From NCBI GenBank assembly GCA_018648645.1, contig JABGQS010000012.1, positions 1 to 64,000 of the forward strand: a stretch of 64,000 nt of DNA. Reading direction: 5' to 3'. The position numbers were made by a program, and so were the translations under genes. Origin of the DNA: Clostridia bacterium. Lineage in GTDB: Bacteria > Bacillota > Clostridia > Christensenellales > SZUA-584. Under the pieces are notes generated by a model, which was not told the DNA's origin, ran no database searches, and saw only the letters and a program-made list of their open reading frames with translations. The stretch's first letter is position 1; every line of letters begins with the position of its first letter. Shown here piece after piece: positions 1 to 64,000 of the stretch.

Positions 1-1
1 C

Positions 2-598
2 CCGATTATAACAGGTCTATTCGGCGCGGATAGCACGGCGCTGCTTGCGCTGGTCGTTGTGGTAGCGGTCCCTTTGCGCAACGTGCTTTCGGTCATCACA
101 CTTCAAAAATACGGACAAACCAAAGTCAGCGAAAAAGCGATGCTTATGAGCATCATAACAAACCCGCTCATCATAAGCTGCATCCTCGGTCTCATTGCTA
201 TGAGCATCGATTTCAAAATGCCGTACATCATCGCAAAACCAATCGAAGACGTAGCCAAAATCGGCGCGCCGTTTGCGCTCATACTGCTTGGCGGCTTCAT
301 CGAGCTAGGTAAACTCAAAGGCAACATAAAGCAAATACTGATCGGGGTACTCGGCAAACTCATTGTTTGGCCGGCTCTTTTCATGGCGGCAGCCATACTG
401 CTCGGGTTTCGCGGTATCGAACTCGGGGTAATCCTAACGCTCGTGTGCGTACCCATCGGCACAGCAACGTTTGTCATGTCACAGGAGATGGGCGGCGACG
501 GTGAGCTCGCGGCACAGCTGACGATCTTTGGCACGCTGCTTTCAATTATTACAATATTCGCATGGATATTTGTACTCAAACAGTTTGCTCTGATATAA
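2..598 (+). CDS. AEC-family permease, C-terminal part (cut by left edge)
   Basis: The frame is open from the first codon of the window, so the start lies outside. About 198 residues are visible, almost all in hydrophobic helices. The end has the layout of the auxin efflux carrier/malate permease (AEC) family: a helix with a proline (VCVPIGTATFV), then a polar acidic stretch (SQEMGGDGELA), then a last helix with TLLSI. Family members have about 10 helices and export or import organic anions; the substrate cannot be read here. A second transporter follows after 33 bases, so the two are probably co-transcribed. Confidence 0.75.
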   Translation, partial: PIITGLFGADSTALLALVVVVAVPLRNVLSVITLQKYGQTKVSEKAMLMSIITNPLIISCILGLIAMSIDFKMPYIIAKPIEDVAKIGAPFALILLGGFIELGKLKGNIKQILIGVLGKLIVWPALFMAAAILLGFRGIELGVILTLVCVPIGTATFVMSQEMGGDGELAAQLTIFGTLLSIITIFAWIFVLKQFALI

Positions 599-631
599 TG
601 AGTACAAACACAAAAAAGGAGCGCAACTAAC

Positions 632-1603
632 TTGAAACTAATATCATTCATAAAAAGTAACTCTTTCATACTGATGATAACGGCAGTCCTCATTTTTTCG
701 ATATTCCTACCGCAGGCGGGTCTGCTTGTCGGCAAGGCCGGCATCACGACATACCTCACGTTCATCGCAATGTTCGCGTCCGGTCTCGGGCTTTCGCTTA
801 CAAACATCAAAGACGGCTTCAAAGATTTCAAGAGCATACTGTTCAGCTTCTCGTCCATCTACGTAATTTTCCCGCTCATCACATATGTGATACTGCTCAT
901 ACTAAACATCCGCTCGGGCGACATATTCATCGGCGGCATGATACTCGCGGCACAGTCGTCCACGCTCGCTTCGGCGGTCGTGCTGACAGCTACTGCTAAC
1001 GGCAACGTTCCTCTCGCGCTCATCATCACCATCATCAACAACATGGCGTCGGCAGTGCTGACTCCGCTCATCCTAAAGCTCACACTATCAGCAGACCAAG
1101 CCATCTCAATTGACGTCGGACCAATGATACTAAAGCTGCTGCTGGTGCTCGTTCTGCCTGTGGTGCTGGCGCAGGTCGTTCGCAAGTTCATCAAAAAACA
1201 CATGGAAAAAATCACACCATACAGAAAAGCGGTGTCCAAGATAGTGGTGCTGGTGATCGTGCTGACAGGCGCGGCGTCCGCGTCTTCCGAGATCAAAGCC
1301 AACATAGGACAGGCGCTGCTAATCATACTGGGGGTTGCAGTGCTTCACGGCATCATGCTGGCAATCGCATACCTGTACATACGCATCGCCAAGATAAAAC
1401 ACGAAAGCAAATCCGCAGTTCTGTTCACCGCCAGCCAAAAAACATTGCCGGCATCGCTGCTGATATGGCAAAACTACTTTGCAGCATACATGCTTGCACC
1501 GATTCTGCTGGTGCTTCACCATATGGTACAGCTTATAATCGATTCGGTGATTGTCAGTCGGCTCAGTAAATCAAACAGGGGAAAAGACGATGAACAAGAG
1601 TAA
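632..1603 (+). CDS. Bile acid:sodium symporter-like (SBF family) transporter
   Basis: A 323-residue integral membrane protein with nine or ten hydrophobic segments. Between the third and fifth helices are the conserved-looking stretches AAQSSTLASAVVLT and IINNMASAVLTP, and further on ASQKTLPASL, which resemble the SBF-like (SLC10A7/YfeH-type) group of sodium-dependent transporters. The substrate is unknown. I chose the TTG at 632 because AAAAAGGAG lies just upstream and no ATG fits. The last 14 bases overlap the start of the amidohydrolase, so the genes are likely translationally coupled. Confidence 0.7.
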   Translation: MKLISFIKSNSFILMITAVLIFSIFLPQAGLLVGKAGITTYLTFIAMFASGLGLSLTNIKDGFKDFKSILFSFSSIYVIFPLITYVILLILNIRSGDIFIGGMILAAQSSTLASAVVLTATANGNVPLALIITIINNMASAVLTPLILKLTLSADQAISIDVGPMILKLLLVLVLPVVLAQVVRKFIKKHMEKITPYRKAVSKIVVLVIVLTGAASASSEIKANIGQALLIILGVAVLHGIMLAIAYLYIRIAKIKHESKSAVLFTASQKTLPASLLIWQNYFAAYMLAPILLVLHHMVQLIIDSVIVSRLSKSNRGKDDEQE

Positions 1604-2924
1604 TTTTGAAGCATACGCAAAACAAATAGGACACGAAGTTACGCAGCTGCGCGAGGACTTTCACAAACACGCCGAAAGCGCGTGGACAGAGTTTCGCACA
1701 GCGTCCATTCTTGCCGACAAATTAGCCGCACTGGGGTTTGCTGTAAAGGCTGGCAAGGAAGTGTTTGCCGGACCGCGCGAATGCGTACCAAGCGATGAAA
1801 TTCTCGATGCAAAATACAACCGCGCGCTCTCCGAGAGCGGCAGCGAGAAATGGATGTCGCTCATGAAAGGCGGCTACACCGGCGTCGTTGCAGAAATCGG
1901 GCAAGGCGAGCCGGTCGTCGCAATGCGCTTCGACATCGACGCTCTGCCGTTCGCCGAGTGCCAAGACAAAGGCTACCGTCCACATGACCTCAATTACGCT
2001 TCCGTGCATCAGGGCGCCTGCCACACTTGCGGGCACGACGGTCACGCCGCAATGTCCTACGGCGTCGCAAAAATACTCAAAAAGTTCGAGAGCGATATCG
2101 TCGGCACAATTCGGTTGGTTGTCCAGCCGGCAGAAGAAGGCGTTCTCGGCGCCGCGCCCATGGTAGCTGCGGGCGTGATGGACGGCGTTTCTTCCGTTTT
2201 TGCCGCGCACGTCAGCATAGACATGCAGCCGGGGCTTATCGGCGGTTTCGGTAAAAAATGGGCAGCCGGTCACAAGTTCGACATACGCTTGACTGGGCAG
2301 GCGGCGCATTCGGGCGGCAATCCGCAGGGCGGGCGCAACGCAATACTCGCAGCTGCTACCATCATACAAAACCTGTACGCACTCCCTCGTCACTCAAAAG
2401 GGTTCACACGCGTCAACGTCGGCACAATCAACGCAGGCACCAATCGCAACAGCATCGCACCCTTCGCTCACATGAGCGCTGAAACCCGCGCCGAAACGGA
2501 CAAGATAGACAACTCGCTGTACGCGAAGGCAGAAAGGGTTATTCGCAGCGGCGCAGAAATGCACGATTGCGAGTGCGAGATTATACCGATGGGACAAGCG
2601 GTCTCGGCAATAAGCGACATCGACCTTATCGACTACGTAAAGCGCACCGCGCCTTTGCTTAGCGACATTGGTATAGACGAGCAGCCCCTGCCCGGCACCG
2701 GCGGCTGCGAGGACTACACCCGCATGATGCAGGCTGTGCAGAATCAAGGCGGGCAGGCTGTCCACTTTTACGTCGGCGCAGACTTTAAGGGCGAGCAGGA
2801 ATGGACCGAACAGCATCGGCAAATGAAAGCGGTCGCTCACAGCTCAATCTTCGATATCAACGAAAAAGGACTCGTTCTCGGCGGCATGGCACTGGCGTGG
2901 CTACTCATCAATACAAGCCGATAA
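1590..2924 (+). CDS. M20-family amidohydrolase, AbgA-like
   Basis: A 444-residue metal-dependent amidase or peptidase of the M20 family, cytoplasmic. Visible motifs are RFDIDALP (113-120), CHTCGHDGH (about 144-152), the glutamate pair in QPAEEG (about 179-184), and AAHVSI near 207 at the junction to the lid domain. Length and the GTNRNSIAP stretch resemble the A subunit of p-aminobenzoyl-glutamate hydrolase (AbgA), but no AbgB partner is present, so the real substrate may be another N-acyl amino acid. The ATG at 1590 is preferred because CAGGGGAAA precedes it. The preceding transporter overlaps it by 14 bases and may import the substrate (inference). Confidence 0.8.
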   Translation: MNKSNFEAYAKQIGHEVTQLREDFHKHAESAWTEFRTASILADKLAALGFAVKAGKEVFAGPRECVPSDEILDAKYNRALSESGSEKWMSLMKGGYTGVVAEIGQGEPVVAMRFDIDALPFAECQDKGYRPHDLNYASVHQGACHTCGHDGHAAMSYGVAKILKKFESDIVGTIRLVVQPAEEGVLGAAPMVAAGVMDGVSSVFAAHVSIDMQPGLIGGFGKKWAAGHKFDIRLTGQAAHSGGNPQGGRNAILAAATIIQNLYALPRHSKGFTRVNVGTINAGTNRNSIAPFAHMSAETRAETDKIDNSLYAKAERVIRSGAEMHDCECEIIPMGQAVSAISDIDLIDYVKRTAPLLSDIGIDEQPLPGTGGCEDYTRMMQAVQNQGGQAVHFYVGADFKGEQEWTEQHRQMKAVAHSSIFDINEKGLVLGGMALAWLLINTSR

Positions 2925-2947
2925 ACCGTTATCACGGAGGTTTTGAT

Positions 2948-3430
2948 ATGATCGATCTAATCAACCGCAAATACAACTTGGCTCTGCTGCCGCGCGAAAA
3001 TCTCGCATGGAACGAATGCGGTTACAGCGAAACAGACGGCATCGTCACACGGCTCGGCTTCTACGACTTGCCGCTAGCCAATGTTCCTGCCGAAGTTTTC
3101 GACACGAGCGCGCTTCAAATGCTCAGCTTGGTAAACAACAATTTGTCAGAAATTCCTTCCGACATCGAAAAACTATACAACCTGCGCGAGCTGTATATCG
3201 GCGGCAACGCGCTTCTTTCCCTGCCGTCCCAAATCGGCGGGCTTTCGAGTCTCATCTACTTATACATAATCGAAGACGAACTTTCTTCTCTGCCATCCTC
3301 ACTCAGCGGTCTAAACAACCTAAAAGAGCTGGTCATTTCGACAAACAATCCCACCGCGATAATTGACGATATTCACGCGCATGGTATCTCGTCAAAGAAA
3401 ATCGTGGTCAACAACGTTGAAATTGTTTAA
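2948..3430 (+). CDS. Small cytoplasmic leucine-rich-repeat protein
   Basis: A 160-residue protein made largely of LRRs of the LxxLxLxxNxLxxLPxxI type: LSLVNNNLSEIPSDI, LYIGGNALLSLPSQI, LYIIEDELSSLPSSL, then a divergent last unit. It has no signal peptide and no membrane helix, so it should be cytoplasmic, unlike the four large LRR proteins at 51-59 kb. The ATG at 2948 has GGAGG at 2936-2940. It follows the amidohydrolase by 23 bases and is closed by a hairpin terminator at 3467, so it belongs to the upstream operon. A binding partner cannot be deduced. Short LRR proteins of this kind usually act as protein-interaction modules. Confidence 0.7.
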   Translation: MIDLINRKYNLALLPRENLAWNECGYSETDGIVTRLGFYDLPLANVPAEVFDTSALQMLSLVNNNLSEIPSDIEKLYNLRELYIGGNALLSLPSQIGGLSSLIYLYIIEDELSSLPSSLSGLNNLKELVISTNNPTAIIDDIHAHGISSKKIVVNNVEIV

Positions 3431-3466
3431 CTGCATCTAGTTGTGACAAACGTTTTGCTTTATTAT

Positions 3467-3490
3467 AGCGCTCTCGTTGCGCTTTTTTCT
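3467..3490 (+). terminator. Intrinsic terminator after the small LRR gene
   Basis: The arms AGCGC (3467-3471) and GCGCT (3479-3483) flank a 7-base loop and run straight into six T (TTTTTTCT). This separates the transporter/amidohydrolase unit from the dehydrogenase operon. Confidence 0.65.
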
Positions 3491-3512
3491 TTATATCCAA
3501 CCAGCCTGCCGC

Positions 3513-3541
3513 TTGAAACGCCGCACAAAGTTATGTATACT
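3513..3541 (+). promoter_or_regulatory. Sigma-A promoter of the dehydrogenase/epimerase operon
   Basis: TTGAAA (3513-3518), 17-base spacer, TATACT (3536-3541), 54 bases ahead of the ATG at 3595. It lies just after the terminator of the previous unit. Confidence 0.7.
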
Positions 3542-3594
3542 AAAACCAGCAGACAAAACAACATATTATATCGCGAAAAACAGAGGAGAACGCC

Positions 3595-4650
3595 ATGAAA
3601 ATGATGAAAGCTGCAGTAGTGGAAAAACCTGATGTATTGACGATTAAGCAAGTGCCAATACCGACAATAAACGACGACGAAGTCTTAATCAAAGTCAAAT
3701 ACACAGGCATCTGCGGCACCGACTGGAGCATATACAAAGGCTACTACTCATCAGACAAGCTACCGTTGATTCCAGGGCACGAGTTCTCGGGCGTGATAGA
3801 GCAAATCGGCGCTAACGCCAAGGGGCTCAAGGTCGGCGACCGCGTCACGGCAGACATCAACATGAGCTGCGGATACTGCTTCTATTGCCGCCGAGGACAA
3901 AAGCTGATGTGCACAGAGTTCCATCAACTGGGCATCCACATAGACGGCACATTTGCAGACTTTGTCAAAGCCCCGTGGGAGAATGTACACGTGCTGCCCG
4001 GCAAGCTCGACTTTCTAAGCGGTGCTTTCATAGAGCCGGTCAGCTGCGTCATCCACTCAGCCAAAGCATTGGACGCAAAGATCGGATCAAGCATCGCCAT
4101 TTTCGGCGCAGGTCTTGGCACTCTGCATGCAAGCGTTGCAGTCAATCGCGGCTGTGCACCGGTCATCGTGCTCGACATCAATCCGCACAGGCTAAATATC
4201 GCAAAGCAGATGGGCGCAGATTATGTAATCGATATGAGCAAAGTGGACGACCCCGTTTCAGAGGTCAAAAAACTAACCGGCGGGCGAGGCGCAGATTACG
4301 TCATCGAAGCCATCGGCAGAATAGACACGTACGAAATGGCGTACAAAATGGTTCGCCCGGGCGGCACAGTTGCTGCATTTGGCATATGCCCGAGTGACCA
4401 AGTGATGTCGCTCAGTCCCTACGACATCGTGCTTGGCGAGAAAAGCACCGTCGGCTCATGCGCGGGCGTCGGTACAGACTGGCTCAGCTCGATGACGCTG
4501 CTCGAGTACGGCAGAATCGACCCAACCAAAATGTTCTCGATGATAGTACCGCTTGAAGAGCTCGAATCCGCGCTGCACGAGCTAAAGAGCAACGACAAAC
4601 TGGTCAAAGTTTTCGTATCCACAGAGATAGACAAACGACAGATACTTTAA
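3595..4650 (+). CDS. Zinc-dependent medium-chain alcohol/polyol dehydrogenase
   Basis: A 351-residue MDR-superfamily dehydrogenase resembling threonine, sorbitol and galactitol-phosphate dehydrogenases. Catalytic zinc ligands are C40 (GICGTDW) and H62-E63 (GHEFSG). The structural zinc site is C92-x2-C95-x2-C98-x7-C106. The NAD(P) fold begins at FGAGLGT (about 170-176), with an acidic residue in VLDINP that favours NAD. It oxidises a secondary alcohol of a sugar, polyol or amino acid, but the substrate is not readable. It is the first gene of a four-gene unit with an old yellow enzyme and two TIM-barrel isomerases, so a role in catabolism of an unusual sugar or polyol is inferred. Confidence 0.85.
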   Translation: MKMMKAAVVEKPDVLTIKQVPIPTINDDEVLIKVKYTGICGTDWSIYKGYYSSDKLPLIPGHEFSGVIEQIGANAKGLKVGDRVTADINMSCGYCFYCRRGQKLMCTEFHQLGIHIDGTFADFVKAPWENVHVLPGKLDFLSGAFIEPVSCVIHSAKALDAKIGSSIAIFGAGLGTLHASVAVNRGCAPVIVLDINPHRLNIAKQMGADYVIDMSKVDDPVSEVKKLTGGRGADYVIEAIGRIDTYEMAYKMVRPGGTVAAFGICPSDQVMSLSPYDIVLGEKSTVGSCAGVGTDWLSSMTLLEYGRIDPTKMFSMIVPLEELESALHELKSNDKLVKVFVSTEIDKRQIL

Positions 4651-4668
4651 AATAGCGAGGAGACAACA

Positions 4669-5910
4669 ATGTCCTACAAGCAAACACTACTGGCACCAAT
4701 CAAAATAGGCAGCAAAACATCGCAAAACAGATTCTTCATGCAGGCGATGGAATGCAACGACCAAGACGAGCACGGCAACCCGTCGGACATCACGCTCGAT
4801 AGATACGAAAAGCTCGCATCGGGTGGGGCAGGGCTAGTGTCTCTCGAAGCTGTCACGGTCACAAAAGAAAGTCGCTCTCGGGACAACCAGCTGACCATAC
4901 TGCCGGGCAACGAGCAGCCTTTGACTCGGTTCGTGAAAAAGGTCAAAGACGTAAACCCCGACATGCAATTCATCTTCCAGCTAACGCACTCGGGCGAGCT
5001 TAGTAACCCCGAGTTTTCGCGGCGGGTTACGGTAAAGCCGCTTTACGGCTACGGCGGCGATGTTCTGACCGAGGACGAAGTGGACAAAATCATGGACAAC
5101 TTCGTGCGCGCTGCAAAAATCGCGCAGAACGCAGGCGCAGACGGCATCGACATGAAGCTATGCCACGGCTATTTCGGCAGCCAAATTCTGCGCCCCTACA
5201 ACGACCGAAAGTGGAAATACGGCGGCGCTTGGGAAAACCGCTCACGATTCGCGTTCGACCTTTTCGAGCGCATTCAGCGCGAAGTCAACGACAAGAACTT
5301 CCTCATCGGCTGCAAGATTTCCGCGTGGGAAGGCTTTCCCGGTGGTTTTGGCACAGAGTCACCCGACTCACCGATTATCGACCTAACCGAGCCGATATCG
5401 CTTCTTCAAGGACTTGAGCAGCGCGGTGCACAATATTTTATACAAAGTGCAGGCAGCCCGTCCATCACCATCAGCCTCACGCAAGCAGATAAGGAGCATC
5501 CGTACTTTGCATATCTGCACCAATACTTTGCCAAACAGCTCAAAACTAATCTCAAGAAAGAAACTGTTATGATAGGCTCCAACTTCAGCGTGTTCCGCGA
5601 CGGCAGCAGCAAGCTGTGCGCGGTAGAGCCGCAAAAAAGCTCGCTGCTGCATTACGGCGCCCGGTGCATAGAGAGCGGCGCAATGGACATGATTGGTCTT
5701 GGACGTCAAGCCTACGCCGACCCGTTCATCGCCAAAAAGCTCGCGGACGGCAACGAAGATGACATCAACTACTGCACAGCCTGCGACAACTGCCTAGAGC
5801 TATTAATACAGCAGAGCCAAGTCGGTTGCGCAACGTTCAATCCGCGATACGTGGACGAGCTCATCAAAACGCGCAAGGAAAAGGGTCGTCTAAAAATCGC
5901 ACACACATAA
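4669..5910 (+). CDS. Old yellow enzyme-family flavin oxidoreductase with C-terminal cysteine cluster
   Basis: A 413-residue NADH:flavin oxidoreductase/OYE-type FMN barrel. The start (LLAPIKIGSKTSQNRF) and QLTHSGE fit the FMN-binding half. A cysteine set at C369, C372, C375 and C387 (CTACDNC, then 11 residues, then C) matches the place where 2,4-dienoyl-CoA reductase-like members bind an iron-sulfur cluster, but the third spacing is x2 instead of x3. The FAD/NAD(P) domain that makes FadH about 670 residues long is missing. It would reduce an activated C=C bond. It starts 18 bases after the dehydrogenase, with GAGGAG in front. Confidence 0.8.
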   Translation: MSYKQTLLAPIKIGSKTSQNRFFMQAMECNDQDEHGNPSDITLDRYEKLASGGAGLVSLEAVTVTKESRSRDNQLTILPGNEQPLTRFVKKVKDVNPDMQFIFQLTHSGELSNPEFSRRVTVKPLYGYGGDVLTEDEVDKIMDNFVRAAKIAQNAGADGIDMKLCHGYFGSQILRPYNDRKWKYGGAWENRSRFAFDLFERIQREVNDKNFLIGCKISAWEGFPGGFGTESPDSPIIDLTEPISLLQGLEQRGAQYFIQSAGSPSITISLTQADKEHPYFAYLHQYFAKQLKTNLKKETVMIGSNFSVFRDGSSKLCAVEPQKSSLLHYGARCIESGAMDMIGLGRQAYADPFIAKKLADGNEDDINYCTACDNCLELLIQQSQVGCATFNPRYVDELIKTRKEKGRLKIAHT

Positions 5911-5928
5911 ACCATTGGGGAGGAAGAT

Positions 5929-6921
5929 ATGAAACTTAGCGTATTCTCTGTATTGTATAAAGACAAACCGCTGGCCGACGTGCTTGATATTTTGTCGAGC
6001 AAAGGCATTGCGCATGTCGAGGTCGGCGCAGGCGGCTTCATCGGTAAAGACCACTGCGACCCATCGGCGCTGCTGAAAGACAAAAAGGCTCGCACCGCAT
6101 TTACAGACCTTTTCAAAAGCCGCAATATGCACATCAGCTGCTTAAGCTGTCACGGCAACCCTTTGCATCCGCAAAAGCACTTGGCGCAGATGTACAACGC
6201 CGACATACAGAACGCGATTGACTTAGCGTCTCTTCTTAAGGTTCCGCGCATAGTCACTTTCTCGGGCTGCCCGGGCGACAGCGACGATGCAAAATACCCA
6301 AACTGGCCGGTGTCGCCTTTCCCGGAAGACTTCCAGGTTCTCTCGCAGTGGCAGTGGGACAAAAAGCTGATTCCCTACTGGACAGACATGGGCAAATACG
6401 CCGAGGATAAAGGCGTCAAAATAGCCATGGAAATGCACGGGGGATACTCAGTGCACTCGCCCTACACCGCAATCAGAATGCGAAAAGCCACCGGCAGTAA
6501 AGCCATCGGCGCAAACCTCGACCCAAGCCACATGTGGTGGCAGGGCATAGACCCTTCGCAGGCAGCGCGCTATCTCGGGCAAGAGGATTGCCTATACTAC
6601 TTCCACGCCAAAGACGCCATGATAGACAAAAACTACGTGTCCTACTACGGCGTAACAGACATGCAAAGCTTCTCCCAAACCTACGGGCGAGGCTGGCAGT
6701 TTCGCACAGTCGGCTTCGGACACAGCCTCAAAGAGTGGGCGGATATAATGAGCGCACTGCGCGCCGCAGGCTACGACGACGTCGTAAGCATCGAGCACGA
6801 GGACGGCTACATGTCGGTTGATGAAGGGCTAACCAAAGCCATCGACAACCTAAACCGCGTGGTCATGACGCAGCCCGCAAGTTCACCCAAAGCATTCTCG
6901 CCGGACGACAGATTCATATAA
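5929..6921 (+). CDS. Sugar phosphate isomerase/epimerase-like TIM barrel
   Basis: A 330-residue xylose-isomerase-like TIM barrel (COG1082 type). Likely divalent metal ligands at the strand ends are E168 (AMEMHGG), D198 (NLDPSHMWW), H226 (YFHAKD) and E289 (SIEHED). Recognisable stretches include FSGCPGD and FRTVGFGH. Related proteins are mostly uncharacterised. Some catalytic subunits of bacterial C-glycoside deglycosidases have a similar fold and length, but the small partner subunit is not seen here, so that role is only a possibility. The start has GGGGAGGAAG upstream. It lies between the OYE gene (18 bases) and the ketose epimerase (22 bases). Confidence 0.75.
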   Translation: MKLSVFSVLYKDKPLADVLDILSSKGIAHVEVGAGGFIGKDHCDPSALLKDKKARTAFTDLFKSRNMHISCLSCHGNPLHPQKHLAQMYNADIQNAIDLASLLKVPRIVTFSGCPGDSDDAKYPNWPVSPFPEDFQVLSQWQWDKKLIPYWTDMGKYAEDKGVKIAMEMHGGYSVHSPYTAIRMRKATGSKAIGANLDPSHMWWQGIDPSQAARYLGQEDCLYYFHAKDAMIDKNYVSYYGVTDMQSFSQTYGRGWQFRTVGFGHSLKEWADIMSALRAAGYDDVVSIEHEDGYMSVDEGLTKAIDNLNRVVMTQPASSPKAFSPDDRFI

Positions 6922-6943
6922 AAAACCAACATGGGGGTACACT

Positions 6944-7810
6944 ATGAAATTTGGAACATTATACGCATATTGGACGCACGAATGGACAGGCGACTACAAA
7001 CACTTCGCCAAGAAAGTTAAAGACATCGGCTTCGATATTCTCGAGATCTCAGCCGGCGATTTGCTTAAAATGAGCGACACCGAGCTAACCGAGCTAAAAG
7101 CACTCGCGGCAGATTTGGGCATTGAAATCAGCTCCAACATCGGACCGCCAAAAAGCAAAGACGTCGCTTCGGCCGATCCTGCTGTACGGCAGGCAGGCAT
7201 CACATTTCTGACCGACATCATGAAAGCGATGGACAAACTAGACTCGCGCGCGCTCGTCGGCGTCATGTACACATACTGGCCAAACGAGTTTGACGACCTA
7301 GACAAACAGGCCGCGTGGGACAGAGGTGTTCAAAGCGTTAAACAGCTCGGCAAAATCGCGGGCGATCTCGGTATAGACTACTGCCTCGAGGTCGTAAACC
7401 GCTTCGAGACCAACATTCTCAACACGTGCGAGGAAGCCGTGCAATATCTGAAAGACGTAGACTGCGACAGCGTAAAAATGCTGCTCGACACCTTCCACAT
7501 GAACATAGAAGAAGACAACATGGCGGACGCTATCCGTCTTGCTGGCAGCAGTCTCGGTCACGTTCATCTCGGCGAAGGCAACCGCAACCTTCCGGGTCAA
7601 GGCAGCCTGCCGTGGAACGATATCGGCAAAGCGCTGCGCGACATTGGCTTTAGCAAAGGTGTCGTTATGGAGCCGTTCGTAACAATGGGCGGCACAGTCG
7701 GCGAAGACATCAAAGTTTGGCGAGACATCAGCCGTGGCGCAGACGCAGCTCAGATGGACAAAAATATTTCTGAGTCGCTTGCATTTGTTAGAAAAGCGTT
7801 TTTGGGCTAG
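6944..7810 (+). CDS. D-psicose/D-tagatose 3-epimerase-type enzyme
   Basis: A 288-residue TIM barrel that follows the ketose 3-epimerase family closely. It starts with YAYWTHEW and has FDILEIS, CLEVVNRFE, LLDTFHMNIEED, HVHLGEGNR and VMEPFVTMGGTVG. The metal ligands fall at E149, D182, H208 and E243, one residue off from the positions known in the Clostridium cellulolyticum D-psicose epimerase. It should interconvert a free ketose at C3 (fructose/allulose or tagatose/sorbose). It is the last gene of the four-gene unit and is followed by a strong terminator. The true sugar is not determined. Confidence 0.88.
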   Translation: MKFGTLYAYWTHEWTGDYKHFAKKVKDIGFDILEISAGDLLKMSDTELTELKALAADLGIEISSNIGPPKSKDVASADPAVRQAGITFLTDIMKAMDKLDSRALVGVMYTYWPNEFDDLDKQAAWDRGVQSVKQLGKIAGDLGIDYCLEVVNRFETNILNTCEEAVQYLKDVDCDSVKMLLDTFHMNIEEDNMADAIRLAGSSLGHVHLGEGNRNLPGQGSLPWNDIGKALRDIGFSKGVVMEPFVTMGGTVGEDIKVWRDISRGADAAQMDKNISESLAFVRKAFLG

Positions 7811-7828
7811 AGTATACTTTAACAGTAT

Positions 7829-7866
7829 AAAAAAAGAAGCTTTGCATTGAGAGCTTCTTTTTTTTC
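7829..7866. terminator. Bidirectional intrinsic terminator
   Basis: AAAAAAGAAGCT and AGCTTCTTTTTT pair around a short loop. The A-run on one side and T-run on the other let it end both the plus-strand sugar operon (stop 7810) and the minus-strand yitT gene (stop 7907). Confidence 0.8.
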
Positions 7867-7906
7867 AGCGTATTTATTCAAGCACAGACCTCTTTGCGTT
7901 GCCTAT

Positions 7907-8731
7907 CTAAAACCCTTCGCCCAGCACCTCTTTCACATCCGCAACAATCACGAACGCGTCCTTGTCAATCGCCTTGACGAGCTTTTTCAGCCTCGCGCCT
8001 TCCGTGCGCCACTTTAAAACACACAACAGTATGTCCTTATCCTTCTTGCTGTAGTGCCCCTTGCCCGCAAACGAAGTCACACCTCTGTCCATCTGCGTCA
8101 ATATCGCATCGGCAATCTCGTCACTCTTTTCCGATATAATATAGAACGCTTTGGACGCGGACAGCCCAACCGTCATAAAGTCGATTACCTTGGTTGTCAC
8201 AAACAACGAAGCAATGGCATAAAGAGCAACCTCGGGGTCAAACACAATCCCCGCTGCCGCTATGATGATAAAGTCAATACCAAACAAAAACGCCCCCAGC
8301 CCAATCGTGCGAAACTTCTCGGACAACAGCTTTGCCGCCATGTCCGTACCGCCTGTCGTGCCGCCCATACGCACAACAAGCCCAATGCCCACACCAACCA
8401 GCACGCCGCCGTATATGCACGCGATAAACGGGTCGAACGACTCAGCGGGCACGGGTATCAACTCTGCCGCAACCGAATACAGCACCAGCGCATACACCGT
8501 CCTTACCGCAAAGTTTTTGCCGAGAAACTTTATCCCAAACACAAACAGCGGGATATTGAGTACAATGATACTTAAGCCCAACGGCACGTTCCACAAATGA
8601 TACAATATTGTCGCGATACCGCTAACGCCGCCGGCAGCGATTCGCCCCGGCACCAGAAAGATGTTCAGCCCGGCAACCGCAACTCCAACACCAATGGTAA
8701 TCAGCAGATACTCAAAAATTTTCTTTTTCAT
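7907..8731 (-). CDS. yitT: YitT-family membrane protein
   Basis: A 274-residue protein of the YitT (DUF161/DUF2179) family: five or six membrane helices in the first two thirds with the glycine-rich MGGTTGGTDMAAK loop, then a cytoplasmic domain (KGHYSKKDKDILLCVL) that ends DVKEVLGEGF. The function is unestablished; members are often predicted to be transporters. The ATG at 8731 is chosen because AAGGAG lies directly upstream and the sequence before it is not family-like. It is on the same strand as pmbA but separated from it by a terminator. Confidence 0.85.
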   Translation of the reverse strand: MKKKIFEYLLITIGVGVAVAGLNIFLVPGRIAAGGVSGIATILYHLWNVPLGLSIIVLNIPLFVFGIKFLGKNFAVRTVYALVLYSVAAELIPVPAESFDPFIACIYGGVLVGVGIGLVVRMGGTTGGTDMAAKLLSEKFRTIGLGAFLFGIDFIIIAAAGIVFDPEVALYAIASLFVTTKVIDFMTVGLSASKAFYIISEKSDEIADAILTQMDRGVTSFAGKGHYSKKDKDILLCVLKWRTEGARLKKLVKAIDKDAFVIVADVKEVLGEGF

Positions 8732-8782
8732 AATATGCTCCTTCTCGTTCGTCTTTTCGCGAACGGTTATTTCACAAAACGA

Positions 8783-8817
8783 AAATCCTCCCTGATTTTC
8801 ATCATAGAGGAGGATTT
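8783..8817 (-). terminator. Intrinsic terminator after pmbA
   Basis: A perfect 9-base inverted repeat AAATCCTCC/GGAGGATTT (8783-8791 and 8809-8817). Read on the minus strand it is followed by TTTCGTTTT. It ends the tldD-pmbA transcript 48 bases after pmbA and lies in front of yitT. Confidence 0.65.
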
Positions 8818-8864
8818 GTTTAATCACATCAGCGCCAACGCAGTAACGTTCTTTTCACATATGG

Positions 8865-10163
8865 TCAGTCGACCACGGTCACCCCAAACAGCTTTATACC
8901 CCGAGGGCAGATATAGTTTCCGCTCTGTTGCAACTCCTTGCTCAGTAACATATCGCTCTGCACATCTTTGATGTTGCCGACAATCGAGCCGCCCGTCACG
9001 GGTGTTTTGCTCTCCCCGTCATGATAAATCGCGAGCCGAATTTCGCCGCCAAAATCGCCCGTCCACTCGTCCATCTGAAAATCAGAAAAATAGCGAAGCT
9101 CAAGATACGGGTCTTCCTTAAACTGCGCAAACACTTGGCTGCCGCCCTTGACAGACACGTTGCCAATCACTCCGGTCGGGTTCACCCCAAGATATTGCGA
9201 ATGTCGGTTGTCACCGTGGTACCTACGCAACACGCCGTTCTTCATCAGCTCACGCTCGTGCAGCTTCACGCCGTCCTCGTCAATATATCGCGACATAACA
9301 GAGCCTTCAATCTCGGGCAGCAGCGTAATGTTCAGCCTGTCGCCCTCGCCTTCTTCGCCTTGCAAGCTCTCGCCGATTTTCGCGTCAGAATACTTTTGAT
9401 ACACTAGGCTGACATTGCTCTTCTCGATATAATACCGCAAAAACTCGTTGACATTCTCTTTCACCAACAGCACGGGTATATCACTCAGCTTCGGCATAGG
9501 CAGCGCTTTTGCTCGCAGCCGCGCATTGTCCAGCGTGTCCGCAACAATCTGCTCAATCTTGCCCGAATTCAAATCAGAAAAATCGATAATCTCGATAATC
9601 TCGACTTCCTCGCCCGTCTCTTTCCAGTCCACAACAAGCTCAATCTGCCCTTTATACGAGCTGAACTGCTCGTCAATGCCGCGCGAATTGCGGATTCGCG
9701 TATCAACTTTCTCAAGGAAAAATTCGCAGGAATTAACCTGACCGTTTTCATACTCGTCCCTCTTGTACAGCGACTTCACAATCTTCGGCAAATGAGAGCT
9801 AAGCGCATCAGAGTCAAACTTGCTCTCCACATGCTTGATTAGCTCGTCCGTCGGCTCAGCCAGCTCATAATACGGATTTTTCACAAACGTGGCAGCCAGC
9901 GCCGCCTGCTCTATCTTAGCAGCAATCTCATTTTGCGTCATCGCGGGGGAGAGCTTCGTGTTTGCAGACCCTTTATACTCTTTTCCGTCACTCACAAAGT
10001 TCTTATACACCGTCACGCTTATGTGACGCACTTGCTTGCTGCGGTTCATGTCAAGGCTGCTGCCCACAAAGAACAGCTCCGACGACTCTATCTTTTTGTC
10101 GCTTACCAGCCACTCGTCCACAGACTCCGACCGATTCAACATATCTACAATTCTATTCAGCAT
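8865..10163 (-). CDS. pmbA: TldE/PmbA-family metalloprotease subunit
   Basis: A 432-residue member of the TldD/PmbA family, the non-metal subunit (TldE/PmbA) of the heterodimeric TldD-TldE protease, which trims unfolded or modified peptides in the cytoplasm. It lacks the HExxxH motif and has family-like stretches such as VNPTGVIGN and TPVTGGSIVGNI near the C terminus. Its ATG shares one base with the stop codon of tldD (TAATG), typical of coupled subunits. The region of the active-site partner is intact as far as can be seen. Confidence 0.88.
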   Translation of the reverse strand: MLNRIVDMLNRSESVDEWLVSDKKIESSELFFVGSSLDMNRSKQVRHISVTVYKNFVSDGKEYKGSANTKLSPAMTQNEIAAKIEQAALAATFVKNPYYELAEPTDELIKHVESKFDSDALSSHLPKIVKSLYKRDEYENGQVNSCEFFLEKVDTRIRNSRGIDEQFSSYKGQIELVVDWKETGEEVEIIEIIDFSDLNSGKIEQIVADTLDNARLRAKALPMPKLSDIPVLLVKENVNEFLRYYIEKSNVSLVYQKYSDAKIGESLQGEEGEGDRLNITLLPEIEGSVMSRYIDEDGVKLHERELMKNGVLRRYHGDNRHSQYLGVNPTGVIGNVSVKGGSQVFAQFKEDPYLELRYFSDFQMDEWTGDFGGEIRLAIYHDGESKTPVTGGSIVGNIKDVQSDMLLSKELQQSGNYICPRGIKLFGVTVVD

Positions 10164-11596
10164 TATCCCAGCCTCCCTCTCAGCTTAATGTACGTGCCCC
10201 CAATGGAGGTTTTTGCCCACTCCTTATATCCTTTGCCGCAGTGTCCGCTGCCGCTCAAGAACAGCTCGCTGCCCGAAACCATCGATATAGACTTCAGCAC
10301 ATCCGGCACATACCCCGTCATCAAAACAGGCGCGACTATCTTGCCGGTCAGCTTCCCGTCCTTAATCTCGCGTCCCTTTGCAATCATGCATTGGATACCC
10401 CAGTTTTTCGGGTCTTCCATGCCGCTGTTATAGCTCTCCAGCAAATACCCGAACTCTACTGAAGCAACCATATCCTTCAACCTGTCCTTACCGGGTGCAA
10501 AGAACGTATTGGTCATCCGCGCATAAGCCTTTCTCTCAAACGTTTCGCGCCGCCCGTTTCCTGTGGGTGTCGTTTTCAGCTTCGCAGCGCTCAGCAAATC
10601 GGATATTCCTCTTTTCAAAACGCCGTCTTCAATTACTTTAGTGTCAGTGCCAAGTGTCCCTTCATCATCAAACAAATAAGACGCCACATTGCACGCGCTT
10701 AGTGCGCCATCGTGCATCTGCGTAATACTCGAAGCTACAGGCTTGCCGATAAACTGCGCACCCTTAGCGCGGTTCTTAACAAACATGTCCATCTCAACGC
10801 CATGCCCAAACGCTTCGTGCGCAATCAGCCCCGTTACTTTCGGGTCACAAATCACATCATACTCGCCCGGCTCAATTCTTTTTGCCCCCAGCATCTCAAC
10901 AGCGTTGTGTACAATTCCTTTTATCATCGGCTTTAGCGCGCCAAGCGCCTCCACACCAATCTGCCCCGAAACACCATCGTGCTCATATTTAATATCGTCG
11001 TCTTTGCTCGCCACCGCAAGCGTGCCAGCTGTCGTAAACACGTAAGCTTGGCTTAGTTCACGCTCTTTGCTGTAAAACGCCTTGCACACATGATACTCTT
11101 CATATCGCACCTTAAAATCGATCAGCAAATCCGAACACTTCTTAGCGTCCTCCAGCATCTCGCTCATTTTTTTCAGCTTTTCATTCACAGAAATACTTTC
11201 AGGCAAAATACCGACATCGCCGAAGAAAGACTGCGTCAGCGGCTCCTCGTTAACCAAAGGATACTTACTCATCGCAATTTTCAGCTCACCGATCTTCGCT
11301 AAATCGCTCGTAGCCGTCTTAACAATCGCGCCCAGCACCTCATCAAAGTTTTCTTCATTAAACTCGTTAAAGGAGTGCTCAGTATACCCGATGCCGTTAT
11401 ACACCCGCGCAACATATCCGCGCTCGGCAAGCATCGCGTCCTCAACGCCGCTTCCGCTAAAATCAACCGTCAACCGCGTGCCCTGCGTATCGGTCGCCAG
11501 TACACTCGCATACTCAAACTTTTCAAGCAACGCGCTAACCAGCTTTTTTGTAAGCTGCTTATTCTCTTCTAAATACCGACTTAAATTTACTTTCAT
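10163..11596 (-). CDS. tldD: TldD-family zinc metalloprotease subunit
   Basis: A 477-residue TldD protein, the catalytic half of TldD/TldE. The zinc motif HEAFGH (HExxxH) is at residues 260-265, preceded by DPKVTGLIA. Known roles of the family are degradation of the CcdA antitoxin and maturation of microcin B17 and other modified peptides; here it is probably housekeeping peptide degradation, since no RiPP precursor is visible nearby. The ATG at 11596 follows AAGGAG (complement of 11608-11613). It forms an operon with pmbA, driven by the promoter at 11665-11693. Confidence 0.9.
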   Translation of the reverse strand: MKVNLSRYLEENKQLTKKLVSALLEKFEYASVLATDTQGTRLTVDFSGSGVEDAMLAERGYVARVYNGIGYTEHSFNEFNEENFDEVLGAIVKTATSDLAKIGELKIAMSKYPLVNEEPLTQSFFGDVGILPESISVNEKLKKMSEMLEDAKKCSDLLIDFKVRYEEYHVCKAFYSKERELSQAYVFTTAGTLAVASKDDDIKYEHDGVSGQIGVEALGALKPMIKGIVHNAVEMLGAKRIEPGEYDVICDPKVTGLIAHEAFGHGVEMDMFVKNRAKGAQFIGKPVASSITQMHDGALSACNVASYLFDDEGTLGTDTKVIEDGVLKRGISDLLSAAKLKTTPTGNGRRETFERKAYARMTNTFFAPGKDRLKDMVASVEFGYLLESYNSGMEDPKNWGIQCMIAKGREIKDGKLTGKIVAPVLMTGYVPDVLKSISMVSGSELFLSGSGHCGKGYKEWAKTSIGGTYIKLRGRLG

Positions 11597-11664
11597 TATA
11601 TATATACTCCTTGGTCTTATTTGCAAAAACAAAAAATACTCGTTACAAACATCGTAACAGCATT

Positions 11665-11693
11665 ATTATACTCGTGCTCAGCGTCTTTGGCAA
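11665..11693 (-). promoter_or_regulatory. Sigma-A promoter of tldD-pmbA
   Basis: On the minus strand TTGCCA (complement of 11688-11693), 17 bases, then TATAAT (complement of 11665-11670). About 60 bases of leader precede the tldD ATG. The leader contains a small hairpin (GTTAC/GTAAC) followed by TATTTTTTG, possibly a weak attenuator. Confidence 0.65.
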
Positions 11694-11772
11694 TACTGAC
11701 ACCTGCGCATTCTTTTTTATGGATGAACCGGCAGAAAGCGTTAAGTAGCTCTGCGTCGGTGAACTTGCTTCG

Positions 11773-12807
11773 TTATTGCGGCTCGGCATACTCTTTCAGC
11801 GCATCAACAAAAGCACATGCGTCCTTCTCGCCCGTCGCCCAAGATGTAACCAGCCGTATTGCGGATGCTTTTTCATCCATCGGCGCAATAACAAGAAACC
11901 CGTAGTTCTCCTCGAGCTTTTCAACAATCGCATTTGGCAATATCGGGAACAATAAGTTGGAATCCGACTCTGCCAATAACGTAAATCCCGCTTGCTTCAC
12001 ACCTTGCCGCAAAATATCCGCCATAGCGTTCGCGTGTGCCGCCAGCTCAAAGTAAATGTCATCCTCAAACAACGCAAGGAACTGTAATCCCAGCACCCTG
12101 CCTTTGGCAAGCAGCCCGCCCTTTTGCTTCATATAATACCTAAAGTCACTCTTCAACTCTTGGCGTTTGATAACGAGTGCCTCACCAAGCAACGCGCCGT
12201 TTTTTGTGCCGCCGATATAAAACACGTCCGTGAGCTCGCACACATCAGCCAGCGTCAATTCACCGCCGCGGGCAGCAATCGCGCTGCCGATACGCGCCCC
12301 GTCGAGGAAAAACAGCAGTCCGTTCTGCTTGCAGTACGCACTCAGCGCAGCAATCTCGGCTTTGCTGTAAGTCGTCCCGAGCTCGGTGGCGTTGCTTATA
12401 TACACTAAACGCGGGCGCACCATATGCTCCCCGTCATGAAAATCCAGCTTTGGCTGTATTAATTCGGGCGACAGCTTACCATCGTCGGTTTCAATGGTAA
12501 TTATCTTATGACCGGTCGCTTCAATAGCGCCTGTCTCGTGCTCCTCAATGTGCCCGGTTGCTGCCGATAGGACAGCCTCGTGCGGTCGCAAAAACGCAGA
12601 TATTACAGTCAGGTTGGTCTGTGTCCCACCCGACATAAAATGCACATCAATATCTTCGTATCCTATTTTCTGCTTAATCAGCTGCGCCGCCGCCTCGCAA
12701 TAAACATCTTCGCCATACCCTTCGGCTTGCACCAAATTGGTTTGCGTAAGCTTCTTAATTACACTGGGATGCGCGCCCTCGCTGTAATCATTCTTAAAAC
12801 TGTACAT
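11773..12807 (-). CDS. ltaE: Low-specificity L-threonine aldolase
   Basis: A 344-residue PLP enzyme of the beta-eliminating lyase/threonine aldolase family that splits L-threonine or L-allo-threonine into glycine and acetaldehyde in the cytoplasm. It opens with SFKNDYSEGAHP. The ring-stacking histidine region is HIEEHETGA (about 86-94), the cofactor aspartate is in LDGAR (about 168-172), and the Schiff-base lysine is K202 in GGTKNGA. The ATG at 12807 has GGAGGACAACT upstream; the nine codons before it are not family-like. It is on the same strand as tldD but 176 bases away, and tldD has its own promoter. Confidence 0.9.
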   Translation of the reverse strand: MYSFKNDYSEGAHPSVIKKLTQTNLVQAEGYGEDVYCEAAAQLIKQKIGYEDIDVHFMSGGTQTNLTVISAFLRPHEAVLSAATGHIEEHETGAIEATGHKIITIETDDGKLSPELIQPKLDFHDGEHMVRPRLVYISNATELGTTYSKAEIAALSAYCKQNGLLFFLDGARIGSAIAARGGELTLADVCELTDVFYIGGTKNGALLGEALVIKRQELKSDFRYYMKQKGGLLAKGRVLGLQFLALFEDDIYFELAAHANAMADILRQGVKQAGFTLLAESDSNLLFPILPNAIVEKLEENYGFLVIAPMDEKASAIRLVTSWATGEKDACAFVDALKEYAEPQ

Positions 12808-13020
12808 AGTTGTCCTCCAATATTTGCGCTTCACTGCCCTGCTTCTCTTAAGCGGCTGGCTCCGATTGCCAAGCTGAACCGCAGCAGCGGCTCAAATTAT
12901 CGACAAAAGATTTTCAAGAATTACAATAACATTTTTGCGCAGCATTTTCAAGCAATCATTAGAATTATCCTGCCCGCACCTATGGCAGATTCGTTTATCA
13001 CAAACATAACAAAACGCTTC

Positions 13021-13049
13021 TTGTATTTGGCAGACCCGTGTGTTATTAT
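13021..13049 (+). promoter_or_regulatory. Sigma-A promoter of the MFS gene at 13083
   Basis: TTGTAT (13021-13026), 17 bases, TATTAT (13044-13049). The transcript would have a short leader of about 25 bases before the ATG at 13083, which is preceded by ACAGGAGCAG. Confidence 0.6.
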
Positions 13050-13082
13050 AACTATTCAAAATTTTTACAGACAGGAGCAGAC

Positions 13083-14312
13083 ATGCCGAGCATTATAAGT
13101 CGATACAAAGGGCTTCCACGAGAAATATATATACTATTCTTCGCGCGTATAATCAACTCTATAGGCGCTTTTGTGCATCCGCTTTTAACGCTCATCATGA
13201 CGGACAAACTCGGCATGTCCGCAAAAGACGCAGGCTTGTTCATGACGATACTGCTTTTGACGCAGCTGCCAACCATGCTGCTCGGCGGCAAGCTCGCAGA
13301 CCGCTTTGGACGCGTAAAGCTCCTAGTCGTCTTCCAGCTGCTCGGCGCCGCGACATATCTCGTCTGCGGATTTATAGAAACGTCAAATGTGACGATATAC
13401 CTCATAGTCCTCGCGTCAAACTTCTACGCAATAACATACCCGGCGATCAGCGCCATGGCGATGGACTTGACCCACGCCGGCAACAGAAAGCACGCCTTCG
13501 GTCTTTTGTATATGGGGCTAAACATCGGGTTTGCCGTCGGTCCGATGATCGGCGGTCTGCTGTTCAAAAACTACCTGCATTTTGTGTTTATCGGCGACGC
13601 GCTCACTTCAATCGCGTCCATCGTACTGATTCTGGTGTTCGTTAAAGAAACGCTTCTAAAGAAAACACAGACAGAAAACAACTCGAAGCTCGAAAAGTTC
13701 GAAAAAGGTTCGGTGATTGGCATCCTCCTCAAGCGCAAAGTCATTTTGGTCGTAGCGCTAATCTTGTTTTTGTTCTCGTTTTCATACGCACAGATGGGGT
13801 TTGCGCTGCCGATACAAATGGAATCGCTGTTCATTAACGGCGCTTTCCAGTTCGGACTGCTCGTCAGCTTCAACGGTGTGCTCGTCATATTTTTCACTCC
13901 GCTGATTACGACATTGATCGCAAAATGGAAACCGCTCTACGGCACGTTTGCGGGGGGTCTGTTATACGCGGCTGCGTTTGCAGTGTTGATTTTCGCCAAA
14001 GGCCTGCTCATTTTCTACTTATCCATGTTTCTGCTTACAATGGGCGAAATCATCTGCGCCATCGATGCGTACGCATTTCTCGCAGACGTGTCACCGGCTT
14101 CGCACCGCGGGCGGTTGAACTCCGTAGTCAACATGATCAGCAACGGCGGGCGAATGATATCGCCTCTCATCATCGGACAGGTTATCGCGACCGGCGGTCT
14201 TGCTGTCGGCTGGCTTTCGGTATCCGCCGCATCCTTGCTGGGGGCGGTACTGCTGATTTCCTTTATGAACAACAGGAGAATTAAAAAGCAAATTAACATG
14301 ATCGAGGATTAA
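13083..14312 (+). CDS. MFS transporter (drug-efflux-like)
   Basis: A 409-residue major facilitator protein with 12 predicted membrane helices in two halves split by a charged loop (KKTQTENNSKLEKFEKG, around residue 195-211). The loop between helices 2 and 3 carries GGKLADRFGRVK, the standard MFS signature, and AMDLTHAGNRKHAFG lies in the helix 4-5 region. It is similar in style to Bacillus multidrug exporters of the YfmO/MdtG type; the substrate is unknown. The ATG at 13083 with ACAGGAG is preferred to the in-frame ATG at 13038, which lies inside the promoter. It is monocistronic. Confidence 0.8.
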   Translation: MPSIISRYKGLPREIYILFFARIINSIGAFVHPLLTLIMTDKLGMSAKDAGLFMTILLLTQLPTMLLGGKLADRFGRVKLLVVFQLLGAATYLVCGFIETSNVTIYLIVLASNFYAITYPAISAMAMDLTHAGNRKHAFGLLYMGLNIGFAVGPMIGGLLFKNYLHFVFIGDALTSIASIVLILVFVKETLLKKTQTENNSKLEKFEKGSVIGILLKRKVILVVALILFLFSFSYAQMGFALPIQMESLFINGAFQFGLLVSFNGVLVIFFTPLITTLIAKWKPLYGTFAGGLLYAAAFAVLIFAKGLLIFYLSMFLLTMGEIICAIDAYAFLADVSPASHRGRLNSVVNMISNGGRMISPLIIGQVIATGGLAVGWLSVSAASLLGAVLLISFMNNRRIKKQINMIED

Positions 14313-14454
14313 TACGGGTATATACGCATACATGCATTTTTTGCTGATTCCCTAACAACTAATTAGATTTGCAAAAAAAAATTGTAAAATAATCAGAAAT
14401 ATGCACCTTTTTCGTGCATAATCGCAGAAATTTGCGATTTTATGCAATTAGTAA
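14313..14454. other. A+T-rich spacer with two small hairpins before opp
   Basis: There is no gene here. Two short inverted repeats follow each other just upstream of the opp promoter: TGCAC/GTGCA (14402-14406 and 14414-14418) and AATCGCA/TGCGATT (14420-14426 and 14433-14439). The second is followed by only three T, so it is at best a weak terminator for the MFS gene. Either could be a regulator site for opp. Confidence 0.4.
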
Positions 14455-14483
14455 TTGATAAGTTTCTCTCGACCATGTATAAT
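14455..14483 (+). promoter_or_regulatory. Sigma-A promoter of oppBCDF
   Basis: TTGATA (14455-14460), 17-base spacer, perfect TATAAT (14478-14483), 34 bases ahead of the TTG start of oppB. Confidence 0.75.
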
Positions 14484-14517
14484 ACTACACAAAAGTAAAG
14501 GGAAGAAGGAAATCGTT

Positions 14518-15456
14518 TTGGCTAAATATTTCATAAAACGTTTTGTTGTTGCAATAATCACAATATTGATAATTGCGACCTTAACGTTTGTCATGATGCA
14601 TTCAATACCCGGTGGTCCGTTCACGCGGGAAAAAGCATTGCCTGAAGCGCAAATTCAGATTTTAGAAGAGAAATACCATCTTGACGATCCGCTGATTAAA
14701 CAATACGGCGACTATATGGCTGGACTATTCAGGTTAGATTTGGGACCCTCGTTTGTAAAAATAGGAGTCGAAGTCAACGAATTGATAGCCTTGGGAATAC
14801 CGCCGACGGCAAAGATTGGATTATTTGCATTAATACTGATTGTAATACTAGGCATTCCATTTGGAATCATATCTGCACTAAAACAGAATAAACCGATTGA
14901 TTACATTGTTATGTTTATGGCGACATTGGGGGTTACGATACCAAGCTTTGTCGTTGCAACGCTTATCATCTTTGTATTCGCGGGAGGGGTACCGGCACTC
15001 AACTGGCTGCCCACCTTTGGGCTGACCTCGCCTCTTGGATACATCGGACCTGTGCTGGCGCTCGCGGGCTATTCGCTGTCATTTGTAACGCGCCTCACCC
15101 GCTCGTCGATGCTCGAGGTCTTGCGTCAGGACTACATCAGAACAGCAAGAGCGAATGGAATCAGAGAATACAAAGTAATGGCAAAGCACGCAATCAAAAA
15201 TGCTTTGATACCGGTAATTACTTACATAGGTCCAATGATTGCGGCAATCATGACCGGTTCATTTGTTATTGAGAAGATATTCCATATACCCGGTATCGGC
15301 GGATATTTCATAGAAAGCATTACAAACAGAGACTATACAGTAATTATGGGCATAACGGTTTTCTATGCTGCGTTCTACATCATAATGGTTCTCCTGGTTG
15401 ATGTTGCATATGCATTAGTCGATCCAAGAATCAAATTCACCAAGGGGAAGAGCTAG
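14518..15456 (+). CDS. oppB: Peptide ABC transporter permease OppB
   Basis: A 312-residue inner-membrane permease of the Opp/Dpp family. It begins with the family's short N-terminal helix (KYFIKRFVVAI) followed by SIPGGPF, and has six helices. The EAA loop that docks the ATPases is around RTARANGIREYKVMAKHA, and the end (GITVFYAAFYIIMVLLVDVAYALVDPRIK) is typical. The start is the TTG at 14518, with AAGGA seven bases upstream; the longer open frame to 14455 covers the promoter. It pairs with OppC to form the channel for oligopeptides. Confidence 0.9.
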   Translation: MAKYFIKRFVVAIITILIIATLTFVMMHSIPGGPFTREKALPEAQIQILEEKYHLDDPLIKQYGDYMAGLFRLDLGPSFVKIGVEVNELIALGIPPTAKIGLFALILIVILGIPFGIISALKQNKPIDYIVMFMATLGVTIPSFVVATLIIFVFAGGVPALNWLPTFGLTSPLGYIGPVLALAGYSLSFVTRLTRSSMLEVLRQDYIRTARANGIREYKVMAKHAIKNALIPVITYIGPMIAAIMTGSFVIEKIFHIPGIGGYFIESITNRDYTVIMGITVFYAAFYIIMVLLVDVAYALVDPRIKFTKGKS

Positions 15457-15457
15457 T

Positions 15458-16732
15458 ATGAGTGATATTAATAAAAATAAATTTGTTTTTGTATCAGATA
15501 GAGAAAAAGAACACGATGAAGCGCGAAAGTCCCTTACATATTGGGCAGACGCTTTTCGTAGGCTAAGGAAAAGCAAACCGGCCATGTTTGGTCTTGCCGG
15601 CGTTATTCTGGTTGTTTTATTTGGTTTGATAGGGCCTTTGTTCACCAATGTTTCTTATTCAGATCAAGAGAACGACCACAGAAACCTAGCCCCAAGGCTA
15701 GCGATTTACGAAATCGAAGAAGGCGTGTTTGTCCATCTTTCGGGTGACTACAACATGTTCATCGTTCCCGAAGACGGAAACCTGCAGGTACTCGAAGTAT
15801 ATGAAGAAGAAGAGGAGCTTGAAGGCAGAAGCGATGTTGGCGAAATGCTCTCTCCCTCTGAAATGAGAAAACAAAGAGAAGAGGAAGCGGCCAAAGTCGA
15901 AAATGTCAACTTGATTAAATATATGTATGGGGAAGAGTTTATTGAGCTTGATTATTCCTTTAAACTTGAGCGAGATGAAAAAGGCCACGATTTTGACTTT
16001 GCAATCACATACAAGGGCAACACGGTTAACTATCCGGCAAAAACAGTTGCGAATAAACTATATCCGTTTGGCACCGACAGTCTTGGGCGCGACTTACTTA
16101 CCCGAGTCATGTTCGGCGCAAGAATATCGCTGCTCGTCGCTGCTGCTGCCACGCTGGTTAACTTCCTTATCGGTGTTGTATACGGCGCCATCGCAGGGTA
16201 CAAAGGCGGTCGTACAGACAACATCATGATGAGAATAGTTGATGTTATTAATTCGGTTCCACTTGTCCTTATCATTATATTGCTAATGGTAATGTTCGAG
16301 GCAGGACTTGGAACAATAATATTGGCTATCGGTTTAGTTTACTGGGTAAACATGGCCAGGCTTGTTCGCGGGCAAATGCTTTCGCTAAAGGAACAGGAAT
16401 TTGTACTGGCAGCAAGAGCGCTCGGTGTTCGGTCAAGAAAAATCATCACACGGCACCTCATTCCAAACGCGATGGGTCCAATCATCGTCTCCATGACAAT
16501 GATGATACCAAGTGCGATATTTACAGAATCTTTCTTAAGCTTCATAGGTCTTGGCGTATCGGCTCCAATGGCATCATGGGGAACGCTCGCTAACAACGCG
16601 CTGTCGGGATTGCTTACATATCCCTACCAGCTGATGTTCCCGGCGGGTGCAATTGCGATTACGATGCTTGCGTTCAACTTCCTCGGTGATGGTCTGCGAG
16701 ACGCGCTCGACCCGAGATTGAGAAAAGGTTAA
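15458..16732 (+). CDS. oppC: Peptide ABC transporter permease OppC with large extracellular insert
   Basis: A 424-residue OppC-type permease, over 100 residues longer than the usual 290-310. The N-terminal cytoplasmic part (WADAFRRLRKSKPAM) and first helix are normal. Between helix 1 and the standard FGTDSLGRDLLTRVMFG segment is an insert of about 140 residues, rich in E and K (EEEEELEGRSD, REEEAAKVENV), predicted outside the membrane. The remainder has the EAA loop (AARALGVRSRKIITRHLIPNA) and the LNFLGDGLRDALDPR-like end (FNFLGDGLRDALDPR). The ATG follows AAGGGGAAG, one base after the oppB stop codon. Confidence 0.9.
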   Translation: MSDINKNKFVFVSDREKEHDEARKSLTYWADAFRRLRKSKPAMFGLAGVILVVLFGLIGPLFTNVSYSDQENDHRNLAPRLAIYEIEEGVFVHLSGDYNMFIVPEDGNLQVLEVYEEEEELEGRSDVGEMLSPSEMRKQREEEAAKVENVNLIKYMYGEEFIELDYSFKLERDEKGHDFDFAITYKGNTVNYPAKTVANKLYPFGTDSLGRDLLTRVMFGARISLLVAAAATLVNFLIGVVYGAIAGYKGGRTDNIMMRIVDVINSVPLVLIIILLMVMFEAGLGTIILAIGLVYWVNMARLVRGQMLSLKEQEFVLAARALGVRSRKIITRHLIPNAMGPIIVSMTMMIPSAIFTESFLSFIGLGVSAPMASWGTLANNALSGLLTYPYQLMFPAGAIAITMLAFNFLGDGLRDALDPRLRKG

Positions 16733-16741
16733 GGTGAAAAC

Positions 16742-17758
16742 ATGGGCAAAATATTAGAAGTAAATAATTTACATACATCCTTCTTTACACACCTAGGTGA
16801 AGTGCAGGCCGTACGCGGCAGCGACTTTTCTATGGAAGAGGGCGACATACTCGGCATCGTTGGCGAATCGGGAAGCGGCAAAAGCGTTACAGCATTGTCA
16901 GTAATCGGCTTGATAGACGAACCGGGTAAAATTAAGGAAGGCGACATCATTTTTGACGGCAAAGACCTGACAGAGCTTAGCTACAAAGAACTGTCCGATC
17001 TTCGCGGAAACGACATTTCGATGATTTTCCAAGACCCGATGACATCACTTAACCCGGTGTTTACAATCAAAAACCAAATGATGGAGGTTATCCGCCGTCA
17101 TACAGACATGTCGAAGGCAGAGGCTAAACAGCACGCCATCAAAATGCTGGAGATTGTCGGCATCCCGGAAGCTGAAGCTCGAATCTCGTCATATCCGCAC
17201 GAGTTTTCCGGCGGCATGAGACAGCGCGTTATGATAGCGACTGCACTCTCGTGCAACCCTAAGCTGCTAATCGCGGACGAGCCGTCAACAGCGCTCGACG
17301 TAACAATTCAGGCACAGATACTCGACCTGATGCTTTCGCTGCAAAAGGAAATCAAAACTTCAATAATACTCATCACGCATGACCTCGGCGTCATCGCAGA
17401 GGTGTGTACAAGCATAATCGTTATGTACGGTGGCATGATAATGGAAAAAGGCACGGTCGACGAGATATTCTATGAAGCGTCGCACCCATACACAATTGGA
17501 CTGCACAAATCTGTACCAAGCATGAGCAGAAAAAGCAATGAAAGGCTCGTTCCAATAGCGGGCTCTCCGCCAGATCTGTTAAAGCCGCCGGCAGGCTGCC
17601 CGTTCTCACCAAGGTGTGATCACGCGATGCAAATCTGCCTGGAGTTACCGGCACCAATGTTTGATATAAATAAAACCCACTGCTCGGCATGCTGGCTTCT
17701 TCATGAGGATGCACCAAAGGTAGAAGGTATAGAAAAAGGAGAAGCGAAAAATGGCTGA
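16742..17758 (+). CDS. oppD: Peptide ABC transporter ATPase OppD
   Basis: A 338-residue ATP-binding subunit. Walker A is GESGSGKS (41-48), the Q-loop FQDP, the signature SGGMRQRV, Walker B LLIADEPS, and the switch histidine is in THDLGV. The C-terminal oligopeptide-transporter region has a cysteine set (CPFSPRC, then C six residues later, and a final HCSAC) like that reported to hold an iron-sulfur cluster in some DppD/OppD proteins. It works with OppF under OppBC. It ends inside the start of oppF (8-base overlap). Confidence 0.93.
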   Translation: MGKILEVNNLHTSFFTHLGEVQAVRGSDFSMEEGDILGIVGESGSGKSVTALSVIGLIDEPGKIKEGDIIFDGKDLTELSYKELSDLRGNDISMIFQDPMTSLNPVFTIKNQMMEVIRRHTDMSKAEAKQHAIKMLEIVGIPEAEARISSYPHEFSGGMRQRVMIATALSCNPKLLIADEPSTALDVTIQAQILDLMLSLQKEIKTSIILITHDLGVIAEVCTSIIVMYGGMIMEKGTVDEIFYEASHPYTIGLHKSVPSMSRKSNERLVPIAGSPPDLLKPPAGCPFSPRCDHAMQICLELPAPMFDINKTHCSACWLLHEDAPKVEGIEKGEAKNG

Positions 17759-18782
17759 TAATAATTTGTCACAATCAACGCAAAACGCATCTGTTGACAA
17801 AGACGTATTGCTGCAGGTAAAAAACCTTGCAAAATATTTCTCGGTTAACAGCAGTTTGAGGAAATCGCACCGCAAATACCTAAAAGCGGTTGACGATATA
17901 AGCTTTCAAATCAAAAAAGGCGAGACGTTTGGTTTAGTCGGCGAGTCAGGCTGCGGCAAATCGACAACAGGGCGCACAATACTGCGTCTATACGAGCCAA
18001 CAGCAGGACAGATTATGTACAACGGAGTGGACTTGTCGCCGCTAAGCGACAGGCAAATGTTGCCGTATCGCAAAAAAATGCAAATGATTTTCCAAGACCC
18101 CTATGCATCGCTAAACGGCAGAATGACGGTTAACGACATCATAGGCGAAGGAATTGAAACGCACGACCTATACAAAGGCGCAGAAAAAACTGAGCGTATT
18201 TACGACTTGGTCAACCATGTTGGGCTAAAGAAAGAGCACGTTAATCGCTATCCGCACGAATTTTCCGGCGGACAGCGTCAAAGAATCGGCATCGCGCGTG
18301 CACTCGCGGTAGAGCCGGAGCTCGTTATTTGTGACGAGCCGATTTCGGCGCTAGACGTTTCGGTCCAAGCCCAGGTTGTCAACATGCTTGAAGACCTGCA
18401 AAACGAAATGGGTCTCACATACTTGTTTATCGCGCACGACCTGTCCATGGTTAAACACATTTCAGACAGAATCGGCGTTATGTACGTAGGTAAGCTGATG
18501 GAAGTATGCAACAGCGAGCTGCTATACGAAAACCCGCTTCACCCATACACACAGGCACTGTTGTCCGCAATTCCGATTCCGGACCCAATCGTTACTAGAA
18601 ATAACCAACGAATTATTCTCGAGGGAGATGTTCAAAGCCCGATTAATCCGTTGCCCGGCTGCAGATTTGCAACGCGCTGCATGTACAAACAAGACATTTG
18701 CACGCAGGTGACTCCCGAACTGAGAGAGCTGGAGTCCGACCACTTTGTTGCGTGTCATCTAGTCGAGGAAATAAATAAGTAA
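17751..18782 (+). CDS. oppF: Peptide ABC transporter ATPase OppF
   Basis: A 343-residue ATP-binding subunit. Walker A is GESGCGKS, the Q-loop FQDPYASLNGRM, the signature SGGQRQRIGIARAL, Walker B LVICDEPISALD, and the switch histidine AHDLSM. The C-terminal region carries the same kind of cysteine set as OppD (CRFATRC, C after six residues, and a late C in VACH). About 25 N-terminal residues are polar and N/Q-rich before the ATPase domain. The AAAAGGAGAAG site lies inside the end of oppD, which indicates coupled translation. Confidence 0.93.
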   Translation: MADNNLSQSTQNASVDKDVLLQVKNLAKYFSVNSSLRKSHRKYLKAVDDISFQIKKGETFGLVGESGCGKSTTGRTILRLYEPTAGQIMYNGVDLSPLSDRQMLPYRKKMQMIFQDPYASLNGRMTVNDIIGEGIETHDLYKGAEKTERIYDLVNHVGLKKEHVNRYPHEFSGGQRQRIGIARALAVEPELVICDEPISALDVSVQAQVVNMLEDLQNEMGLTYLFIAHDLSMVKHISDRIGVMYVGKLMEVCNSELLYENPLHPYTQALLSAIPIPDPIVTRNNQRIILEGDVQSPINPLPGCRFATRCMYKQDICTQVTPELRELESDHFVACHLVEEINK

Positions 18783-18790
18783 AAAGTGTT

Positions 18791-18818
18791 TTGCATAATT
18801 CGAAAAAAATGTTATAAT
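18791..18818 (+). promoter_or_regulatory. Separate sigma-A promoter for oppA
   Basis: TTGCAT (18791-18796), 16 bases, perfect TATAAT (18813-18818). About 100 bases of leader precede the AAAAGGAGG site of oppA. A private promoter would allow the binding protein to be made in excess over the membrane subunits. Confidence 0.7.
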
Positions 18819-18927
18819 AGTGAGTGGCTATTTTATCAATAATTGTAGAAAAGGTTAGATACCTACGTATCAGACCATAAAGTTTATACACTAAATAGTG
18901 TATAATTATATTAAAAGGAGGAATAAA

Positions 18928-20754
18928 ATGAAAAAAGTATTATTAGTGCTATTGGTATTAGCAATGGTAGCTTCAATCTTCGCCGGCTGTACACCAGAGC
19001 CTGTAGAAGTAGAAGCGACTGAGGAGCCGACTGAAGAGGTTGTTGTAACCGAAGAGCCGGACGAAGAAGTCGTTGAAGAAGTTGTAGACGAACCTTCTGT
19101 TTTCAACTGGAACATCGGCGCAGACCCGAAGACAATTGACCCGGGCCTCAACGGTGCAAGCGACGGCGGAAACGTTATTAACCAGACTTTTGAAGGGTTA
19201 GTAAGAGAAAAAAGCGGAACAGTTCTACCTGGTATCGCAAAGGACTGGGAAACTTCTGCAGATGGTCTAACGGTTACTTTCAACTTGAGAGAATCTACAT
19301 GGTCAGACGGTTCACCACTCACAGCTCATGACTTTGTATATTCATGGCTGCGTGCAATGGCTCCGGCCACTGCATCAGAGTATTCATGGCTTTGGCATTA
19401 CACTAACGTAGTAGGCGCAGAAGATTACGTAAGCACTTCGGCAATTTCAGGCCTAGAAGCAGCTATCGAAGCTGGCGTTGGCGGCGTGGTTGATGAAGAA
19501 GCCGAAGAACTCGAGTATTACACTCAAGAAGACATTGATACAGCGACTGCTGACCTTGCAGAACTGCAGATGTACACACCTGACACAGTTGGAATCAGAG
19601 CTGTTGATGACCTTACATTTGAAGTTACGCTCACAGATCCAACAGACTACTTCGTTAGTTTGATGGCTTTCTATCACTTCATGCCTGTCAAGCAGAGTTC
19701 TGTTGAAGCGGCTGGCGGCGAAGAAGGCACATGGGCTTCGAATCCTGATTTGGCAGTGTCAAACGGACCATTCGTTTTGACTGACTACAGAATCGGTGAC
19801 GGTCTTGTACTAGAGAAGAATGAGAACTATTGGAGTGCTGACACAGTAGGCATCGATATTATAAACGGTGCATTCATTGATGACCAGAACACTTCATTCG
19901 CAGCATACAATAACGGCGAGTTGGATCTGCTTAACACTGTTCCGACTGCTGAGATTCCAAGGCTTATGGCTGAGGATCCAAACTTCTACGTATTCCCTCT
20001 GCTTGGGACATACTACTACAACTTTAACATGGATCTTGAAATTTGGTCAGATGTTAGGGTAAGAAAAGCTCTCTCAATGGCTATTGACAGAGAGAAAATC
20101 ACTGAAGTACTTGCATCAGGTCAAGTTCCGGCCGGCGGATTTGTCCCACCGGGATTCTTAGACAATGAAGGCAGAGACTTCTTTGCAACTGCTGGAATGT
20201 ATGGACTGTCCATTGATGATGGTTCTGTGGCAGATGCTCAGGCACTGCTCGCAGAAGCTGGATATCCGGGCGGCGAAGGCTTCCCAGAGTTCGTAATGCT
20301 GTATAACACATCAGAAGGACATCAGACTATTGCTGAGCTGATTCAGGAAATGTTCAAAACCAATCTTGGTATTGAATGTACTCTTGAGAATCAGGAATGG
20401 GCTGTATTCCAGGATACACGTACACAGGGCAACTATGAACTCGCTCGTGGCGGCTGGTTGACAGACTTCATGGATCCGAGCGGAATGCTAGGAATCTTCG
20501 TTCCCGGAAACGCTTACAACGATCCTAACTACGACAATGCGGACTTCCAGGCAGCACTGATCGCGGCAAGCGAGACGACTGATCCTGCAGTTCACTTTGA
20601 AAAGCTGTACGAAGCTCAGGATATCTTCATGAATGATATGCCGATTATTCCGATATATCATTATTCAGCAACAATTCTGGCTCGTGAAACATTGGTTGAC
20701 TGGGACCGCAGCGTTCTGGGAACACTTGACTTCTCATCAGCATACATGGAATAG
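18928..20754 (+). CDS. oppA: Oligopeptide-binding lipoprotein OppA
   Basis: A 608-residue extracellular solute-binding protein (family 5). The N terminus is a lipoprotein signal with a lipobox FAGC, so Cys21 would be lipidated. An acidic, T/V/E-rich linker of about 40 residues (EEPTEEVVVTEEPDEE) follows, then the binding domain beginning FNWNIGADPKTIDPGLNG. Family stretches NQTFEGLV, WSDGSPLTAHDFVYSW and RKALSMAIDREKI are present. It captures oligopeptides outside the membrane for OppBCDF. The start at 18928 follows AAAAGGAGGAATAAA; the upstream in-frame ATG is not used. Confidence 0.95.
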   Translation: MKKVLLVLLVLAMVASIFAGCTPEPVEVEATEEPTEEVVVTEEPDEEVVEEVVDEPSVFNWNIGADPKTIDPGLNGASDGGNVINQTFEGLVREKSGTVLPGIAKDWETSADGLTVTFNLRESTWSDGSPLTAHDFVYSWLRAMAPATASEYSWLWHYTNVVGAEDYVSTSAISGLEAAIEAGVGGVVDEEAEELEYYTQEDIDTATADLAELQMYTPDTVGIRAVDDLTFEVTLTDPTDYFVSLMAFYHFMPVKQSSVEAAGGEEGTWASNPDLAVSNGPFVLTDYRIGDGLVLEKNENYWSADTVGIDIINGAFIDDQNTSFAAYNNGELDLLNTVPTAEIPRLMAEDPNFYVFPLLGTYYYNFNMDLEIWSDVRVRKALSMAIDREKITEVLASGQVPAGGFVPPGFLDNEGRDFFATAGMYGLSIDDGSVADAQALLAEAGYPGGEGFPEFVMLYNTSEGHQTIAELIQEMFKTNLGIECTLENQEWAVFQDTRTQGNYELARGGWLTDFMDPSGMLGIFVPGNAYNDPNYDNADFQAALIAASETTDPAVHFEKLYEAQDIFMNDMPIIPIYHYSATILARETLVDWDRSVLGTLDFSSAYME

Positions 20755-20786
20755 CAGATATAAAACAGAAAGTTAAGTAAGTATTT

Positions 20787-20820
20787 AAAGCGGGTTGACC
20801 AAAAGGGCAGCCCGCTTTTT
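20787..20820 (+). terminator. Intrinsic terminator of the opp operon
   Basis: AAAGCGGG (20787-20794) pairs with CCCGCTTT (20811-20818) and continues in a T-run. It lies 32 bases after oppA. Confidence 0.85.
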
Positions 20821-20844
20821 ATTTGCTGGTTTTTTATCGCGCCT

Positions 20845-22032
20845 CTATTCGCTCGAAGTCCCGTTAAACTTCAGCTTTAGGTTAACAGCAGCCATGACCA
20901 GCATCAACCCGCCGAGTATTGCGAATGTATACCTCATCCCAATCAAATCTGACACAAACCCGAACGCAGGGAAAAGAAGTATCATTACCAAACTGAACAT
21001 CAAACTCTCAAACGACAGTATCGTTGCCCGCTGCTCGCTGCCAATTGTCTTGTTGATGTAATCCCTCGTCGCCACGAATATAATTGCCTCAGCGAAGTTC
21101 ATGATGCAAAACGGTATCAGCGCGAACTTCGTAAAATACAGCAGCACAATGGTAATTGCGATAATCACCGGTGCCACTTTCAATATTAACTTCTCGCCAA
21201 ACCTTTTCTCCAGCCACGCCGCAACCAGAGCGCCAAGCGCCGCCGCCAGCGCAGACGCAGCCAAATATATCCCAATGGTCAGCGTGCTCAGCTCTCCATC
21301 CTTCCACGCAAGCTGCATATAGAAAAACGTCAGCGTCACGCTCGCGCAGAAAACGGCCGTCAGCAATATCAAATACGTAAGCCGACTGCTGCCTCTAATG
21401 GCTTTGAAGCTGTCCACATACTGCTTCTTCATAGCTCGCCCCAGACCAACCTTTTCCTTTGCCTGCGCCATCTTAGGCTCTTTGAAAAACAACCCCACAC
21501 CAATGCTAATTACGCTCAGCGCGATGGCGAGGTAATACACGTAAGCGTACTGTATGTTGCCGATTGCTCCGCCGATGATGAGCGCGATAATGCTGGTCGC
21601 CTGGTACACAACCTCAGTGCGTCCGGCAATTTTCATATACCTGCTCTGCTTATTTTCGAGCAGCAGCGAATCGTACACCAGCGCCTCGTTCGCGCCCGAC
21701 TCAAAGTTGTACGACAACGCCGTCACAACAAAGCTGATTGCGAACCCAAGAAAACTGTTCGACGTAATCATCAGCACGCTCGCCAACACTGCCAACACCA
21801 CGCCAATCAGTCGGCTTGTCTTCCGCCCGAATATATCGGCAATCGCTCCGGTCGGCGTCTCCATTAATAGCGATGTTGCGTGAAAGATTCCCTCCAGCAG
21901 CCCAATTTCAAACAATGAGAGCCCTTTGGACGCCAAATACAGCATCCAAATTCCCTGCGTTACATTCAGGCTCTTTGTAAACGTGAACAAATAATTCACA
22001 TATATATTTTTATAGTAGTTAAACTTTTTCAT
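20845..22032 (-). CDS. MFS exporter under a possible attenuator
   Basis: A 395-residue major facilitator transporter with about 12 helices. The loop after helix 2 carries ETPTGAIADIFGRKTSRLIG, and the N terminus (NYYKNIYVNYLFTFTKSLNVTQGIW) resembles many Firmicute MFS proteins annotated as efflux pumps. The substrate is unknown. GGAGGACATC precedes the ATG at 22032. The gene is preceded by a 240-base leader with a consensus promoter, a 43-codon open frame and a strong hairpin terminator. This arrangement is common for antibiotic-induced resistance genes, hence the inference that it is a drug exporter. Confidence 0.8.
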   Translation of the reverse strand: MKKFNYYKNIYVNYLFTFTKSLNVTQGIWMLYLASKGLSLFEIGLLEGIFHATSLLMETPTGAIADIFGRKTSRLIGVVLAVLASVLMITSNSFLGFAISFVVTALSYNFESGANEALVYDSLLLENKQSRYMKIAGRTEVVYQATSIIALIIGGAIGNIQYAYVYYLAIALSVISIGVGLFFKEPKMAQAKEKVGLGRAMKKQYVDSFKAIRGSSRLTYLILLTAVFCASVTLTFFYMQLAWKDGELSTLTIGIYLAASALAAALGALVAAWLEKRFGEKLILKVAPVIIAITIVLLYFTKFALIPFCIMNFAEAIIFVATRDYINKTIGSEQRATILSFESLMFSLVMILLFPAFGFVSDLIGMRYTFAILGGLMLVMAAVNLKLKFNGTSSE

Positions 22033-22082
22033 GATGTCCTCCGTTGCTTAGTCCCTAGCTGTCACATCAATCACAAAGGATA

Positions 22083-22119
22083 TAAAAAAACTCCTATTGC
22101 ATATGCGCCATAGGAGTTT
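22083..22119 (-). terminator. Leader terminator (attenuator) 51 bases before the MFS gene
   Basis: A perfect 10-base inverted repeat: AAACTCCTAT (22088-22097) and ATAGGAGTTT (22110-22119) with a 12-base loop. On the minus strand the second arm runs into a T-run (complement of the A-run at 22084-22090). No other gene ends here, so it sits inside the 5' leader of the MFS transcript and is likely conditional. Confidence 0.75.
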
Positions 22120-22147
22120 AGAAGATAAACCGATTAAAACCTACAAG

Positions 22148-22279
22148 CTAACATAACAGCAAACAATACTCGTCGTTTTTGGGCAGACTTCTCCCGTGCA
22201 CCGCGTAAGTGCTGATTACTGCCGTCTTTAGAGCCAGCCATTTCAGCCGACTTTTCGGTTGTTCGCTTAAAGTTTTCAT
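22148..22279 (-). CDS. Possible 43-residue leader peptide of the MFS gene
   Basis: This is an open frame of 43 codons on the minus strand, beginning MKTLSEQPKSR and ending CLLLC followed by TAG. Its ATG is only seven bases after the promoter's -10 box, so the mRNA would be nearly leaderless and no ribosome site is visible. It ends about 30 bases before the attenuator hairpin, the usual position of a regulatory leader peptide. Translation is not proven; the frame may be a chance opening, but its position between promoter and terminator is suggestive. Confidence 0.4.
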   Translation of the reverse strand: MKTLSEQPKSRLKWLALKTAVISTYAVHGRSLPKNDEYCLLLC

Positions 22280-22286
22280 AGTCAGA

Positions 22287-22315
22287 ATTATAGCATTTGA
22301 TTTTCATAGTGTCAA
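22287..22315 (-). promoter_or_regulatory. Perfect consensus promoter of the MFS leader transcript
   Basis: On the minus strand TTGACA (complement of 22310-22315), 17-base spacer, TATAAT (complement of 22287-22292): both hexamers match sigma-A consensus exactly. It is divergent from the promoter at 22340-22368. Confidence 0.85.
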
Positions 22316-22339
22316 CCGGGAAAAATGCCTACAATATTC

Positions 22340-22368
22340 TTTACATCGCGCCTCAAATAAATTACAAT
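22340..22368 (+). promoter_or_regulatory. Sigma-A promoter of the acetyltransferase/asnS unit
   Basis: TTTACA (22340-22345), 17 bases, TACAAT (22363-22368), 26 bases before the ATG at 22395. Confidence 0.65.
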
Positions 22369-22394
22369 ATACATAAATGCATAAAGGAGCTATT

Positions 22395-22832
22395 ATGGAT
22401 AATATTATTGTAAAGTTAATCACGCACGGATCTAAAGAGTACGAAGCGGCCTTGCTGCTCCGGGACGAGATATTGCGCAAGCCAATCGGACTAAATATCA
22501 ACGACGAGGATTTAAGCGGCGAGGAAAACGACATCCATATCGGCGCTTTTGACGGCGAGGCTCTCGTCGGTATACTCGTCCTCACCAAAATCGACGAAGG
22601 TGAGATACAAATGCGACAGGTGGCGGTTGCGCTGCCATACCAAGGCACCGGTATCGGCAAGCATTTGGTCAACTTTTGCGAGCAGACATGTAAAGACGAA
22701 GGATACAAATGCATACGGCTGCACGCGCGCATCACGGCTGTAGAGTTCTATAAGTACATGGAATACACCGTCGTCGGCGACATGTTCAAAGAGGTTGGGA
22801 TTCCCCATTTGGAAATGGAAAAATATCTCTAG
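22395..22832 (+). CDS. GNAT-family N-acetyltransferase
   Basis: A 145-residue single GNAT domain. The acetyl-CoA-binding motif A is MRQVAVALPYQGTGIGKHLV (about residues 76-95, pattern Q/RxxGxG/A = QGTGIG). It is followed by RLHARITAVEFYKYMEY, the typical C-terminal strand and helix. Length and order fit the ElaA/PhnO-like group. It acetylates an unknown amine. The ATG at 22395 has AAAGGAGC upstream; an earlier in-frame ATG at 22377 overlaps this site. It is the first gene after its promoter, 56 bases ahead of asnS. Confidence 0.85.
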   Translation: MDNIIVKLITHGSKEYEAALLLRDEILRKPIGLNINDEDLSGEENDIHIGAFDGEALVGILVLTKIDEGEIQMRQVAVALPYQGTGIGKHLVNFCEQTCKDEGYKCIRLHARITAVEFYKYMEYTVVGDMFKEVGIPHLEMEKYL

Positions 22833-22888
22833 GGACGGGACTTAATCGCACGTAAACAACACGACACACAGACCAAAGGAAGTACACT

Positions 22889-24259
22889 ATGACAACAATA
22901 GAATTGCGCGAACTTTTCGCAGACGATACAAAATATTTAAACAAGCAAGTTTCACTGCTGGGTTGGATTCGAAACCACCGCAAGCAAAAAACGTTTGGCT
23001 TCATCGACTTTTTTGACGGCACTTGCTACCGCGCGCTCCAAGTCGTTTATGACGACAGGCTGGCAGATTTCGAGCAAATCAAAACACTGCACGTCGGCGC
23101 TTCCGTCAACGTCTCGGGTACTCTGGTAGTGTCGGGCGGCAAAACGCAAGGAGTCGAACTTGCGCTTAGCGAAGTCACGCTCATAGGCGACTGTCCCGAG
23201 GAATACCCGCTACAGCCAAAGCGTCACTCGCTAGAGTTCCTGCGAGAAATAGCATACCTGCGCCCTCGATCAAGGCTGTTCCAAGCTGTCTTTCGTTTGC
23301 GCAGCACGGCGTCATTCGCCATCCACAAATATTTCAACGACCGCGGCTACGTATACGTGCACACCCCGCTAATCACCGGCAACGATGCAGAAGGCGCGGG
23401 CAACACGTTCACAGTCACCGCGCTTGACGAGCTAAATATCGGCACCGACTTTGGCGAGGACTTCTTTGGCAAACACACGTCGCTCGCAGTCACAGGTCAG
23501 CTGGAGGCAGAGACTTTCGCAATGGCGTTCAAAAACGTGTACACCTTCGGACCCACTTTCCGCGCAGAAAACTCAAACACAAAAACGCACGTGGCAGAGT
23601 TTTGGATGATCGAGCCTGAAATCGCGTTCTGCGACTTGCAGCAGCTTATGGACATCGAGGAAGACTTCCTGAAATACATTGTCAAATACATAATGGAGAA
23701 CGCTGCTGACGAGCTTGTGTTTCTCGAGATGTTCTCCAAGAGCAAGCTGAAGGATAAGCTCCAAGCACTCATCGACTCGGACATCGCCAGAATCACATAC
23801 AGAGAGGCCATCGACATTCTCTCAAATGCTGATGCAAAGTTCGATCACACCCCATACTTTGGCGGCGATCTGGCTAAAGAGCACGAGAAATACCTGACGG
23901 ACACCCACTTTGCTTCTCCGGTGTTCGTATACGACTGGCCAAAGGACATCAAAGCGTTCTACATGCACCAAAACGAAGACGACACCGTGGGCGCAGTCGA
24001 CCTTCTCGTACCCGGCGCGGGTGAGCTTATGGGCGGCAGCCAGCGCGAAACGCGATATGAAAAACTCTTCACCCGCATGAACGAAATGGAGATTTCCACA
24101 GAGGAAATGTACTGGTACCTAAACCTTCGCAAGTTCGGCAGCTGCGAGCACGCAGGCTTCGGCATGGGCTTCGAGCGCCTGCTAATCTACTTAACGGGCG
24201 TGGAGAACATCCGCGACGTCATTCCGTATCCCCGCACCCCGCAAAACTGCGAGTTCTAG
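22889..24259 (+). CDS. asnS: Asparaginyl-tRNA synthetase
   Basis: A 456-residue class IIb aminoacyl-tRNA synthetase. The N-terminal OB-fold anticodon domain (SLLGWIRNHRKQKTFGFIDFFDG) occupies about residues 20-110. Class II motifs follow: motif 2 FRAENSNTKTHVAEFWMIEPE and motif 3 GFGMGFERLLIYLTG near the C terminus. It charges tRNA-Asn with asparagine, so the cell need not rely only on transamidation. Length is normal. AAAGGAAG precedes the ATG, and a short unknown gene follows after 14 bases. Confidence 0.95.
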   Translation: MTTIELRELFADDTKYLNKQVSLLGWIRNHRKQKTFGFIDFFDGTCYRALQVVYDDRLADFEQIKTLHVGASVNVSGTLVVSGGKTQGVELALSEVTLIGDCPEEYPLQPKRHSLEFLREIAYLRPRSRLFQAVFRLRSTASFAIHKYFNDRGYVYVHTPLITGNDAEGAGNTFTVTALDELNIGTDFGEDFFGKHTSLAVTGQLEAETFAMAFKNVYTFGPTFRAENSNTKTHVAEFWMIEPEIAFCDLQQLMDIEEDFLKYIVKYIMENAADELVFLEMFSKSKLKDKLQALIDSDIARITYREAIDILSNADAKFDHTPYFGGDLAKEHEKYLTDTHFASPVFVYDWPKDIKAFYMHQNEDDTVGAVDLLVPGAGELMGGSQRETRYEKLFTRMNEMEISTEEMYWYLNLRKFGSCEHAGFGMGFERLLIYLTGVENIRDVIPYPRTPQNCEF

Positions 24260-24273
24260 AATCGGAGAGTGTT

Positions 24274-24804
24274 ATGAAACAGAAACTAAAAGATGTAATT
24301 GCTTTTCTGGAGCTATTGGAGGAGAAGAAAATTGTTTTTGAATTAGATAAAATTCGGGACAGTATTTGCATTGTAGCTTACGTACCGCGGCAAATTTGGG
24401 AAATAGAATATATGAGCAACGGTGCGATTGAAATTGAAAAATTTATAAGCGACGGTCAAATATTCGATGAAACAGAGATTGATGCTTTATTCCGCGAATT
24501 TTCTGAGTGCGGGAAAAGTTACTCTCTAAGTCAAAAGGCAATTCAAAATAGAACAAAAGAGAAAAACATGTATACAAGCGAAGAGTTTTTTGGACTCCTA
24601 AAGGAACTATCTGAAAATTTACTATATTATGAATTTAGAAGAATCAAAACAGAGCAATGTATTCTTGTGGAAGTGATTGTTCCGGGTCAAAGATGGGAAA
24701 TAAAGTATTTGCCTGATGGCGCAGTTGAAATTGAAAAGTTTATGACAACAATAACGATACTTGATGAAAAGGAAATCCCCAACTTATTTAAACATTTATC
24801 GTAG
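24274..24804 (+). CDS. Unknown protein made of two tandem copies of one domain
   Basis: A 176-residue soluble protein that I do not recognise. It is an internal duplication: residues about 1-78 and 98-176 align, each with a first helix, a strand with VxPRQ/GQxWEI, then the diagnostic xNGAIEIEKF or PDGAVEIEKF, then an acidic DETEIDALF or DEKEIPNLF ending. A methionine preceded by an A-rich, weakly ribosome-site-like stretch starts the second copy, as if two genes had fused. The DNA is clearly more A+T-rich than asnS and the EamA gene on either side, which suggests later acquisition. The function is unknown. Confidence 0.7.
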   Translation: MKQKLKDVIAFLELLEEKKIVFELDKIRDSICIVAYVPRQIWEIEYMSNGAIEIEKFISDGQIFDETEIDALFREFSECGKSYSLSQKAIQNRTKEKNMYTSEEFFGLLKELSENLLYYEFRRIKTEQCILVEVIVPGQRWEIKYLPDGAVEIEKFMTTITILDEKEIPNLFKHLS

Positions 24805-24866
24805 AAATAAAAATATGAAACTGCCATCCCTGCCTGATTCCTAAGCAGGTGACAGCGAGGTTTTTA

Positions 24867-25829
24867 ATGCATAAAAAAAGTTACTTCCCATACATACTGC
24901 TCGTTTGCTCATCGGCCATATTCGGGTTCTCTTTTTTGTTTACAAAAGAGACGCTAGCCTACCTCGACGTGTTCCAGCTGCTTGGGCTTCGTTTCCTTAT
25001 AGCCGCTGTGGTCATGTCGATAATCGTGCTGACCGGGCTGGTTAAAATTCGGCTCAACCGCAAAAAGCTAAAAGGCATACTGCTGCTTGCGTTTTTCCAG
25101 CCGATTGTCTATTTCGTCTGCGAAACCTACGGCGTAAAAATGACATCCTCTTCCGAAACGGGAATGATGATCGCGCTAATCCCAATCGCGACTGCATTCT
25201 TCTCGGGGCTGATACTCAAAGAAAAACTGATTTTGCGCCAATGGATTTCGATATTCGTTTCGGTGGTCGGCGTCGCGCTCATCATATTTGCAAAAGGTAT
25301 GGGCTTTGGCAGCGGCACATTCGTCGGCTTCATGCTGCTTCTCGCGGCGGTACTCGCGGCGGGTCTGTATGGTCCCATGTCGCGCAAACTGTCCGCACAC
25401 AGCTCGCCCTTTGAAATTACTTTCATCATGATGTGGGTAGGCGCGCTCGTGTTCAACGCAATCGGGCTCAGTGTCGCCGGAGCTGCAGGCACGCTCTCCA
25501 CATATTTCACCGCGGCTTTTGCACCGGGCGCGCTCACAGGCGTGCTGTACCTCAGCATTCTGTCCTCCATCATCGCGTTCTTCATCATCAACTACGCCGT
25601 CTCAAAAATCAGAGCCAGTAAAACCGCCGGCTTTGCCAATCTGGTCACCGTAATCAGCATACTCGCGGGTGTAATCATCGCCGGCGAGACAATACTCCCG
25701 CTGCAAATCGTAGGAATCGTGCTCATACTGGTCAGCATTTGGGGAGTTGTCAGCGACAAAATCAAGCTCAAGAAGGAACCCCAGCCGAACGAAGGTGAGA
25801 TTGACTCGCAGACAACACAAAACGATTAA
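24867..25829 (+). CDS. EamA/DMT-family transporter
   Basis: A 320-residue membrane protein with ten hydrophobic helices in two EamA repeats (about residues 10-140 and 155-300). Typical stretches are FGFSFLFTKETL at the start, YGVKMTSSSETGMMIALIPI in helices 3-4 and FFIINYAVSKIRASKTAGFANL in the second repeat. The family exports amino acids, nucleotides or drugs; the substrate is not readable. The ATG at 24867 follows GCGAGG. Its C-terminal tail is polar (EPQPNEGEIDSQTTQND). Confidence 0.85.
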   Translation: MHKKSYFPYILLVCSSAIFGFSFLFTKETLAYLDVFQLLGLRFLIAAVVMSIIVLTGLVKIRLNRKKLKGILLLAFFQPIVYFVCETYGVKMTSSSETGMMIALIPIATAFFSGLILKEKLILRQWISIFVSVVGVALIIFAKGMGFGSGTFVGFMLLLAAVLAAGLYGPMSRKLSAHSSPFEITFIMMWVGALVFNAIGLSVAGAAGTLSTYFTAAFAPGALTGVLYLSILSSIIAFFIINYAVSKIRASKTAGFANLVTVISILAGVIIAGETILPLQIVGIVLILVSIWGVVSDKIKLKKEPQPNEGEIDSQTTQND

Positions 25830-25848
25830 CCAACGCCGAGAGGATCGC

Positions 25849-26742
25849 ATGACATATATTCAATCGACAAATAAATTATCACCGGCGCAAGTAGAGAGTA
25901 TCCGCGCATTGGAGAAAGCCTGTGCAGCGCTTGACGGAACGAGCGGCGACTTGTGGCTAGACAACGAATTCAACCTGCACGAGAACATGCCATGCTTTTT
26001 TCTGTTGTTTGATAAAGATGCGCTGCAAGGTGTGCTTACCATATTCGCGCCCGCAGGTGCTCCCGCAGAAATCTCGGCAAAGGTGCTGCCGCAATGCAGG
26101 CGTCAAGGGCACTTCAAAGCGATGCTCAGCAAAGCAAGCGAGCAGCTCGGTATTTTCGGTATCCACGACGTTTTCTTCGTACACGAGACGAAAAGCACGG
26201 CAGGCAAGCAGATGATAGACGAGTGGAACATCTCGCCGCACCACAGCGAGTACTTGCTTGTGTACGACAAAAAGTACACGAAAATATCAACCGGCAAAAT
26301 CGGCTTGCAGCTTGCAAAGGCAGAACAAAAAGACTTCGAGCAAATGCTAAAGCTGAACGCAGCGATATTCGGCAAAGAGGTCGATTATAACGACATACTG
26401 AAAAAAAGTATGACCGGCGAAAATATCTTGTGCTATAAAGTTTTGCTGGGAGGCGCAATAATCGGCGTATGCAACGTCAATCGTACAAATAACGAGCTTT
26501 TTATCTTCGGTCTTGGCATAGAACCCGCTCACCGAGGGAATGGCTTCGGGCGCGCGCTTCTTGCCGAGTTGATTGCTCAGCTGACTCAAAACTATCAAGA
26601 CGACATTATGCTCGAAGTAGACAGCGAAAACGCCGCCGCACATGCACTCTACACAACGAGCGGTTTCATTGTCAAAACACAGTACGACTACTACGAGCGC
26701 ACAACTGATGACATTGCGACTTCGCTTGGCACAAATGGCTAA
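25849..26742 (+). CDS. Two-domain GNAT acetyltransferase
   Basis: A 297-residue protein with two GNAT-like halves. The second (about residues 150-290) has a clear acetyl-CoA loop in GLGIEPAHRGNGFGRALLAELI and the ending ENAAAHALYTTSGF. The first half (residues about 1-140) has a degraded version (KVLPQCRRQGHFKAML) in which the glycines are reduced, so it may only bind substrate. This organisation resembles mycothiol synthase-like or FR47-type tandem GNATs; the target is unknown. The ATG at 25849 is preceded by GAGAGGATCGC and lies 19 bases after the EamA gene. Confidence 0.78.
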   Translation: MTYIQSTNKLSPAQVESIRALEKACAALDGTSGDLWLDNEFNLHENMPCFFLLFDKDALQGVLTIFAPAGAPAEISAKVLPQCRRQGHFKAMLSKASEQLGIFGIHDVFFVHETKSTAGKQMIDEWNISPHHSEYLLVYDKKYTKISTGKIGLQLAKAEQKDFEQMLKLNAAIFGKEVDYNDILKKSMTGENILCYKVLLGGAIIGVCNVNRTNNELFIFGLGIEPAHRGNGFGRALLAELIAQLTQNYQDDIMLEVDSENAAAHALYTTSGFIVKTQYDYYERTTDDIATSLGTNG

Positions 26743-26766
26743 ACGACATAAACAAAGGAAAACACT

Positions 26767-27924
26767 ATGCAGAAAATTGACTGGGCTTCCGACCTTGAAC
26801 AATTAAAATCGCAGCTTCCGGCGCTGCACAAGAAAACGTTTTCATCGCAAGAGAAAGCGTCGTTTTCTGCGCAAATCGACAAGCTGATACTCCGCCTTAA
26901 CAGCCTGGACACCTATCACATAGCTACGCAAATCGCGCGCATAGTTGCAACCATCGGCGACGCACACACAACAGCCGTTCTGCCGCGTCACAGCCGCCTG
27001 CCGCTCGAGTGTTACTGGTTCAAAGAAGGCATCTATATTACTTTGACCGTGCCCGAGCTTGCGCATCTGCGCCAAAAGCGTATAGTCGCAATCGAGGGCA
27101 TACCCATCGACGAGATCGTCGACCGTCTGTCGCAAGTCATATCTTTTGAGAACCAAAGCTTTCTCATGTCAGCTCTTCCCGCCTACCTCGTTTGCGCAGA
27201 TATACTCTTTGGCATCGGTGTGCTAAGCGGCAGCCGCAATGCGAAACTGACACTTGAAAGCACCGATAAACAACAGCAGGTTGTCGGCATCTGCACAACC
27301 CTATATGAAGGCTTTCAACCCTCGGCAATGACAGCCGCTATGAATGCAGTAGTTCTGCCGCTCTACCGACGAAATCGCGATAAGCACTATTGGAGCGAGC
27401 TTAACGGCGAGTCATTATACTTCAACTACAACCGCTGCGCCGACATGGATGAAATATCAGTCAGCGACTTCACTGCCAAACTCATCGCAGACATAAAAGC
27501 CAATCCGCGAATCAGCAAACTCGTCATCGACCTGCGAAACAACGGGGGAGGCAACTCCGAGCTGCTGCGCGGCTTTCTGGAATGGCTAACCACATTTTAC
27601 CGCCTTAATGTGCAGGGCAGCCTCTTCGTTATCGTCGGCAGAGACACCTTTTCTTCCGCGCTGCTCAACACATTTTTTCTGGCACAGCACACGCAGGCAA
27701 CGTTCGTGGGCGAGCCGACCGGCGGCAAACCAAACAGCTTCGGCGAAGTCAAGTATTTGTCCCTTGGTAGCTCTGGGATGCTCATTCGCTACTCCACAAA
27801 TTATTACGAGCTTATCGACGACGATAAACAAAGCTCATTCATACCGGACATACTGTTTGACGTGAACTTTCGCGACTTCGCGGCGGGTATCGACCCGTGC
27901 GTGGACTGGATTGCCAAACAATAA
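26767..27924 (+). CDS. S41-type peptidase without signal peptide
   Basis: A 385-residue protein with the C-terminal processing peptidase (S41/tail-specific protease) core. KLVIDLRNNGGGNSELL begins the catalytic domain, followed by the nucleophile region GRDTFSSALLN and the motif GEPTGGKPNSFGE. The N-terminal region (residues about 1-110) carries the GDAHT stretch seen in related S41 proteins. Unlike CtpA it shows no signal peptide, no membrane helix and no evident PDZ domain, so it should act in the cytoplasm on peptides or could be a non-classical member. It is the last gene of its group before the polysaccharide locus. Confidence 0.75.
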   Translation: MQKIDWASDLEQLKSQLPALHKKTFSSQEKASFSAQIDKLILRLNSLDTYHIATQIARIVATIGDAHTTAVLPRHSRLPLECYWFKEGIYITLTVPELAHLRQKRIVAIEGIPIDEIVDRLSQVISFENQSFLMSALPAYLVCADILFGIGVLSGSRNAKLTLESTDKQQQVVGICTTLYEGFQPSAMTAAMNAVVLPLYRRNRDKHYWSELNGESLYFNYNRCADMDEISVSDFTAKLIADIKANPRISKLVIDLRNNGGGNSELLRGFLEWLTTFYRLNVQGSLFVIVGRDTFSSALLNTFFLAQHTQATFVGEPTGGKPNSFGEVKYLSLGSSGMLIRYSTNYYELIDDDKQSSFIPDILFDVNFRDFAAGIDPCVDWIAKQ

Positions 27925-27977
27925 TAATCGCCGATACCGTGCACTGCATACAGTATAATCAAATCAACACTCACTTT

Positions 27978-28006
27978 TTGAATTTTCTTGCAATTTATGA
28001 TATTCT
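27978..28006 (+). promoter_or_regulatory. Probable promoter of the polysaccharide operon
   Basis: TTGAAT (27978-27983), 17 bases, TATTCT (28001-28006), 61 bases before the first glycosyltransferase start. All eight genes from 28067 to 37473 follow without internal terminators. Confidence 0.5.
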
Positions 28007-28066
28007 TATAGACAACATATAACGAGCTTGAAGCAATCGGCTTCGTTATAATCGGAGGCACAGCGG

Positions 28067-29263
28067 ATGAAGATATTGATTGTAGGACAGCACTACTATC
28101 CGGACAATTTCAAAATCAACGATATCTCTCTGCAACTCGCGGCTTTGGGACACAGCGTCACGATGCTGACCGGGCTGCCCGACTACGCGACCGGAAAAGT
28201 GCCAAGCGGCTACAAGTATTTTCGGCGAAGGACTGAGACCATTAACGGTGTGCTGGTTTTACGGGTACCTGTCATCGCGCGCAGGAAGGGCAAGTTTATG
28301 CGCATGCTCAACTACGCCTCGTTTTTGGTCACATCGCAGCTAAAGGCAGCGACGATGAGCAAGGACTTCGATGTCGCCTTTAGCTACCAAACATCGCCGA
28401 TAACAATGGCACGCGCCGCTATAACAATGAAACGCCGCGCAAAAGCCAAACTGTTTTTGTACTGTCTCGACCTATGGCCCGAGTCGCTGAAAGCGTGGGA
28501 CATCAAAGAAAAAAGCCTGCTGTTCCGCTGCATGCGCAAATACAGCGCAAAAACGTACCGGCAATGTGACGTAGTCGGCATTTCATCGCTGCCGTTTAAA
28601 GATTATCTAGTGCAAAACTGCGGTGTGAGTGAGTCGCGCATAACATACCTGCCACAGCATGCCGAAAAAATGCAGCTAGGTAAGACAAAGAAAAATACCG
28701 GTGTAATCGACCTCGCGTTCGGTGGCAACATAGGCAGCGTGCAAGACGTAGAGTGCATCATCCGCGCCGTATCCCGTTTGAGAACCCTAAGCGGTTTCCA
28801 CGTGCACATTTTTGGAGACGGCAGCCGCCTTGCCGCATGTAGGGCGCTGGCGACCAAACTAAATGTTGACGATAAGATTACGTTCTATGGGCGCGTAGAC
28901 AAGCACGCTCTTTTCGAGCAATACAGAAAAATGGACGCGTTTTTGCTAACGCTAAAGCAGAAGGGTTTCATAGGCATGACAGCCCCCACAAAACTGCAGG
29001 AATACATGTCCGCCGGCAAACCCATTATAGCCGCAATCGGCGGTGCTGCGGCCGATATCATCCGTGAAGCAGACTGCGGTCTAGTCGCACCAGCCTCAAA
29101 CGACGAGCTGCTTGCAGAAAATATGGCAGACTTTATAGAGAATACCGACAAGTACCGCGTGCTTGGCGAAAACGCACACCGCTACTATGAGCAGCACTTC
29201 ACCAAGGAAATTTTCATGAAACGCTTGAACGACATCTTGCAAACTATGCAGTCAAACGGATAG
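28067..29263 (+). CDS. GT4-type glycosyltransferase, WbuB-like
   Basis: A 398-residue GT-B glycosyltransferase of family 4. The N-terminal domain begins with LIVGQHYYPDNFKINDI, and the sugar-nucleotide half has AFGGNIGSVQDVE, HIFGDGSR and PTKLQEYMSAGKPIIAA, the E-x7-E region of GT4 enzymes. It most resembles WbuB/WcaI-type transferases. In E. coli O26 wbuB adjoins fnlABC and is assigned to L-FucNAc transfer; because fnlA- and fnlC-type genes follow here, L-FucNAc transfer onto a lipid-linked acceptor is a reasonable inference. The ATG at 28067 follows CGGAGG. Confidence 0.85.
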   Translation: MKILIVGQHYYPDNFKINDISLQLAALGHSVTMLTGLPDYATGKVPSGYKYFRRRTETINGVLVLRVPVIARRKGKFMRMLNYASFLVTSQLKAATMSKDFDVAFSYQTSPITMARAAITMKRRAKAKLFLYCLDLWPESLKAWDIKEKSLLFRCMRKYSAKTYRQCDVVGISSLPFKDYLVQNCGVSESRITYLPQHAEKMQLGKTKKNTGVIDLAFGGNIGSVQDVECIIRAVSRLRTLSGFHVHIFGDGSRLAACRALATKLNVDDKITFYGRVDKHALFEQYRKMDAFLLTLKQKGFIGMTAPTKLQEYMSAGKPIIAAIGGAAADIIREADCGLVAPASNDELLAENMADFIENTDKYRVLGENAHRYYEQHFTKEIFMKRLNDILQTMQSNG

Positions 29264-29340
29264 AATCTAGAGTGCATAAAGCAAGAAAGCACAAGAACCT
29301 GCACAGATACGAGAAACTCGCAACACAAAGGAGACACGCT

Positions 29341-30360
29341 ATGTTTGATAACAAAACACTTCTGATTACAGGCGGCACGGGCAGCTTTGGCAACGCCGTA
29401 ATGAAAAGGTTTCTAAATAACGATGTAAAGGAAATCCGCATTTTCTCGCGTGACGAAACCAAACAGGACGATATGCGAAAGCGCTATGCTAACGACAAGA
29501 TAAAGTTTTATATCGGCGACGTGCGGGATATGGGCAGCCTAAACAACGCCATGCACGGCGTCGACTACATATTCCACGCGGCCGCGTTAAAGCAAGTCCC
29601 CTCGTGCGAGTTCTTTCCGCTAGAGGCGGTCAAGACCAACGTTCTCGGCACAGAAAATGTGTTGACCAGCGCAATCGAGCACGGCGTTAAAAAAGTAATC
29701 TGCCTCTCCACCGACAAAGCGGCATACCCCATCAACGCCATGGGCATATCCAAAGCGATGATGGAGAAGGTGTTTATCGCCAAGTCCAAAACGGTTCAAC
29801 CCGAAAAAACGACAATTTGCGGAACGCGCTACGGCAACGTGATGGCGTCGCGAGGATCGGTCATTCCGCTGTTTATAGACCAAATAAAAAGTGGCAAACC
29901 AATCACAATCACCGACCCAACGATGACGCGCTTCATGATGAGTTTGGACGAAGCGGTAGAGCTTGTGGCGTTCGCGTTTGATAACGCGCGCTCGGGCGAC
30001 ATCATGGTGCAAAAATCTCCGGCAAGCACCATCGGCGATTTGGCGAAGGCGCTAATCGAGATATTCGGCGCAAAAAACGGGATTAAAACAATTGGCACGC
30101 GTCACGGCGAAAAGCTTTTCGAGACGCTGCTTACAAAAGAAGAATACATCGTGGCGCAGGATATGGGCAGCTTCTACAGAGTGCCCGCAGACAAGCGCAG
30201 CTTAAACTACGACAAATACTTTACTGACGGCGACAAGAATCTCTCGGGGACACTCGAGTACACCTCTCACAACACACAGCAGTTAAGCGTACCGGAAATT
30301 AAAGAAAAGCTGCTGTCGCTGGACACAGTACAGCGCGAGCTTACGGACTGGAGGAAATAG
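29341..30360 (+). CDS. fnlA: UDP-GlcNAc 4,6-dehydratase/epimerase (CapE/FnlA type)
   Basis: A 339-residue short-chain dehydrogenase-fold enzyme. The NAD loop is GGTGSFG (about 10-16). The catalytic segment is STDKAAYPINAMGISK, where methionine stands in place of the usual tyrosine of YxxxK, exactly the feature that marks CapE-type inverting dehydratases. It converts UDP-GlcNAc to UDP-2-acetamido-2,6-dideoxy-hexos-4-ulose, the first step toward UDP-L-FucNAc. The ATG at 29341 follows AAAGGAGAC. It lies directly upstream of a reductase and a 2-epimerase that complete the route. Confidence 0.9.
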   Translation: MFDNKTLLITGGTGSFGNAVMKRFLNNDVKEIRIFSRDETKQDDMRKRYANDKIKFYIGDVRDMGSLNNAMHGVDYIFHAAALKQVPSCEFFPLEAVKTNVLGTENVLTSAIEHGVKKVICLSTDKAAYPINAMGISKAMMEKVFIAKSKTVQPEKTTICGTRYGNVMASRGSVIPLFIDQIKSGKPITITDPTMTRFMMSLDEAVELVAFAFDNARSGDIMVQKSPASTIGDLAKALIEIFGAKNGIKTIGTRHGEKLFETLLTKEEYIVAQDMGSFYRVPADKRSLNYDKYFTDGDKNLSGTLEYTSHNTQQLSVPEIKEKLLSLDTVQRELTDWRK

Positions 30361-30361
30361 C

Positions 30362-31231
30362 ATGAAAGTACTGGTGCTTGGAGCAAACGGCATGGCGGGT
30401 CACACAATCGCCCTGTATTTGCAGCAAAGAGATCACGAAACGCACGGGCTCGACATCGCGCCCATCGACTTTGTTGATCGGTTTTTCTCGTGTGACGTTA
30501 CGGAAAAGTACCTGCTGACAGCAATACTCAAGCAAGGCGACTACGACTGCGTAATCAACTGTATCGGCATACTAAATCAAGCGGCAGAAGACGATAAGGG
30601 TCTGGCAATATACCTCAACAGCTACCTTCCTCATTTTCTGGCGGACCAATTGAAAAACACAAGAACGAAGCTCATACATATGAGCACAGACTGTGTGTTT
30701 TCAGGTGAGCAAAGCCTCTACGTCGAAAACAGCGTACCCGATGGAAAGTCGTACTACGACAGAACAAAGGCGCTCGGAGAAATTAACGACGATAAAAACC
30801 TGACATTCCGCAACTCCGTTGTCGGTCCGGACATGCACGAAAATGGAATCGGTCTGTTCAATTGGTTTATGAAACAGACAGGCGATTTGCAGGGCTACCA
30901 AAAAGCGATATGGACGGGCGTAACAACGCTGACGCTGGCCAAAGCGATAGAGAAGGCGGCAGAGCAAAATCTCTGCGGGCTGTATCACCTCGTTAATAAC
31001 GAGCTTATCAACAAACTCGAATTGCTGCGTCTGTTCAACAAACACATGAAAAACGACAAATTAGAAATAACGCCGTCATTCGAGGCAGCCGCCGACAAAT
31101 CACTAACCAACACTCGGAGCGACTTTGATTTTGAAGTGCCCGGCTACGAAGACATGATTATCGAAATGAAAGAGTGGATTATGCGCAATAGAGAGTTCTA
31201 CCCACACTATTTTTCCGGAGGCATAGCATGA
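30362..31231 (+). CDS. RmlD-like sugar nucleotide reductase (takes the CapF/FnlB place)
   Basis: A 289-residue NAD(P)-dependent reductase. It begins KVLVLGANGMAGHTIA (GxxGxxG) and has HMSTDCVFSG, a YYDRTKALGE active-site stretch (YxxxK) and FRNSVVG, as in dTDP-4-dehydrorhamnose reductases. Between fnlA- and fnlC-type genes it should reduce the 4-keto intermediate of UDP-L-FucNAc synthesis. The usual enzyme, CapF/FnlB, is about 370 residues and carries a C-terminal cupin; that domain is absent here. It starts one base after fnlA and overlaps the next gene by 4 bases, so the three are tightly coupled. Confidence 0.8.
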   Translation: MKVLVLGANGMAGHTIALYLQQRDHETHGLDIAPIDFVDRFFSCDVTEKYLLTAILKQGDYDCVINCIGILNQAAEDDKGLAIYLNSYLPHFLADQLKNTRTKLIHMSTDCVFSGEQSLYVENSVPDGKSYYDRTKALGEINDDKNLTFRNSVVGPDMHENGIGLFNWFMKQTGDLQGYQKAIWTGVTTLTLAKAIEKAAEQNLCGLYHLVNNELINKLELLRLFNKHMKNDKLEITPSFEAAADKSLTNTRSDFDFEVPGYEDMIIEMKEWIMRNREFYPHYFSGGIA

Positions 31232-32358
31232 GTAAACTAAAGCTAATGACAATCGTAGGCACCCGTCCCGAAATCATTCGGTTGTCCGAGATTATCAAAA
31301 AAGCAGACGAGTATTTTGACCATACTCTCGTACACACAGGACAAAACTACGACTACGAGCTAAACCAGATTTTCTTTGAAGATTTAGGGCTGAGGCAGCC
31401 GGATGTTTACCTAGACGCGGTGGGAGAGAATCTCGGCGCAACAATCGGCAGCATCATCGCCAAGTCATACGACACGCTTGCCGATCAAAACCCCGACGCG
31501 CTGCTCATACTAGGCGACACAAACTCCACCCTATGCGCTATTGCTGCCAAGCGCCTAAAGGTGCCAATCTTCCACATGGAGGCGGGCAACCGCTGTTTCG
31601 ACGAGAATCTGCCGGAGGAGACCAACAGGCGCATCGTCGATCATATCAGCGACGTGAACCTTTGCTACAGCGAACACGCACGACGATACTTGAACGCGGA
31701 AGGCACCGCGAAAGAGCGCACGTACGTTGTCGGCTCACCGATGGCAGAGGTACTCGCCGTCAACGCTGGTAAAATCAGCAGCAGCCAAGCGCTCAGCAAC
31801 CTCGGGCTCACCAAAAACGGCTACATCCTGCTCAGCGCACACAGAGAAGAAAACATCGATGAGCCAAAAAACTTCTCTTCCTTGATGAGCGGTATCAACG
31901 CTCTGGCAGAAAAATACGACATGCCCATCGTCTACAGCATGCACCCGCGCAGCAAAAAGATGGTAGAGCACCGCGACTTCTCATTCCACGAGAACGTTGC
32001 CATACTAAAACCGCTCGGCTTTAGCGACTACAACTGCTTGCAGCAAAACGCTTTTTGCGTCGTGTCCGACAGCGGCACCCTGCCAGAGGAAGCTGCGATA
32101 CTGAATTTCCCGGCGGTGTCTGTGCGCACGTCAACAGAGCGTCCCGAAGCGTTGGACAAAGGCTGCTTTGTCATTGGCGGCATTTCTAAAACACAAATTC
32201 TGCAAAGTGTCGAGCTCGCAGTCGCCATGCAAGCGAAAGGCGACATGGGCGTTCTGCCACTGGGTTACGCAGACACAAACATCTCCACAAAAGTCATCAA
32301 GCTCATCGCAAGCTACACCGGCATCGTCAACAGCGTTGTGTGGAGAAAAGACGTATGA
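31228..32358 (+). CDS. fnlC: UDP-sugar 2-epimerase (CapG/FnlC, WecB-like)
   Basis: A 376-residue non-hydrolysing UDP-N-acetylglucosamine 2-epimerase fold. It starts with KLMTIVGTRPEIIRLSEI and has HTGQNYDYELNQIFF, LGDTNSTLCA, HMEAGNRCFDENLPEETNRR, SAHREENID and VSDSGTLPEEA. The RCFDENLPEETNRRIVDH stretch is the version found in CapG/FnlC rather than WecB, so the product is UDP-L-FucNAc. It acts in the cytoplasm and donates to the glycosyltransferases of this locus. The start overlaps the reductase by 4 bases (ATGA). Confidence 0.9.
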   Translation: MSKLKLMTIVGTRPEIIRLSEIIKKADEYFDHTLVHTGQNYDYELNQIFFEDLGLRQPDVYLDAVGENLGATIGSIIAKSYDTLADQNPDALLILGDTNSTLCAIAAKRLKVPIFHMEAGNRCFDENLPEETNRRIVDHISDVNLCYSEHARRYLNAEGTAKERTYVVGSPMAEVLAVNAGKISSSQALSNLGLTKNGYILLSAHREENIDEPKNFSSLMSGINALAEKYDMPIVYSMHPRSKKMVEHRDFSFHENVAILKPLGFSDYNCLQQNAFCVVSDSGTLPEEAAILNFPAVSVRTSTERPEALDKGCFVIGGISKTQILQSVELAVAMQAKGDMGVLPLGYADTNISTKVIKLIASYTGIVNSVVWRKDV

Positions 32359-33362
32359 ACATACTGGTAGTAGATGTCGCGGCATCCGAATCGGGTGCGC
32401 TGAGCATTCTAAACCAATACTTTGATGAGCTGCAAAGCGACACCGCAAACCAATACTTCTTCTGCGTCAGCACACCGAAGCTCACGGATAGCGGCAACAT
32501 TACCGTCCTAAAGTTCAAGTGGGTAAAAAAGTCGTGGTTGCACAGGCTTTATTTCGACTATGCAACTGCGCGAAAGCTTATTAAAAAGCACAACATCGCT
32601 CGCATTCTCTCTCTGCAAAACACAATTGTGCCAATGACCAAGCTGTCCCAAACAGTCTATTTGCACCAAGCCTTACCTTTTGTAGACTACAAGTTCAAAC
32701 TGCGCGAAAACAAAAAGATGTGGATATACCAAAACGTCATCTCGCGCTTCATCTCCCGCTCGGTGATAAAAGCAGACAAAGTCATCGTGCAAACCAAGTG
32801 GATGAAGGACGCAGTTGCGGTCCGCTGCAAAATCAGCGGTGATAAAATCGACATTATCGCGCCGAAAATCGCGCCGTCCAAATACACTTTCAAAGACACA
32901 AAGCAAACGCGTAGCACCTTTTTCTATCCGGCAAGCGCCTACACTTACAAGAACCACGAGGTGATTCTGCAGGCGTGCGAGCTGCTGCAAAAAGCAGGGC
33001 AGAGCGATTTTTCTGTCACATTCACTCTCAACGGAGCAGAAAACGAACACGCAGCAAGACTGCTCAAAGCTGCGCAGGCGCAATCACTCAAGATTTCCTT
33101 CGAAGGCGTCTTGTCGCATGAGCTAGTGATGCAGATGTACAGCAAAAGCGTGCTGCTGTTTCCGTCATATATAGAATCATACCCGCTGCCTTTGGCGGAA
33201 GCTAGAAACACCAACACATACATCATCGCATCGAACTTGCCGTTTAGCAAAGAGATACTGGAAGGCTACGACAAAGCCATTTTCTTCGATGCTTTTAGTG
33301 CGCAAGAGCTGGCTGAAGCAATGAAATCGCTCATAGAAAAACCGCGAGGAGCAAAGCAATGA
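32355..33362 (+). CDS. Glycosyltransferase (GT-B, GT4-like)
   Basis: A 335-residue glycosyltransferase. The second half has the group-1 layout: RSTFFYPASAYTYKNHEVI, VTFTLNGAENEH, a short loop with FEGVLSHELVMQMY and FPSYIESYPLPLAEA, where the E-x7-E-like acidic pair sits. The N-terminal half contains SLQNTIVPM and YLHQALPFV. It adds one sugar of the repeat unit; donor and acceptor are unknown. The ATG at 32355 overlaps the fnlC stop codon (ATGA) and the gene itself overlaps the Stealth gene by 4 bases. Confidence 0.75.
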   Translation: MNILVVDVAASESGALSILNQYFDELQSDTANQYFFCVSTPKLTDSGNITVLKFKWVKKSWLHRLYFDYATARKLIKKHNIARILSLQNTIVPMTKLSQTVYLHQALPFVDYKFKLRENKKMWIYQNVISRFISRSVIKADKVIVQTKWMKDAVAVRCKISGDKIDIIAPKIAPSKYTFKDTKQTRSTFFYPASAYTYKNHEVILQACELLQKAGQSDFSVTFTLNGAENEHAARLLKAAQAQSLKISFEGVLSHELVMQMYSKSVLLFPSYIESYPLPLAEARNTNTYIIASNLPFSKEILEGYDKAIFFDAFSAQELAEAMKSLIEKPRGAKQ

Positions 33363-34351
33363 AACCAATCGATTTTGTAATCATGTGGGTTGACGGCAAC
33401 GACCCAAACTGGCAAAAAGAAAAGGCGAGTTTCGCACCGCAAACCGATCAGGACGGCAGCGACCTGCGCTACAAAGACTGGGACAATTTGCAATACTGGT
33501 TTCGCGGCGTAGAGCGGTTCGCACCGTGGGTCAACAAAATCCATTTCGTCACTTGGGGGCATATTCCAATTTGGCTAAACACAGCACACCCGAAGCTCAA
33601 CATCGTGCGTCACGAGGACTTCATACCCGTTGAGTATCTGCCCACTTTCTCGGCGAACCCAATCGAGCTTAACGTACACCGCATCAAAGGTCTTGCCGAG
33701 CAATTCGTTCTGTTCAATGACGACATGTTCATCACTCGCGACATGAAACCCGCGCACTTCTTTGCAGGCAGCGTGCCTCGCGATCGCATAGCGCTTTCTG
33801 CGCTCACCCCCAACGACGACTCCATCAGCTCAATCATGTTCAACGATATCAAGACTATCAACCGGCATTTCAGTAAACGCAGCCTAATCAAAAACCACCT
33901 CAGCAAATTGCTTTTCCCACATTGCGGAATCCACAGCCTCAAAACGATAATGACGCTTCCGTTCAAGTTTTTCACCGGCTTTTATAACGACCACCTGCCA
34001 TATGCGTACACAAAATCCCTCTTTGAAGAGGTTTGGGAAGAGGAGGGCGATGTACTTCGCGCCGCCTGCCACAACAAATTTCGAGACCCAAGTGACGTCA
34101 ATCAATGGCTGATGCGATACTGGCGACTGGCGCAAGGCAGCTTTGTAAAGTGTTCGCGCAAACAGGGCAAAATGTTGTCAATAACCGACAGCAATGATAT
34201 GATGTTCAAAGCAATTTTGAAGCAAAAATACTACATGATCTGCTGCAACGACGAAGGCGACTATACAAGCTTTGCACAGCAGTCAAAGCAATTGCGCGCA
34301 TGTTTTGACAAGCTGCTGCCCAAGGAAAGCAATTTCGAGCTAGAACAATAA
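33359..34351 (+). CDS. Stealth-family capsular polysaccharide phosphotransferase
   Basis: A 330-residue protein with the conserved regions of the Stealth family: CR1 IDFVIMWVDGNDPNWQKEK at the N terminus, CR2 DLRYKDWDNLQYWFRG through FAPWVNKIHFVTWGHIPIWL, and CR3 LPTFSANPIELNVHRIKGLAEQF followed by VLFNDDMFI. CR4 is probably CHNKFRDPSDVNQW. Family members transfer a hexose-1-phosphate (UMP or sugar-phosphate leaving chemistry) to build phosphodiester-linked capsules. The polymer made here therefore probably has sugar-phosphate links. The ATG overlaps the previous gene by 4 bases. Confidence 0.88.
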   Translation: MKPIDFVIMWVDGNDPNWQKEKASFAPQTDQDGSDLRYKDWDNLQYWFRGVERFAPWVNKIHFVTWGHIPIWLNTAHPKLNIVRHEDFIPVEYLPTFSANPIELNVHRIKGLAEQFVLFNDDMFITRDMKPAHFFAGSVPRDRIALSALTPNDDSISSIMFNDIKTINRHFSKRSLIKNHLSKLLFPHCGIHSLKTIMTLPFKFFTGFYNDHLPYAYTKSLFEEVWEEEGDVLRAACHNKFRDPSDVNQWLMRYWRLAQGSFVKCSRKQGKMLSITDSNDMMFKAILKQKYYMICCNDEGDYTSFAQQSKQLRACFDKLLPKESNFELEQ

Positions 34352-34375
34352 CAGCAGATTAAGAGGTTCGTACGA

Positions 34376-35950
34376 ATGAATGAAATCAGCTCAGCAAACA
34401 CAAAAACCATGAGCAAGATATGGGAGATACTTAAAAAAGCTCTCACCGACTCCTTCGGTGTCAAGCTCTATTTCGTAATCATCACGGGGCTCGCAGAAGT
34501 CCCGTACTTGTCGCAGTACTTTGTGGGCACAATTAAATACGGGCTCATTTGGGCGCTGCTTGTACTGGTGGTCGACTTTTTTACAGAGCGCCGCTTTTTC
34601 AAGACCAAGAACATACTGCTTTTTGTGCTCATGCTGCTCTCATACATCGTCACAATCATACTCAACTACTCGGTCGCACTCACTTCAAACGTGCTCAACT
34701 ACTGCTACATGATTCTCATTTTCCTCGTGTTTTATCCACAGCCAAAGGGCGCGGATAAGAAAACGATCGCAAGAAAACAAATGTACATACTAAACTACGT
34801 ATTGGTCGTTATGATTACAGCTATGTCGATAGTCGGGCTCATTATGTTCGTAATGCAGTTTAGGGAGTTGATTGAGTTTAATGGTCTTCGGTTCAAGGTC
34901 GGGTTTATCGACGGGCGCCTGACAGGTATCTACCGCAACGCAATATACCCAACCGCCGCCATCGGTATTATCGCGGCCGTAATGCAGCTCGTTATGCGCA
35001 AATTGAAGGGGTCAAAATCCAAGTGGATTACAGCCCTTCTTTGCCTCAGCATCGTCATCAACTACTGGCACGTCGCGCTTTCCGACTCGCGGGGGATAAT
35101 CATAGGACTCGCCGTTTTCCTGTTCGCGTTCGCTTTGCTCGCACTGCTGCAAAAACTTAAGGAAAAACAAAAGCTGAACACTACGGCCAGAACGATCCTT
35201 TCTCTTGCGCTCGCCGCAGTGCTAACAGTCGCATTTTACTACAGTACAATATTGACCAGAAAGTACAGCGCCTATATCCCTGCGCTGGTCAACACAACGC
35301 AAACTGCGCAAACGGCGGAGTCGGCGCAAGCCGCGCAGTCCTCTCAAACAGATGTGCCGTCGCAAACCGCACAAACACCGCAGCCACCCGCGCTCACGCC
35401 AATCGACATGGAGCGCTACGCCGCGCCCGATACCTACGGTGTATTCACGGGCAGAACGCTTTATTGGAAATACGCGCTTGACGAAGTGCCCAAAAACCCG
35501 CTGTTTGGCACGGGGCCCTTCTATCACAGCACATTGGACACCAAAATCGAAGGGCTGTTCGAGAAGTTTTCGCACTTCCACAACGTCTTCGTGCACACGC
35601 TCGTCGCGCTCGGCATCGTCGGGCTGCTGCCGTTTGTTCTTATCCTCGCGCTTTCGCTTTGGTTGATTATTCGTTTCCTAATCAAAAGCAAAAACTCAAA
35701 AGAGTATCTCATGATTGCCGCGCTGCTCAGCTTTCTAGCGTTCCTGCTGACAATAAACCTATCGGACACAACCATACTGTTGATTATCAAACAGTCCGGC
35801 TTTATATTCTGGATATACCTTGGTTACACGATGGTTTTTGCGGATAGCGGCAAGCCCTTCATTTTCAATAAACCGTTCATTGCGCTGGATAACAAGCTCT
35901 CCGAACGAGCGCGCACGCACAAATCCAAAACAAACGAGGCAGACGAGTGA
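34376..35950 (+). CDS. wzy: O-antigen ligase/polymerase-family membrane protein (Wzy-like)
   Basis: A 524-residue membrane protein with about 12 helices. GIYRNAIYPTAAIGII and WHVALSDSRGIIIGLAVFL fit the WaaL/Wzy superfamily, and a large outside loop ends with GVFTGRTLYWKYALDEV, NPLFGTGPF and HFHNVFVHTLVALGIVGLLPF, the conserved catalytic-loop region with histidines. The loop contains a low-complexity T/A/Q/S/P linker (TAQTAESAQAAQSSQ) around residue 310-340. It would polymerise the lipid-linked repeat units outside the membrane. It overlaps the flippase gene by 4 bases. Confidence 0.8.
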   Translation: MNEISSANTKTMSKIWEILKKALTDSFGVKLYFVIITGLAEVPYLSQYFVGTIKYGLIWALLVLVVDFFTERRFFKTKNILLFVLMLLSYIVTIILNYSVALTSNVLNYCYMILIFLVFYPQPKGADKKTIARKQMYILNYVLVVMITAMSIVGLIMFVMQFRELIEFNGLRFKVGFIDGRLTGIYRNAIYPTAAIGIIAAVMQLVMRKLKGSKSKWITALLCLSIVINYWHVALSDSRGIIIGLAVFLFAFALLALLQKLKEKQKLNTTARTILSLALAAVLTVAFYYSTILTRKYSAYIPALVNTTQTAQTAESAQAAQSSQTDVPSQTAQTPQPPALTPIDMERYAAPDTYGVFTGRTLYWKYALDEVPKNPLFGTGPFYHSTLDTKIEGLFEKFSHFHNVFVHTLVALGIVGLLPFVLILALSLWLIIRFLIKSKNSKEYLMIAALLSFLAFLLTINLSDTTILLIIKQSGFIFWIYLGYTMVFADSGKPFIFNKPFIALDNKLSERARTHKSKTNEADE

Positions 35951-37473
35951 AACGAAACATAAGAAGCGCATACAACGCCATATCCGCACTGGCGCTGATG
36001 CTGACAACAGGAATATTCGGGCTGATAGTCACCAAGCTGATAATCGAGACATACGGCTCAGACTTCTACGGTCTTAACGCGACAGCGACGCAAATCATCA
36101 CCATCGTGCTGCTGCTCGAGGGCGGCTTCACGCTCGCGGCAAACGTTGCGCTGCTAAAGCCATACACAAGCAAAAACTACGATGTCGTCAACGGAATTGC
36201 TGCGGCGACCCATCGAACGTTCAGAAAAGCAGGCGCGCTGTCGCTACTCTTCGGTGCCACGCTGGTTGTTCTTTACAGCTTTTTCATCAACAGCGGTCTA
36301 AGTCAAGGCTTCATCATCCTGGTTTTGATGATGACGGTTTTCCCGGTCAGCGTCAACTTGTTCGCCGTCACTAAATACCGCATCATTCTACAAGCCGAGC
36401 AGAAAGAATACGTCATATCATTAAGCTCGCTCGTCACCGGAATCGCAAGATACGTTGCAATAATCGTTCTCATTTATTTCGGCACACCAATGTGGACTAT
36501 CGCTTTTGCAACCATGGTCTTCGTGCTAATAAATAACCTCATCATATACCTGCACGTTAAAATCAAATACAAGCTGATTAACTTCAAAGCTACGCCAAAC
36601 TTTGCTGCCATCAAAGGCACGCGGGACGTGCTGGTGCAGAAAATAACAGTCGCGCTCTACATGTCGCTGCCCATCATCGCGATTACATTGTCGGCAGGCG
36701 GCACAATGCTCGCAAGCGTCTACGCCGTTTTCAACAGCGTTTTTCTGCTTTTGAAGGGTCTGCTTCGCGCGGTCATCGACGCACCTCGTCTCGGTCTTGG
36801 TGAGTTCGCATCGCAAAAGTCGAAAGAGCACGTTTGGAACATATTCAAGCAGTACCAAATGGTCGTGTTTGCTTTGCTGTTCATACTACTCAGCGTAGCA
36901 AGCGTACTCGTCATGCCGTTCATCTCAATCTACACAAAAAACGTAACCGACATCAACTACACCCAACCGTTCATCGCACTCGCTATGGTACTCACCGCTT
37001 TTTTCGAGCTGCTGCACATGCCCAGTGGCCACCTCATCAACATGACGGGCAACTTCCGCGTCAGCCGAAACATACAGCTTATCGGAAGCGGGACTCTGGT
37101 CACCGGCTTGGTGACGGGCGCAATCACATTGGGGCTGTACGGAATACTCGGCGCGGTGCTGCTGACATCGGCGCTCCTTGCCGTGCTGCAAATCGGCTAC
37201 GTACACAGACTCTTTTTTAAGAAAAAAATGCTCGGTTTCGCTCGGCTGATACTGCCTGTGGTTATAATCGGTCCATTGGTGGTCTGGCTCGAAATCCGTC
37301 TGCTGCCGCAGCTAAATGGCTTCGCACACTTCGCACTGGCGGGTCTGGCACTATTATTGGTCAACAGCGTCATAGGCTTCGCGATGTACTACCTGACCAA
37401 CAGAGCCACAATGATGTCGCTGCTCAATCGCTTTGCTAGTATGCTGCCAAAGCGGAAACGCGATTCAAACTAG
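35947..37473 (+). CDS. wzx: Polysaccharide flippase (Wzx/MOP family)
   Basis: A 508-residue membrane protein with 12 to 14 helices of the MOP flippase superfamily. It begins with RNIRSAYNAISALALMLTTGIFGLIVTKLII and has YGSDFYGLNATATQI. The second half has TQPFIALAMVLTAFFELLHMPSGHLINMTGNF, as in Wzx proteins. It would move undecaprenyl-linked repeat units across the membrane. The start is GTG at 35947, overlapping the wzy stop (GTGA). It is the last gene of the operon, followed by a terminator. Confidence 0.85.
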   Translation: MKRNIRSAYNAISALALMLTTGIFGLIVTKLIIETYGSDFYGLNATATQIITIVLLLEGGFTLAANVALLKPYTSKNYDVVNGIAAATHRTFRKAGALSLLFGATLVVLYSFFINSGLSQGFIILVLMMTVFPVSVNLFAVTKYRIILQAEQKEYVISLSSLVTGIARYVAIIVLIYFGTPMWTIAFATMVFVLINNLIIYLHVKIKYKLINFKATPNFAAIKGTRDVLVQKITVALYMSLPIIAITLSAGGTMLASVYAVFNSVFLLLKGLLRAVIDAPRLGLGEFASQKSKEHVWNIFKQYQMVVFALLFILLSVASVLVMPFISIYTKNVTDINYTQPFIALAMVLTAFFELLHMPSGHLINMTGNFRVSRNIQLIGSGTLVTGLVTGAITLGLYGILGAVLLTSALLAVLQIGYVHRLFFKKKMLGFARLILPVVIIGPLVVWLEIRLLPQLNGFAHFALAGLALLLVNSVIGFAMYYLTNRATMMSLLNRFASMLPKRKRDSN

Positions 37474-37508
37474 TCAGCAGTTACGGGTTAACCAATTCTC
37501 CTGCAAAC

Positions 37509-37547
37509 AAAAAGCGCACTGCCAATCGCCGGCAATACGCTTTTTTT
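37509..37547. terminator. Bidirectional intrinsic terminator between wzx and cysE
   Basis: AAAAAGCG (37509-37516) pairs with CGCTTTTT (37538-37545), with an inner TGCC/GGCA pair. T-runs exist on both strands, so it ends wzx (plus) and cysE (minus, stop at 37569). Confidence 0.8.
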
Positions 37548-37568
37548 CTATTCGGGCAAATTTGTTTC

Positions 37569-38474
37569 TCAGTCGCCGTTCATGTTTCGTATCGTGGGCG
37601 CGGGCTGTATATTGAACACGGCAGAATGCGGTGGCACAGACTTCGTCAACCAAACGTTACCGCCAATCATAGAATCGTGTCCAATCGTAGTCTTTCCGCC
37701 AAGGATCGTTGCGCCTGCATACACTACAACGTTGTCTTCCAAATTCGGATGCCGCTTGATGCCTTTGATGGGGTTGCCCTGCTCGTCCAGCGGAAAACTC
37801 TTCGCGCCAAGCGTCACTCCCTGATACAGCTTAACGCCTTCTCCTATGGTGCACGTCTCGCCGATTACAACGCCGGTGCCATGGTCAATAAAAAAGCTTT
37901 TGCCGATGGTCGCGCCGGGGTGAATATCAATACCGGTCACCTTGTGCGCATACTCCGCCATGATGCGCGGTATAATCGGCACGCCAAAGCCGCTTATCAA
38001 ATGCGCAATGCGATACACGCTGATCGCTTCAAGCGACGGATAGCTCATTATAATCTCTTCGAGCGATTTTGCCGCCGGGTCGCCCTCATAAGCCGCGATG
38101 ATATCGGTCTGCAAAATCTCGCGCACCTTTGGCATCCCCTCCAAAATACCTATAGTAATTTGGTCAGCATCGTACTGCCCCTCGGGTGTCTCCGCGCAGT
38201 CCTGATCGAGCACGCCCTCAATAATCTCGCAAAAATCAATGGCAATATGCTTAATCTTGCTTTGTGCCACAGTGTCCAGCATCATGTGCCCAAGCGGTGT
38301 CCTCTCATATATCCCGGGCAAAATCAACGCCCGTAGGCTTTTCAAAATATCGATAATCTGCGCACGTGTCGTAAAGCTTAAAAACTTACTGTCAACATGC
38401 AGATCCTCATTCATCTTAACGAGCGCGGATGTCACGTTTGGTGCACCCTCGCATAACCAATCACTTAAATTCAT
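37569..38474 (-). CDS. cysE: Serine O-acetyltransferase (EpsC/CysE type)
   Basis: A 301-residue serine acetyltransferase. The N-terminal helical domain covers about residues 1-165 and the left-handed beta-helix of hexapeptide repeats follows (ITGIDIHPGATIGKSFFIDHGTGVVIGETCTIGEG). DHGTGVVIGE carries the catalytic Asp-His. It makes O-acetylserine for CysK, whose gene lies in the divergent operon. Length is that of the EpsC group. It starts 2 bases after the end of the rrf2 gene upstream and is cotranscribed with it. Confidence 0.9.
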   Translation of the reverse strand: MNLSDWLCEGAPNVTSALVKMNEDLHVDSKFLSFTTRAQIIDILKSLRALILPGIYERTPLGHMMLDTVAQSKIKHIAIDFCEIIEGVLDQDCAETPEGQYDADQITIGILEGMPKVREILQTDIIAAYEGDPAAKSLEEIIMSYPSLEAISVYRIAHLISGFGVPIIPRIMAEYAHKVTGIDIHPGATIGKSFFIDHGTGVVIGETCTIGEGVKLYQGVTLGAKSFPLDEQGNPIKGIKRHPNLEDNVVVYAGATILGGKTTIGHDSMIGGNVWLTKSVPPHSAVFNIQPAPTIRNMNGD

Positions 38475-38476
38475 TG

Positions 38477-38902
38477 CTAACTCTCCTTTATATAAACATC
38501 GGCAAGCTGCGCTATTGTAAAGCTATCCAGCGTGTCGTTTATCTCGTGCGCCAACGTCTGCCAAAGCGAGCGCGTATGACACTCGCCGTAAGCCTCGCAG
38601 TCCACCGACCCACTAGCTTCGCTGCTGCAAACGGTAGGTGCAAGGTCCCCTTCAAGCGCGCGCACAACTTCGCCCGCCGTTATCTCAAGCGGCGCTTTGC
38701 TCAAAAAGTATCCGCCGTTCTTGCCGCGTACACTGCTGATAATCCCCGCGTTCTTCAGCGCAAAGAATATCTGCCCCAAATACCTCGGATCAATATTCTC
38801 GCGCGTCGCCACGTCCGCTATGCTCTGCTGATTGTCTGCTCCGTGCAGTGCCAAATCCACAACACTGATTAAGGCATACTGCCCCTTTTTTGATATTTTC
38901 AT
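38477..38902 (-). CDS. Rrf2-family regulator with IscR-like cysteines
   Basis: A 141-residue Rrf2 regulator. The winged-helix part (MKISKKGQYALISVVDLA, then YLGQIFFALKNAGIISSVRGKNGGYFLSK) is followed by three cysteines, C92, C102 and C108 (C-x9-C-x5-C), in the place where IscR binds an iron-sulfur cluster. It should sense Fe-S or cysteine status. It is cotranscribed with cysE and divergent from nifS-iscU-rrf2-metY-cysK, so it probably controls both units. Inverted repeats in the 200-base divergent region are candidate operators. Confidence 0.85.
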   Translation of the reverse strand: MKISKKGQYALISVVDLALHGADNQQSIADVATRENIDPRYLGQIFFALKNAGIISSVRGKNGGYFLSKAPLEITAGEVVRALEGDLAPTVCSSEASGSVDCEAYGECHTRSLWQTLAHEINDTLDSFTIAQLADVYIKES

Positions 38903-38930
38903 ATCTTCTCTTCCTTTGCATATTCTCGTC

Positions 38931-38986
38931 TGTCACTATTTTTACATAAATATCTCATAGACACAAGATGTAAATTAACTGTGACA
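38931..38986. promoter_or_regulatory. Inverted repeat pair in the rrf2/cysE promoter region
   Basis: TGTCAC (38931-38936) and GTGACA (38981-38986) face each other across 44 bases that hold the likely minus-strand promoter (TTTACA, 16 bases, TATTTA). They may be half sites for the Rrf2 regulator; this is inference from position and symmetry. Confidence 0.35.
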
Positions 38987-39010
38987 TCTATAATTTTTTT
39001 GTTCTGCCTA

Positions 39011-39039
39011 TTGACAAAGTCAACATCTTTTTGTATTAT
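39011..39039 (+). promoter_or_regulatory. Promoter of nifS-iscU-rrf2-metY-cysK with overlapping palindrome
   Basis: TTGACA (39011-39016), 17 bases, TATTAT (39034-39039). The -35 box is part of the inverted repeat TTGAC-AAA-GTCAA (39011-39023), so a dimeric repressor bound there would block the polymerase. The Rrf2 proteins encoded on both sides are the obvious candidates. Confidence 0.65.
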
Positions 39040-39102
39040 AGCATTAAATCATTACTAAAGCAATAGGAATTGTAATGTTTTAAGAACTGAAGGAGAGAAA
39101 TC

Positions 39103-40284
39103 ATGCACAAGCAGATATACCTGGATTACGCAGCAACAACATATGTGCGCGAAGAAGTAATAGATGCGATGGTTCCGTATATGAAAGAAATTTACGGCAA
39201 TCCGTCAAGCATCCACAGCTTCGGACAAAAAGCAAAGCAGGCGATGGCCGATGCGCGTGAGCAAATAGCGGACGTGCTGCGTGCAAAGCCAAAGGAAATA
39301 TACTTTACCTCGGGGGGCACAGAGTCTGACAACTGGGCGATTCGCGGGCTTGCTTCGGCAAACGCGAAAAAAGGCAAGCACATCATCACGTCAAGCATAG
39401 AGCATCCCGCGATCATGAACGCTTGCAAGCAACTCGCGAAGCAGGGCTATTCGGTCACGTACCTAGACGTAGACGAATTCGGCACGGTTGACCTTAAGCA
39501 ATTAGAAGGTGCCCTGACAGACGAAACAATTCTCGTGAGCATCATGTACGCAAACAACGAGATTGGCACAATAGAGCCGATTAAAGAAATTGGCAGGATC
39601 GTCAAGGAAAACTCACCTGCGGTGTTTCATGTAGACGCAGTGCAAGCCGTTGCCGCAGTGAATATTGATTTAAGCGAGCTAAGCGACGTAGACGCAATGT
39701 CGTTCTCGGCGCACAAGTTCTACGGTCCAAAGGGCGTTGGCGGTTTGTTCGTACGGATGGGAACGCGCATCGACCCGCTGCTTTTCGGCGGAAGCCAAGA
39801 GCGCAAAAAGCGTGCCACCACAGAAAACGTAACCGGCATAGTCGGCGCAGCAAAAGCATTAACGCTCGCCGCAGCCGAAAGGGAGCAAGAGCAAAAACGA
39901 GTTATAGAGCTGCGCGACCACTTGATAAAGCGCGTGCTTGGCGAATTTGACAACGTTCGATTGAACGGTCACCCAACACAGCGACTGCCCAACAACGCAA
40001 ACTTTTCCTTCGACTTTATCGAGGGCGAAGGGCTGCTGCTGCGGATGGATCAAAAAGGCGTTGCAGCGTCTACCGGCTCCGCCTGCTCCACAGCTTCGCT
40101 AGAGCCTTCGCACGTGCTGCTGGCAATTGGTCTTCCGCACGAGACGGCGCACGGCTCATACAGAATCACCATTGGAGCAGATACAACAAAAGAAGATATA
40201 GATTATACAGTGGACTCGCTACAAGCTGTCGTAACAACGCTGCGAAACCTGTCACCGCTGTATAACCCAAATAAGAAAGGATAA
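39103..40284 (+). CDS. nifS: Cysteine desulfurase NifS/IscS
   Basis: A 393-residue class-V aminotransferase-fold desulfurase. It starts IYLDYAATTYVREEV, has TSGGTESDNWAI, and binds PLP with the lysine in SFSAHKFYGPKG. The sulfur-accepting cysteine is in the loop STGSACSTASLEPSHV, as in group I (NifS/IscS) enzymes. It takes sulfur from cysteine and gives it to the IscU scaffold encoded 4 bases downstream. AAGGAGAGAAATC precedes the ATG. Confidence 0.93.
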   Translation: MHKQIYLDYAATTYVREEVIDAMVPYMKEIYGNPSSIHSFGQKAKQAMADAREQIADVLRAKPKEIYFTSGGTESDNWAIRGLASANAKKGKHIITSSIEHPAIMNACKQLAKQGYSVTYLDVDEFGTVDLKQLEGALTDETILVSIMYANNEIGTIEPIKEIGRIVKENSPAVFHVDAVQAVAAVNIDLSELSDVDAMSFSAHKFYGPKGVGGLFVRMGTRIDPLLFGGSQERKKRATTENVTGIVGAAKALTLAAAEREQEQKRVIELRDHLIKRVLGEFDNVRLNGHPTQRLPNNANFSFDFIEGEGLLLRMDQKGVAASTGSACSTASLEPSHVLLAIGLPHETAHGSYRITIGADTTKEDIDYTVDSLQAVVTTLRNLSPLYNPNKKG

Positions 40285-40288
40285 AACG

Positions 40289-40666
40289 ATGTATAACGAA
40301 AAAGTAATGGATTATTTCTATAATCCGCGCAACGCAGGAGAATTGGAGGACGCTAATGCTGTGGGAGAAGTTGGCAATGCACAGTGTGGCGACATCATGC
40401 AAGTGTTCTTGAAAATTGAGGACGACATCATCGAAGACGTTTCTTTCCGCACTTTTGGCTGTGGCGCAGCAATCGCGACAAGCAGCATAGCAACCGAGAT
40501 GATTAAAGGCAAAACGGTTGACGAAGCTCTGGAGCTTTCCAACAAGGACGTAATCGAAGAGCTCGGCGGACTTCCCCCGGCAAAAATTCACTGTTCGGTG
40601 CTTGCAGAAGAAGCAATCAAAGCAGCGATTGAAAACTACAAAGAAGACGAGGGGAAAGCACATTGA
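40289..40666 (+). CDS. iscU: Fe-S cluster scaffold IscU/NifU N-terminal type
   Basis: A 125-residue IscU-like scaffold. The three cluster cysteines are C33 (NAQCGD, with the conserved Asp at 35), C58 (FGCGAAIA) and C102 (KIHCSVLAEEA). LPPAK just before the third cysteine resembles the chaperone-recognition motif LPPVK. It builds [2Fe-2S]/[4Fe-4S] clusters with sulfur from NifS. The sequence is slightly shorter than NifU and lacks the ferredoxin and Nfu domains. Its stop codon overlaps the TTG start of the next rrf2 gene. Confidence 0.92.
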   Translation: MYNEKVMDYFYNPRNAGELEDANAVGEVGNAQCGDIMQVFLKIEDDIIEDVSFRTFGCGAAIATSSIATEMIKGKTVDEALELSNKDVIEELGGLPPAKIHCSVLAEEAIKAAIENYKEDEGKAH

Positions 40667-41070
40667 AGCTTTCAACAAAGGGAAGGTACGGGCTGCGCGC
40701 ACTTGCAGACCTTGCTATAAATTCAAACGGGAGCCCGGTCTCTGTGGCAAGCATTGCGAGCAGGCAGAACATTTCGGGTAACTACCTCGAAAGCATATTC
40801 TCGACGCTCAAGAAAGCCGGCATCGTTCGGTCAACCAAGGGCGTAAACGGGGGATATGCATTAAAGGAATCTGCAGATTGCATCTGTATCGGCGATGTGC
40901 TGCGCACTCTGGAGGGCGACCTGTCAATCATCGACTCAGACAGCATTGAGAAGGAGAGCGGCGCCAAAACATTGCGTATGTGCATCGAGGAGAACGTGTG
41001 GAACGTTGTTTCAAGCAGAATTGAGGATGTGGTCGACTCAACGACACTAAAGGACATAATAGAAAATTAA
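40663..41070 (+). CDS. Second Rrf2-family regulator
   Basis: A 135-residue Rrf2 winged-helix protein (KLSTKGRYGLRALADLAI, then YLESIFSTLKKAGIVRSTKGVNGGYAL). Its cysteines are at 73, 75 and 107, so the IscR-type C-x9-C-x5-C triad of the other Rrf2 protein is not present. It may instead resemble CymR, which works through a complex with CysK; cysK is indeed in the same operon (inference). The start is TTG at 40663, overlapping the iscU stop (TTGA), with GAGGGGAAAG in the iscU end as ribosome site. Confidence 0.85.
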   Translation: MKLSTKGRYGLRALADLAINSNGSPVSVASIASRQNISGNYLESIFSTLKKAGIVRSTKGVNGGYALKESADCICIGDVLRTLEGDLSIIDSDSIEKESGAKTLRMCIEENVWNVVSSRIEDVVDSTTLKDIIEN

Positions 41071-41106
41071 GAATTATAAATATAATTATTTGGAGGGAAA
41101 ACAACA

Positions 41107-42399
41107 ATGAATGAAGAAAATTTAAGATTTGATACGCTGCAAATCCACGCGGGGCAGGAGCCGGACAGCGCAACAGGTTCGCGTGCAGTACCCATATACC
41201 AGACCACTTCATACGTGTTCAAAGATTCCGCGCACGCACAGCGGTTGTTCGCTCTGCAAGAGCCCGGAAACATCTACACGCGAATAATGAACCCGACACA
41301 AGACGTATTCGAGAAAAGAATGGCTGCACTCGAAGGCGGCATTGCAGCGCTTGCGGCATCATCGGGCAGCGCGGCTATCACGCTCGCCATTCTAAACATC
41401 GCGCAAGCGGGCGACGAAATTGTCGCAGCAAGCACACTGTACGGCGGCACGTATAACTTAATGGCAAACACACTGCCTAAGCTTGGGATAAAGACAACAT
41501 TTGTCGATCCCGACGATACGGATAATTTCGCGAAAGCCATCAACGAGAAAACAAAGCTCGTTTTTATCGAGAGCATCGGCAACCCCGGAATCAACGTAAT
41601 CGACATGGAGAAAGTTGCAAAGATTGCACACGATAACGCGATACCGCTGTTTGTAGACAACACATTCGGAACGCCGTACTTGATCAGACCGATTGATTTC
41701 GGTGCAGACGTCGTGCTGCATTCCGCAACAAAGTTCATCGGCGGGCACGGCAATTCCATCGGCGGTGTGATTGTAGACTCAGGCAAATTCGACTGGGCAG
41801 CCAGTGGCAAGTTCCCGGAGATGACAGAGCCGGACGAAAGTTACAACGGCGTGGTATACGTCAGAGATCTTGGCGCAGCAGCATACATTGGCAAGGCGAG
41901 GGTACAGCTAATGCGCGATATTGGCGCTTGTCTATCGCCCTTCAACGCATTTTTGTTGTTGCAAGGGTTAGAGACATTGTCGCTTCGCGTAGAACGCCAC
42001 GTGTCAAACGCAAAGAAAATCGCTGCATTCCTAAGCGCACACAAAAGCGTAAGCTGGGTCAGCTACCCCGGACTGCAAAGCAGCAAGTATCATGAGCTGG
42101 CCAAAAAGTATCTGCCAAAGGGTAGCGGCGCAATCATGACGTTTGGCATCAAAGGCGGCGTTGATGAAGGCATCGCGTTTATCGACAGCTTGGAGATTTT
42201 CTCGCTGCTGGCAAACGTGGCCGACGCAAAATCGCTGGTTATTCATCCGGCGAGCACAACGCACCAGCAGCTAAGCGAAGCAGCGCAGAAGCAAGCAGGG
42301 ATTTCGCCCGACATGATTCGTCTGTCGGTAGGAATCGAGGACATAGACGATTTGATTGCCGATCTCGATCAGGCGCTCAAAATCGCCACAGGAAAATAA
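41107..42399 (+). CDS. metY: O-acetylhomoserine sulfhydrylase (MetY)
   Basis: A 430-residue PLP enzyme of the Cys/Met metabolism family. It begins [32 protein letters not shown] and has the YTRIMNPT stretch. The PLP lysine lies in [16 protein letters not shown]. The length (about 430, against 380-400 for MetB or MGL) and the [18 protein letters not shown] insert point to O-acetylhomoserine sulfhydrylase, which forms homocysteine or cysteine with sulfide. It follows rrf2 by 36 bases with TTGGAGGG as ribosome site and lies 18 bases before cysK. Confidence 0.9.
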
Positions 42400-42417
42400 T
42401 AAACGGAGGGCAGTAAA

Positions 42418-43344
42418 ATGATTGCTAAAAACTTAACAGAACTTATTGGCAATACACCCATGTTAGAGCTTAACAACTACGCAGCAACAAAAGGCGTAGG
42501 CGCAAAGATAGTTGCCAAATTGGAATACTTCAACCCCCTTGGGAGCGTCAAAGACAGAATCGCTTATGCGATGATTAAGGACGCAGAGGACAACGGTCTC
42601 ATCAATCCTGGCAGCGTGATTATCGAGCCGACCAGCGGAAACACAGGCATTGGTCTTGCGTTCATCGCGGCGGCAAAAGGTTACAGGCTAATTCTCACCA
42701 TGCCCGAATCGATGAGTGTAGAGCGCAGAATGCTGCTAAAGGCACTCGGCGCAGAGCTTGTTTTAACACCCGCTGCGCAAGGCATGAACGGCGCAATCAA
42801 CAAAGCACAAGAGATTGCCGATGCGACGAAGAACGCGTTTGTGCCCCAGCAGTTCAAAAACCCGGCAAACCCGCAAATCCACAGGGACACCACAGCCAAA
42901 GAGCTTTGGGACGACCTCGGAGAAACCGCAGACTTCTTTGTTTCGGGCGTTGGGACAGGCGGCACAATCACGGGCGTCGGTGAGGTATTGCACAAGCTGA
43001 ACCCTAAAATCAAAATCGTCGCAGCAGAACCGGTTAATTCGGCTGTGCTCTCGGGCGAAGGTCCGGGGCCGCACAAGATTCAAGGCATCGGTGCAGGCTT
43101 CATTCCCGATGTACTGGACGTCTCGGTAATTGACGAGGTCGTCAAAGTAAGCGACGAGGACGCGATGCAAACCGCGCGCGATCTTGCCACAACCGAAGGT
43201 CTCATAGTCGGGATATCCTCGGGTGCAGCAGTAGTTGTTGCTACCGAGCTCGCAAAGCGGCCGGAGAACAAAGGCAAAACAATCGCAGTGCTACTGCCCG
43301 ACACGGGCGAGAGATACATGTCAACGCCTCTGTTCGCTGAGTAG
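42418..43344 (+). CDS. cysK: Cysteine synthase A
   Basis: A 308-residue O-acetylserine sulfhydrylase. It starts [14 protein letters not shown], binds PLP with the lysine in [10 protein letters not shown], and has the substrate loop [12 protein letters not shown] and the phosphate loop [10 protein letters not shown]. It uses O-acetylserine from CysE plus sulfide to make cysteine, which NifS then uses. The start has GGAGGGCAG upstream. It is the last gene of the operon. Confidence 0.94.
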
Positions 43345-43364
43345 TATAAAAAGCTAAAAGTTAT

Positions 43365-43401
43365 GCCGGAAGCCTCGCGCAACAGTCGCTTGGCTTCCGG
43401 C
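43365..43401. repeat. Perfect 10-base inverted repeat between cysK and copA
   Basis: GCCGGAAGCC (43365-43374) and GGCTTCCGGC (43392-43401) form a strong stem with a 17-base loop. No T-run follows on either strand, so it is not a classical terminator; it could protect the cysK mRNA end or bind a regulator. Confidence 0.6.
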
Positions 43402-43461
43402 AAAACGATAGAGAACCTTTAGCATCACGAGAGAAAACAATATCTAAACATGAAAGGCAAA

Positions 43462-43483
43462 GCCGCGCAGTGCGGCGGGAGAG
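43462..43483 (+). promoter_or_regulatory. Hairpin touching the copA ribosome site
   Basis: GCCGC (43462-43466) and GCGGC (43472-43476) form a small stem immediately in front of GGGAGAG (43477-43483), the ribosome site of copA (ATG 43487). It may limit translation. Confidence 0.35.
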
Positions 43484-43486
43484 ACC

Positions 43487-45937
43487 ATGAAACAAAGCAA
43501 AAAAATCGCTGTAACGGGCATGTCCTGTGCAGCGTGCGCCGGCACAATCGAAAAAGTGCTCGGGCGTACAAACGGCGTCAATAGCGCATCCGTTAACCTT
43601 GCGACAGAAAACGCAGTCGTAGAGTTCGACGACAGTGTAATCAAGCTGGATGACATCCACAGCCGAATCGAAGACATCGGCTACGGCGTTATCAAAAAAA
43701 AAACTAAGGTAGAAAACAAAGTCACGCTGGATATTGACGGCATGTCTTGCGCTGCCTGCTCTGCGGGCATAGAGAAGACGCTTAATAATCTAGTTGGCGT
43801 TAACAGCGCTGTTGTCAACCTCACAACCCAAATGGCAACGGTCGATTTTGACGCATCCAAACTGAGCGTCAGAGAGATTATCGACGCTGTTAACGCGCTC
43901 GGTTACAAAGCCTCGCTGCCGCAATTAGAAAACACAGACGAGCAGAGCGACCGCAGGCAAAAGGAGATAAAGCGTCTGCGAATCGAACTTATCGCGGCAA
44001 TAGTCTTAAGTTCACCGCTGCTGCTCGGCATGATTCTGATGCTGGCAGGCGCGCCCATTCCGCTGCTGCAAAACGCGTATTTCCAACTTGCTGTCGCCAC
44101 TCCGGTGCAGTTCATTATCGGTTTCAAATTTTATAAAAATGCTTTCTACGCGCTCCGTGCAAAGAGCGCTAACATGGACGTATTAATTGCCATGGGCACA
44201 TCCGCGGCATATTTCTACAGCCTATACAACACGATATTCCAGCAAGTCGCCGCAGGTCAAATGAAAGACCTATACTTCGAGTCAGCGGTTGTCATCATCA
44301 CATTGATACTTCTCGGCAAATACTTCGAAGCAATCGCCAAAGGTAAAACGTCCGAAGCTATCAAAAAGCTGATCGGTCTGCAAGCAAAAACGGCAAGAAT
44401 CGTTGTCGGTGATGAGGAAAGAGACATCCCCATAGAAGACGTTGCTGCGGGCGACATCATCGTCGTGCGTCCGGGCGAGAGCATCCCTGTGGACGGCACT
44501 ATTATCGACGGAAGCTCGTCCATAGACGAATCCATGCTGACGGGCGAGAGCATCCCTGTAGACAAAGAGCAAGGCGACAGCGTCGTCGGGGCGTCCATCA
44601 ATGCTCTCGGCACGTTCAAGTTCAAAGCCACCAAGGTAGGCAAAGACACCGTACTTGCCCAAATCATCAAAATGGTAGAAGACGCGCAAGGCACCAAAGC
44701 GCCCATCCAAAAAATTGCCGACAAAGTGGCGGGTATTTTTGTACCCATCGTTGTAGGCATCGCCGCAATCACTTTCCTCATTTGGTATTTCGCACTTGGC
44801 GATCCGGGCAAAGGTCTGTTCAGCATGATAGCGGTTCTCGTAATCGCGTGCCCGTGCGCACTCGGTCTTGCCACGCCGACAGCAATAATGGTCGGCACAG
44901 GCAAAGGTGCAGAAAACGGCATCCTCATCAAAGGCGGCGAGCATTTAGAGCGCGCTTATAAAATAAACGTCGTTGTGCTCGACAAAACGGGCACCATCAC
45001 AAAAGGAGCGCCCGAAGTCACCAACATCATCACGACGGCCGAAATGAGTCGCGACGAGGTTTTGCGTCTTGCAGCAACCGCAGAAAAGAAGTCGGAACAC
45101 CCGCTCGCCGCAGCCATATACGAGAAGGGTTTGTCCGAGCTGCAAACCGTTAGTGACCCCGATTCTTTCACAGCAATTCCCGGCGCAGGGATTAAAGCAA
45201 TGGTCGGTAGCAGCGACATTCTGCTCGGCACACGAAAGCTGATGAGCGACAACAGCATCGACATATCCGGCATCGAGCACACCGTCGAGCGTCTGGAAAA
45301 CGAAGGCAAAACGGCAATGCTGATGTCGGTGAACAATGACGTTACGGCAGTTATCGCCGTCGCCGATACCATAAAACCTAGCTCAATCGACGCCATTGCA
45401 GAGCTGAAAGAACTCGGCACAGAGGTGTACATGCTGACGGGCGATAACAACCGCACCGCGCAGGCAATCGCACAGCAGGTAGGAATCACTAACGTTATAG
45501 CGCAAGTGCTGCCGCAGAACAAATCGGATGAAGTTACCAAGCTGAAAGGCGACGGTATGGTTGTCGCAATGGTTGGAGACGGCATCAACGACGCACCCGC
45601 GCTTGCTACGGCAGACATCGGCATGGCGATGGGCACAGGCACAGACGTTGCCATAGAGGCCGCCGACATCACATTGATGAGCGGAGACCTGCGCGCAATT
45701 CCGGCTGCAATCCGCCTGTCAAAGAAGACAATGCGCAAAATAAAGCAAAACCTTTTCTGGGCGTTTTTCTACAACGTCATCGGCATACCAATAGCCGCAT
45801 TAGGGTTGCTAAACCCGATGATTGCGGGTGCAGCCATGGCGTTCAGCTCGGTCTCAGTCGTCACCAACTCACTTAGCTTAAAACGCTTCAAGCCATACGG
45901 CAAAAAAGTTAAGCATAAGCCGGGTGAAACCGATTGA
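43487..45937 (+). CDS. copA: Copper-exporting P1B-type ATPase
   Basis: An 816-residue heavy-metal P-type ATPase. Two N-terminal HMA domains carry GMSCAAC at C14/C17 and C88/C91. Eight helices follow; the transport site is the CPC in [15 protein letters not shown]. The phosphorylation site is DKTGTITKG, the nucleotide-domain motif is [13 protein letters not shown], and the hinge is [29 protein letters not shown] with Cys-type HMA domains indicates Cu(I) (or Ag(I)) export. The gene has no CopZ or CsoR neighbour in view. Its stop overlaps the TTG start of a methyltransferase gene. Confidence 0.93.
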
Positions 45938-46545
45938 GTAATAGCGCGCAGCCGAAAAAAAGACTCTTTGACATAATCGCTCCAATCTACGGCTTGTTCT
46001 ACAATCGCCAAATAACCAAATTCGGCGCAGTGCTGGCTTCTCAAACCGCAGTCGATATATCCGCGTACAAAACAGTGCTGGATGTAGGCTGCGGAACAGG
46101 CGCTCTGTGCGATTTGCTTAACCAAATGGGCTTGTCTGTAACAGGTATTGATTCATCTACGAAAATGCTCAGCATCGCATCATCAAAAAATCAAGACACC
46201 GACATACAGTTCACTAATGCTAGTGCCCTGCTACCCTTTCCATTCATAGACAACAGTTTCGACATCAGCTTCGCTTCCTACGTGGCACACGGCATGAGCC
46301 CCGATGAGCGCCAAATCATGTACGAGAACATGAGCCGAGTCACGCGGCACCTGATGATTATTTACGATTACAACGCCAAGCGCTCACCGCTCACCAGCCT
46401 CATAGAATGGGTAGAGCGCGGCGACTATTTCAACTTCATCAGATGCGCCAAGACCGAGCTGGAGGAACAGTTCGCTGAAGTTCGCGTCGTCAATGTGGAC
46501 AAAAGGGCAGCGTGGTACATCTGCACTGTCGGCAATACAAAATAG
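45934..46545 (+). CDS. Class I SAM-dependent methyltransferase
   Basis: A 203-residue Rossmann-fold methyltransferase. Motif I is [15 protein letters not shown] (about residues 45-59), the acidic end of strand 2 is GIDSSTKML, and motif IV-like is [13 protein letters not shown]. It looks most like UbiE/Methyltransf_11 proteins acting on small molecules or lipids; the substrate is unknown. The TTG start overlaps the copA stop (TTGA), so it is probably translated by coupling. No ATG gives a full N-terminal [16 protein letters not shown] segment. Confidence 0.78.
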
Positions 46546-46590
46546 CTAGGTTTCGCCGATTCACAATATCGCAGTAACCCCCCCAACCTG

Positions 46591-46599
46591 TGATATAAT
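46591..46599 (+). promoter_or_regulatory. Extended -10 promoter of the CDF gene
   Basis: TG-A-TATAAT (46591-46599), 34 bases before the ATG at 46634. No good -35 hexamer is seen, which is typical for TGn promoters. Confidence 0.5.
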
Positions 46600-46633
46600 A
46601 AGAGAACCGAAACAATCCATCGAGAGGACAATT

Positions 46634-47566
46634 ATGGGCGAGCACAATCACTCACATAGCCATGACAATAATCACGGCAGCATAAAAAATCTAAAGATTG
46701 CGTTTATACTCAACCTGTCTTTCGTCGTGGTAGAAGTCGTCGGCGGCATACTCACCAACAGCGTGGCGATTCTCTCCGACGCCGTGCACGACCTCGGTGA
46801 CAGCATTTCACTCGGACTCGCTTGGTACCTCGAAAAATCCAGCACAAAGAAAAGCAACGACAGATTCACATACGGCTACAAGCGCTTGTCCATACTCGGC
46901 GCTCTGTTCAACGCGCTGGTGCTTCTGCTTGGCACAGGCTTCATCATCTACCGAGCCATCCCGCGTCTTTTCAACCCCGAAAGCGTGCAGGCGCAGGGTA
47001 TGATTATCCTCGCGGTTATCGGTATTGTGGTCAACGGGCTTGCAGTGCTTCGCGTGCGTCGCGGCAAAAAGCTCTCAGAGCAGGTCGTGTCGCTTCACCT
47101 TCTTGAAGACCTTTTCGGCTGGGTGGCGGTGCTCATCGTCAGCATCGTGCTCGTGTTCGTGGACGTGCCCATACTCGACCCGATTCTCTCGCTGTTAATC
47201 TCGATATACGTGCTCAAAAACGTAATCAGCGGGCTTGTCAAAATCGTTCGCATGATACTGCAAGGCGTTCCCGACGGCTTCAGCGTGGAGGACACCAAAA
47301 AGTCCATACTGCAAATCGACCCTCACATTATCGAGGTTCACGATTTGCGCGCGTGGACGCTCGACGGCGAAGAAAATATTGTCTCATTCCACATCTCGAT
47401 AGAGAAAAACATGTCACTGCAAGAGGTGGTAGAGCTAAAGCGCGCTATCAAAGCACACCTCAAAGAGCAGCATATCGAAGATGTCACTATCGAAGTTGAG
47501 AACATAGGCAATTGTTCGAACAACGCGCCCACACAAATCTCGTCCAAAAATAACACTAATATATAA
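46634..47566 (+). CDS. Cation diffusion facilitator (CzcD-like metal exporter)
   Basis: A 310-residue CDF transporter. The N terminus is histidine-rich (EHNHSHSHDNNH). Six helices follow: helix 2 has LSDAVHDLGDSISLG (the HxxxD metal site) and helix 5 LLEDLFGWVAVLIV (here LLEDLFGW instead of HxxxD). A cytoplasmic C-terminal domain (GVPDGFSVEDTKKSILQIDPHIIEVHDLRAWTLDG) is followed by a short polar tail. It exports Zn, Cd, Co or similar ions against protons. It fits with copA just upstream as part of a metal-resistance patch. Confidence 0.9.
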   Translation: MGEHNHSHSHDNNHGSIKNLKIAFILNLSFVVVEVVGGILTNSVAILSDAVHDLGDSISLGLAWYLEKSSTKKSNDRFTYGYKRLSILGALFNALVLLLGTGFIIYRAIPRLFNPESVQAQGMIILAVIGIVVNGLAVLRVRRGKKLSEQVVSLHLLEDLFGWVAVLIVSIVLVFVDVPILDPILSLLISIYVLKNVISGLVKIVRMILQGVPDGFSVEDTKKSILQIDPHIIEVHDLRAWTLDGEENIVSFHISIEKNMSLQEVVELKRAIKAHLKEQHIEDVTIEVENIGNCSNNAPTQISSKNNTNI

Positions 47567-47624
47567 GTTTGTAGTATAATGAAATAAAGCAAACCGCACA
47601 GGTTTTTTTCATATGGAGGGAATT

Positions 47625-48881
47625 ATGAGCTCATTTGCATCGCTGCACAAAAGACTGACCAAAGCCGGACTTAGCGGCAATATGGAATCCGAGATAGAGG
47701 CTATCAAACAATCGGGCGATTGCGATGAGCACCATTTAGACTGTCTGCTAAACCCGCAAAAACAACCGCCGGTGATGCGGCTAAATGCGTGCTCGTGCAC
47801 CGAAGAGGAGCGGGACAATTGCCAAACCTCCTGCTTTTTTGACGCTATAAAAGTGGGCGAAGACGGCAACGCAGTCATAGACAACGAGAACTGCACAGGC
47901 TGCGGCGACTGCATCGGCAACTGTCCGCCCGGCAACCTGACCGACAGAAAAGAAATCGTACCCATTCTAAACCTGCTTAACGCAGAGGACTCGCCGGTCT
48001 ACGCGATGATCGCGCCGGCATACATCGGCCAGTTCAGCGAGCAAGTGTCGCCGGGCAAACTTCGCACCGCCTTCAAGAAACTAGGCTTTGCGGGGCTGAT
48101 AGAAGTCGCTCTTTTTGCAGATATCCTGACGCTAAAGGAAGCGCTCGAGTTCGACAGCGCCATACAAAGCGACAAGGATTATATGCTCACAAGCTGCTGC
48201 TGCCCATTGTGGATAGCCATGATCAAGAAAATCTACAACAAACTCGTTCCGCATCTGCCGCCGTCCGTTTCGCCGATGGCTGCCTGTGGGCGCTCCATTA
48301 AAATTCTCTATCCGCAGGCAAAAACGGTGTTCATCGGTCCTTGCATCGCCAAAAAGGCAGAGTCACGGAACAAGGACATCGCAGACGCAGTTGACTTTGT
48401 ATTAACGTTCGAGGAAATGCAAGACATCTTCGAGCTCGCGGGCATCGTGCCCAAAGAGCAGGGCGAGGATAAGCGCGACCACTCGTCCACGGCCGGGCGA
48501 ATATACGCGCGCACATCCGGCGTCAGCGAAGCGGTAAAAAGCACCGTGCAGCGCCTGCGTCCCAATCGCAGCATACCGTTAAAGGCTGCTCACGCAGACG
48601 GCGTACCCGCGTGCAAACAGCTTCTCAAAAACATCACCGACGGCAACCTCTCAGCCAACTTTATCGAAGGAATGGGCTGCGAGGGCGGCTGCGTCGGCGG
48701 TCCTAAATCGCTGCTTGATGTTGAGCAAGCGACAAGCAACGTAAACGAGTACGGCGGCGGTGCCGAGTACTTAACGCCTGTCGACAACCCATACGTCATA
48801 GAGCTTCTTGAGCGCCTCGGTTTCAACACCATCGAAAGCCTCACCAAAGGCGACAATATCTTCACGAGAAAGTTCGAATAA
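47625..48881 (+). CDS. Divergent [FeFe]-hydrogenase-like iron-sulfur protein
   Basis: A 418-residue protein. An N-terminal region has cysteines C56, C58, C66 and C70 and then a ferredoxin motif C90-x2-C93-x2-C96-x3-C100-P. The hydrogenase large-subunit domain follows, with all three H-cluster motifs altered: L1 is TSCCCPLW (189-196) instead of TSCCPxW, L2 is GPCIAKKAE (about 238-246) with Gly for Met, and L3 is EGMGCEGGCVGGP (348-360). This fits the sensory or group B-D hydrogenases rather than a standard H2-producing enzyme. No maturase gene (hydE, hydF, hydG) is in view. GGAGGG precedes the ATG at 47625. Confidence 0.82.
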   Translation: MSSFASLHKRLTKAGLSGNMESEIEAIKQSGDCDEHHLDCLLNPQKQPPVMRLNACSCTEEERDNCQTSCFFDAIKVGEDGNAVIDNENCTGCGDCIGNCPPGNLTDRKEIVPILNLLNAEDSPVYAMIAPAYIGQFSEQVSPGKLRTAFKKLGFAGLIEVALFADILTLKEALEFDSAIQSDKDYMLTSCCCPLWIAMIKKIYNKLVPHLPPSVSPMAACGRSIKILYPQAKTVFIGPCIAKKAESRNKDIADAVDFVLTFEEMQDIFELAGIVPKEQGEDKRDHSSTAGRIYARTSGVSEAVKSTVQRLRPNRSIPLKAAHADGVPACKQLLKNITDGNLSANFIEGMGCEGGCVGGPKSLLDVEQATSNVNEYGGGAEYLTPVDNPYVIELLERLGFNTIESLTKGDNIFTRKFE

Positions 48882-48913
48882 ACCACTTTATAATCAACTA
48901 GAGGAGAGCGCAT

Positions 48914-49459
48914 ATGAAGATACTATCAATACAAGGCAGCCCGAGAAAGAATAAAAATACATCAGCACTATTAAGCGAATACCTTCGGGGCGCGCAGCAA
49001 AACGCGGATGTATACAACGAAACCGTGTATCTGCAACCTATGGACATCAAACCCTGCACAGGCTGCGACGCTTGTAAAACGACGCTCGACACCTGTATAA
49101 TCGAAGACGAGATGCTGCCGCTGTACGACAAAGTTAAAACTGCCGACGTGCTCGTTTTCGCCACGCCGATTTACTGGTGGCACATGAGCGCCCAGCTTAA
49201 AACGTTCCTCGACCGCATGTACGCGCTCGACTTTGAAACCGGCTTTCCGGGCAAGCGCTTCGTGCTTCTCATGACCTACGGCGGGGAAGACCCAAACACC
49301 GGCGCACAGATTCTAGAAAAAAGCATGCAGGAAATCATGGAGTATCTGCAGATGCAAATCGCCTGCATATACGGCGTTTGCACGGGCACCACGCCAATGA
49401 AAGACAACCCAAAAGCACTTGACAAGGCGTACGAGCTTGGCAAGCAGCTTTCGCTCTAA
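48914..49459 (+). CDS. Flavodoxin-fold NAD(P)H oxidoreductase (Isf-like)
   Basis: A 181-residue NADPH-dependent FMN reductase/iron-sulfur-flavoprotein-type protein. The FMN phosphate loop is QGSPRKNKNTSALL (about residues 7-20). A cysteine set CTGCDACKTTLDTC (C48, C51, C54, C61 by count) lies where iron-sulfur flavoproteins hold a cluster. FATPIYWWHMSAQLKTFLDRM is the typical second FMN-contact stretch. It moves electrons between NAD(P)H or ferredoxin and unknown acceptors. It follows the hydrogenase-like gene by 32 bases, with GAGGAGAGCG upstream, and may be its electron partner (inference). Confidence 0.85.
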   Translation: MKILSIQGSPRKNKNTSALLSEYLRGAQQNADVYNETVYLQPMDIKPCTGCDACKTTLDTCIIEDEMLPLYDKVKTADVLVFATPIYWWHMSAQLKTFLDRMYALDFETGFPGKRFVLLMTYGGEDPNTGAQILEKSMQEIMEYLQMQIACIYGVCTGTTPMKDNPKALDKAYELGKQLSL

Positions 49460-49482
49460 ACGACAATAATGGGGTACTGCGC

Positions 49483-49953
49483 ATGAACATCAGAGAGTTC
49501 GAAATGAGTGACAAACTCGGCATCACAACTGTTTTCAGCGAAACCAACGTATACCACACCGCGCTGCAACCGAGCGTGTTCAATGTCCTGCCGCTGGATT
49601 ATCTCATTACAGATGACTGGCTGCAAGAAATTAAGGACTCAAAGCGTAAAAACATCTACCTCTGCGAGAGTGAAGACGAAATCGCAGGAGTTATTTTGTT
49701 TACCAAATACGAAACGGACGACGATCTGGAAAAGATAAAAAAGTTTGTTTTTGTAAACGAACTCGCCGTGCTCAAGAAATTTAGAGGTCTTGGTATTGGC
49801 AAAAAGCTGATGGATGCGGTAGAAGACTTCGCAAAAGATTTCGGCGCACAGAACGTGCAACTGGAAGTTTGGGAAAACAACAGTAATGCAATAAATTTCT
49901 ATGAGAGAAACGGCTTCAAGCTAAAGAAGCTAAAATATTGGAAAGACATTTAG
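49483..49953 (+). CDS. GNAT-family N-acetyltransferase
   Basis: A 156-residue GNAT protein. Motif A is VNELAVLKKFRGLGIGKKLMDAV (acetyl-CoA loop RGLGIG), followed by VQLEVWENNSNAINFYERNGF, the classical ending. The N terminus (IREFEMSDKLGITTVFSETNVYH) forms the first strand and helix. The substrate is unknown. The ATG at 49483 has only a weak upstream GGGGT site. It is the last gene of the hydrogenase-like cluster before a terminator. Confidence 0.85.
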   Translation: MNIREFEMSDKLGITTVFSETNVYHTALQPSVFNVLPLDYLITDDWLQEIKDSKRKNIYLCESEDEIAGVILFTKYETDDDLEKIKKFVFVNELAVLKKFRGLGIGKKLMDAVEDFAKDFGAQNVQLEVWENNSNAINFYERNGFKLKKLKYWKDI

Positions 49954-49964
49954 TTATTATGCAT

Positions 49965-49999
49965 ATCGTCGCAGCATCTGCCGCGGCGATTATTTTTTT
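49965..49999 (+). terminator. Intrinsic terminator after the acetyltransferase gene
   Basis: ATCGTCGC (49965-49972) and GCGGCGAT (49983-49990) pair with one G-U wobble and are followed by TATTTTTTT. It faces the end of the minus-strand repair gene (stop at 49990). Confidence 0.7.
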
Positions 50000-51114
50000 G
50001 CCGCCTCATGTGCCAGCAGCCACTCCTTCTTATCCAGCCCACCTGCATATCCGGTCAAATTCCCATTCGCGCCAATAACACGATGGCACGGCACAACAAT
50101 CGCTATTTTATTCCTGTTGTTCGCGCCGCCCACCGCGCGGCTTGCCTTTGCGTTTCCAACAGTTGCGGCAAGCTGTCCATAGCTTCTCGTCTGTCCAAAC
50201 GGTATCGTGCAAAGCGCCTGCCAAACCGTTCTTTGAAACGGAGTGCCAACGAGATTCAGCGGCAAATCGAACACCCGCCTTTCGCCGTTAAAATACTGCT
50301 TAAGCTGCGCCTTCACCTCACGCATCAGCGGCGAGTCTTTTCCGTTTTCCCCGCTCTGCTTTTGCACAAACTCCATCTTTTCCAATCCTTTGTCAGTCGT
50401 CACAATCTCAAGTGTGCCGATAGGCGAATCATAATATCCGGTATTCATCATTTCCTCCTCCAAGCTCTCATACAGTAACTCGCTGGACGGTACCGCGAAG
50501 CTGCTGCGTATAGTAATCTCCCAAAGATACAGCGAAGCAGCTGTGTTGTGCGGTGACCATCTTGCACAAACCGCCTCGCAAAACGCTTCGCTCGGCTCCT
50601 GCTCCAATCCACAAAGCCACTGCACACCGCGCCGTAGCCCAAGGTCTCCATACGAAAACACGTCCTCGCGCCCCAAACAAAATATCAAAAACATCTGCGC
50701 TGTCCATGTGCCGATGCCTTTTATTTTAACCAGCTCGTCAACAATCTCATCGTCGCCAAGCTCCATTATCATCTCGTCGCTCAGCCTGCCATCCAAAAAC
50801 GCTTGCGCAATGTTCTTCACATACTGCACCTTCGTGCCCGACAATCCGCAAGCCCTCAGCACAGCGTCAGGCGTATCGTTCACATTTCGCGGCGACACAT
50901 CCTCCGCCTTATCCAAAAACCTGCCCCATATCGTGTTCGCCGCCGCATACGCCAGCTGCTGATACACGATACTCTGCACCAGCGCAGTAAACGGGTCAGG
51001 GATAACTTCGCGCTCCAAAACGCCAAACATACCAATCAACCGCCCCAGCTTGCTGTCTGCTTTTTTAAGGTGGGCGATAGCATCTTCCGATATCTTATAA
51101 TACGAGCTTTCCAT
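49990..51114 (-). CDS. Fused DNA-3-methyladenine glycosylase and O6-methylguanine methyltransferase
   Basis: A 374-residue fusion of two alkylation-repair enzymes. Residues about 1-215 are an AlkA/HhH-GPD glycosylase: helix-hairpin-helix [12 protein letters not shown] (129-140) and catalytic Asp157 in [10 protein letters not shown]. Residues about 223-374 are an Ogt/MGMT protein: [17 protein letters not shown], the helix with [11 protein letters not shown] and the methyl-acceptor Cys343 in VPCHRVIG. It would excise 3-methyladenine and reverse O6-methylguanine. An internal ATG at 50448 sits behind GGAGGAGG, so Ogt could also be made alone. The ATG at 51114 follows AAAGGACG. Confidence 0.9.
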
Positions 51115-51299
51115 AAAAGTCGTCCTTTCGTCCGCTTTGATTCCGCTTACATAGATTATACACTCGTGCCAGTAAAATTGCGAACACAAATTGACGCAGC
51201 ATGTATGACAAATCCCAATATAACTGTGCCGAATTCGAATGCATTGCCACTGCGAGAAACAAACACATCATCCGACTTAGCGGCTACTGCCCAATGTAC
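51115..51299. other. Spacer between the repair fusion and the LRR operon
   Basis: Together with the LRR promoter and leader that follow, this is a 303-base gap without a gene. On the minus strand a TATAAT (complement of 51155-51160) about 40 bases before the fusion start may be its -10 box, without a convincing -35. I see no RNA gene or repeat in the rest. Confidence 0.4.
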
Positions 51300-51328
51300 T
51301 TTTCTTTTTTCCCGACAAGTGATATAAT
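51300..51328 (+). promoter_or_regulatory. Promoter of LRR operon 1 (TTTTCT-17-TATAAT with TGn)
   Basis: TTTTCT (51300-51305), 17 bases, TATAAT (51323-51328), with TG at 51320-51321 giving an extended -10 AGTGATATAAT. The same two boxes with the same spacing stand before the fourth LRR gene (56854-56882). Confidence 0.65.
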
Positions 51329-51417
51329 AGTGGAAGAACTTCTTTAATTTTACTTGAAAAAATTACATCTTCGCCTTGCACACAACTCTCGTATTCGATG
51401 TCAAGGAAGACTACACA

Positions 51418-53196
51418 ATGAGGAAACTACTTTCAATTCTTGTCGTTTTGATATTTATATGCGCCGTTTTCATAGCATCGGTACAAGCGGCAAGCCTGAC
51501 AGAGCAAGGCGAAAACGAACCGGGCATCACGGTCTCAATGGCACCGATATTCACCACACTAAAAGCGCTGGCAAAAGTGCCAGACCCCGCACTAAAAGCT
51601 GCCCTGCACGACGCTGTGGGCATCTCCCAAAGCGCCACGTTATACGTCGAAGACCTTGAAGCGCTTTCTGGCGTTCTAGAGCTAAATGACCTTGGGATCA
51701 CAGATCTTACGGGCATACAGCATTGTATAAATATTGAGCAGTTGTTTTTGAACGACAACGAGCTTTCTTCCGTAATCTTCGATGTAAAGAAAATGAGCAA
51801 GCTAAAGTTAATTTCGCTCGAAGACAACAACTTTACAGTCGTGCCCAAAGAGCTCTACAACATACCCAAGCTGCAAACTCTCCTGATGCAAAACAACCCC
51901 ATTTCCTTAGTCGAGCCGGGCATGAAGTTTGCCAACTTCTTAACAACCGTGCACCTGGCCAACTGCGAATTAACGTCTTTCCCGATGGAGGTCATGATTC
52001 CTAATCTGGAATACCTGCACCTTGCAAACAACGATATAAAGGAATTGCCTATAGGCTTTAGCCTCCAGTATGAACTAAAAACTCTTAATGTGGACAATAC
52101 AGGCTTGACTGAGCTGCCGAGCGGCATATACTATTCTCGTATAGTTTCACTATCTGCGGCAAACAACAGCATAACCGAGGTGCCCTTTCATATCGACAAT
52201 ATGGGCTATTGCGAGTACCTCAACTTCAGTGGCAACGATATTACCAGTTTGCCGATAACCGTTGGTAAGCTGGGCAATTTGAGACATCTGAACGTCAACT
52301 ATAATGCATTAACCGGTCTGCCGGATTTTGATCCGAACTTGTCAAAGATTGAACTACTGTACGCTCGTGCAAACAATATCACCGCCATCCCGCCAACTCT
52401 CGGCGCAAGCGTCACCATAAAGGAGCTTGACCTGACGCTAAACCGACTGACCAATGTTCCGAGCGATTTTGGCAGTATGTACTTCGACTACTGCGGACTC
52501 AGCTTCAACTATCTCGATATATCGCCCGGCTCATCCACGCTCGCAACGCTGCAAGCCATCGGAGGTGATGTCGAATACATGCCGCAAATCGAACCGCCGA
52601 AAGGGCTGACAGCTGTTGCAGAAGAGAACGCCGTCGCGCTGACGTGGAACGCCTGTCCCGAGGGCTCTTTTGACGCGGGTGATATGCAAGTCGAAAGCTA
52701 CTCCGTATACGCAATCAACGGCACTGTAGAGAAACTCGGCGAGCTTCCGGCAACTGTGCTTACATATACTCACCAGAACCCCACGCCCGATACGGCATAT
52801 ACATACCGCGTAACCGTAAAGTACAAAATCAACCTCGGCACAAGGGGCAGCACGCGATATCGACTCAATAGCTCAGAGGTCTCCGTGCAAACGCTGCCGG
52901 CGCCTTCACCTTCGTTGGCACACGAGCCGAACGACACGGACACAGAAACGGACTCAATCGACGCTTCGTCTACTGCACCGATAAGCTCGGATAAAGCAGC
53001 AAGCGAAGTGGATACGTCGGATTCGAGCGACCCATCAGCGCGCGAAACGCAACCCGGTCTGCCCACTTGGGCTATTGTGCTCATATGCATCGTTGGAGCA
53101 ACTGTGCTCGGTGCCGGCATATTCTTTAGCATCATAGCGTGCAAAAAGCGCAAAAAGCAGGAAGAAGGCGAAGACGATTTACCAAAGGATGAGTAA
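51418..53196 (+). CDS. LRR/fibronectin-III membrane-anchored surface protein 1
   Basis: A 592-residue predicted surface protein. It has a signal peptide (about 1-24, ending ASVQA), then an N-terminal cap with FTTLKALAKVPDPALKAALHDAVG and a segment LTGIQHCINIEQL like internalin caps. About 12 LRRs follow (for example LHLANNDIKELPIGF, LNFSGNDITSLPITV), ending LSFNYLDISPGSS. An Fn3-like domain (about 412-505: PPKGLTAVAEENAVALTWNA) comes next, then an S/T/D/E-rich linker, one helix (TWAIVLICIVGATVLGAG) and a basic tail with CKKRKKQ. There is no LPxTG motif. The ligand is unknown. The ATG at 51418 follows AAGGA. It is the first gene of a probable three-gene unit. Confidence 0.85.
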   Translation: MRKLLSILVVLIFICAVFIASVQAASLTEQGENEPGITVSMAPIFTTLKALAKVPDPALKAALHDAVGISQSATLYVEDLEALSGVLELNDLGITDLTGIQHCINIEQLFLNDNELSSVIFDVKKMSKLKLISLEDNNFTVVPKELYNIPKLQTLLMQNNPISLVEPGMKFANFLTTVHLANCELTSFPMEVMIPNLEYLHLANNDIKELPIGFSLQYELKTLNVDNTGLTELPSGIYYSRIVSLSAANNSITEVPFHIDNMGYCEYLNFSGNDITSLPITVGKLGNLRHLNVNYNALTGLPDFDPNLSKIELLYARANNITAIPPTLGASVTIKELDLTLNRLTNVPSDFGSMYFDYCGLSFNYLDISPGSSTLATLQAIGGDVEYMPQIEPPKGLTAVAEENAVALTWNACPEGSFDAGDMQVESYSVYAINGTVEKLGELPATVLTYTHQNPTPDTAYTYRVTVKYKINLGTRGSTRYRLNSSEVSVQTLPAPSPSLAHEPNDTDTETDSIDASSTAPISSDKAASEVDTSDSSDPSARETQPGLPTWAIVLICIVGATVLGAGIFFSIIACKKRKKQEEGEDDLPKDE

Positions 53197-53270
53197 CACT
53201 GCATAGGGGCTAATATAACCCGCAGCGTAGTGACAAGAACTGACCGTGCAAAAGAAACAGGAGGTTCCTC

Positions 53271-55034
53271 ATGAAGAAACTGATTTCAATTCTCGTTATT
53301 TTGGTTTTTGCCGGCACCGTTTTTATAGCGTCCGTTCAGGCTGAAAGCAATATAGCACAAAACGAAAACCAGCCCGGTGCAGTTGTTACGGCAGTGCCCA
53401 TTTTTACCACACTTAAAGCAGCTGTCAACATCCCCGACCCCAATCTGAAAGCACTGTTGCGAGACGCCGCCGGTATGCAGAGCGGACAGATTATGTATAA
53501 AGAAGACATGAAGTATGTCTCCGGTATTCTTGATTTCTCCGGTCAAAATATCGAAAATCTTGAAGGCTTACAGCACTGTAAAAACATCGAGCGGCTTAAT
53601 CTAAATGATAATAACATATCTTCGATGGTCGATATGAACGGCATGACCAATCTTGAGTTCATTTCGTTTGACGGCAACAGCTTTACTAAGCTTCCGAGCG
53701 AATTTTATTACTCCCCAAAACTGCATACGCTCTCTATGAGAAACAATCCGATTACGTCGGTCTCCGATGCCTATTATATGTCGGGCAGCTTAATATCTAT
53801 TGACCTGACCGGCTGCGAACTGACTGCTTTTCCGCCCGAGTTTACCTATCATCAACTCAAAGAGCTGTTCCTTAGCGGCAACCCCATAGGAGCACTGAGC
53901 CAATACATGACTTCGCTGTCCGGTCTTGAGATACTTCACGCCGATAATTGCGGCCTGACCGAGCTGCCCGAATCGCTCTATGAGATGGACAACTTGCGAG
54001 AGCTGTCGCTGGCGGGCAACAATATCAGCAGCCTCTCCGCAAGTATTAAAAAACTGACGAAGCTCGAAGCGCTCAACCTTTTGAACAACAAATTGACCGA
54101 GCTGCCAAACGAAATTCAGTCGATGCAATCGCTCAAGTATCTTATTCTTGATAACAACCGCTTAACGTCATTGCCGATGCAGATTGCAAATGCACCGCTC
54201 GAATATCTCTCGGCACGCAACAACGCAATCGCCATTTTCCCGTATACGCTGTGCCAAAGCACTAAAATCCAAACAATCGACCTGATGCTCAACAACATCA
54301 CCGAGCTGCCGTATATCTTTGATCAAAGCAACTTTAGCTACATCTCGCTCACGTTCAACAGGCTCGATATCACACCGGGCTCGGCTACTCGCTCGCAGCT
54401 TGACAGCCTAGGTGGCACCACCGTTAAATATGAACCGCAGCTCACAGCGCCAACCGGGCTTAAAACGGATGCTGCGCACGATAGCGTAACTATTTCGTGG
54501 GATGCTTGCCCTACCGGCATGTATTCGACAGGGGCGCTGCACGTTGACAGCTATAAGGTCTATTTGGGCAATACGCTGCTCGAGGAGCTGCCTTCATCTG
54601 CGCAGTCGTATACGCACTCCGGTTTATCACCCGAGACGAATTATGACTATACTATCGCCGTTAGATATTGGATCGAACACGGACCGCATAACGTTAACGA
54701 ATATCGAAGCCTTAGCACGTCAATTAGCGCTACTACGCTCAAAGAGCCACTACCCACGCCAGAGCCGGGCGCGTCGGCAGAAGTTGCGTCAGCCGTACCG
54801 TCAGAAACGACGGACACAGCGCCAAGTGAAACTGCTCAAAGCACTACCGGCAGCGACGAAACCGAAGCAAGCCCGGGCGCCGAGGCTGCAGAATTACCGC
54901 CCACTTTTCCAATCTGGGCAATCATCGTCATCTGCGTTGTCGGCGCAGCGATACTCAGTATCGGCGGTTTCTTCGGCTGGCGTACATACAAGAAACGCAA
55001 AAAGAAGGCAAAATCGGGCATCAATAATCAATAA
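53271..55034 (+). CDS. LRR/fibronectin-III membrane-anchored surface protein 2
   Basis: A 587-residue paralogue of the preceding protein, nearest to it among the four (same signal ending ASVQA, same LKALLRDAAG cap style with MQSGQIMYKEDM). LRRs run from about residue 80 to 380 (LYEMDNLRELSLAGN, LNLLNNKLTELPNEI, LILDNNRLTSLPMQI), ending LTFNRLDITPGSA. An Fn3-like domain (APTGLKTDAAHDSVTISWDA) follows, then an E/T/S/P-rich linker, the helix FPIWAIIVICVVGAAILSIGG and the tail YKKRKKKAK. It is secreted and anchored by the C-terminal helix. CAGGAGG precedes the ATG; it lies 74 bases after protein 1 without a terminator. Confidence 0.85.
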   Translation: MKKLISILVILVFAGTVFIASVQAESNIAQNENQPGAVVTAVPIFTTLKAAVNIPDPNLKALLRDAAGMQSGQIMYKEDMKYVSGILDFSGQNIENLEGLQHCKNIERLNLNDNNISSMVDMNGMTNLEFISFDGNSFTKLPSEFYYSPKLHTLSMRNNPITSVSDAYYMSGSLISIDLTGCELTAFPPEFTYHQLKELFLSGNPIGALSQYMTSLSGLEILHADNCGLTELPESLYEMDNLRELSLAGNNISSLSASIKKLTKLEALNLLNNKLTELPNEIQSMQSLKYLILDNNRLTSLPMQIANAPLEYLSARNNAIAIFPYTLCQSTKIQTIDLMLNNITELPYIFDQSNFSYISLTFNRLDITPGSATRSQLDSLGGTTVKYEPQLTAPTGLKTDAAHDSVTISWDACPTGMYSTGALHVDSYKVYLGNTLLEELPSSAQSYTHSGLSPETNYDYTIAVRYWIEHGPHNVNEYRSLSTSISATTLKEPLPTPEPGASAEVASAVPSETTDTAPSETAQSTTGSDETEASPGAEAAELPPTFPIWAIIVICVVGAAILSIGGFFGWRTYKKRKKKAKSGINNQ

Positions 55035-55085
55035 TACTGTCAATCTGCGGAGCTAATTCCGCGAGCAAATATAGGAGGTACTCTC

Positions 55086-56759
55086 ATGAAAAAGTTCATT
55101 TCGATTCTCATCGTCCTGCTGTTTATCAGCGCAGCATTCTTTGTGCTCTCCGGCTTTTCGGATTCCGGTGACCAAAGCGACACCCAGGCTTCACCGCGTC
55201 TGTCCTTTGTGCCCATCATCACCACGTTTGACTTCATAGTCAACATACCCGACCCAAACTTGAAAGCCGCGCTCCATACTGCAACGGGAGTACCCCCGGG
55301 CGACAATATCGTCAGCGGAGATTTAAAGGCATTAACGGGAAGCCTTCTTTTCGATGATAAGGACATATCAAACCTCGAAGGCATACAGTTCTGCAACAAA
55401 ATAAAGGTGCTCAGCCTCGACGGAAATAACTTATCCTCCCTGCTGTCCGATATGGCCGGGCTTGCCAAGCTGGAGATTATCAGCTTGGAAGACAACAACT
55501 TTACGAGCGTCCCACCCGCAATCGGCACGATGCCAAAACTAAAAACTATAAAGATGTCCGGTAACCCGATTTCGAGCGTTGACGATGTTGTGATGTATAT
55601 GCTAAACATCGATCATCTCGACCTTAGCAACTGCGCGCTCACCTCGTTCCCAACCGAAGTGCTTCACCCCGACATCCAACATCTTAATCTATCGGGTAAC
55701 AGCATTGATTCGATACCGGCCGCAATTTCCGGCATGACATCGCTGTATTCATTTTACATAAGGAACAATAATGTAGAGCATCTTCCGGAAGAGATTTTCA
55801 ATCTTCCTTCATTAAAACGCCTGGGTGTCGACCACAACAAACTGTATGAGATTCCGGGTGCCATCGGAACATCAGGACTCGACGAGTTTACTGTGCAGGG
55901 AAACCGCCTGACATCTTTGCCGTCAGGCCTGTCTGATGCAACGTATTTCTATACGCTCAACTTGTCGCTCAACCGTTTGACATCTCTGCCGTCTTGGTTT
56001 GACAATATCCAATTTGAAGTATGCTACCTCGAGTTCAACTTCTTGGACGTGTCGCCCGGCTCATCTACGCGCAGCACAATAGATAATATAACAGCTGAAT
56101 ATATTAGATTTGAAAATCAGTTGATGCCGGTTACAAACCTGACAGCCGCCCCGACCGACACAGAGATTGTATTGACGTGGGATGCCAGTACATCCGGTTC
56201 CGAAGGATCAACAACCTGGGATGTCGAAGGGTATACAGTCTTTCTGCATGACAGCGGGCTGGTTAAGCTGGCCGACCTCACACCCGGCGACCTTACATAT
56301 ACGCACAGCGGTTTAGGGCCGGAGGAGAGTCATGAATATTGGGTTGGCGTCAACTATCACGTGTCAAACTCGCTGCCCACCATCAACGCGTCCAATCGCG
56401 GTTACAGCGAGATGCTCACATCCACAACAGCAGTACCCACAGCCACACCCGCACCCACGCCGTCCACTTCGGCAATGGCGCAAGAACAAAGCGAACCGCC
56501 GGATGAGCTGAGCGATGAAGAACTTGCCGGCGATGAAGAACTTGCCGGCGAAAGTGAGCTGACTGAAGAGCAAGCAAACGGCACCGCCCACGACCTTGAC
56601 TCGCAGCCGAGCACTTTCCCGACGTGGGCAATCGTGCTCATCGCGCTCTTTGGCACCGCAGCACTCGGTGCAGGCGCATTCTTTGGAATCCGGCTGCTGA
56701 AAGGGCGCATACCAAAACCGCCAAAGGGAGGCTCGTCCGGGCGTTCAAACGAGCTATAA
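55086..56759 (+). CDS. LRR/fibronectin-III membrane-anchored surface protein 3
   Basis: A 557-residue paralogue, closest to protein 4. The hydrophobic N terminus ends FVLSGFSDSGD without an obvious AxA site, so it may be a signal anchor or a signal with unusual cleavage. The cap is VNIPDPNLKAALHTATGVPPG, then LEGIQFCNKIKVLSLDGN. About 11 LRRs end with LEFNFLDVSPGSS. An Fn3-like domain has LTAAPTDTEIVLTWDAS and SHEYWVGVNYHV. The linker contains an exact 18-base tandem repeat (56514-56549), giving DEELAG twice. It ends with the helix FPTWAIVLIALFGTAALGAG and a basic G/P/K tail. It is last in the three-gene unit, followed by a terminator. Confidence 0.85.
   Translation: MKKFISILIVLLFISAAFFVLSGFSDSGDQSDTQASPRLSFVPIITTFDFIVNIPDPNLKAALHTATGVPPGDNIVSGDLKALTGSLLFDDKDISNLEGIQFCNKIKVLSLDGNNLSSLLSDMAGLAKLEIISLEDNNFTSVPPAIGTMPKLKTIKMSGNPISSVDDVVMYMLNIDHLDLSNCALTSFPTEVLHPDIQHLNLSGNSIDSIPAAISGMTSLYSFYIRNNNVEHLPEEIFNLPSLKRLGVDHNKLYEIPGAIGTSGLDEFTVQGNRLTSLPSGLSDATYFYTLNLSLNRLTSLPSWFDNIQFEVCYLEFNFLDVSPGSSTRSTIDNITAEYIRFENQLMPVTNLTAAPTDTEIVLTWDASTSGSEGSTTWDVEGYTVFLHDSGLVKLADLTPGDLTYTHSGLGPEESHEYWVGVNYHVSNSLPTINASNRGYSEMLTSTTAVPTATPAPTPSTSAMAQEQSEPPDELSDEELAGDEELAGESELTEEQANGTAHDLDSQPSTFPTWAIVLIALFGTAALGAGAFFGIRLLKGRIPKPPKGGSSGRSNEL
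56514..56549 (+). repeat. 18-base exact tandem duplication in LRR gene 3
   Basis: GATGAAGAACTTGCCGGC occurs twice in direct succession (56514-56531, 56532-56549). It adds one DEELAG unit to the acidic linker before the membrane helix; the homologous linker of protein 4 has a single copy. Confidence 0.9.
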
Positions 56760-56772
56760 TCCATTCGAATCA

Positions 56773-56799
56773 GGACCGGTATCCAACCGGTCCTTTTTT
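56773..56799 (+). terminator. Intrinsic terminator after LRR gene 3
   Basis: GGACCGG (56773-56779) and CCGGTCC (56787-56793) with a 7-base loop, then six T. It separates LRR genes 1-3 from gene 4. Confidence 0.85.
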
Positions 56800-56853
56800 G
56801 CGCTCCAAGCGGAAGCCTCCCTGCGCTCCTCAAATACGCTGCTTGTCAAATCC

Positions 56854-56882
56854 TTTTCTTTTTGCTGCTAAAGTGATATAAT
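56854..56882 (+). promoter_or_regulatory. Promoter of LRR gene 4 (TTTTCT-17-TATAAT with TGn)
   Basis: TTTTCT (56854-56859), 17 bases, TATAAT (56877-56882) with TG at 56874-56875. It is the same layout as the promoter of LRR gene 1. Confidence 0.65.
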
Positions 56883-56968
56883 TAGTCAACACCAACTCGC
56901 AGTAAATAACAACGACATCAAAGCTTAATTCGCACAAAGCATAGCGACCTGTCAAGGAGGAAATTCAC

Positions 56969-58753
56969 ATGAGAAAGATACTTTCAGTACTAATTGTTTT
57001 GATATTTGTCGGCGCAGCGTTCTTCGTGTTCTCGGGCTTCACAGACACTTATGACATAGGCGAGGAAGAACCTGCGGCAAGTTTTTCATTTGTGCCAATT
57101 ATAACCACGCTAGATTTCGTTGTAAACATCCCCGATGCGAATCTGCGAGCAGCGCTGCACGCAGCAACGGGGGTACCGCCCGGTAATAACATCGTCAGTG
57201 GCGACCTTTCCGCGCTCACGGGCAACCTTATTCTAAACAACAAGAGCATTGCCAATATCGAGGGCATACAATATTGCAGCAACATCACGGGGCTTTATCT
57301 CGAGCGCAACAACATCTCGACGCTGCTTACCAACATGGCCGGTTTGGCGAGTCTCGAGCAGCTAAGCCTCAAAAGCAACAACCTGACATTCGCTCAAGCG
57401 GCATTAAGCTCGATGCCAAACCTAATGTATGTCACGCTGGCAGACAACCCCATTACAGCTGTCGATATTTCCGTCGCGTTTATGCCAAACCTAAAATCGC
57501 TGCGGCTTAACGACTGCGCTTTTGCTTCGTATCCGCTCGAGGTAACCAACCCCGGGCTAGAGTATCTCTACCTTGCGAACAATAACATTGGCTCCGTGCC
57601 CGGCAATGTTTCCACCATGACATCGCTCAAGGTTCTCGACCTCGCGAACACGGGGCTATCAACGGTGACTCCGCAGATTTATAATATGTCTACAATCGAA
57701 ACTTTGCATTTGTCCAACAACAACATCAGCAGCTTGTCAAGCGACATCGGCAACATGACCGGTCTCAAGTGGCTGACGATAGCCGGAAACAAACTCGAGC
57801 ATCTGCCTAATGAAATAGCCACACTGCCAAGCATAACAAACGTAGACGTCAGCAACAACAAACTATATGACCTGCCAAGCAACATCGGTGTGGTCGACGC
57901 GCTGTACGCGCGAGGCAACCGTATCGACCAGCTGCCGTCCTCGGTGGCCAACTCTTCCGCAGATACGTATGACCTTGATATGTTCATGAACCGTATGGCC
58001 GAGCTTCCAAATAACTTTGGAGACAATGACTATGACTTCTGCAACATCGAGTTCAACTTTCTAGATGTTTCACCCGGCTCGCCAGACCGCATCAAAATAG
58101 ACGCGATAAGCTCGGCCGCGTTCGATTGGGAACGCCAATTCATGCCGGTCACCAACCTCGTTGCCATGGCGAGCGATACCGAAATCACGCTGATGTGGGA
58201 CGAATGCATCGGCGGTAGTGAAAACGGCGCCAACTGGAGCGTAGACAGCTACATCGTCTACCTGCACGACGGCAGTCTGGTTAAGCTCGCCGACTTAACT
58301 CCGGCCGACCTCACATACACACACGTTGGATTAAGCCCGACCGAGAGCCACGAATACTGGGTGGGCGTTACCTACCGTCTCGTATACCCGGCGCGCGCAA
58401 TCGATTCTAAGCACACGGGCTATGCTGAGATTGTCGCAGAAACCACGGCAACTACGACAGCAACTCCGCAGGCTTCTGCCACCGATTCGGCAATGGCACA
58501 AGAGCAAACCGCCCCGCCCGAAGAGATGAGCGAGGAAGAGCTTGCCGAGCAGGAAGCTGCTAACGGCATCGAGCACGATCTTGATACAGAGCCAAGCACT
58601 TTCCCGACATGGGCAATCATACTCATCAGCATCCTGGGGACAGCGGGGCTTGGCGCAGGCGCGTTCTTTGGCATCAAAGCGCTCAAAGGCCGCACACCAA
58701 AACCACCTAAACCACCAAAAGGCGGCGGTTCAGACCGCTCCGCACAGCTTTAA
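56969..58753 (+). CDS. LRR/fibronectin-III membrane-anchored surface protein 4
   Basis: A 594-residue paralogue, nearest to protein 3: signal segment ending FVFSGFTDT, cap VNIPDANLRAALHAATGVPPG and NIVSGDLSALTG. About 12 LRRs (LYLANNNIGSVPGNV, LHLSNNNISSLSSDI, LTIAGNKLEHLPNEI) end with IEFNFLDVSPGSP. An Fn3-like domain (LVAMASDTEITLMWDE, SHEYWVGVTYRL) is followed by a T/A-rich and then acidic linker (PPEEMSEEELAEQE), the helix FPTWAIILISILGTAGLGAG and a K/P/G-rich tail. It has its own promoter and terminator. CAAGGAGGAAATTCAC precedes the ATG. Confidence 0.85.
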   Translation: MRKILSVLIVLIFVGAAFFVFSGFTDTYDIGEEEPAASFSFVPIITTLDFVVNIPDANLRAALHAATGVPPGNNIVSGDLSALTGNLILNNKSIANIEGIQYCSNITGLYLERNNISTLLTNMAGLASLEQLSLKSNNLTFAQAALSSMPNLMYVTLADNPITAVDISVAFMPNLKSLRLNDCAFASYPLEVTNPGLEYLYLANNNIGSVPGNVSTMTSLKVLDLANTGLSTVTPQIYNMSTIETLHLSNNNISSLSSDIGNMTGLKWLTIAGNKLEHLPNEIATLPSITNVDVSNNKLYDLPSNIGVVDALYARGNRIDQLPSSVANSSADTYDLDMFMNRMAELPNNFGDNDYDFCNIEFNFLDVSPGSPDRIKIDAISSAAFDWERQFMPVTNLVAMASDTEITLMWDECIGGSENGANWSVDSYIVYLHDGSLVKLADLTPADLTYTHVGLSPTESHEYWVGVTYRLVYPARAIDSKHTGYAEIVAETTATTTATPQASATDSAMAQEQTAPPEEMSEEELAEQEAANGIEHDLDTEPSTFPTWAIILISILGTAGLGAGAFFGIKALKGRTPKPPKPPKGGGSDRSAQL

Positions 58754-58762
58754 ACGATATTG

Positions 58763-58796
58763 AAAAACGGGTCGGCTTATGCCGACCCGTTTTTTT
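58763..58796 (+). terminator. Strong intrinsic terminator after LRR gene 4
   Basis: AAAAACGGGTCGGC and GCCGACCCGTTTTT form a 14-base stem with a TTAT loop and run on into T. Confidence 0.9.
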
Positions 58797-58987
58797 GCGC
58801 ATCTATTTGCTTGCGCATCTCCTACGCAAACACACCCGAAAGCTTCTCTACAGCGTCCGCAATCACCTTTTCCTTTTTCATCTGTATTGTCCGCGAAATA
58901 CTCCTGATTACTTCAAACGAGGGAACATAGCAGTTTTTCAATGGGTAAGAAATCGCAGAGCATATGTACTGTCCGTAGGCACGCAAG
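58797..58987 (-). other. Spacer with a protein-like open frame of uncertain meaning
   Basis: This is part of a 345-base gap without a recognised gene. On the minus strand a frame open from 59004 to 58822 would encode 60 residues (MFHKHNLRAYGQ at the start, VIADAVEKLSGVFA at the end). The last 30 residues have the composition of a normal protein, but no ribosome site precedes the ATG and the frame crosses the helicase promoter. It may be the end of a decayed gene or chance. Confidence 0.25.
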
Positions 58988-59016
58988 TTGTGTTTATGGA
59001 ACATTGGTGATAAGAT
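58988..59016 (+). promoter_or_regulatory. Possible promoter of the helicase gene
   Basis: TTGTGT (58988-58993), 17 bases, TAAGAT (59011-59016). A leader of about 80 bases precedes the TTG start at 59099. Confidence 0.4.
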
Positions 59017-59098
59017 AGTGTAAGATTTATGCGTGCTTGTATTTGATGCAAACACAGTATATACGGAAATAAATAATACAATAACACAGGGAGAAACA

Positions 59099-60712
59099 TT
59101 GAAATTTACAGAACTTGGCATCATTGCTCCAATACTCAAAGCATTGGAAAAACAGAACTACAGTGAACCGACACCTATACAACAGAAGGCAATTGTTCCG
59201 ATATTGCAAGGACGCGATATTCTCGGCAGCGCCCAGACAGGCACAGGGAAAACGGCAGCATTTGCCGTGCCGACGCTCCAGCGTTTGTCCGACTCGCGCC
59301 CTTCCGGCAGTCACGGACACCGCAAAATTCGCTCTTTAATACTCACACCGACGAGGGAACTCGCGCTGCAGATATACGAGAGCTTCTTAGCGTACGGACA
59401 CTATACAGGACTGCGTGCGTGTGTCGTCTTTGGCGGTGTGTCGCAAAAGCCTCAAGAACACTCGCTCAAGAAAGGCGTGGACATACTGGTGGCAACGCCC
59501 GGGCGTCTGGACGACCTCATGAATCAAGGCTTGATAGACCTCAGTAACGTAGAAATTCTGACGCTCGACGAGGCAGACCGCATGCTCGACATGGGCTTTA
59601 TCAGAGACGTCAAAAAGATTATCGTGAAAACACCGAAAGTGAAGCAAACGCTTTTATTCTCGGCAACCATGCCGCCCGAAATCGCGGCAATGTCAAAATC
59701 AATGCTTAACGACCCGGTCAGGATATCCATCGCGCCCGAAACCCCGGCGGTAGAAGCCATCGAGCAATATGTATATTTCGTAGACAGAAACAACAAGCGA
59801 AGGCTGCTCTTGCATCTTCTAAAAGATCCGGCAATCGTCTCGTTGTTGGTTTTCACACGCACAAAGCACGGTGCAGACAGAGTCGCGCGCGAGCTCATCA
59901 AGCGCAAAATCAATGCGCAGGCGATACACGGGGACAAATCTCAGGGCGCTCGCCAGCAGGCACTACGCAACTTTAAAAACAAACAAACTCGCGTGCTTGT
60001 AGCCACGGACATCGCGGCGCGCGGTCTGGATATCGAAGACCTTTCGCACGTTATCAACTTTGACCTGCCCAACATCTCTGAGACCTATGTCCACCGTATT
60101 GGGCGCACAGGCAGGGCGGGCAAAGAGGGCATCTCGATATCGTTCTGCGACTACGACGAAATTAAACTGCTTATGGACATCGAGAAACTGACCAACGTAA
60201 AGGTGACTGAAGTCAGCGATCACCCGTACCCGATGCTCGTGCTGTCACCTCGCCCAAAGCCGGTACAGCAACAGCGCCGCAAGCCTGCACAGAATCAGCA
60301 GCGGTCCCAAAAAAGCAGACAGCAGCATCAAGGCGGCTCAAAGCCTTCGTCTTCCGGCAGAGGGAAATTGGGCAGTTACAGCACAAACTCCGGCAAGCCT
60401 TCCGGCAGTGCCAAGAGCGCTTCGAGCAGCTACAGCACCGGCAACAGCAAGTCTGCTGATAGCAGCAGCAACGCGACCGGCTACAACGGCAGCGCCAGTA
60501 AATCTTCGGACAGCACCAAAAGCACGTCGGGCAACTACAACAAACGCACAGGCGGCAGAAAACCTCCGGAGAAAAGCAAGCCTGCCGAAGGTAAATATGT
60601 GCCGAGAAAAAGCACAGCAAAAACTACGGACAGCGGCAAGCTGAACCCAGGTAAGTACAAACCGGACAGCCCGCCAAAACCCAAAAGCAACCCCGGTAGA
60701 TATAATCAATAG
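59099..60712 (+). CDS. DEAD-box RNA helicase with long disordered tail
   Basis: A 537-residue DEAD-box helicase of the RhlE/DeaD type. The Q motif is EPTPIQQKAI; motif I is AQTGTGKT, Ia PTRELALQI, II LDEADRMLDMGF and III SAT. The C-terminal lobe has VFTRTKHGADRVA, VATDIAARGLDIE and HRIGRTGRAG. After about residue 380 the protein changes into a low-complexity S/G/K/Q/N tail of about 160 residues with repeated G-x-Y units (GSYS, GNYNKR, GKYVPRKS, GKYKPDSP, GRYNQ), probably RNA-binding. It unwinds structured RNA in the cytoplasm. TTG at 59099 is the start, with AGGGAG upstream; family similarity begins there. Confidence 0.92.
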   Translation: MKFTELGIIAPILKALEKQNYSEPTPIQQKAIVPILQGRDILGSAQTGTGKTAAFAVPTLQRLSDSRPSGSHGHRKIRSLILTPTRELALQIYESFLAYGHYTGLRACVVFGGVSQKPQEHSLKKGVDILVATPGRLDDLMNQGLIDLSNVEILTLDEADRMLDMGFIRDVKKIIVKTPKVKQTLLFSATMPPEIAAMSKSMLNDPVRISIAPETPAVEAIEQYVYFVDRNNKRRLLLHLLKDPAIVSLLVFTRTKHGADRVARELIKRKINAQAIHGDKSQGARQQALRNFKNKQTRVLVATDIAARGLDIEDLSHVINFDLPNISETYVHRIGRTGRAGKEGISISFCDYDEIKLLMDIEKLTNVKVTEVSDHPYPMLVLSPRPKPVQQQRRKPAQNQQRSQKSRQQHQGGSKPSSSGRGKLGSYSTNSGKPSGSAKSASSSYSTGNSKSADSSSNATGYNGSASKSSDSTKSTSGNYNKRTGGRKPPEKSKPAEGKYVPRKSTAKTTDSGKLNPGKYKPDSPPKPKSNPGRYNQ

Positions 60713-60738
60713 CGGATAGAATTAACTTCACAAAAAAC

Positions 60739-60765
60739 GGAGGCAAATAGGCAGCCTCCTTTTTT
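60739..60765 (+). terminator. Intrinsic terminator after the helicase gene
   Basis: GGAGGC (60739-60744) and GCCTCC (60754-60759), followed by six T. Confidence 0.8.
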
Positions 60766-60890
60766 ATTTCTGCATATTATCTGCAATTCCTTCACTCAAG
60801 CAAGCCGTATCGCCTCGCCACCACCTTGATTTTGTGTCCAATTTTGCAGCACATTAATCACCCCAAACACCTTCGCAAAACAAGCCGCGA

Positions 60891-60920
60891 TTTTCTATTT
60901 TGCCCGTTTCGTGATATACT
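60891..60920 (+). promoter_or_regulatory. Promoter of the small unknown gene (TTTTCT-18-TATACT with TGn)
   Basis: TTTTCT (60891-60896), 18 bases, TATACT (60915-60920), with TG at 60912-60913. It resembles the two LRR promoters. Confidence 0.5.
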
Positions 60921-60941
60921 TATGTCAAAGAGGTGAAAAAC

Positions 60942-61283
60942 ATGGGCGAAAGCCAAGTACGTGCCAAAGACAAAGGACAAAATTTTATTAGAGTATTTTT
61001 GCAAAGCGGTACAAGGGCCAATCCAATGGGTGACGAAGAACTGGCGATATTCTGTCAGTGCAATAATGAAGCACCGGCGATAGAAGATGTCAATACAAAC
61101 GGCCTTATCAGATGGGTAAACAGCAATCCCGAATGCCAAAAAAACCAAAGCAGAAATTACTACAGACTTTCAACCGAATCAGATGCAATGTCGATTGTCT
61201 TTCTAAATACAAGGGAAATCCAATCCTGCCAAAACGCGAATCGCATCTACCCTCGCATGGTCATAGAACCTTTAGGGGAGTAG
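60942..61283 (+). CDS. Unknown 113-residue protein
   Basis: I do not recognise this gene. The product is a 113-residue soluble protein without signal or membrane helix, with a mixed composition and four cysteines (CQC near residue 39-41, one in NPECQKN, one in QSCQNAN). RLSTESDAMSIVFLNTREI looks like a buried strand region. The ATG at 60942 has AGAGGTG six bases before it, and a promoter precedes; that the frame is used is therefore likely. The neighbours (helicase, acyltransferase on the opposite strand) give no hint of its role. Confidence 0.6.
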   Translation: MGESQVRAKDKGQNFIRVFLQSGTRANPMGDEELAIFCQCNNEAPAIEDVNTNGLIRWVNSNPECQKNQSRNYYRLSTESDAMSIVFLNTREIQSCQNANRIYPRMVIEPLGE

Positions 61284-61447
61284 CTAATCGGCAGTGACGT
61301 AGTCCTCAAAGCACAGCGACATCAAAGCGTGGCATTCTGTTTTCAACGCACCACAGTCGATTCTCGGCGGTCTCTTTGATGTAAGCAAAACTGGGCTGCA
61401 CCGTAAGCGCGAAATTCGGTCGCCTTATCACTAGCAGAAACAAGGTC

Positions 61448-62686
61448 TTATATGGCCTCTTTTTTTTGCCGCGCGGTATACTCATAAAGCTCTTCCGTCG
61501 CAAGCGCAACCTTGGTCGCCGCCCACTCCTTCGTCTGCGGATATATATAATAAGTGTCATCCAGCGTCGAGAGATCTATCCCATCGCCGTTGCCTTCATA
61601 TTCATATTCAATGTGACATGAGTACATCGAAAGCGGCGTCTTCTCCAATAAGAACTTCTCACCGTCAAACTCCCCTTCCAACTTAAACCCGTCCATGTTG
61701 TGAGTCAGCTGCGCTGTTCCCAGCCGCACGTATCCCTTCGCGCTTGGCAGACTATCGACCTCCGCCTGCGCACTGAACCCATACGTGCCGTCCTCGATTT
61801 GCTTGCGCACATTCTCGCGCTCAAACTCGTACCAATCGGGTATGTGTAGCATTTCGTTGCTCTTGTTATTGGTCAGCTCACCAAGCGTGCTCATCGTCCA
61901 GCCGGAGCCGCAATGCTCGCACCAAACCTGATCGCCCCGCGTTTGCATTTCGAATTCTGTTTTGCACTCCCTGCATTGATACAACACCTTCTCAAGCCCT
62001 TCAGCGCGTCCCTTATACTTCACGTGAATCTCGTTGTCCCGCTGCCATTTATACTCGTCATATACAAACGCTTCGTTAATGCGTGCGTTCACTTCGTCCG
62101 CGTTCATTTTCTCAAGCTCGTCCTTGGTTATAATCTGCTCCATATCGGCACAGAGCCGTACGTTGCGCTTATTCAAATTCCACACAGGGGAGTAGATGTG
62201 GTTGCCCCTCATGTGCAGCATAACAACCGGCACCTTAAACATCTTCGCCAGCTTGCCGAGCGACTGCGGCAGACACGCGTTCGTGCCAATCAGCGAATAG
62301 CGCGCCTCCGGGTACAGCGCCAAAATGTCGTTGTTGTCGATTACCTTTTTCATATTAAAAATCAGCTGTACGTCGTTGGTGAACTTGCGCTTGCAAATGC
62401 ACCCAACATTTCGCAGCAATCCTTCGCGCCCTATAAACCCGTCAATCGCAACCACATTGTTACAGCGGTGCGGAAAAACGCACGCTGTTGCCACCATAAA
62501 ATCGGCGAACGACTTGTGCGTGCAAAGCAGCAGATACGGCGGCTTTAGACCCTTCATGTTCGTTTTGTTGATCTTGAGTCTTCGCAGCCACACCACGGGG
62601 AAACTCAATATCCACGTCAATATCGTCAAATACCACTTTGGCCTTTTTGGCGGAGCCTGCATATCAAACCGAACCGTCTCCTGCAT
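61448..62686 (-). CDS. PlsC-type acyltransferase with zinc-ribbon C-terminal extension
   Basis: A 412-residue protein. The N-terminal part (about 15-215) is a lysophosphatidic acid acyltransferase (PlsC)-like domain: a membrane helix (WYLTILTWILSFPVVWL), the catalytic H57-x4-D62 in THKSFADF and PEARYSLIG in place of the EGTR block. A zinc ribbon then follows, C238-x2-C241 and C256-x2-C259 (CRECK, WCEHCG), and a further 150-residue domain of unknown fold rich in aromatic and acidic residues (HIEYEYEGNGDG). It acylates a lipid or related acceptor at the inner membrane face. The ATG at 62686 follows AAAGAGG. Confidence 0.8.
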   Translation of the reverse strand: MQETVRFDMQAPPKRPKWYLTILTWILSFPVVWLRRLKINKTNMKGLKPPYLLLCTHKSFADFMVATACVFPHRCNNVVAIDGFIGREGLLRNVGCICKRKFTNDVQLIFNMKKVIDNNDILALYPEARYSLIGTNACLPQSLGKLAKMFKVPVVMLHMRGNHIYSPVWNLNKRNVRLCADMEQIITKDELEKMNADEVNARINEAFVYDEYKWQRDNEIHVKYKGRAEGLEKVLYQCRECKTEFEMQTRGDQVWCEHCGSGWTMSTLGELTNNKSNEMLHIPDWYEFERENVRKQIEDGTYGFSAQAEVDSLPSAKGYVRLGTAQLTHNMDGFKLEGEFDGEKFLLEKTPLSMYSCHIEYEYEGNGDGIDLSTLDDTYYIYPQTKEWAATKVALATEELYEYTARQKKEAI

Positions 62687-62810
62687 CGCAATACCTCTTT
62701 CAAAAACATATTGCCCCATTATAGCATAAATTATAAGCGCTGTATGCATTCTTAGAATTTGCAGGTCGTAAAGTTGATTTTACATTTTTCGGGTTTGCCT
62801 ATTCGCTGCA

Positions 62811-63509
62811 TCAATACTGATTGGCGAGCGTAGATATTCTCGCAGGATCGAGAAGTACAAAAACGTTTTTTCTAAACTCTAGCAGCCCTTCGTCGCGCAT
62901 CTTTGAGAGCTCCCTAGACATAGCGCTGCGGTCAACTCCAAGATAATCTGCGAGAGCAAGACGATTGTAAGGAATGCGAACAACGTTTTTGCTGCCGGGT
63001 GTGCCCAGTGCGCGAAAAAGATATGTGCACAGCTTGGCGCGTGTTGTTCGTTTGCTCAAAAGTTCGAGCCGCTGCTGCAAAAACAAATTTTTCTCAGCAA
63101 GAATACCAAGCATGTTTGAGACAATCAAATCATGACGTTCAAATCCCGGTGGATCCGCGCTTACAAATCGATTGAAATCAAGCATCAGCACCTTGCTGCG
63201 CGTCAGTGCCGTCAGCGTCACCGGGCTGACATCAATGTCGGCGCACGCCAAAGCTTCGCCAAACATAGCGGGATACTCAATTTGAGTAATGATCAAACGG
63301 TTGCCGGCATAATCCACGCGCGATATCTCAATGTTGCCGTGCAGCACGATGCCAATCGTCTCAATCTTAGCGCCGGTCAGCTGCAAGATATCGTCTTTGC
63401 TATACTGCTTTACGGTTGCGTGAAAGTGCTTTAGCGCTTCATCAAACTCTTTTTCGTTGAGACCACCAAACAATTTGCTTTGGTGTAGCTGCGAATAGAC
63501 ATCCTTCAT
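62811..63509 (-). CDS. Crp/Fnr-family transcription regulator
   Basis: A 232-residue Crp/Fnr protein. The N-terminal cyclic-nucleotide-like beta-roll (IGIVLHGNIEISRVDYAGNRLIITQI, MFGEALACA) is followed by the dimer helix and a C-terminal helix-turn-helix (RLALADYLGVDRSAMSRELSKMRDEGLLEFRKN). No Fnr-type N-terminal cysteine cluster is present. It probably senses a small redox or nitrogen-oxide signal. GGGAGGCTTT precedes the ATG at 63509. The palindrome GTTGCA-AA-TGCAAC in its leader and the divergent membrane ferredoxin gene suggest autorepression and control of that gene. Confidence 0.85.
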   Translation of the reverse strand: MKDVYSQLHQSKLFGGLNEKEFDEALKHFHATVKQYSKDDILQLTGAKIETIGIVLHGNIEISRVDYAGNRLIITQIEYPAMFGEALACADIDVSPVTLTALTRSKVLMLDFNRFVSADPPGFERHDLIVSNMLGILAEKNLFLQQRLELLSKRTTRAKLCTYLFRALGTPGSKNVVRIPYNRLALADYLGVDRSAMSRELSKMRDEGLLEFRKNVFVLLDPARISTLANQY

Positions 63510-63523
63510 AAAGCCTCCCTTTT

Positions 63524-63537
63524 GTTGCAAATGCAAC
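63524..63537. promoter_or_regulatory. Palindromic operator GTTGCA-AA-TGCAAC
   Basis: A 14-base inverted repeat with a 2-base spacer in the divergent region between the Crp/Fnr gene and the NapH-like gene. Its size and symmetry fit a Crp/Fnr dimer. It lies downstream of the minus-strand promoter (repression) and upstream of the plus-strand gene (activation). Confidence 0.6.
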
Positions 63538-63552
63538 GGACTTACAAGCCAT

Positions 63553-63581
63553 ATTATATTAAGATAATAGCAACGTGTCAA
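63553..63581 (-). promoter_or_regulatory. Perfect consensus promoter of the Crp/Fnr gene
   Basis: On the minus strand TTGACA (complement of 63576-63581), 17 bases, TATAAT (complement of 63553-63558). Both hexamers are exact. The transcript would start near 63546, so the palindrome at 63524-63537 lies about 10-22 bases downstream. Confidence 0.8.
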
Positions 63582-63602
63582 ATAAAAAAAGAGGAGTAAA
63601 TA

Positions 63603-64000
63603 ATGAAAAAGGTTTTGCAGATCGTTTTACAGGTACTATTTTTAGCGTTGTTCGTCGCTTTATTCGTAATGGGCAGAATCCAACTTTGGATGGGCATATT
63701 CGCAGCGGGGGTGATTCTCTCGATCTTTGTTGGACGGCTGTACTGCGGCTGGGCGTGCCCGATAAACACCTTGATGAGAGCAGTATCATGGATCAAGAGA
63801 AAGCTGAAAATAAAGAGTTTCAAAACACCGAAGTTTCTTAAAAAAGCGTGGGTACGCTATCTTTTCCTCGGGCTTTTTGTAGCGATGTTTGTCTTCGTAA
63901 TGGTCACAGGGAAACAGCTGCCTGTGCTTCCGGGTTTGCTCGCAATAGGAGTGGCACTCACACTGTTTTTCCCCGAAGAGCTTTGGCACAGATACCTTTG
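63603..64000 (+). CDS. NapH-like 4Fe-4S membrane protein, N-terminal part (cut by right edge)
   Basis: An open frame runs from ATG 63603 (GAGGAG upstream) to the end of the window, giving about 132 residues without a stop. It starts MKKVLQIVLQVLFLALFVALF, has a second helix, then GRLYCGWACPINTLMR, the cysteine motif after helix 2 that is diagnostic for NapH/NosR/RdxA-type polyferredoxin membrane proteins, and further helices. Such proteins pass electrons through the membrane to a partner redox enzyme. It is divergent from a Crp/Fnr gene with a shared operator, so it is probably regulated by it. Confidence 0.8.
   Translation, partial: MKKVLQIVLQVLFLALFVALFVMGRIQLWMGIFAAGVILSIFVGRLYCGWACPINTLMRAVSWIKRKLKIKSFKTPKFLKKAWVRYLFLGLFVAMFVFVMVTGKQLPVLPGLLAIGVALTLFFPEELWHRYL

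Follow-up and report, generated by a model that had tools for sequence, protein, structure and literature searches.

Organisation of the locus

The 64-kb window (the whole stretch of 64,000 nucleotides analysed here) carries on its minus strand a gene for a predicted MFS exporter, preceded by a leader that contains a promoter, a small open reading frame (ORF) and an intrinsic terminator (Table 1). On the plus strand, a GNAT acetyltransferase gene (22377-22832) is divergent from the leader and shares a common intergenic region with it, and a 176-aa ORF of two similar halves, with no Pfam match, occupies 24274-24804.

Table 1 Features of the leader and the MFS gene in the window
Feature	Position	Strand	Basis or remark
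Sigma-A type promoter, TTGACA-17-TATAAT, extended -10 TG	22287..22315	-	Consensus scan, 12/12 bases
Leader ORF, 43 codons (MKTLSEQPKSRLKWLALKTAVISTYAVHGRSLPKNDEYCLLLC), near-leaderless start	22148..22279	-	ORF list; UAG 22150-22148
Region 1, leader ORF start, partner of region 2	22260..22276	-	Duplex energy; permutation in relatives
Family motif GGGAGAAGTCTGCCC (GGGRNNAGTNYGYCC)	22181..22195	-	12/12 fixed letters in the window
Region 2, leader ORF end including UAG 22150-22148	22136..22161	-	Pairs with region 1 via 22153-22136, or with region 3 via 22161-22140
Region 3, terminator 5′ arm AAACTCCTAT (22119-22110) and loop (22109-22098)	22098..22119	-	Antiterminator partner, 22114-22098
Region 4, terminator 3′ arm ATAGGAGTTT	22088..22097	-	Hairpin pairing
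Intrinsic terminator T-run, seven Ts	22084..22090	-	Sequence
MFS gene Shine-Dalgarno, GGAGG	22038..22042	-	Sequence
Predicted MFS exporter gene, 395 aa	20845..22032	-	Pfam MFS_1, 8e-33; ATG 22032

An earlier note on this DNA had described a perfect sigma-A promoter, a near-leaderless frame of 43 codons, a 10-base perfect hairpin with a T-run at which no gene ends, and an MFS gene with a ribosome site of its own 51 nt past the T-run; each of these features was recovered. Scanning 21000-24500 for consensus promoters returned the site ahead of the leader ORF as the sole 12/12 match, and between the terminator and the MFS start the same scan detected no second promoter-like site. The ATG of the leader ORF lies 8 nt past the -10 hexamer. 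Because of the usual distance from promoter to start, we place the RNA start near this ATG; the 5′ end of the leader RNA is probably at the start codon or 1-2 bases from it, making the frame near-leaderless or leaderless.

The terminator, situated between the leader ORF and the MFS gene, is a perfect 10-bp hairpin with a 12-nt loop that spans 22119-22084 with its T-run. Its energy is -14.1 kcal/mol; when the leader was shuffled with dinucleotides preserved, 3 of 300 sequences matched or exceeded this stability. No gene-size ORF in the ORF list stops at this hairpin. The leader as a whole folded no more stably than random expectation (z = -0.64 over 249 nt and -1.87 over 200 nt), which is not an argument against a switch.

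The MFS protein fell under every NCBIfam cut-off (H+ antiporter TIGR00900, 1.6e-12; Tet(40), 1e-6; TetA(P), 2e-6), and we therefore assign it no substrate. Homologues were absent at E 1e-20 from four other genomes of its family and present in 12 other genomes of the order (E 1e-25) and, across a sample of the class, in 32 other genomes (E 1e-28). A scan of named genomes gave eight MFS loci, including Clostridia and Bacillota MAGs, and a scan of viral contigs found no relatives. Searching 100 relatives with the leader DNA yielded matches at chance level only, the locus having diverged.

Leader frame and RNA motif in relatives

We examined 45 regions upstream of homologous MFS genes. The motif GGGRNNAGUNYGYCC, counted when at least 10 of its 12 fixed letters matched, was present in 35 of them, the window included. 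The 64-kb window contains one match against 0 expected, which is also the only match in the whole genome. In relatives, a short leader frame contains the motif or ends just ahead of it, and a terminator lies downstream. The leaders form two groups. In most leaders of the sister group (16 leaders, L027-L035 and L087-L097), the terminator 3′ arm contains AAGGAG, followed by the T-run and then by the MFS ATG; because this arm holds the MFS Shine-Dalgarno, the terminator can stop transcription and initiation alike. The Shine-Dalgarno of the window's group (the window, L024-L026 and L063-L082) is separate from the terminator.

The window's leader peptide agrees with those of relatives in length and in a GRS-(L/V/M)-(P/S)-K segment. 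The leader could be aligned in six relatives; of their 137 single-base codon changes, 68 were synonymous, compared with an expected proportion of 0.23. Therefore the peptide, or at least the frame, appears to be selected, and by this measure the leader frame in relatives is under purifying selection. Most relatives' frames have a Shine-Dalgarno; the leaderless start in the window differs from these and makes translation of its ORF less certain. Codons 9-13 of the window's peptide (22255-22241, minus strand) read K-S-R-L-K, two overlapping +x+ motifs of the macrolide-arrest type. A conserved +x+ arrest motif as in Mef/Erm leaders was not found, as K-S-R-L-K occurs in the window only and is absent from the relatives' leader peptides; nor did we find any shared arrest motif among these peptides, which differ between the two groups.

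The motif is kept in L063, L064, L082 and L027 although the reading frame through it differs, so it is selected as RNA or DNA also. Its codons have fixed third letters (GGG, AGT).

In the window-type leaders L063, L064, L068 and L070-L082, the motif is located in the loop of a hairpin, AUUUUGGA ... UCCAAAAU (UUUUUGA/UCAAAAA in L074), and the string UAUUAUGUAAAC directly after it is nearly invariant. The antiterminator described below explains neither.

Alternative pairings and the proposed switch

We compared the duplex energies of each leader's own antiterminator-arm pair with those of pairs permuted among leaders; such tests assume exchangeable sequences and take no account of phylogeny. In the sister group, pairing of the motif with the terminator 5′ arm gave -19.2 for own pairs versus -14.6 for permuted ones (0 of 100,000 permutations), five of the relatives' terminators having been set by hand for this test, and L035 reached 13 contiguous pairs. 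In the window's group, the same pairing failed the permutation (p about 0.23). We therefore dropped the motif as antiterminator there, which leaves part of its conservation in this group unexplained. It was replaced by a pairing termed X:C′ (2:3), in which the loop and the 3′ half of the arm are bound by a stretch of leader lying between motif and terminator.

Across 15 window-type leaders, X:C′ gave -7.39 for own pairs versus -5.30 for permuted ones (1 of 100,000), with search regions set by rule to no more than the 60 nt preceding the arm; the pairing had first been spotted by eye in the same leaders and the terminators of this group were entered by hand, either of which could favour the hypothesis somewhat. 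Dropping near-duplicates gave 23 of 100,000 and dropping the window gave 14 of 100,000, and composition-matched shuffles of each arm reached the observed value in 0 of 2000 trials for the full set and 2 of 2000 for the reduced set. The competing pairing of the same segment with the ORF start (1:2) was likewise supported in window-type relatives (permutation, 33 of 100,000; second test, 0 of 600). The leaders can thus form three mutually exclusive pairings, 1:2, 2:3 and 3:4, the last being the terminator, with statistical support in relatives.

In the window itself, the 1:2 duplex (-13.3 kcal/mol) was reached by 164 of 5000 shuffles. The 2:3 duplex (-12.2 for the isolated segment) was reached by 600 of 5000 and is not unusual taken alone, so the case for an antiterminator that excludes the terminator rests on the group. 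RNA ending at 22098 and including region 1 folds as 1:2, leaving region 3 unbound by region 2. When the RNA begins at 22258, without region 1, and the 3′ arm has not yet been made, 2:3 appears in the minimum-energy fold. If the RNA begins at 22240, some of region 2 pairs preferentially with other parts of the ORF, so that only certain ribosome positions favour the antiterminator. A switch requires competing structures of similar energy, and 2:3 (-12.2) and 3:4 (-14.1) differ little.

We propose, with a probability of about 0.77 and on sequence evidence, that the leader is a ribosome-mediated transcription attenuator of the predicted exporter. In the absence of a ribosome, region 1 would pair with region 2 and the terminator would form. 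A ribosome completing the leader would cover region 2, because the leader stop codon lies within it, and again the terminator would form. A ribosome held on the first codons would instead mask region 1 and free region 2 to capture the terminator 5′ arm and loop, and RNA polymerase would then read through into the MFS gene. Most likely, then, an early ribosome stall turns the switch on and the pump is made. In nature, induction is probably due to a translation inhibitor that is itself exported by the pump.

This is the attenuator-type reading of the earlier note, now supported by the promoter, the leader frame, the terminator and the antiterminator pairings in relatives. That note had suggested looking in relatives for pairing between an antiterminator and the terminator arm, which the permutation and composition-matched tests support, and had made its reading depend on conservation of the hairpin and leader frame; frame, motif and terminator do recur before homologous MFS genes.

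Selection on the motif at the RNA level, seen in its fixed third letters and its persistence in L063/L064, L082 and L027 despite the change of frame, would also suit a ligand-binding riboswitch, in which the terminator would be controlled by direct binding of a metabolite or drug to motif and hairpin, with the ORF incidental. The same holds for the role of the motif in the window's group, for which the antiterminator does not account. We nevertheless consider a riboswitch unlikely, given that the ORF is under apparent purifying selection, is preceded by a Shine-Dalgarno in most relatives and supplies with its start one of the switching arms. Moreover, little conserved aptamer-like structure was seen beyond the motif hairpin and one invariant string, and the leader had no match in Rfam 15 at the gathering score (best sub-threshold E 0.44).

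The perfect promoter and the closed terminator bound a unit of about 195 nt whose peptide is conserved in part, as would be expected of an independent small RNA or small-protein gene from which the MFS gene is reached by leak-through. This unit, however, directly precedes homologous MFS genes in distant families, its terminator arm has supported alternative partners, and in many relatives the terminator 3′ arm contains the MFS Shine-Dalgarno; here, moreover, the consensus scan placed no promoter between the terminator and the MFS gene. The unit is neither 6S RNA (RF00013), the genome's single 6S gene being on another contig, nor any other Rfam RNA, and we regard this explanation as very improbable. 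Attenuation by an amino acid or by general translation speed, in which slow leader codons rather than a drug would set the switch, shares the 1:2/2:3/3:4 logic with amino-acid operons (trp/ilv-like) but is hardly credible for a leader ORF that lacks a run of one codon kind and precedes a predicted exporter, not a biosynthetic gene.

Known attenuators and the extent of the family

Ribosome-mediated attenuation as proposed for the window is a kind of regulation already known from mefA, tet(M) and cplR; this leader family is without an Rfam model. In the mefA-msrD macrolide efflux operon (leader peptides MefAL and MsrDL), a leader ORF and an intrinsic terminator likewise precede an MFS exporter, and a stalled ribosome causes antitermination (PMC10314930), as we suggest for the window. 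MefAL is MTASMRLR, with a macrolide-arrest +x+ motif (PMC10314930), whereas the window's leader has 43 codons, its K-S-R-L-K is not conserved in relatives and its RNA motif is another. The cplR leader of Clostridioides difficile combines a uORF, a terminator and an antiterminator, blocking transcription and initiation together (PMC10201436). The window's family shares these parts, and the sister-group terminators, whose 3′ arm contains the gene's Shine-Dalgarno, resemble it further; in contrast, the uORF of cplR encodes just the tripeptide MRI and its gene product is an ABC-F ATPase (PMC10201436) rather than an MFS protein, and the window's Shine-Dalgarno is separate, about 40 nt past the T-run.

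The earlier note had also held that known attenuators before resistance genes have the same order of parts. This order is seen in the Tn916-type tet(M) leader, pCF10 copy (L036), with a promoter, short ORFs, terminator-like hairpins and the resistance gene, which differs from the window's in encoding a ribosomal protection protein. Transcription attenuation of tet(M) was reported by Su et al. 1992, as cited in PMC5418344. Comparison by eye found no sequence relation between the two leaders. For the leaderless start, a parallel is offered by the leaderless polycysteine attenuator ORFs of mycobacteria (Canestrari 2020, as cited in PMC13236596), which also use a leaderless small ORF as attenuator, the role proposed in the window, but reportedly sense cysteine and belong to a different phylum.

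A broader claim, to which we give even odds, is that these leaders constitute an undescribed Clostridia-wide family of ribosome-sensing attenuators, marked by GGGRNNAGUNYGYCC and regulating exporters of one MFS group as well as at least one ABC-2 permease. Its two groups would follow the same plan with different antiterminators, and the window copy would have shifted to leaderless initiation. A literature search covering few subscription papers found no description of the family, which points only weakly to novelty. If true, the claim would imply that a family of so far uncharacterised exporters in gut and environmental Clostridia can be induced, probably by translation inhibitors; the motif would be a sequence tag for finding more such leaders, and from the leaderless copy one could learn whether the mode of initiation alters the range of drugs sensed.

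The consensus RNA polymerase pause has the form GG ... YG. The motif resembles it; as the sister group's motif is accounted for by antiterminator pairing, we keep the resemblance as no more than an idea. A consensus pause sequence has been described (PMC6336406).

At L042 (1376-1606, reverse strand), the motif (GGGAGAAGTCTGCCCTTTTTGGG) lies inside a leader frame ending ARDGRSLPFLGSARA, with flanks GCGCGTG/CACGCGC, and the gene that follows encodes an ABC-2 family permease (Pfam PF06182), not an MFS protein. Further pattern matches, L037-L040 and L043-L045, were excluded as look-alike terminator arms before other genes. In L037-L040, a terminator-like hairpin whose 3′ arm has the same sequence stands at the very beginning of a transcript apparently coding for an L7Ae-like protein and ribosomal protein S12; this hairpin is possibly a separate attenuator.
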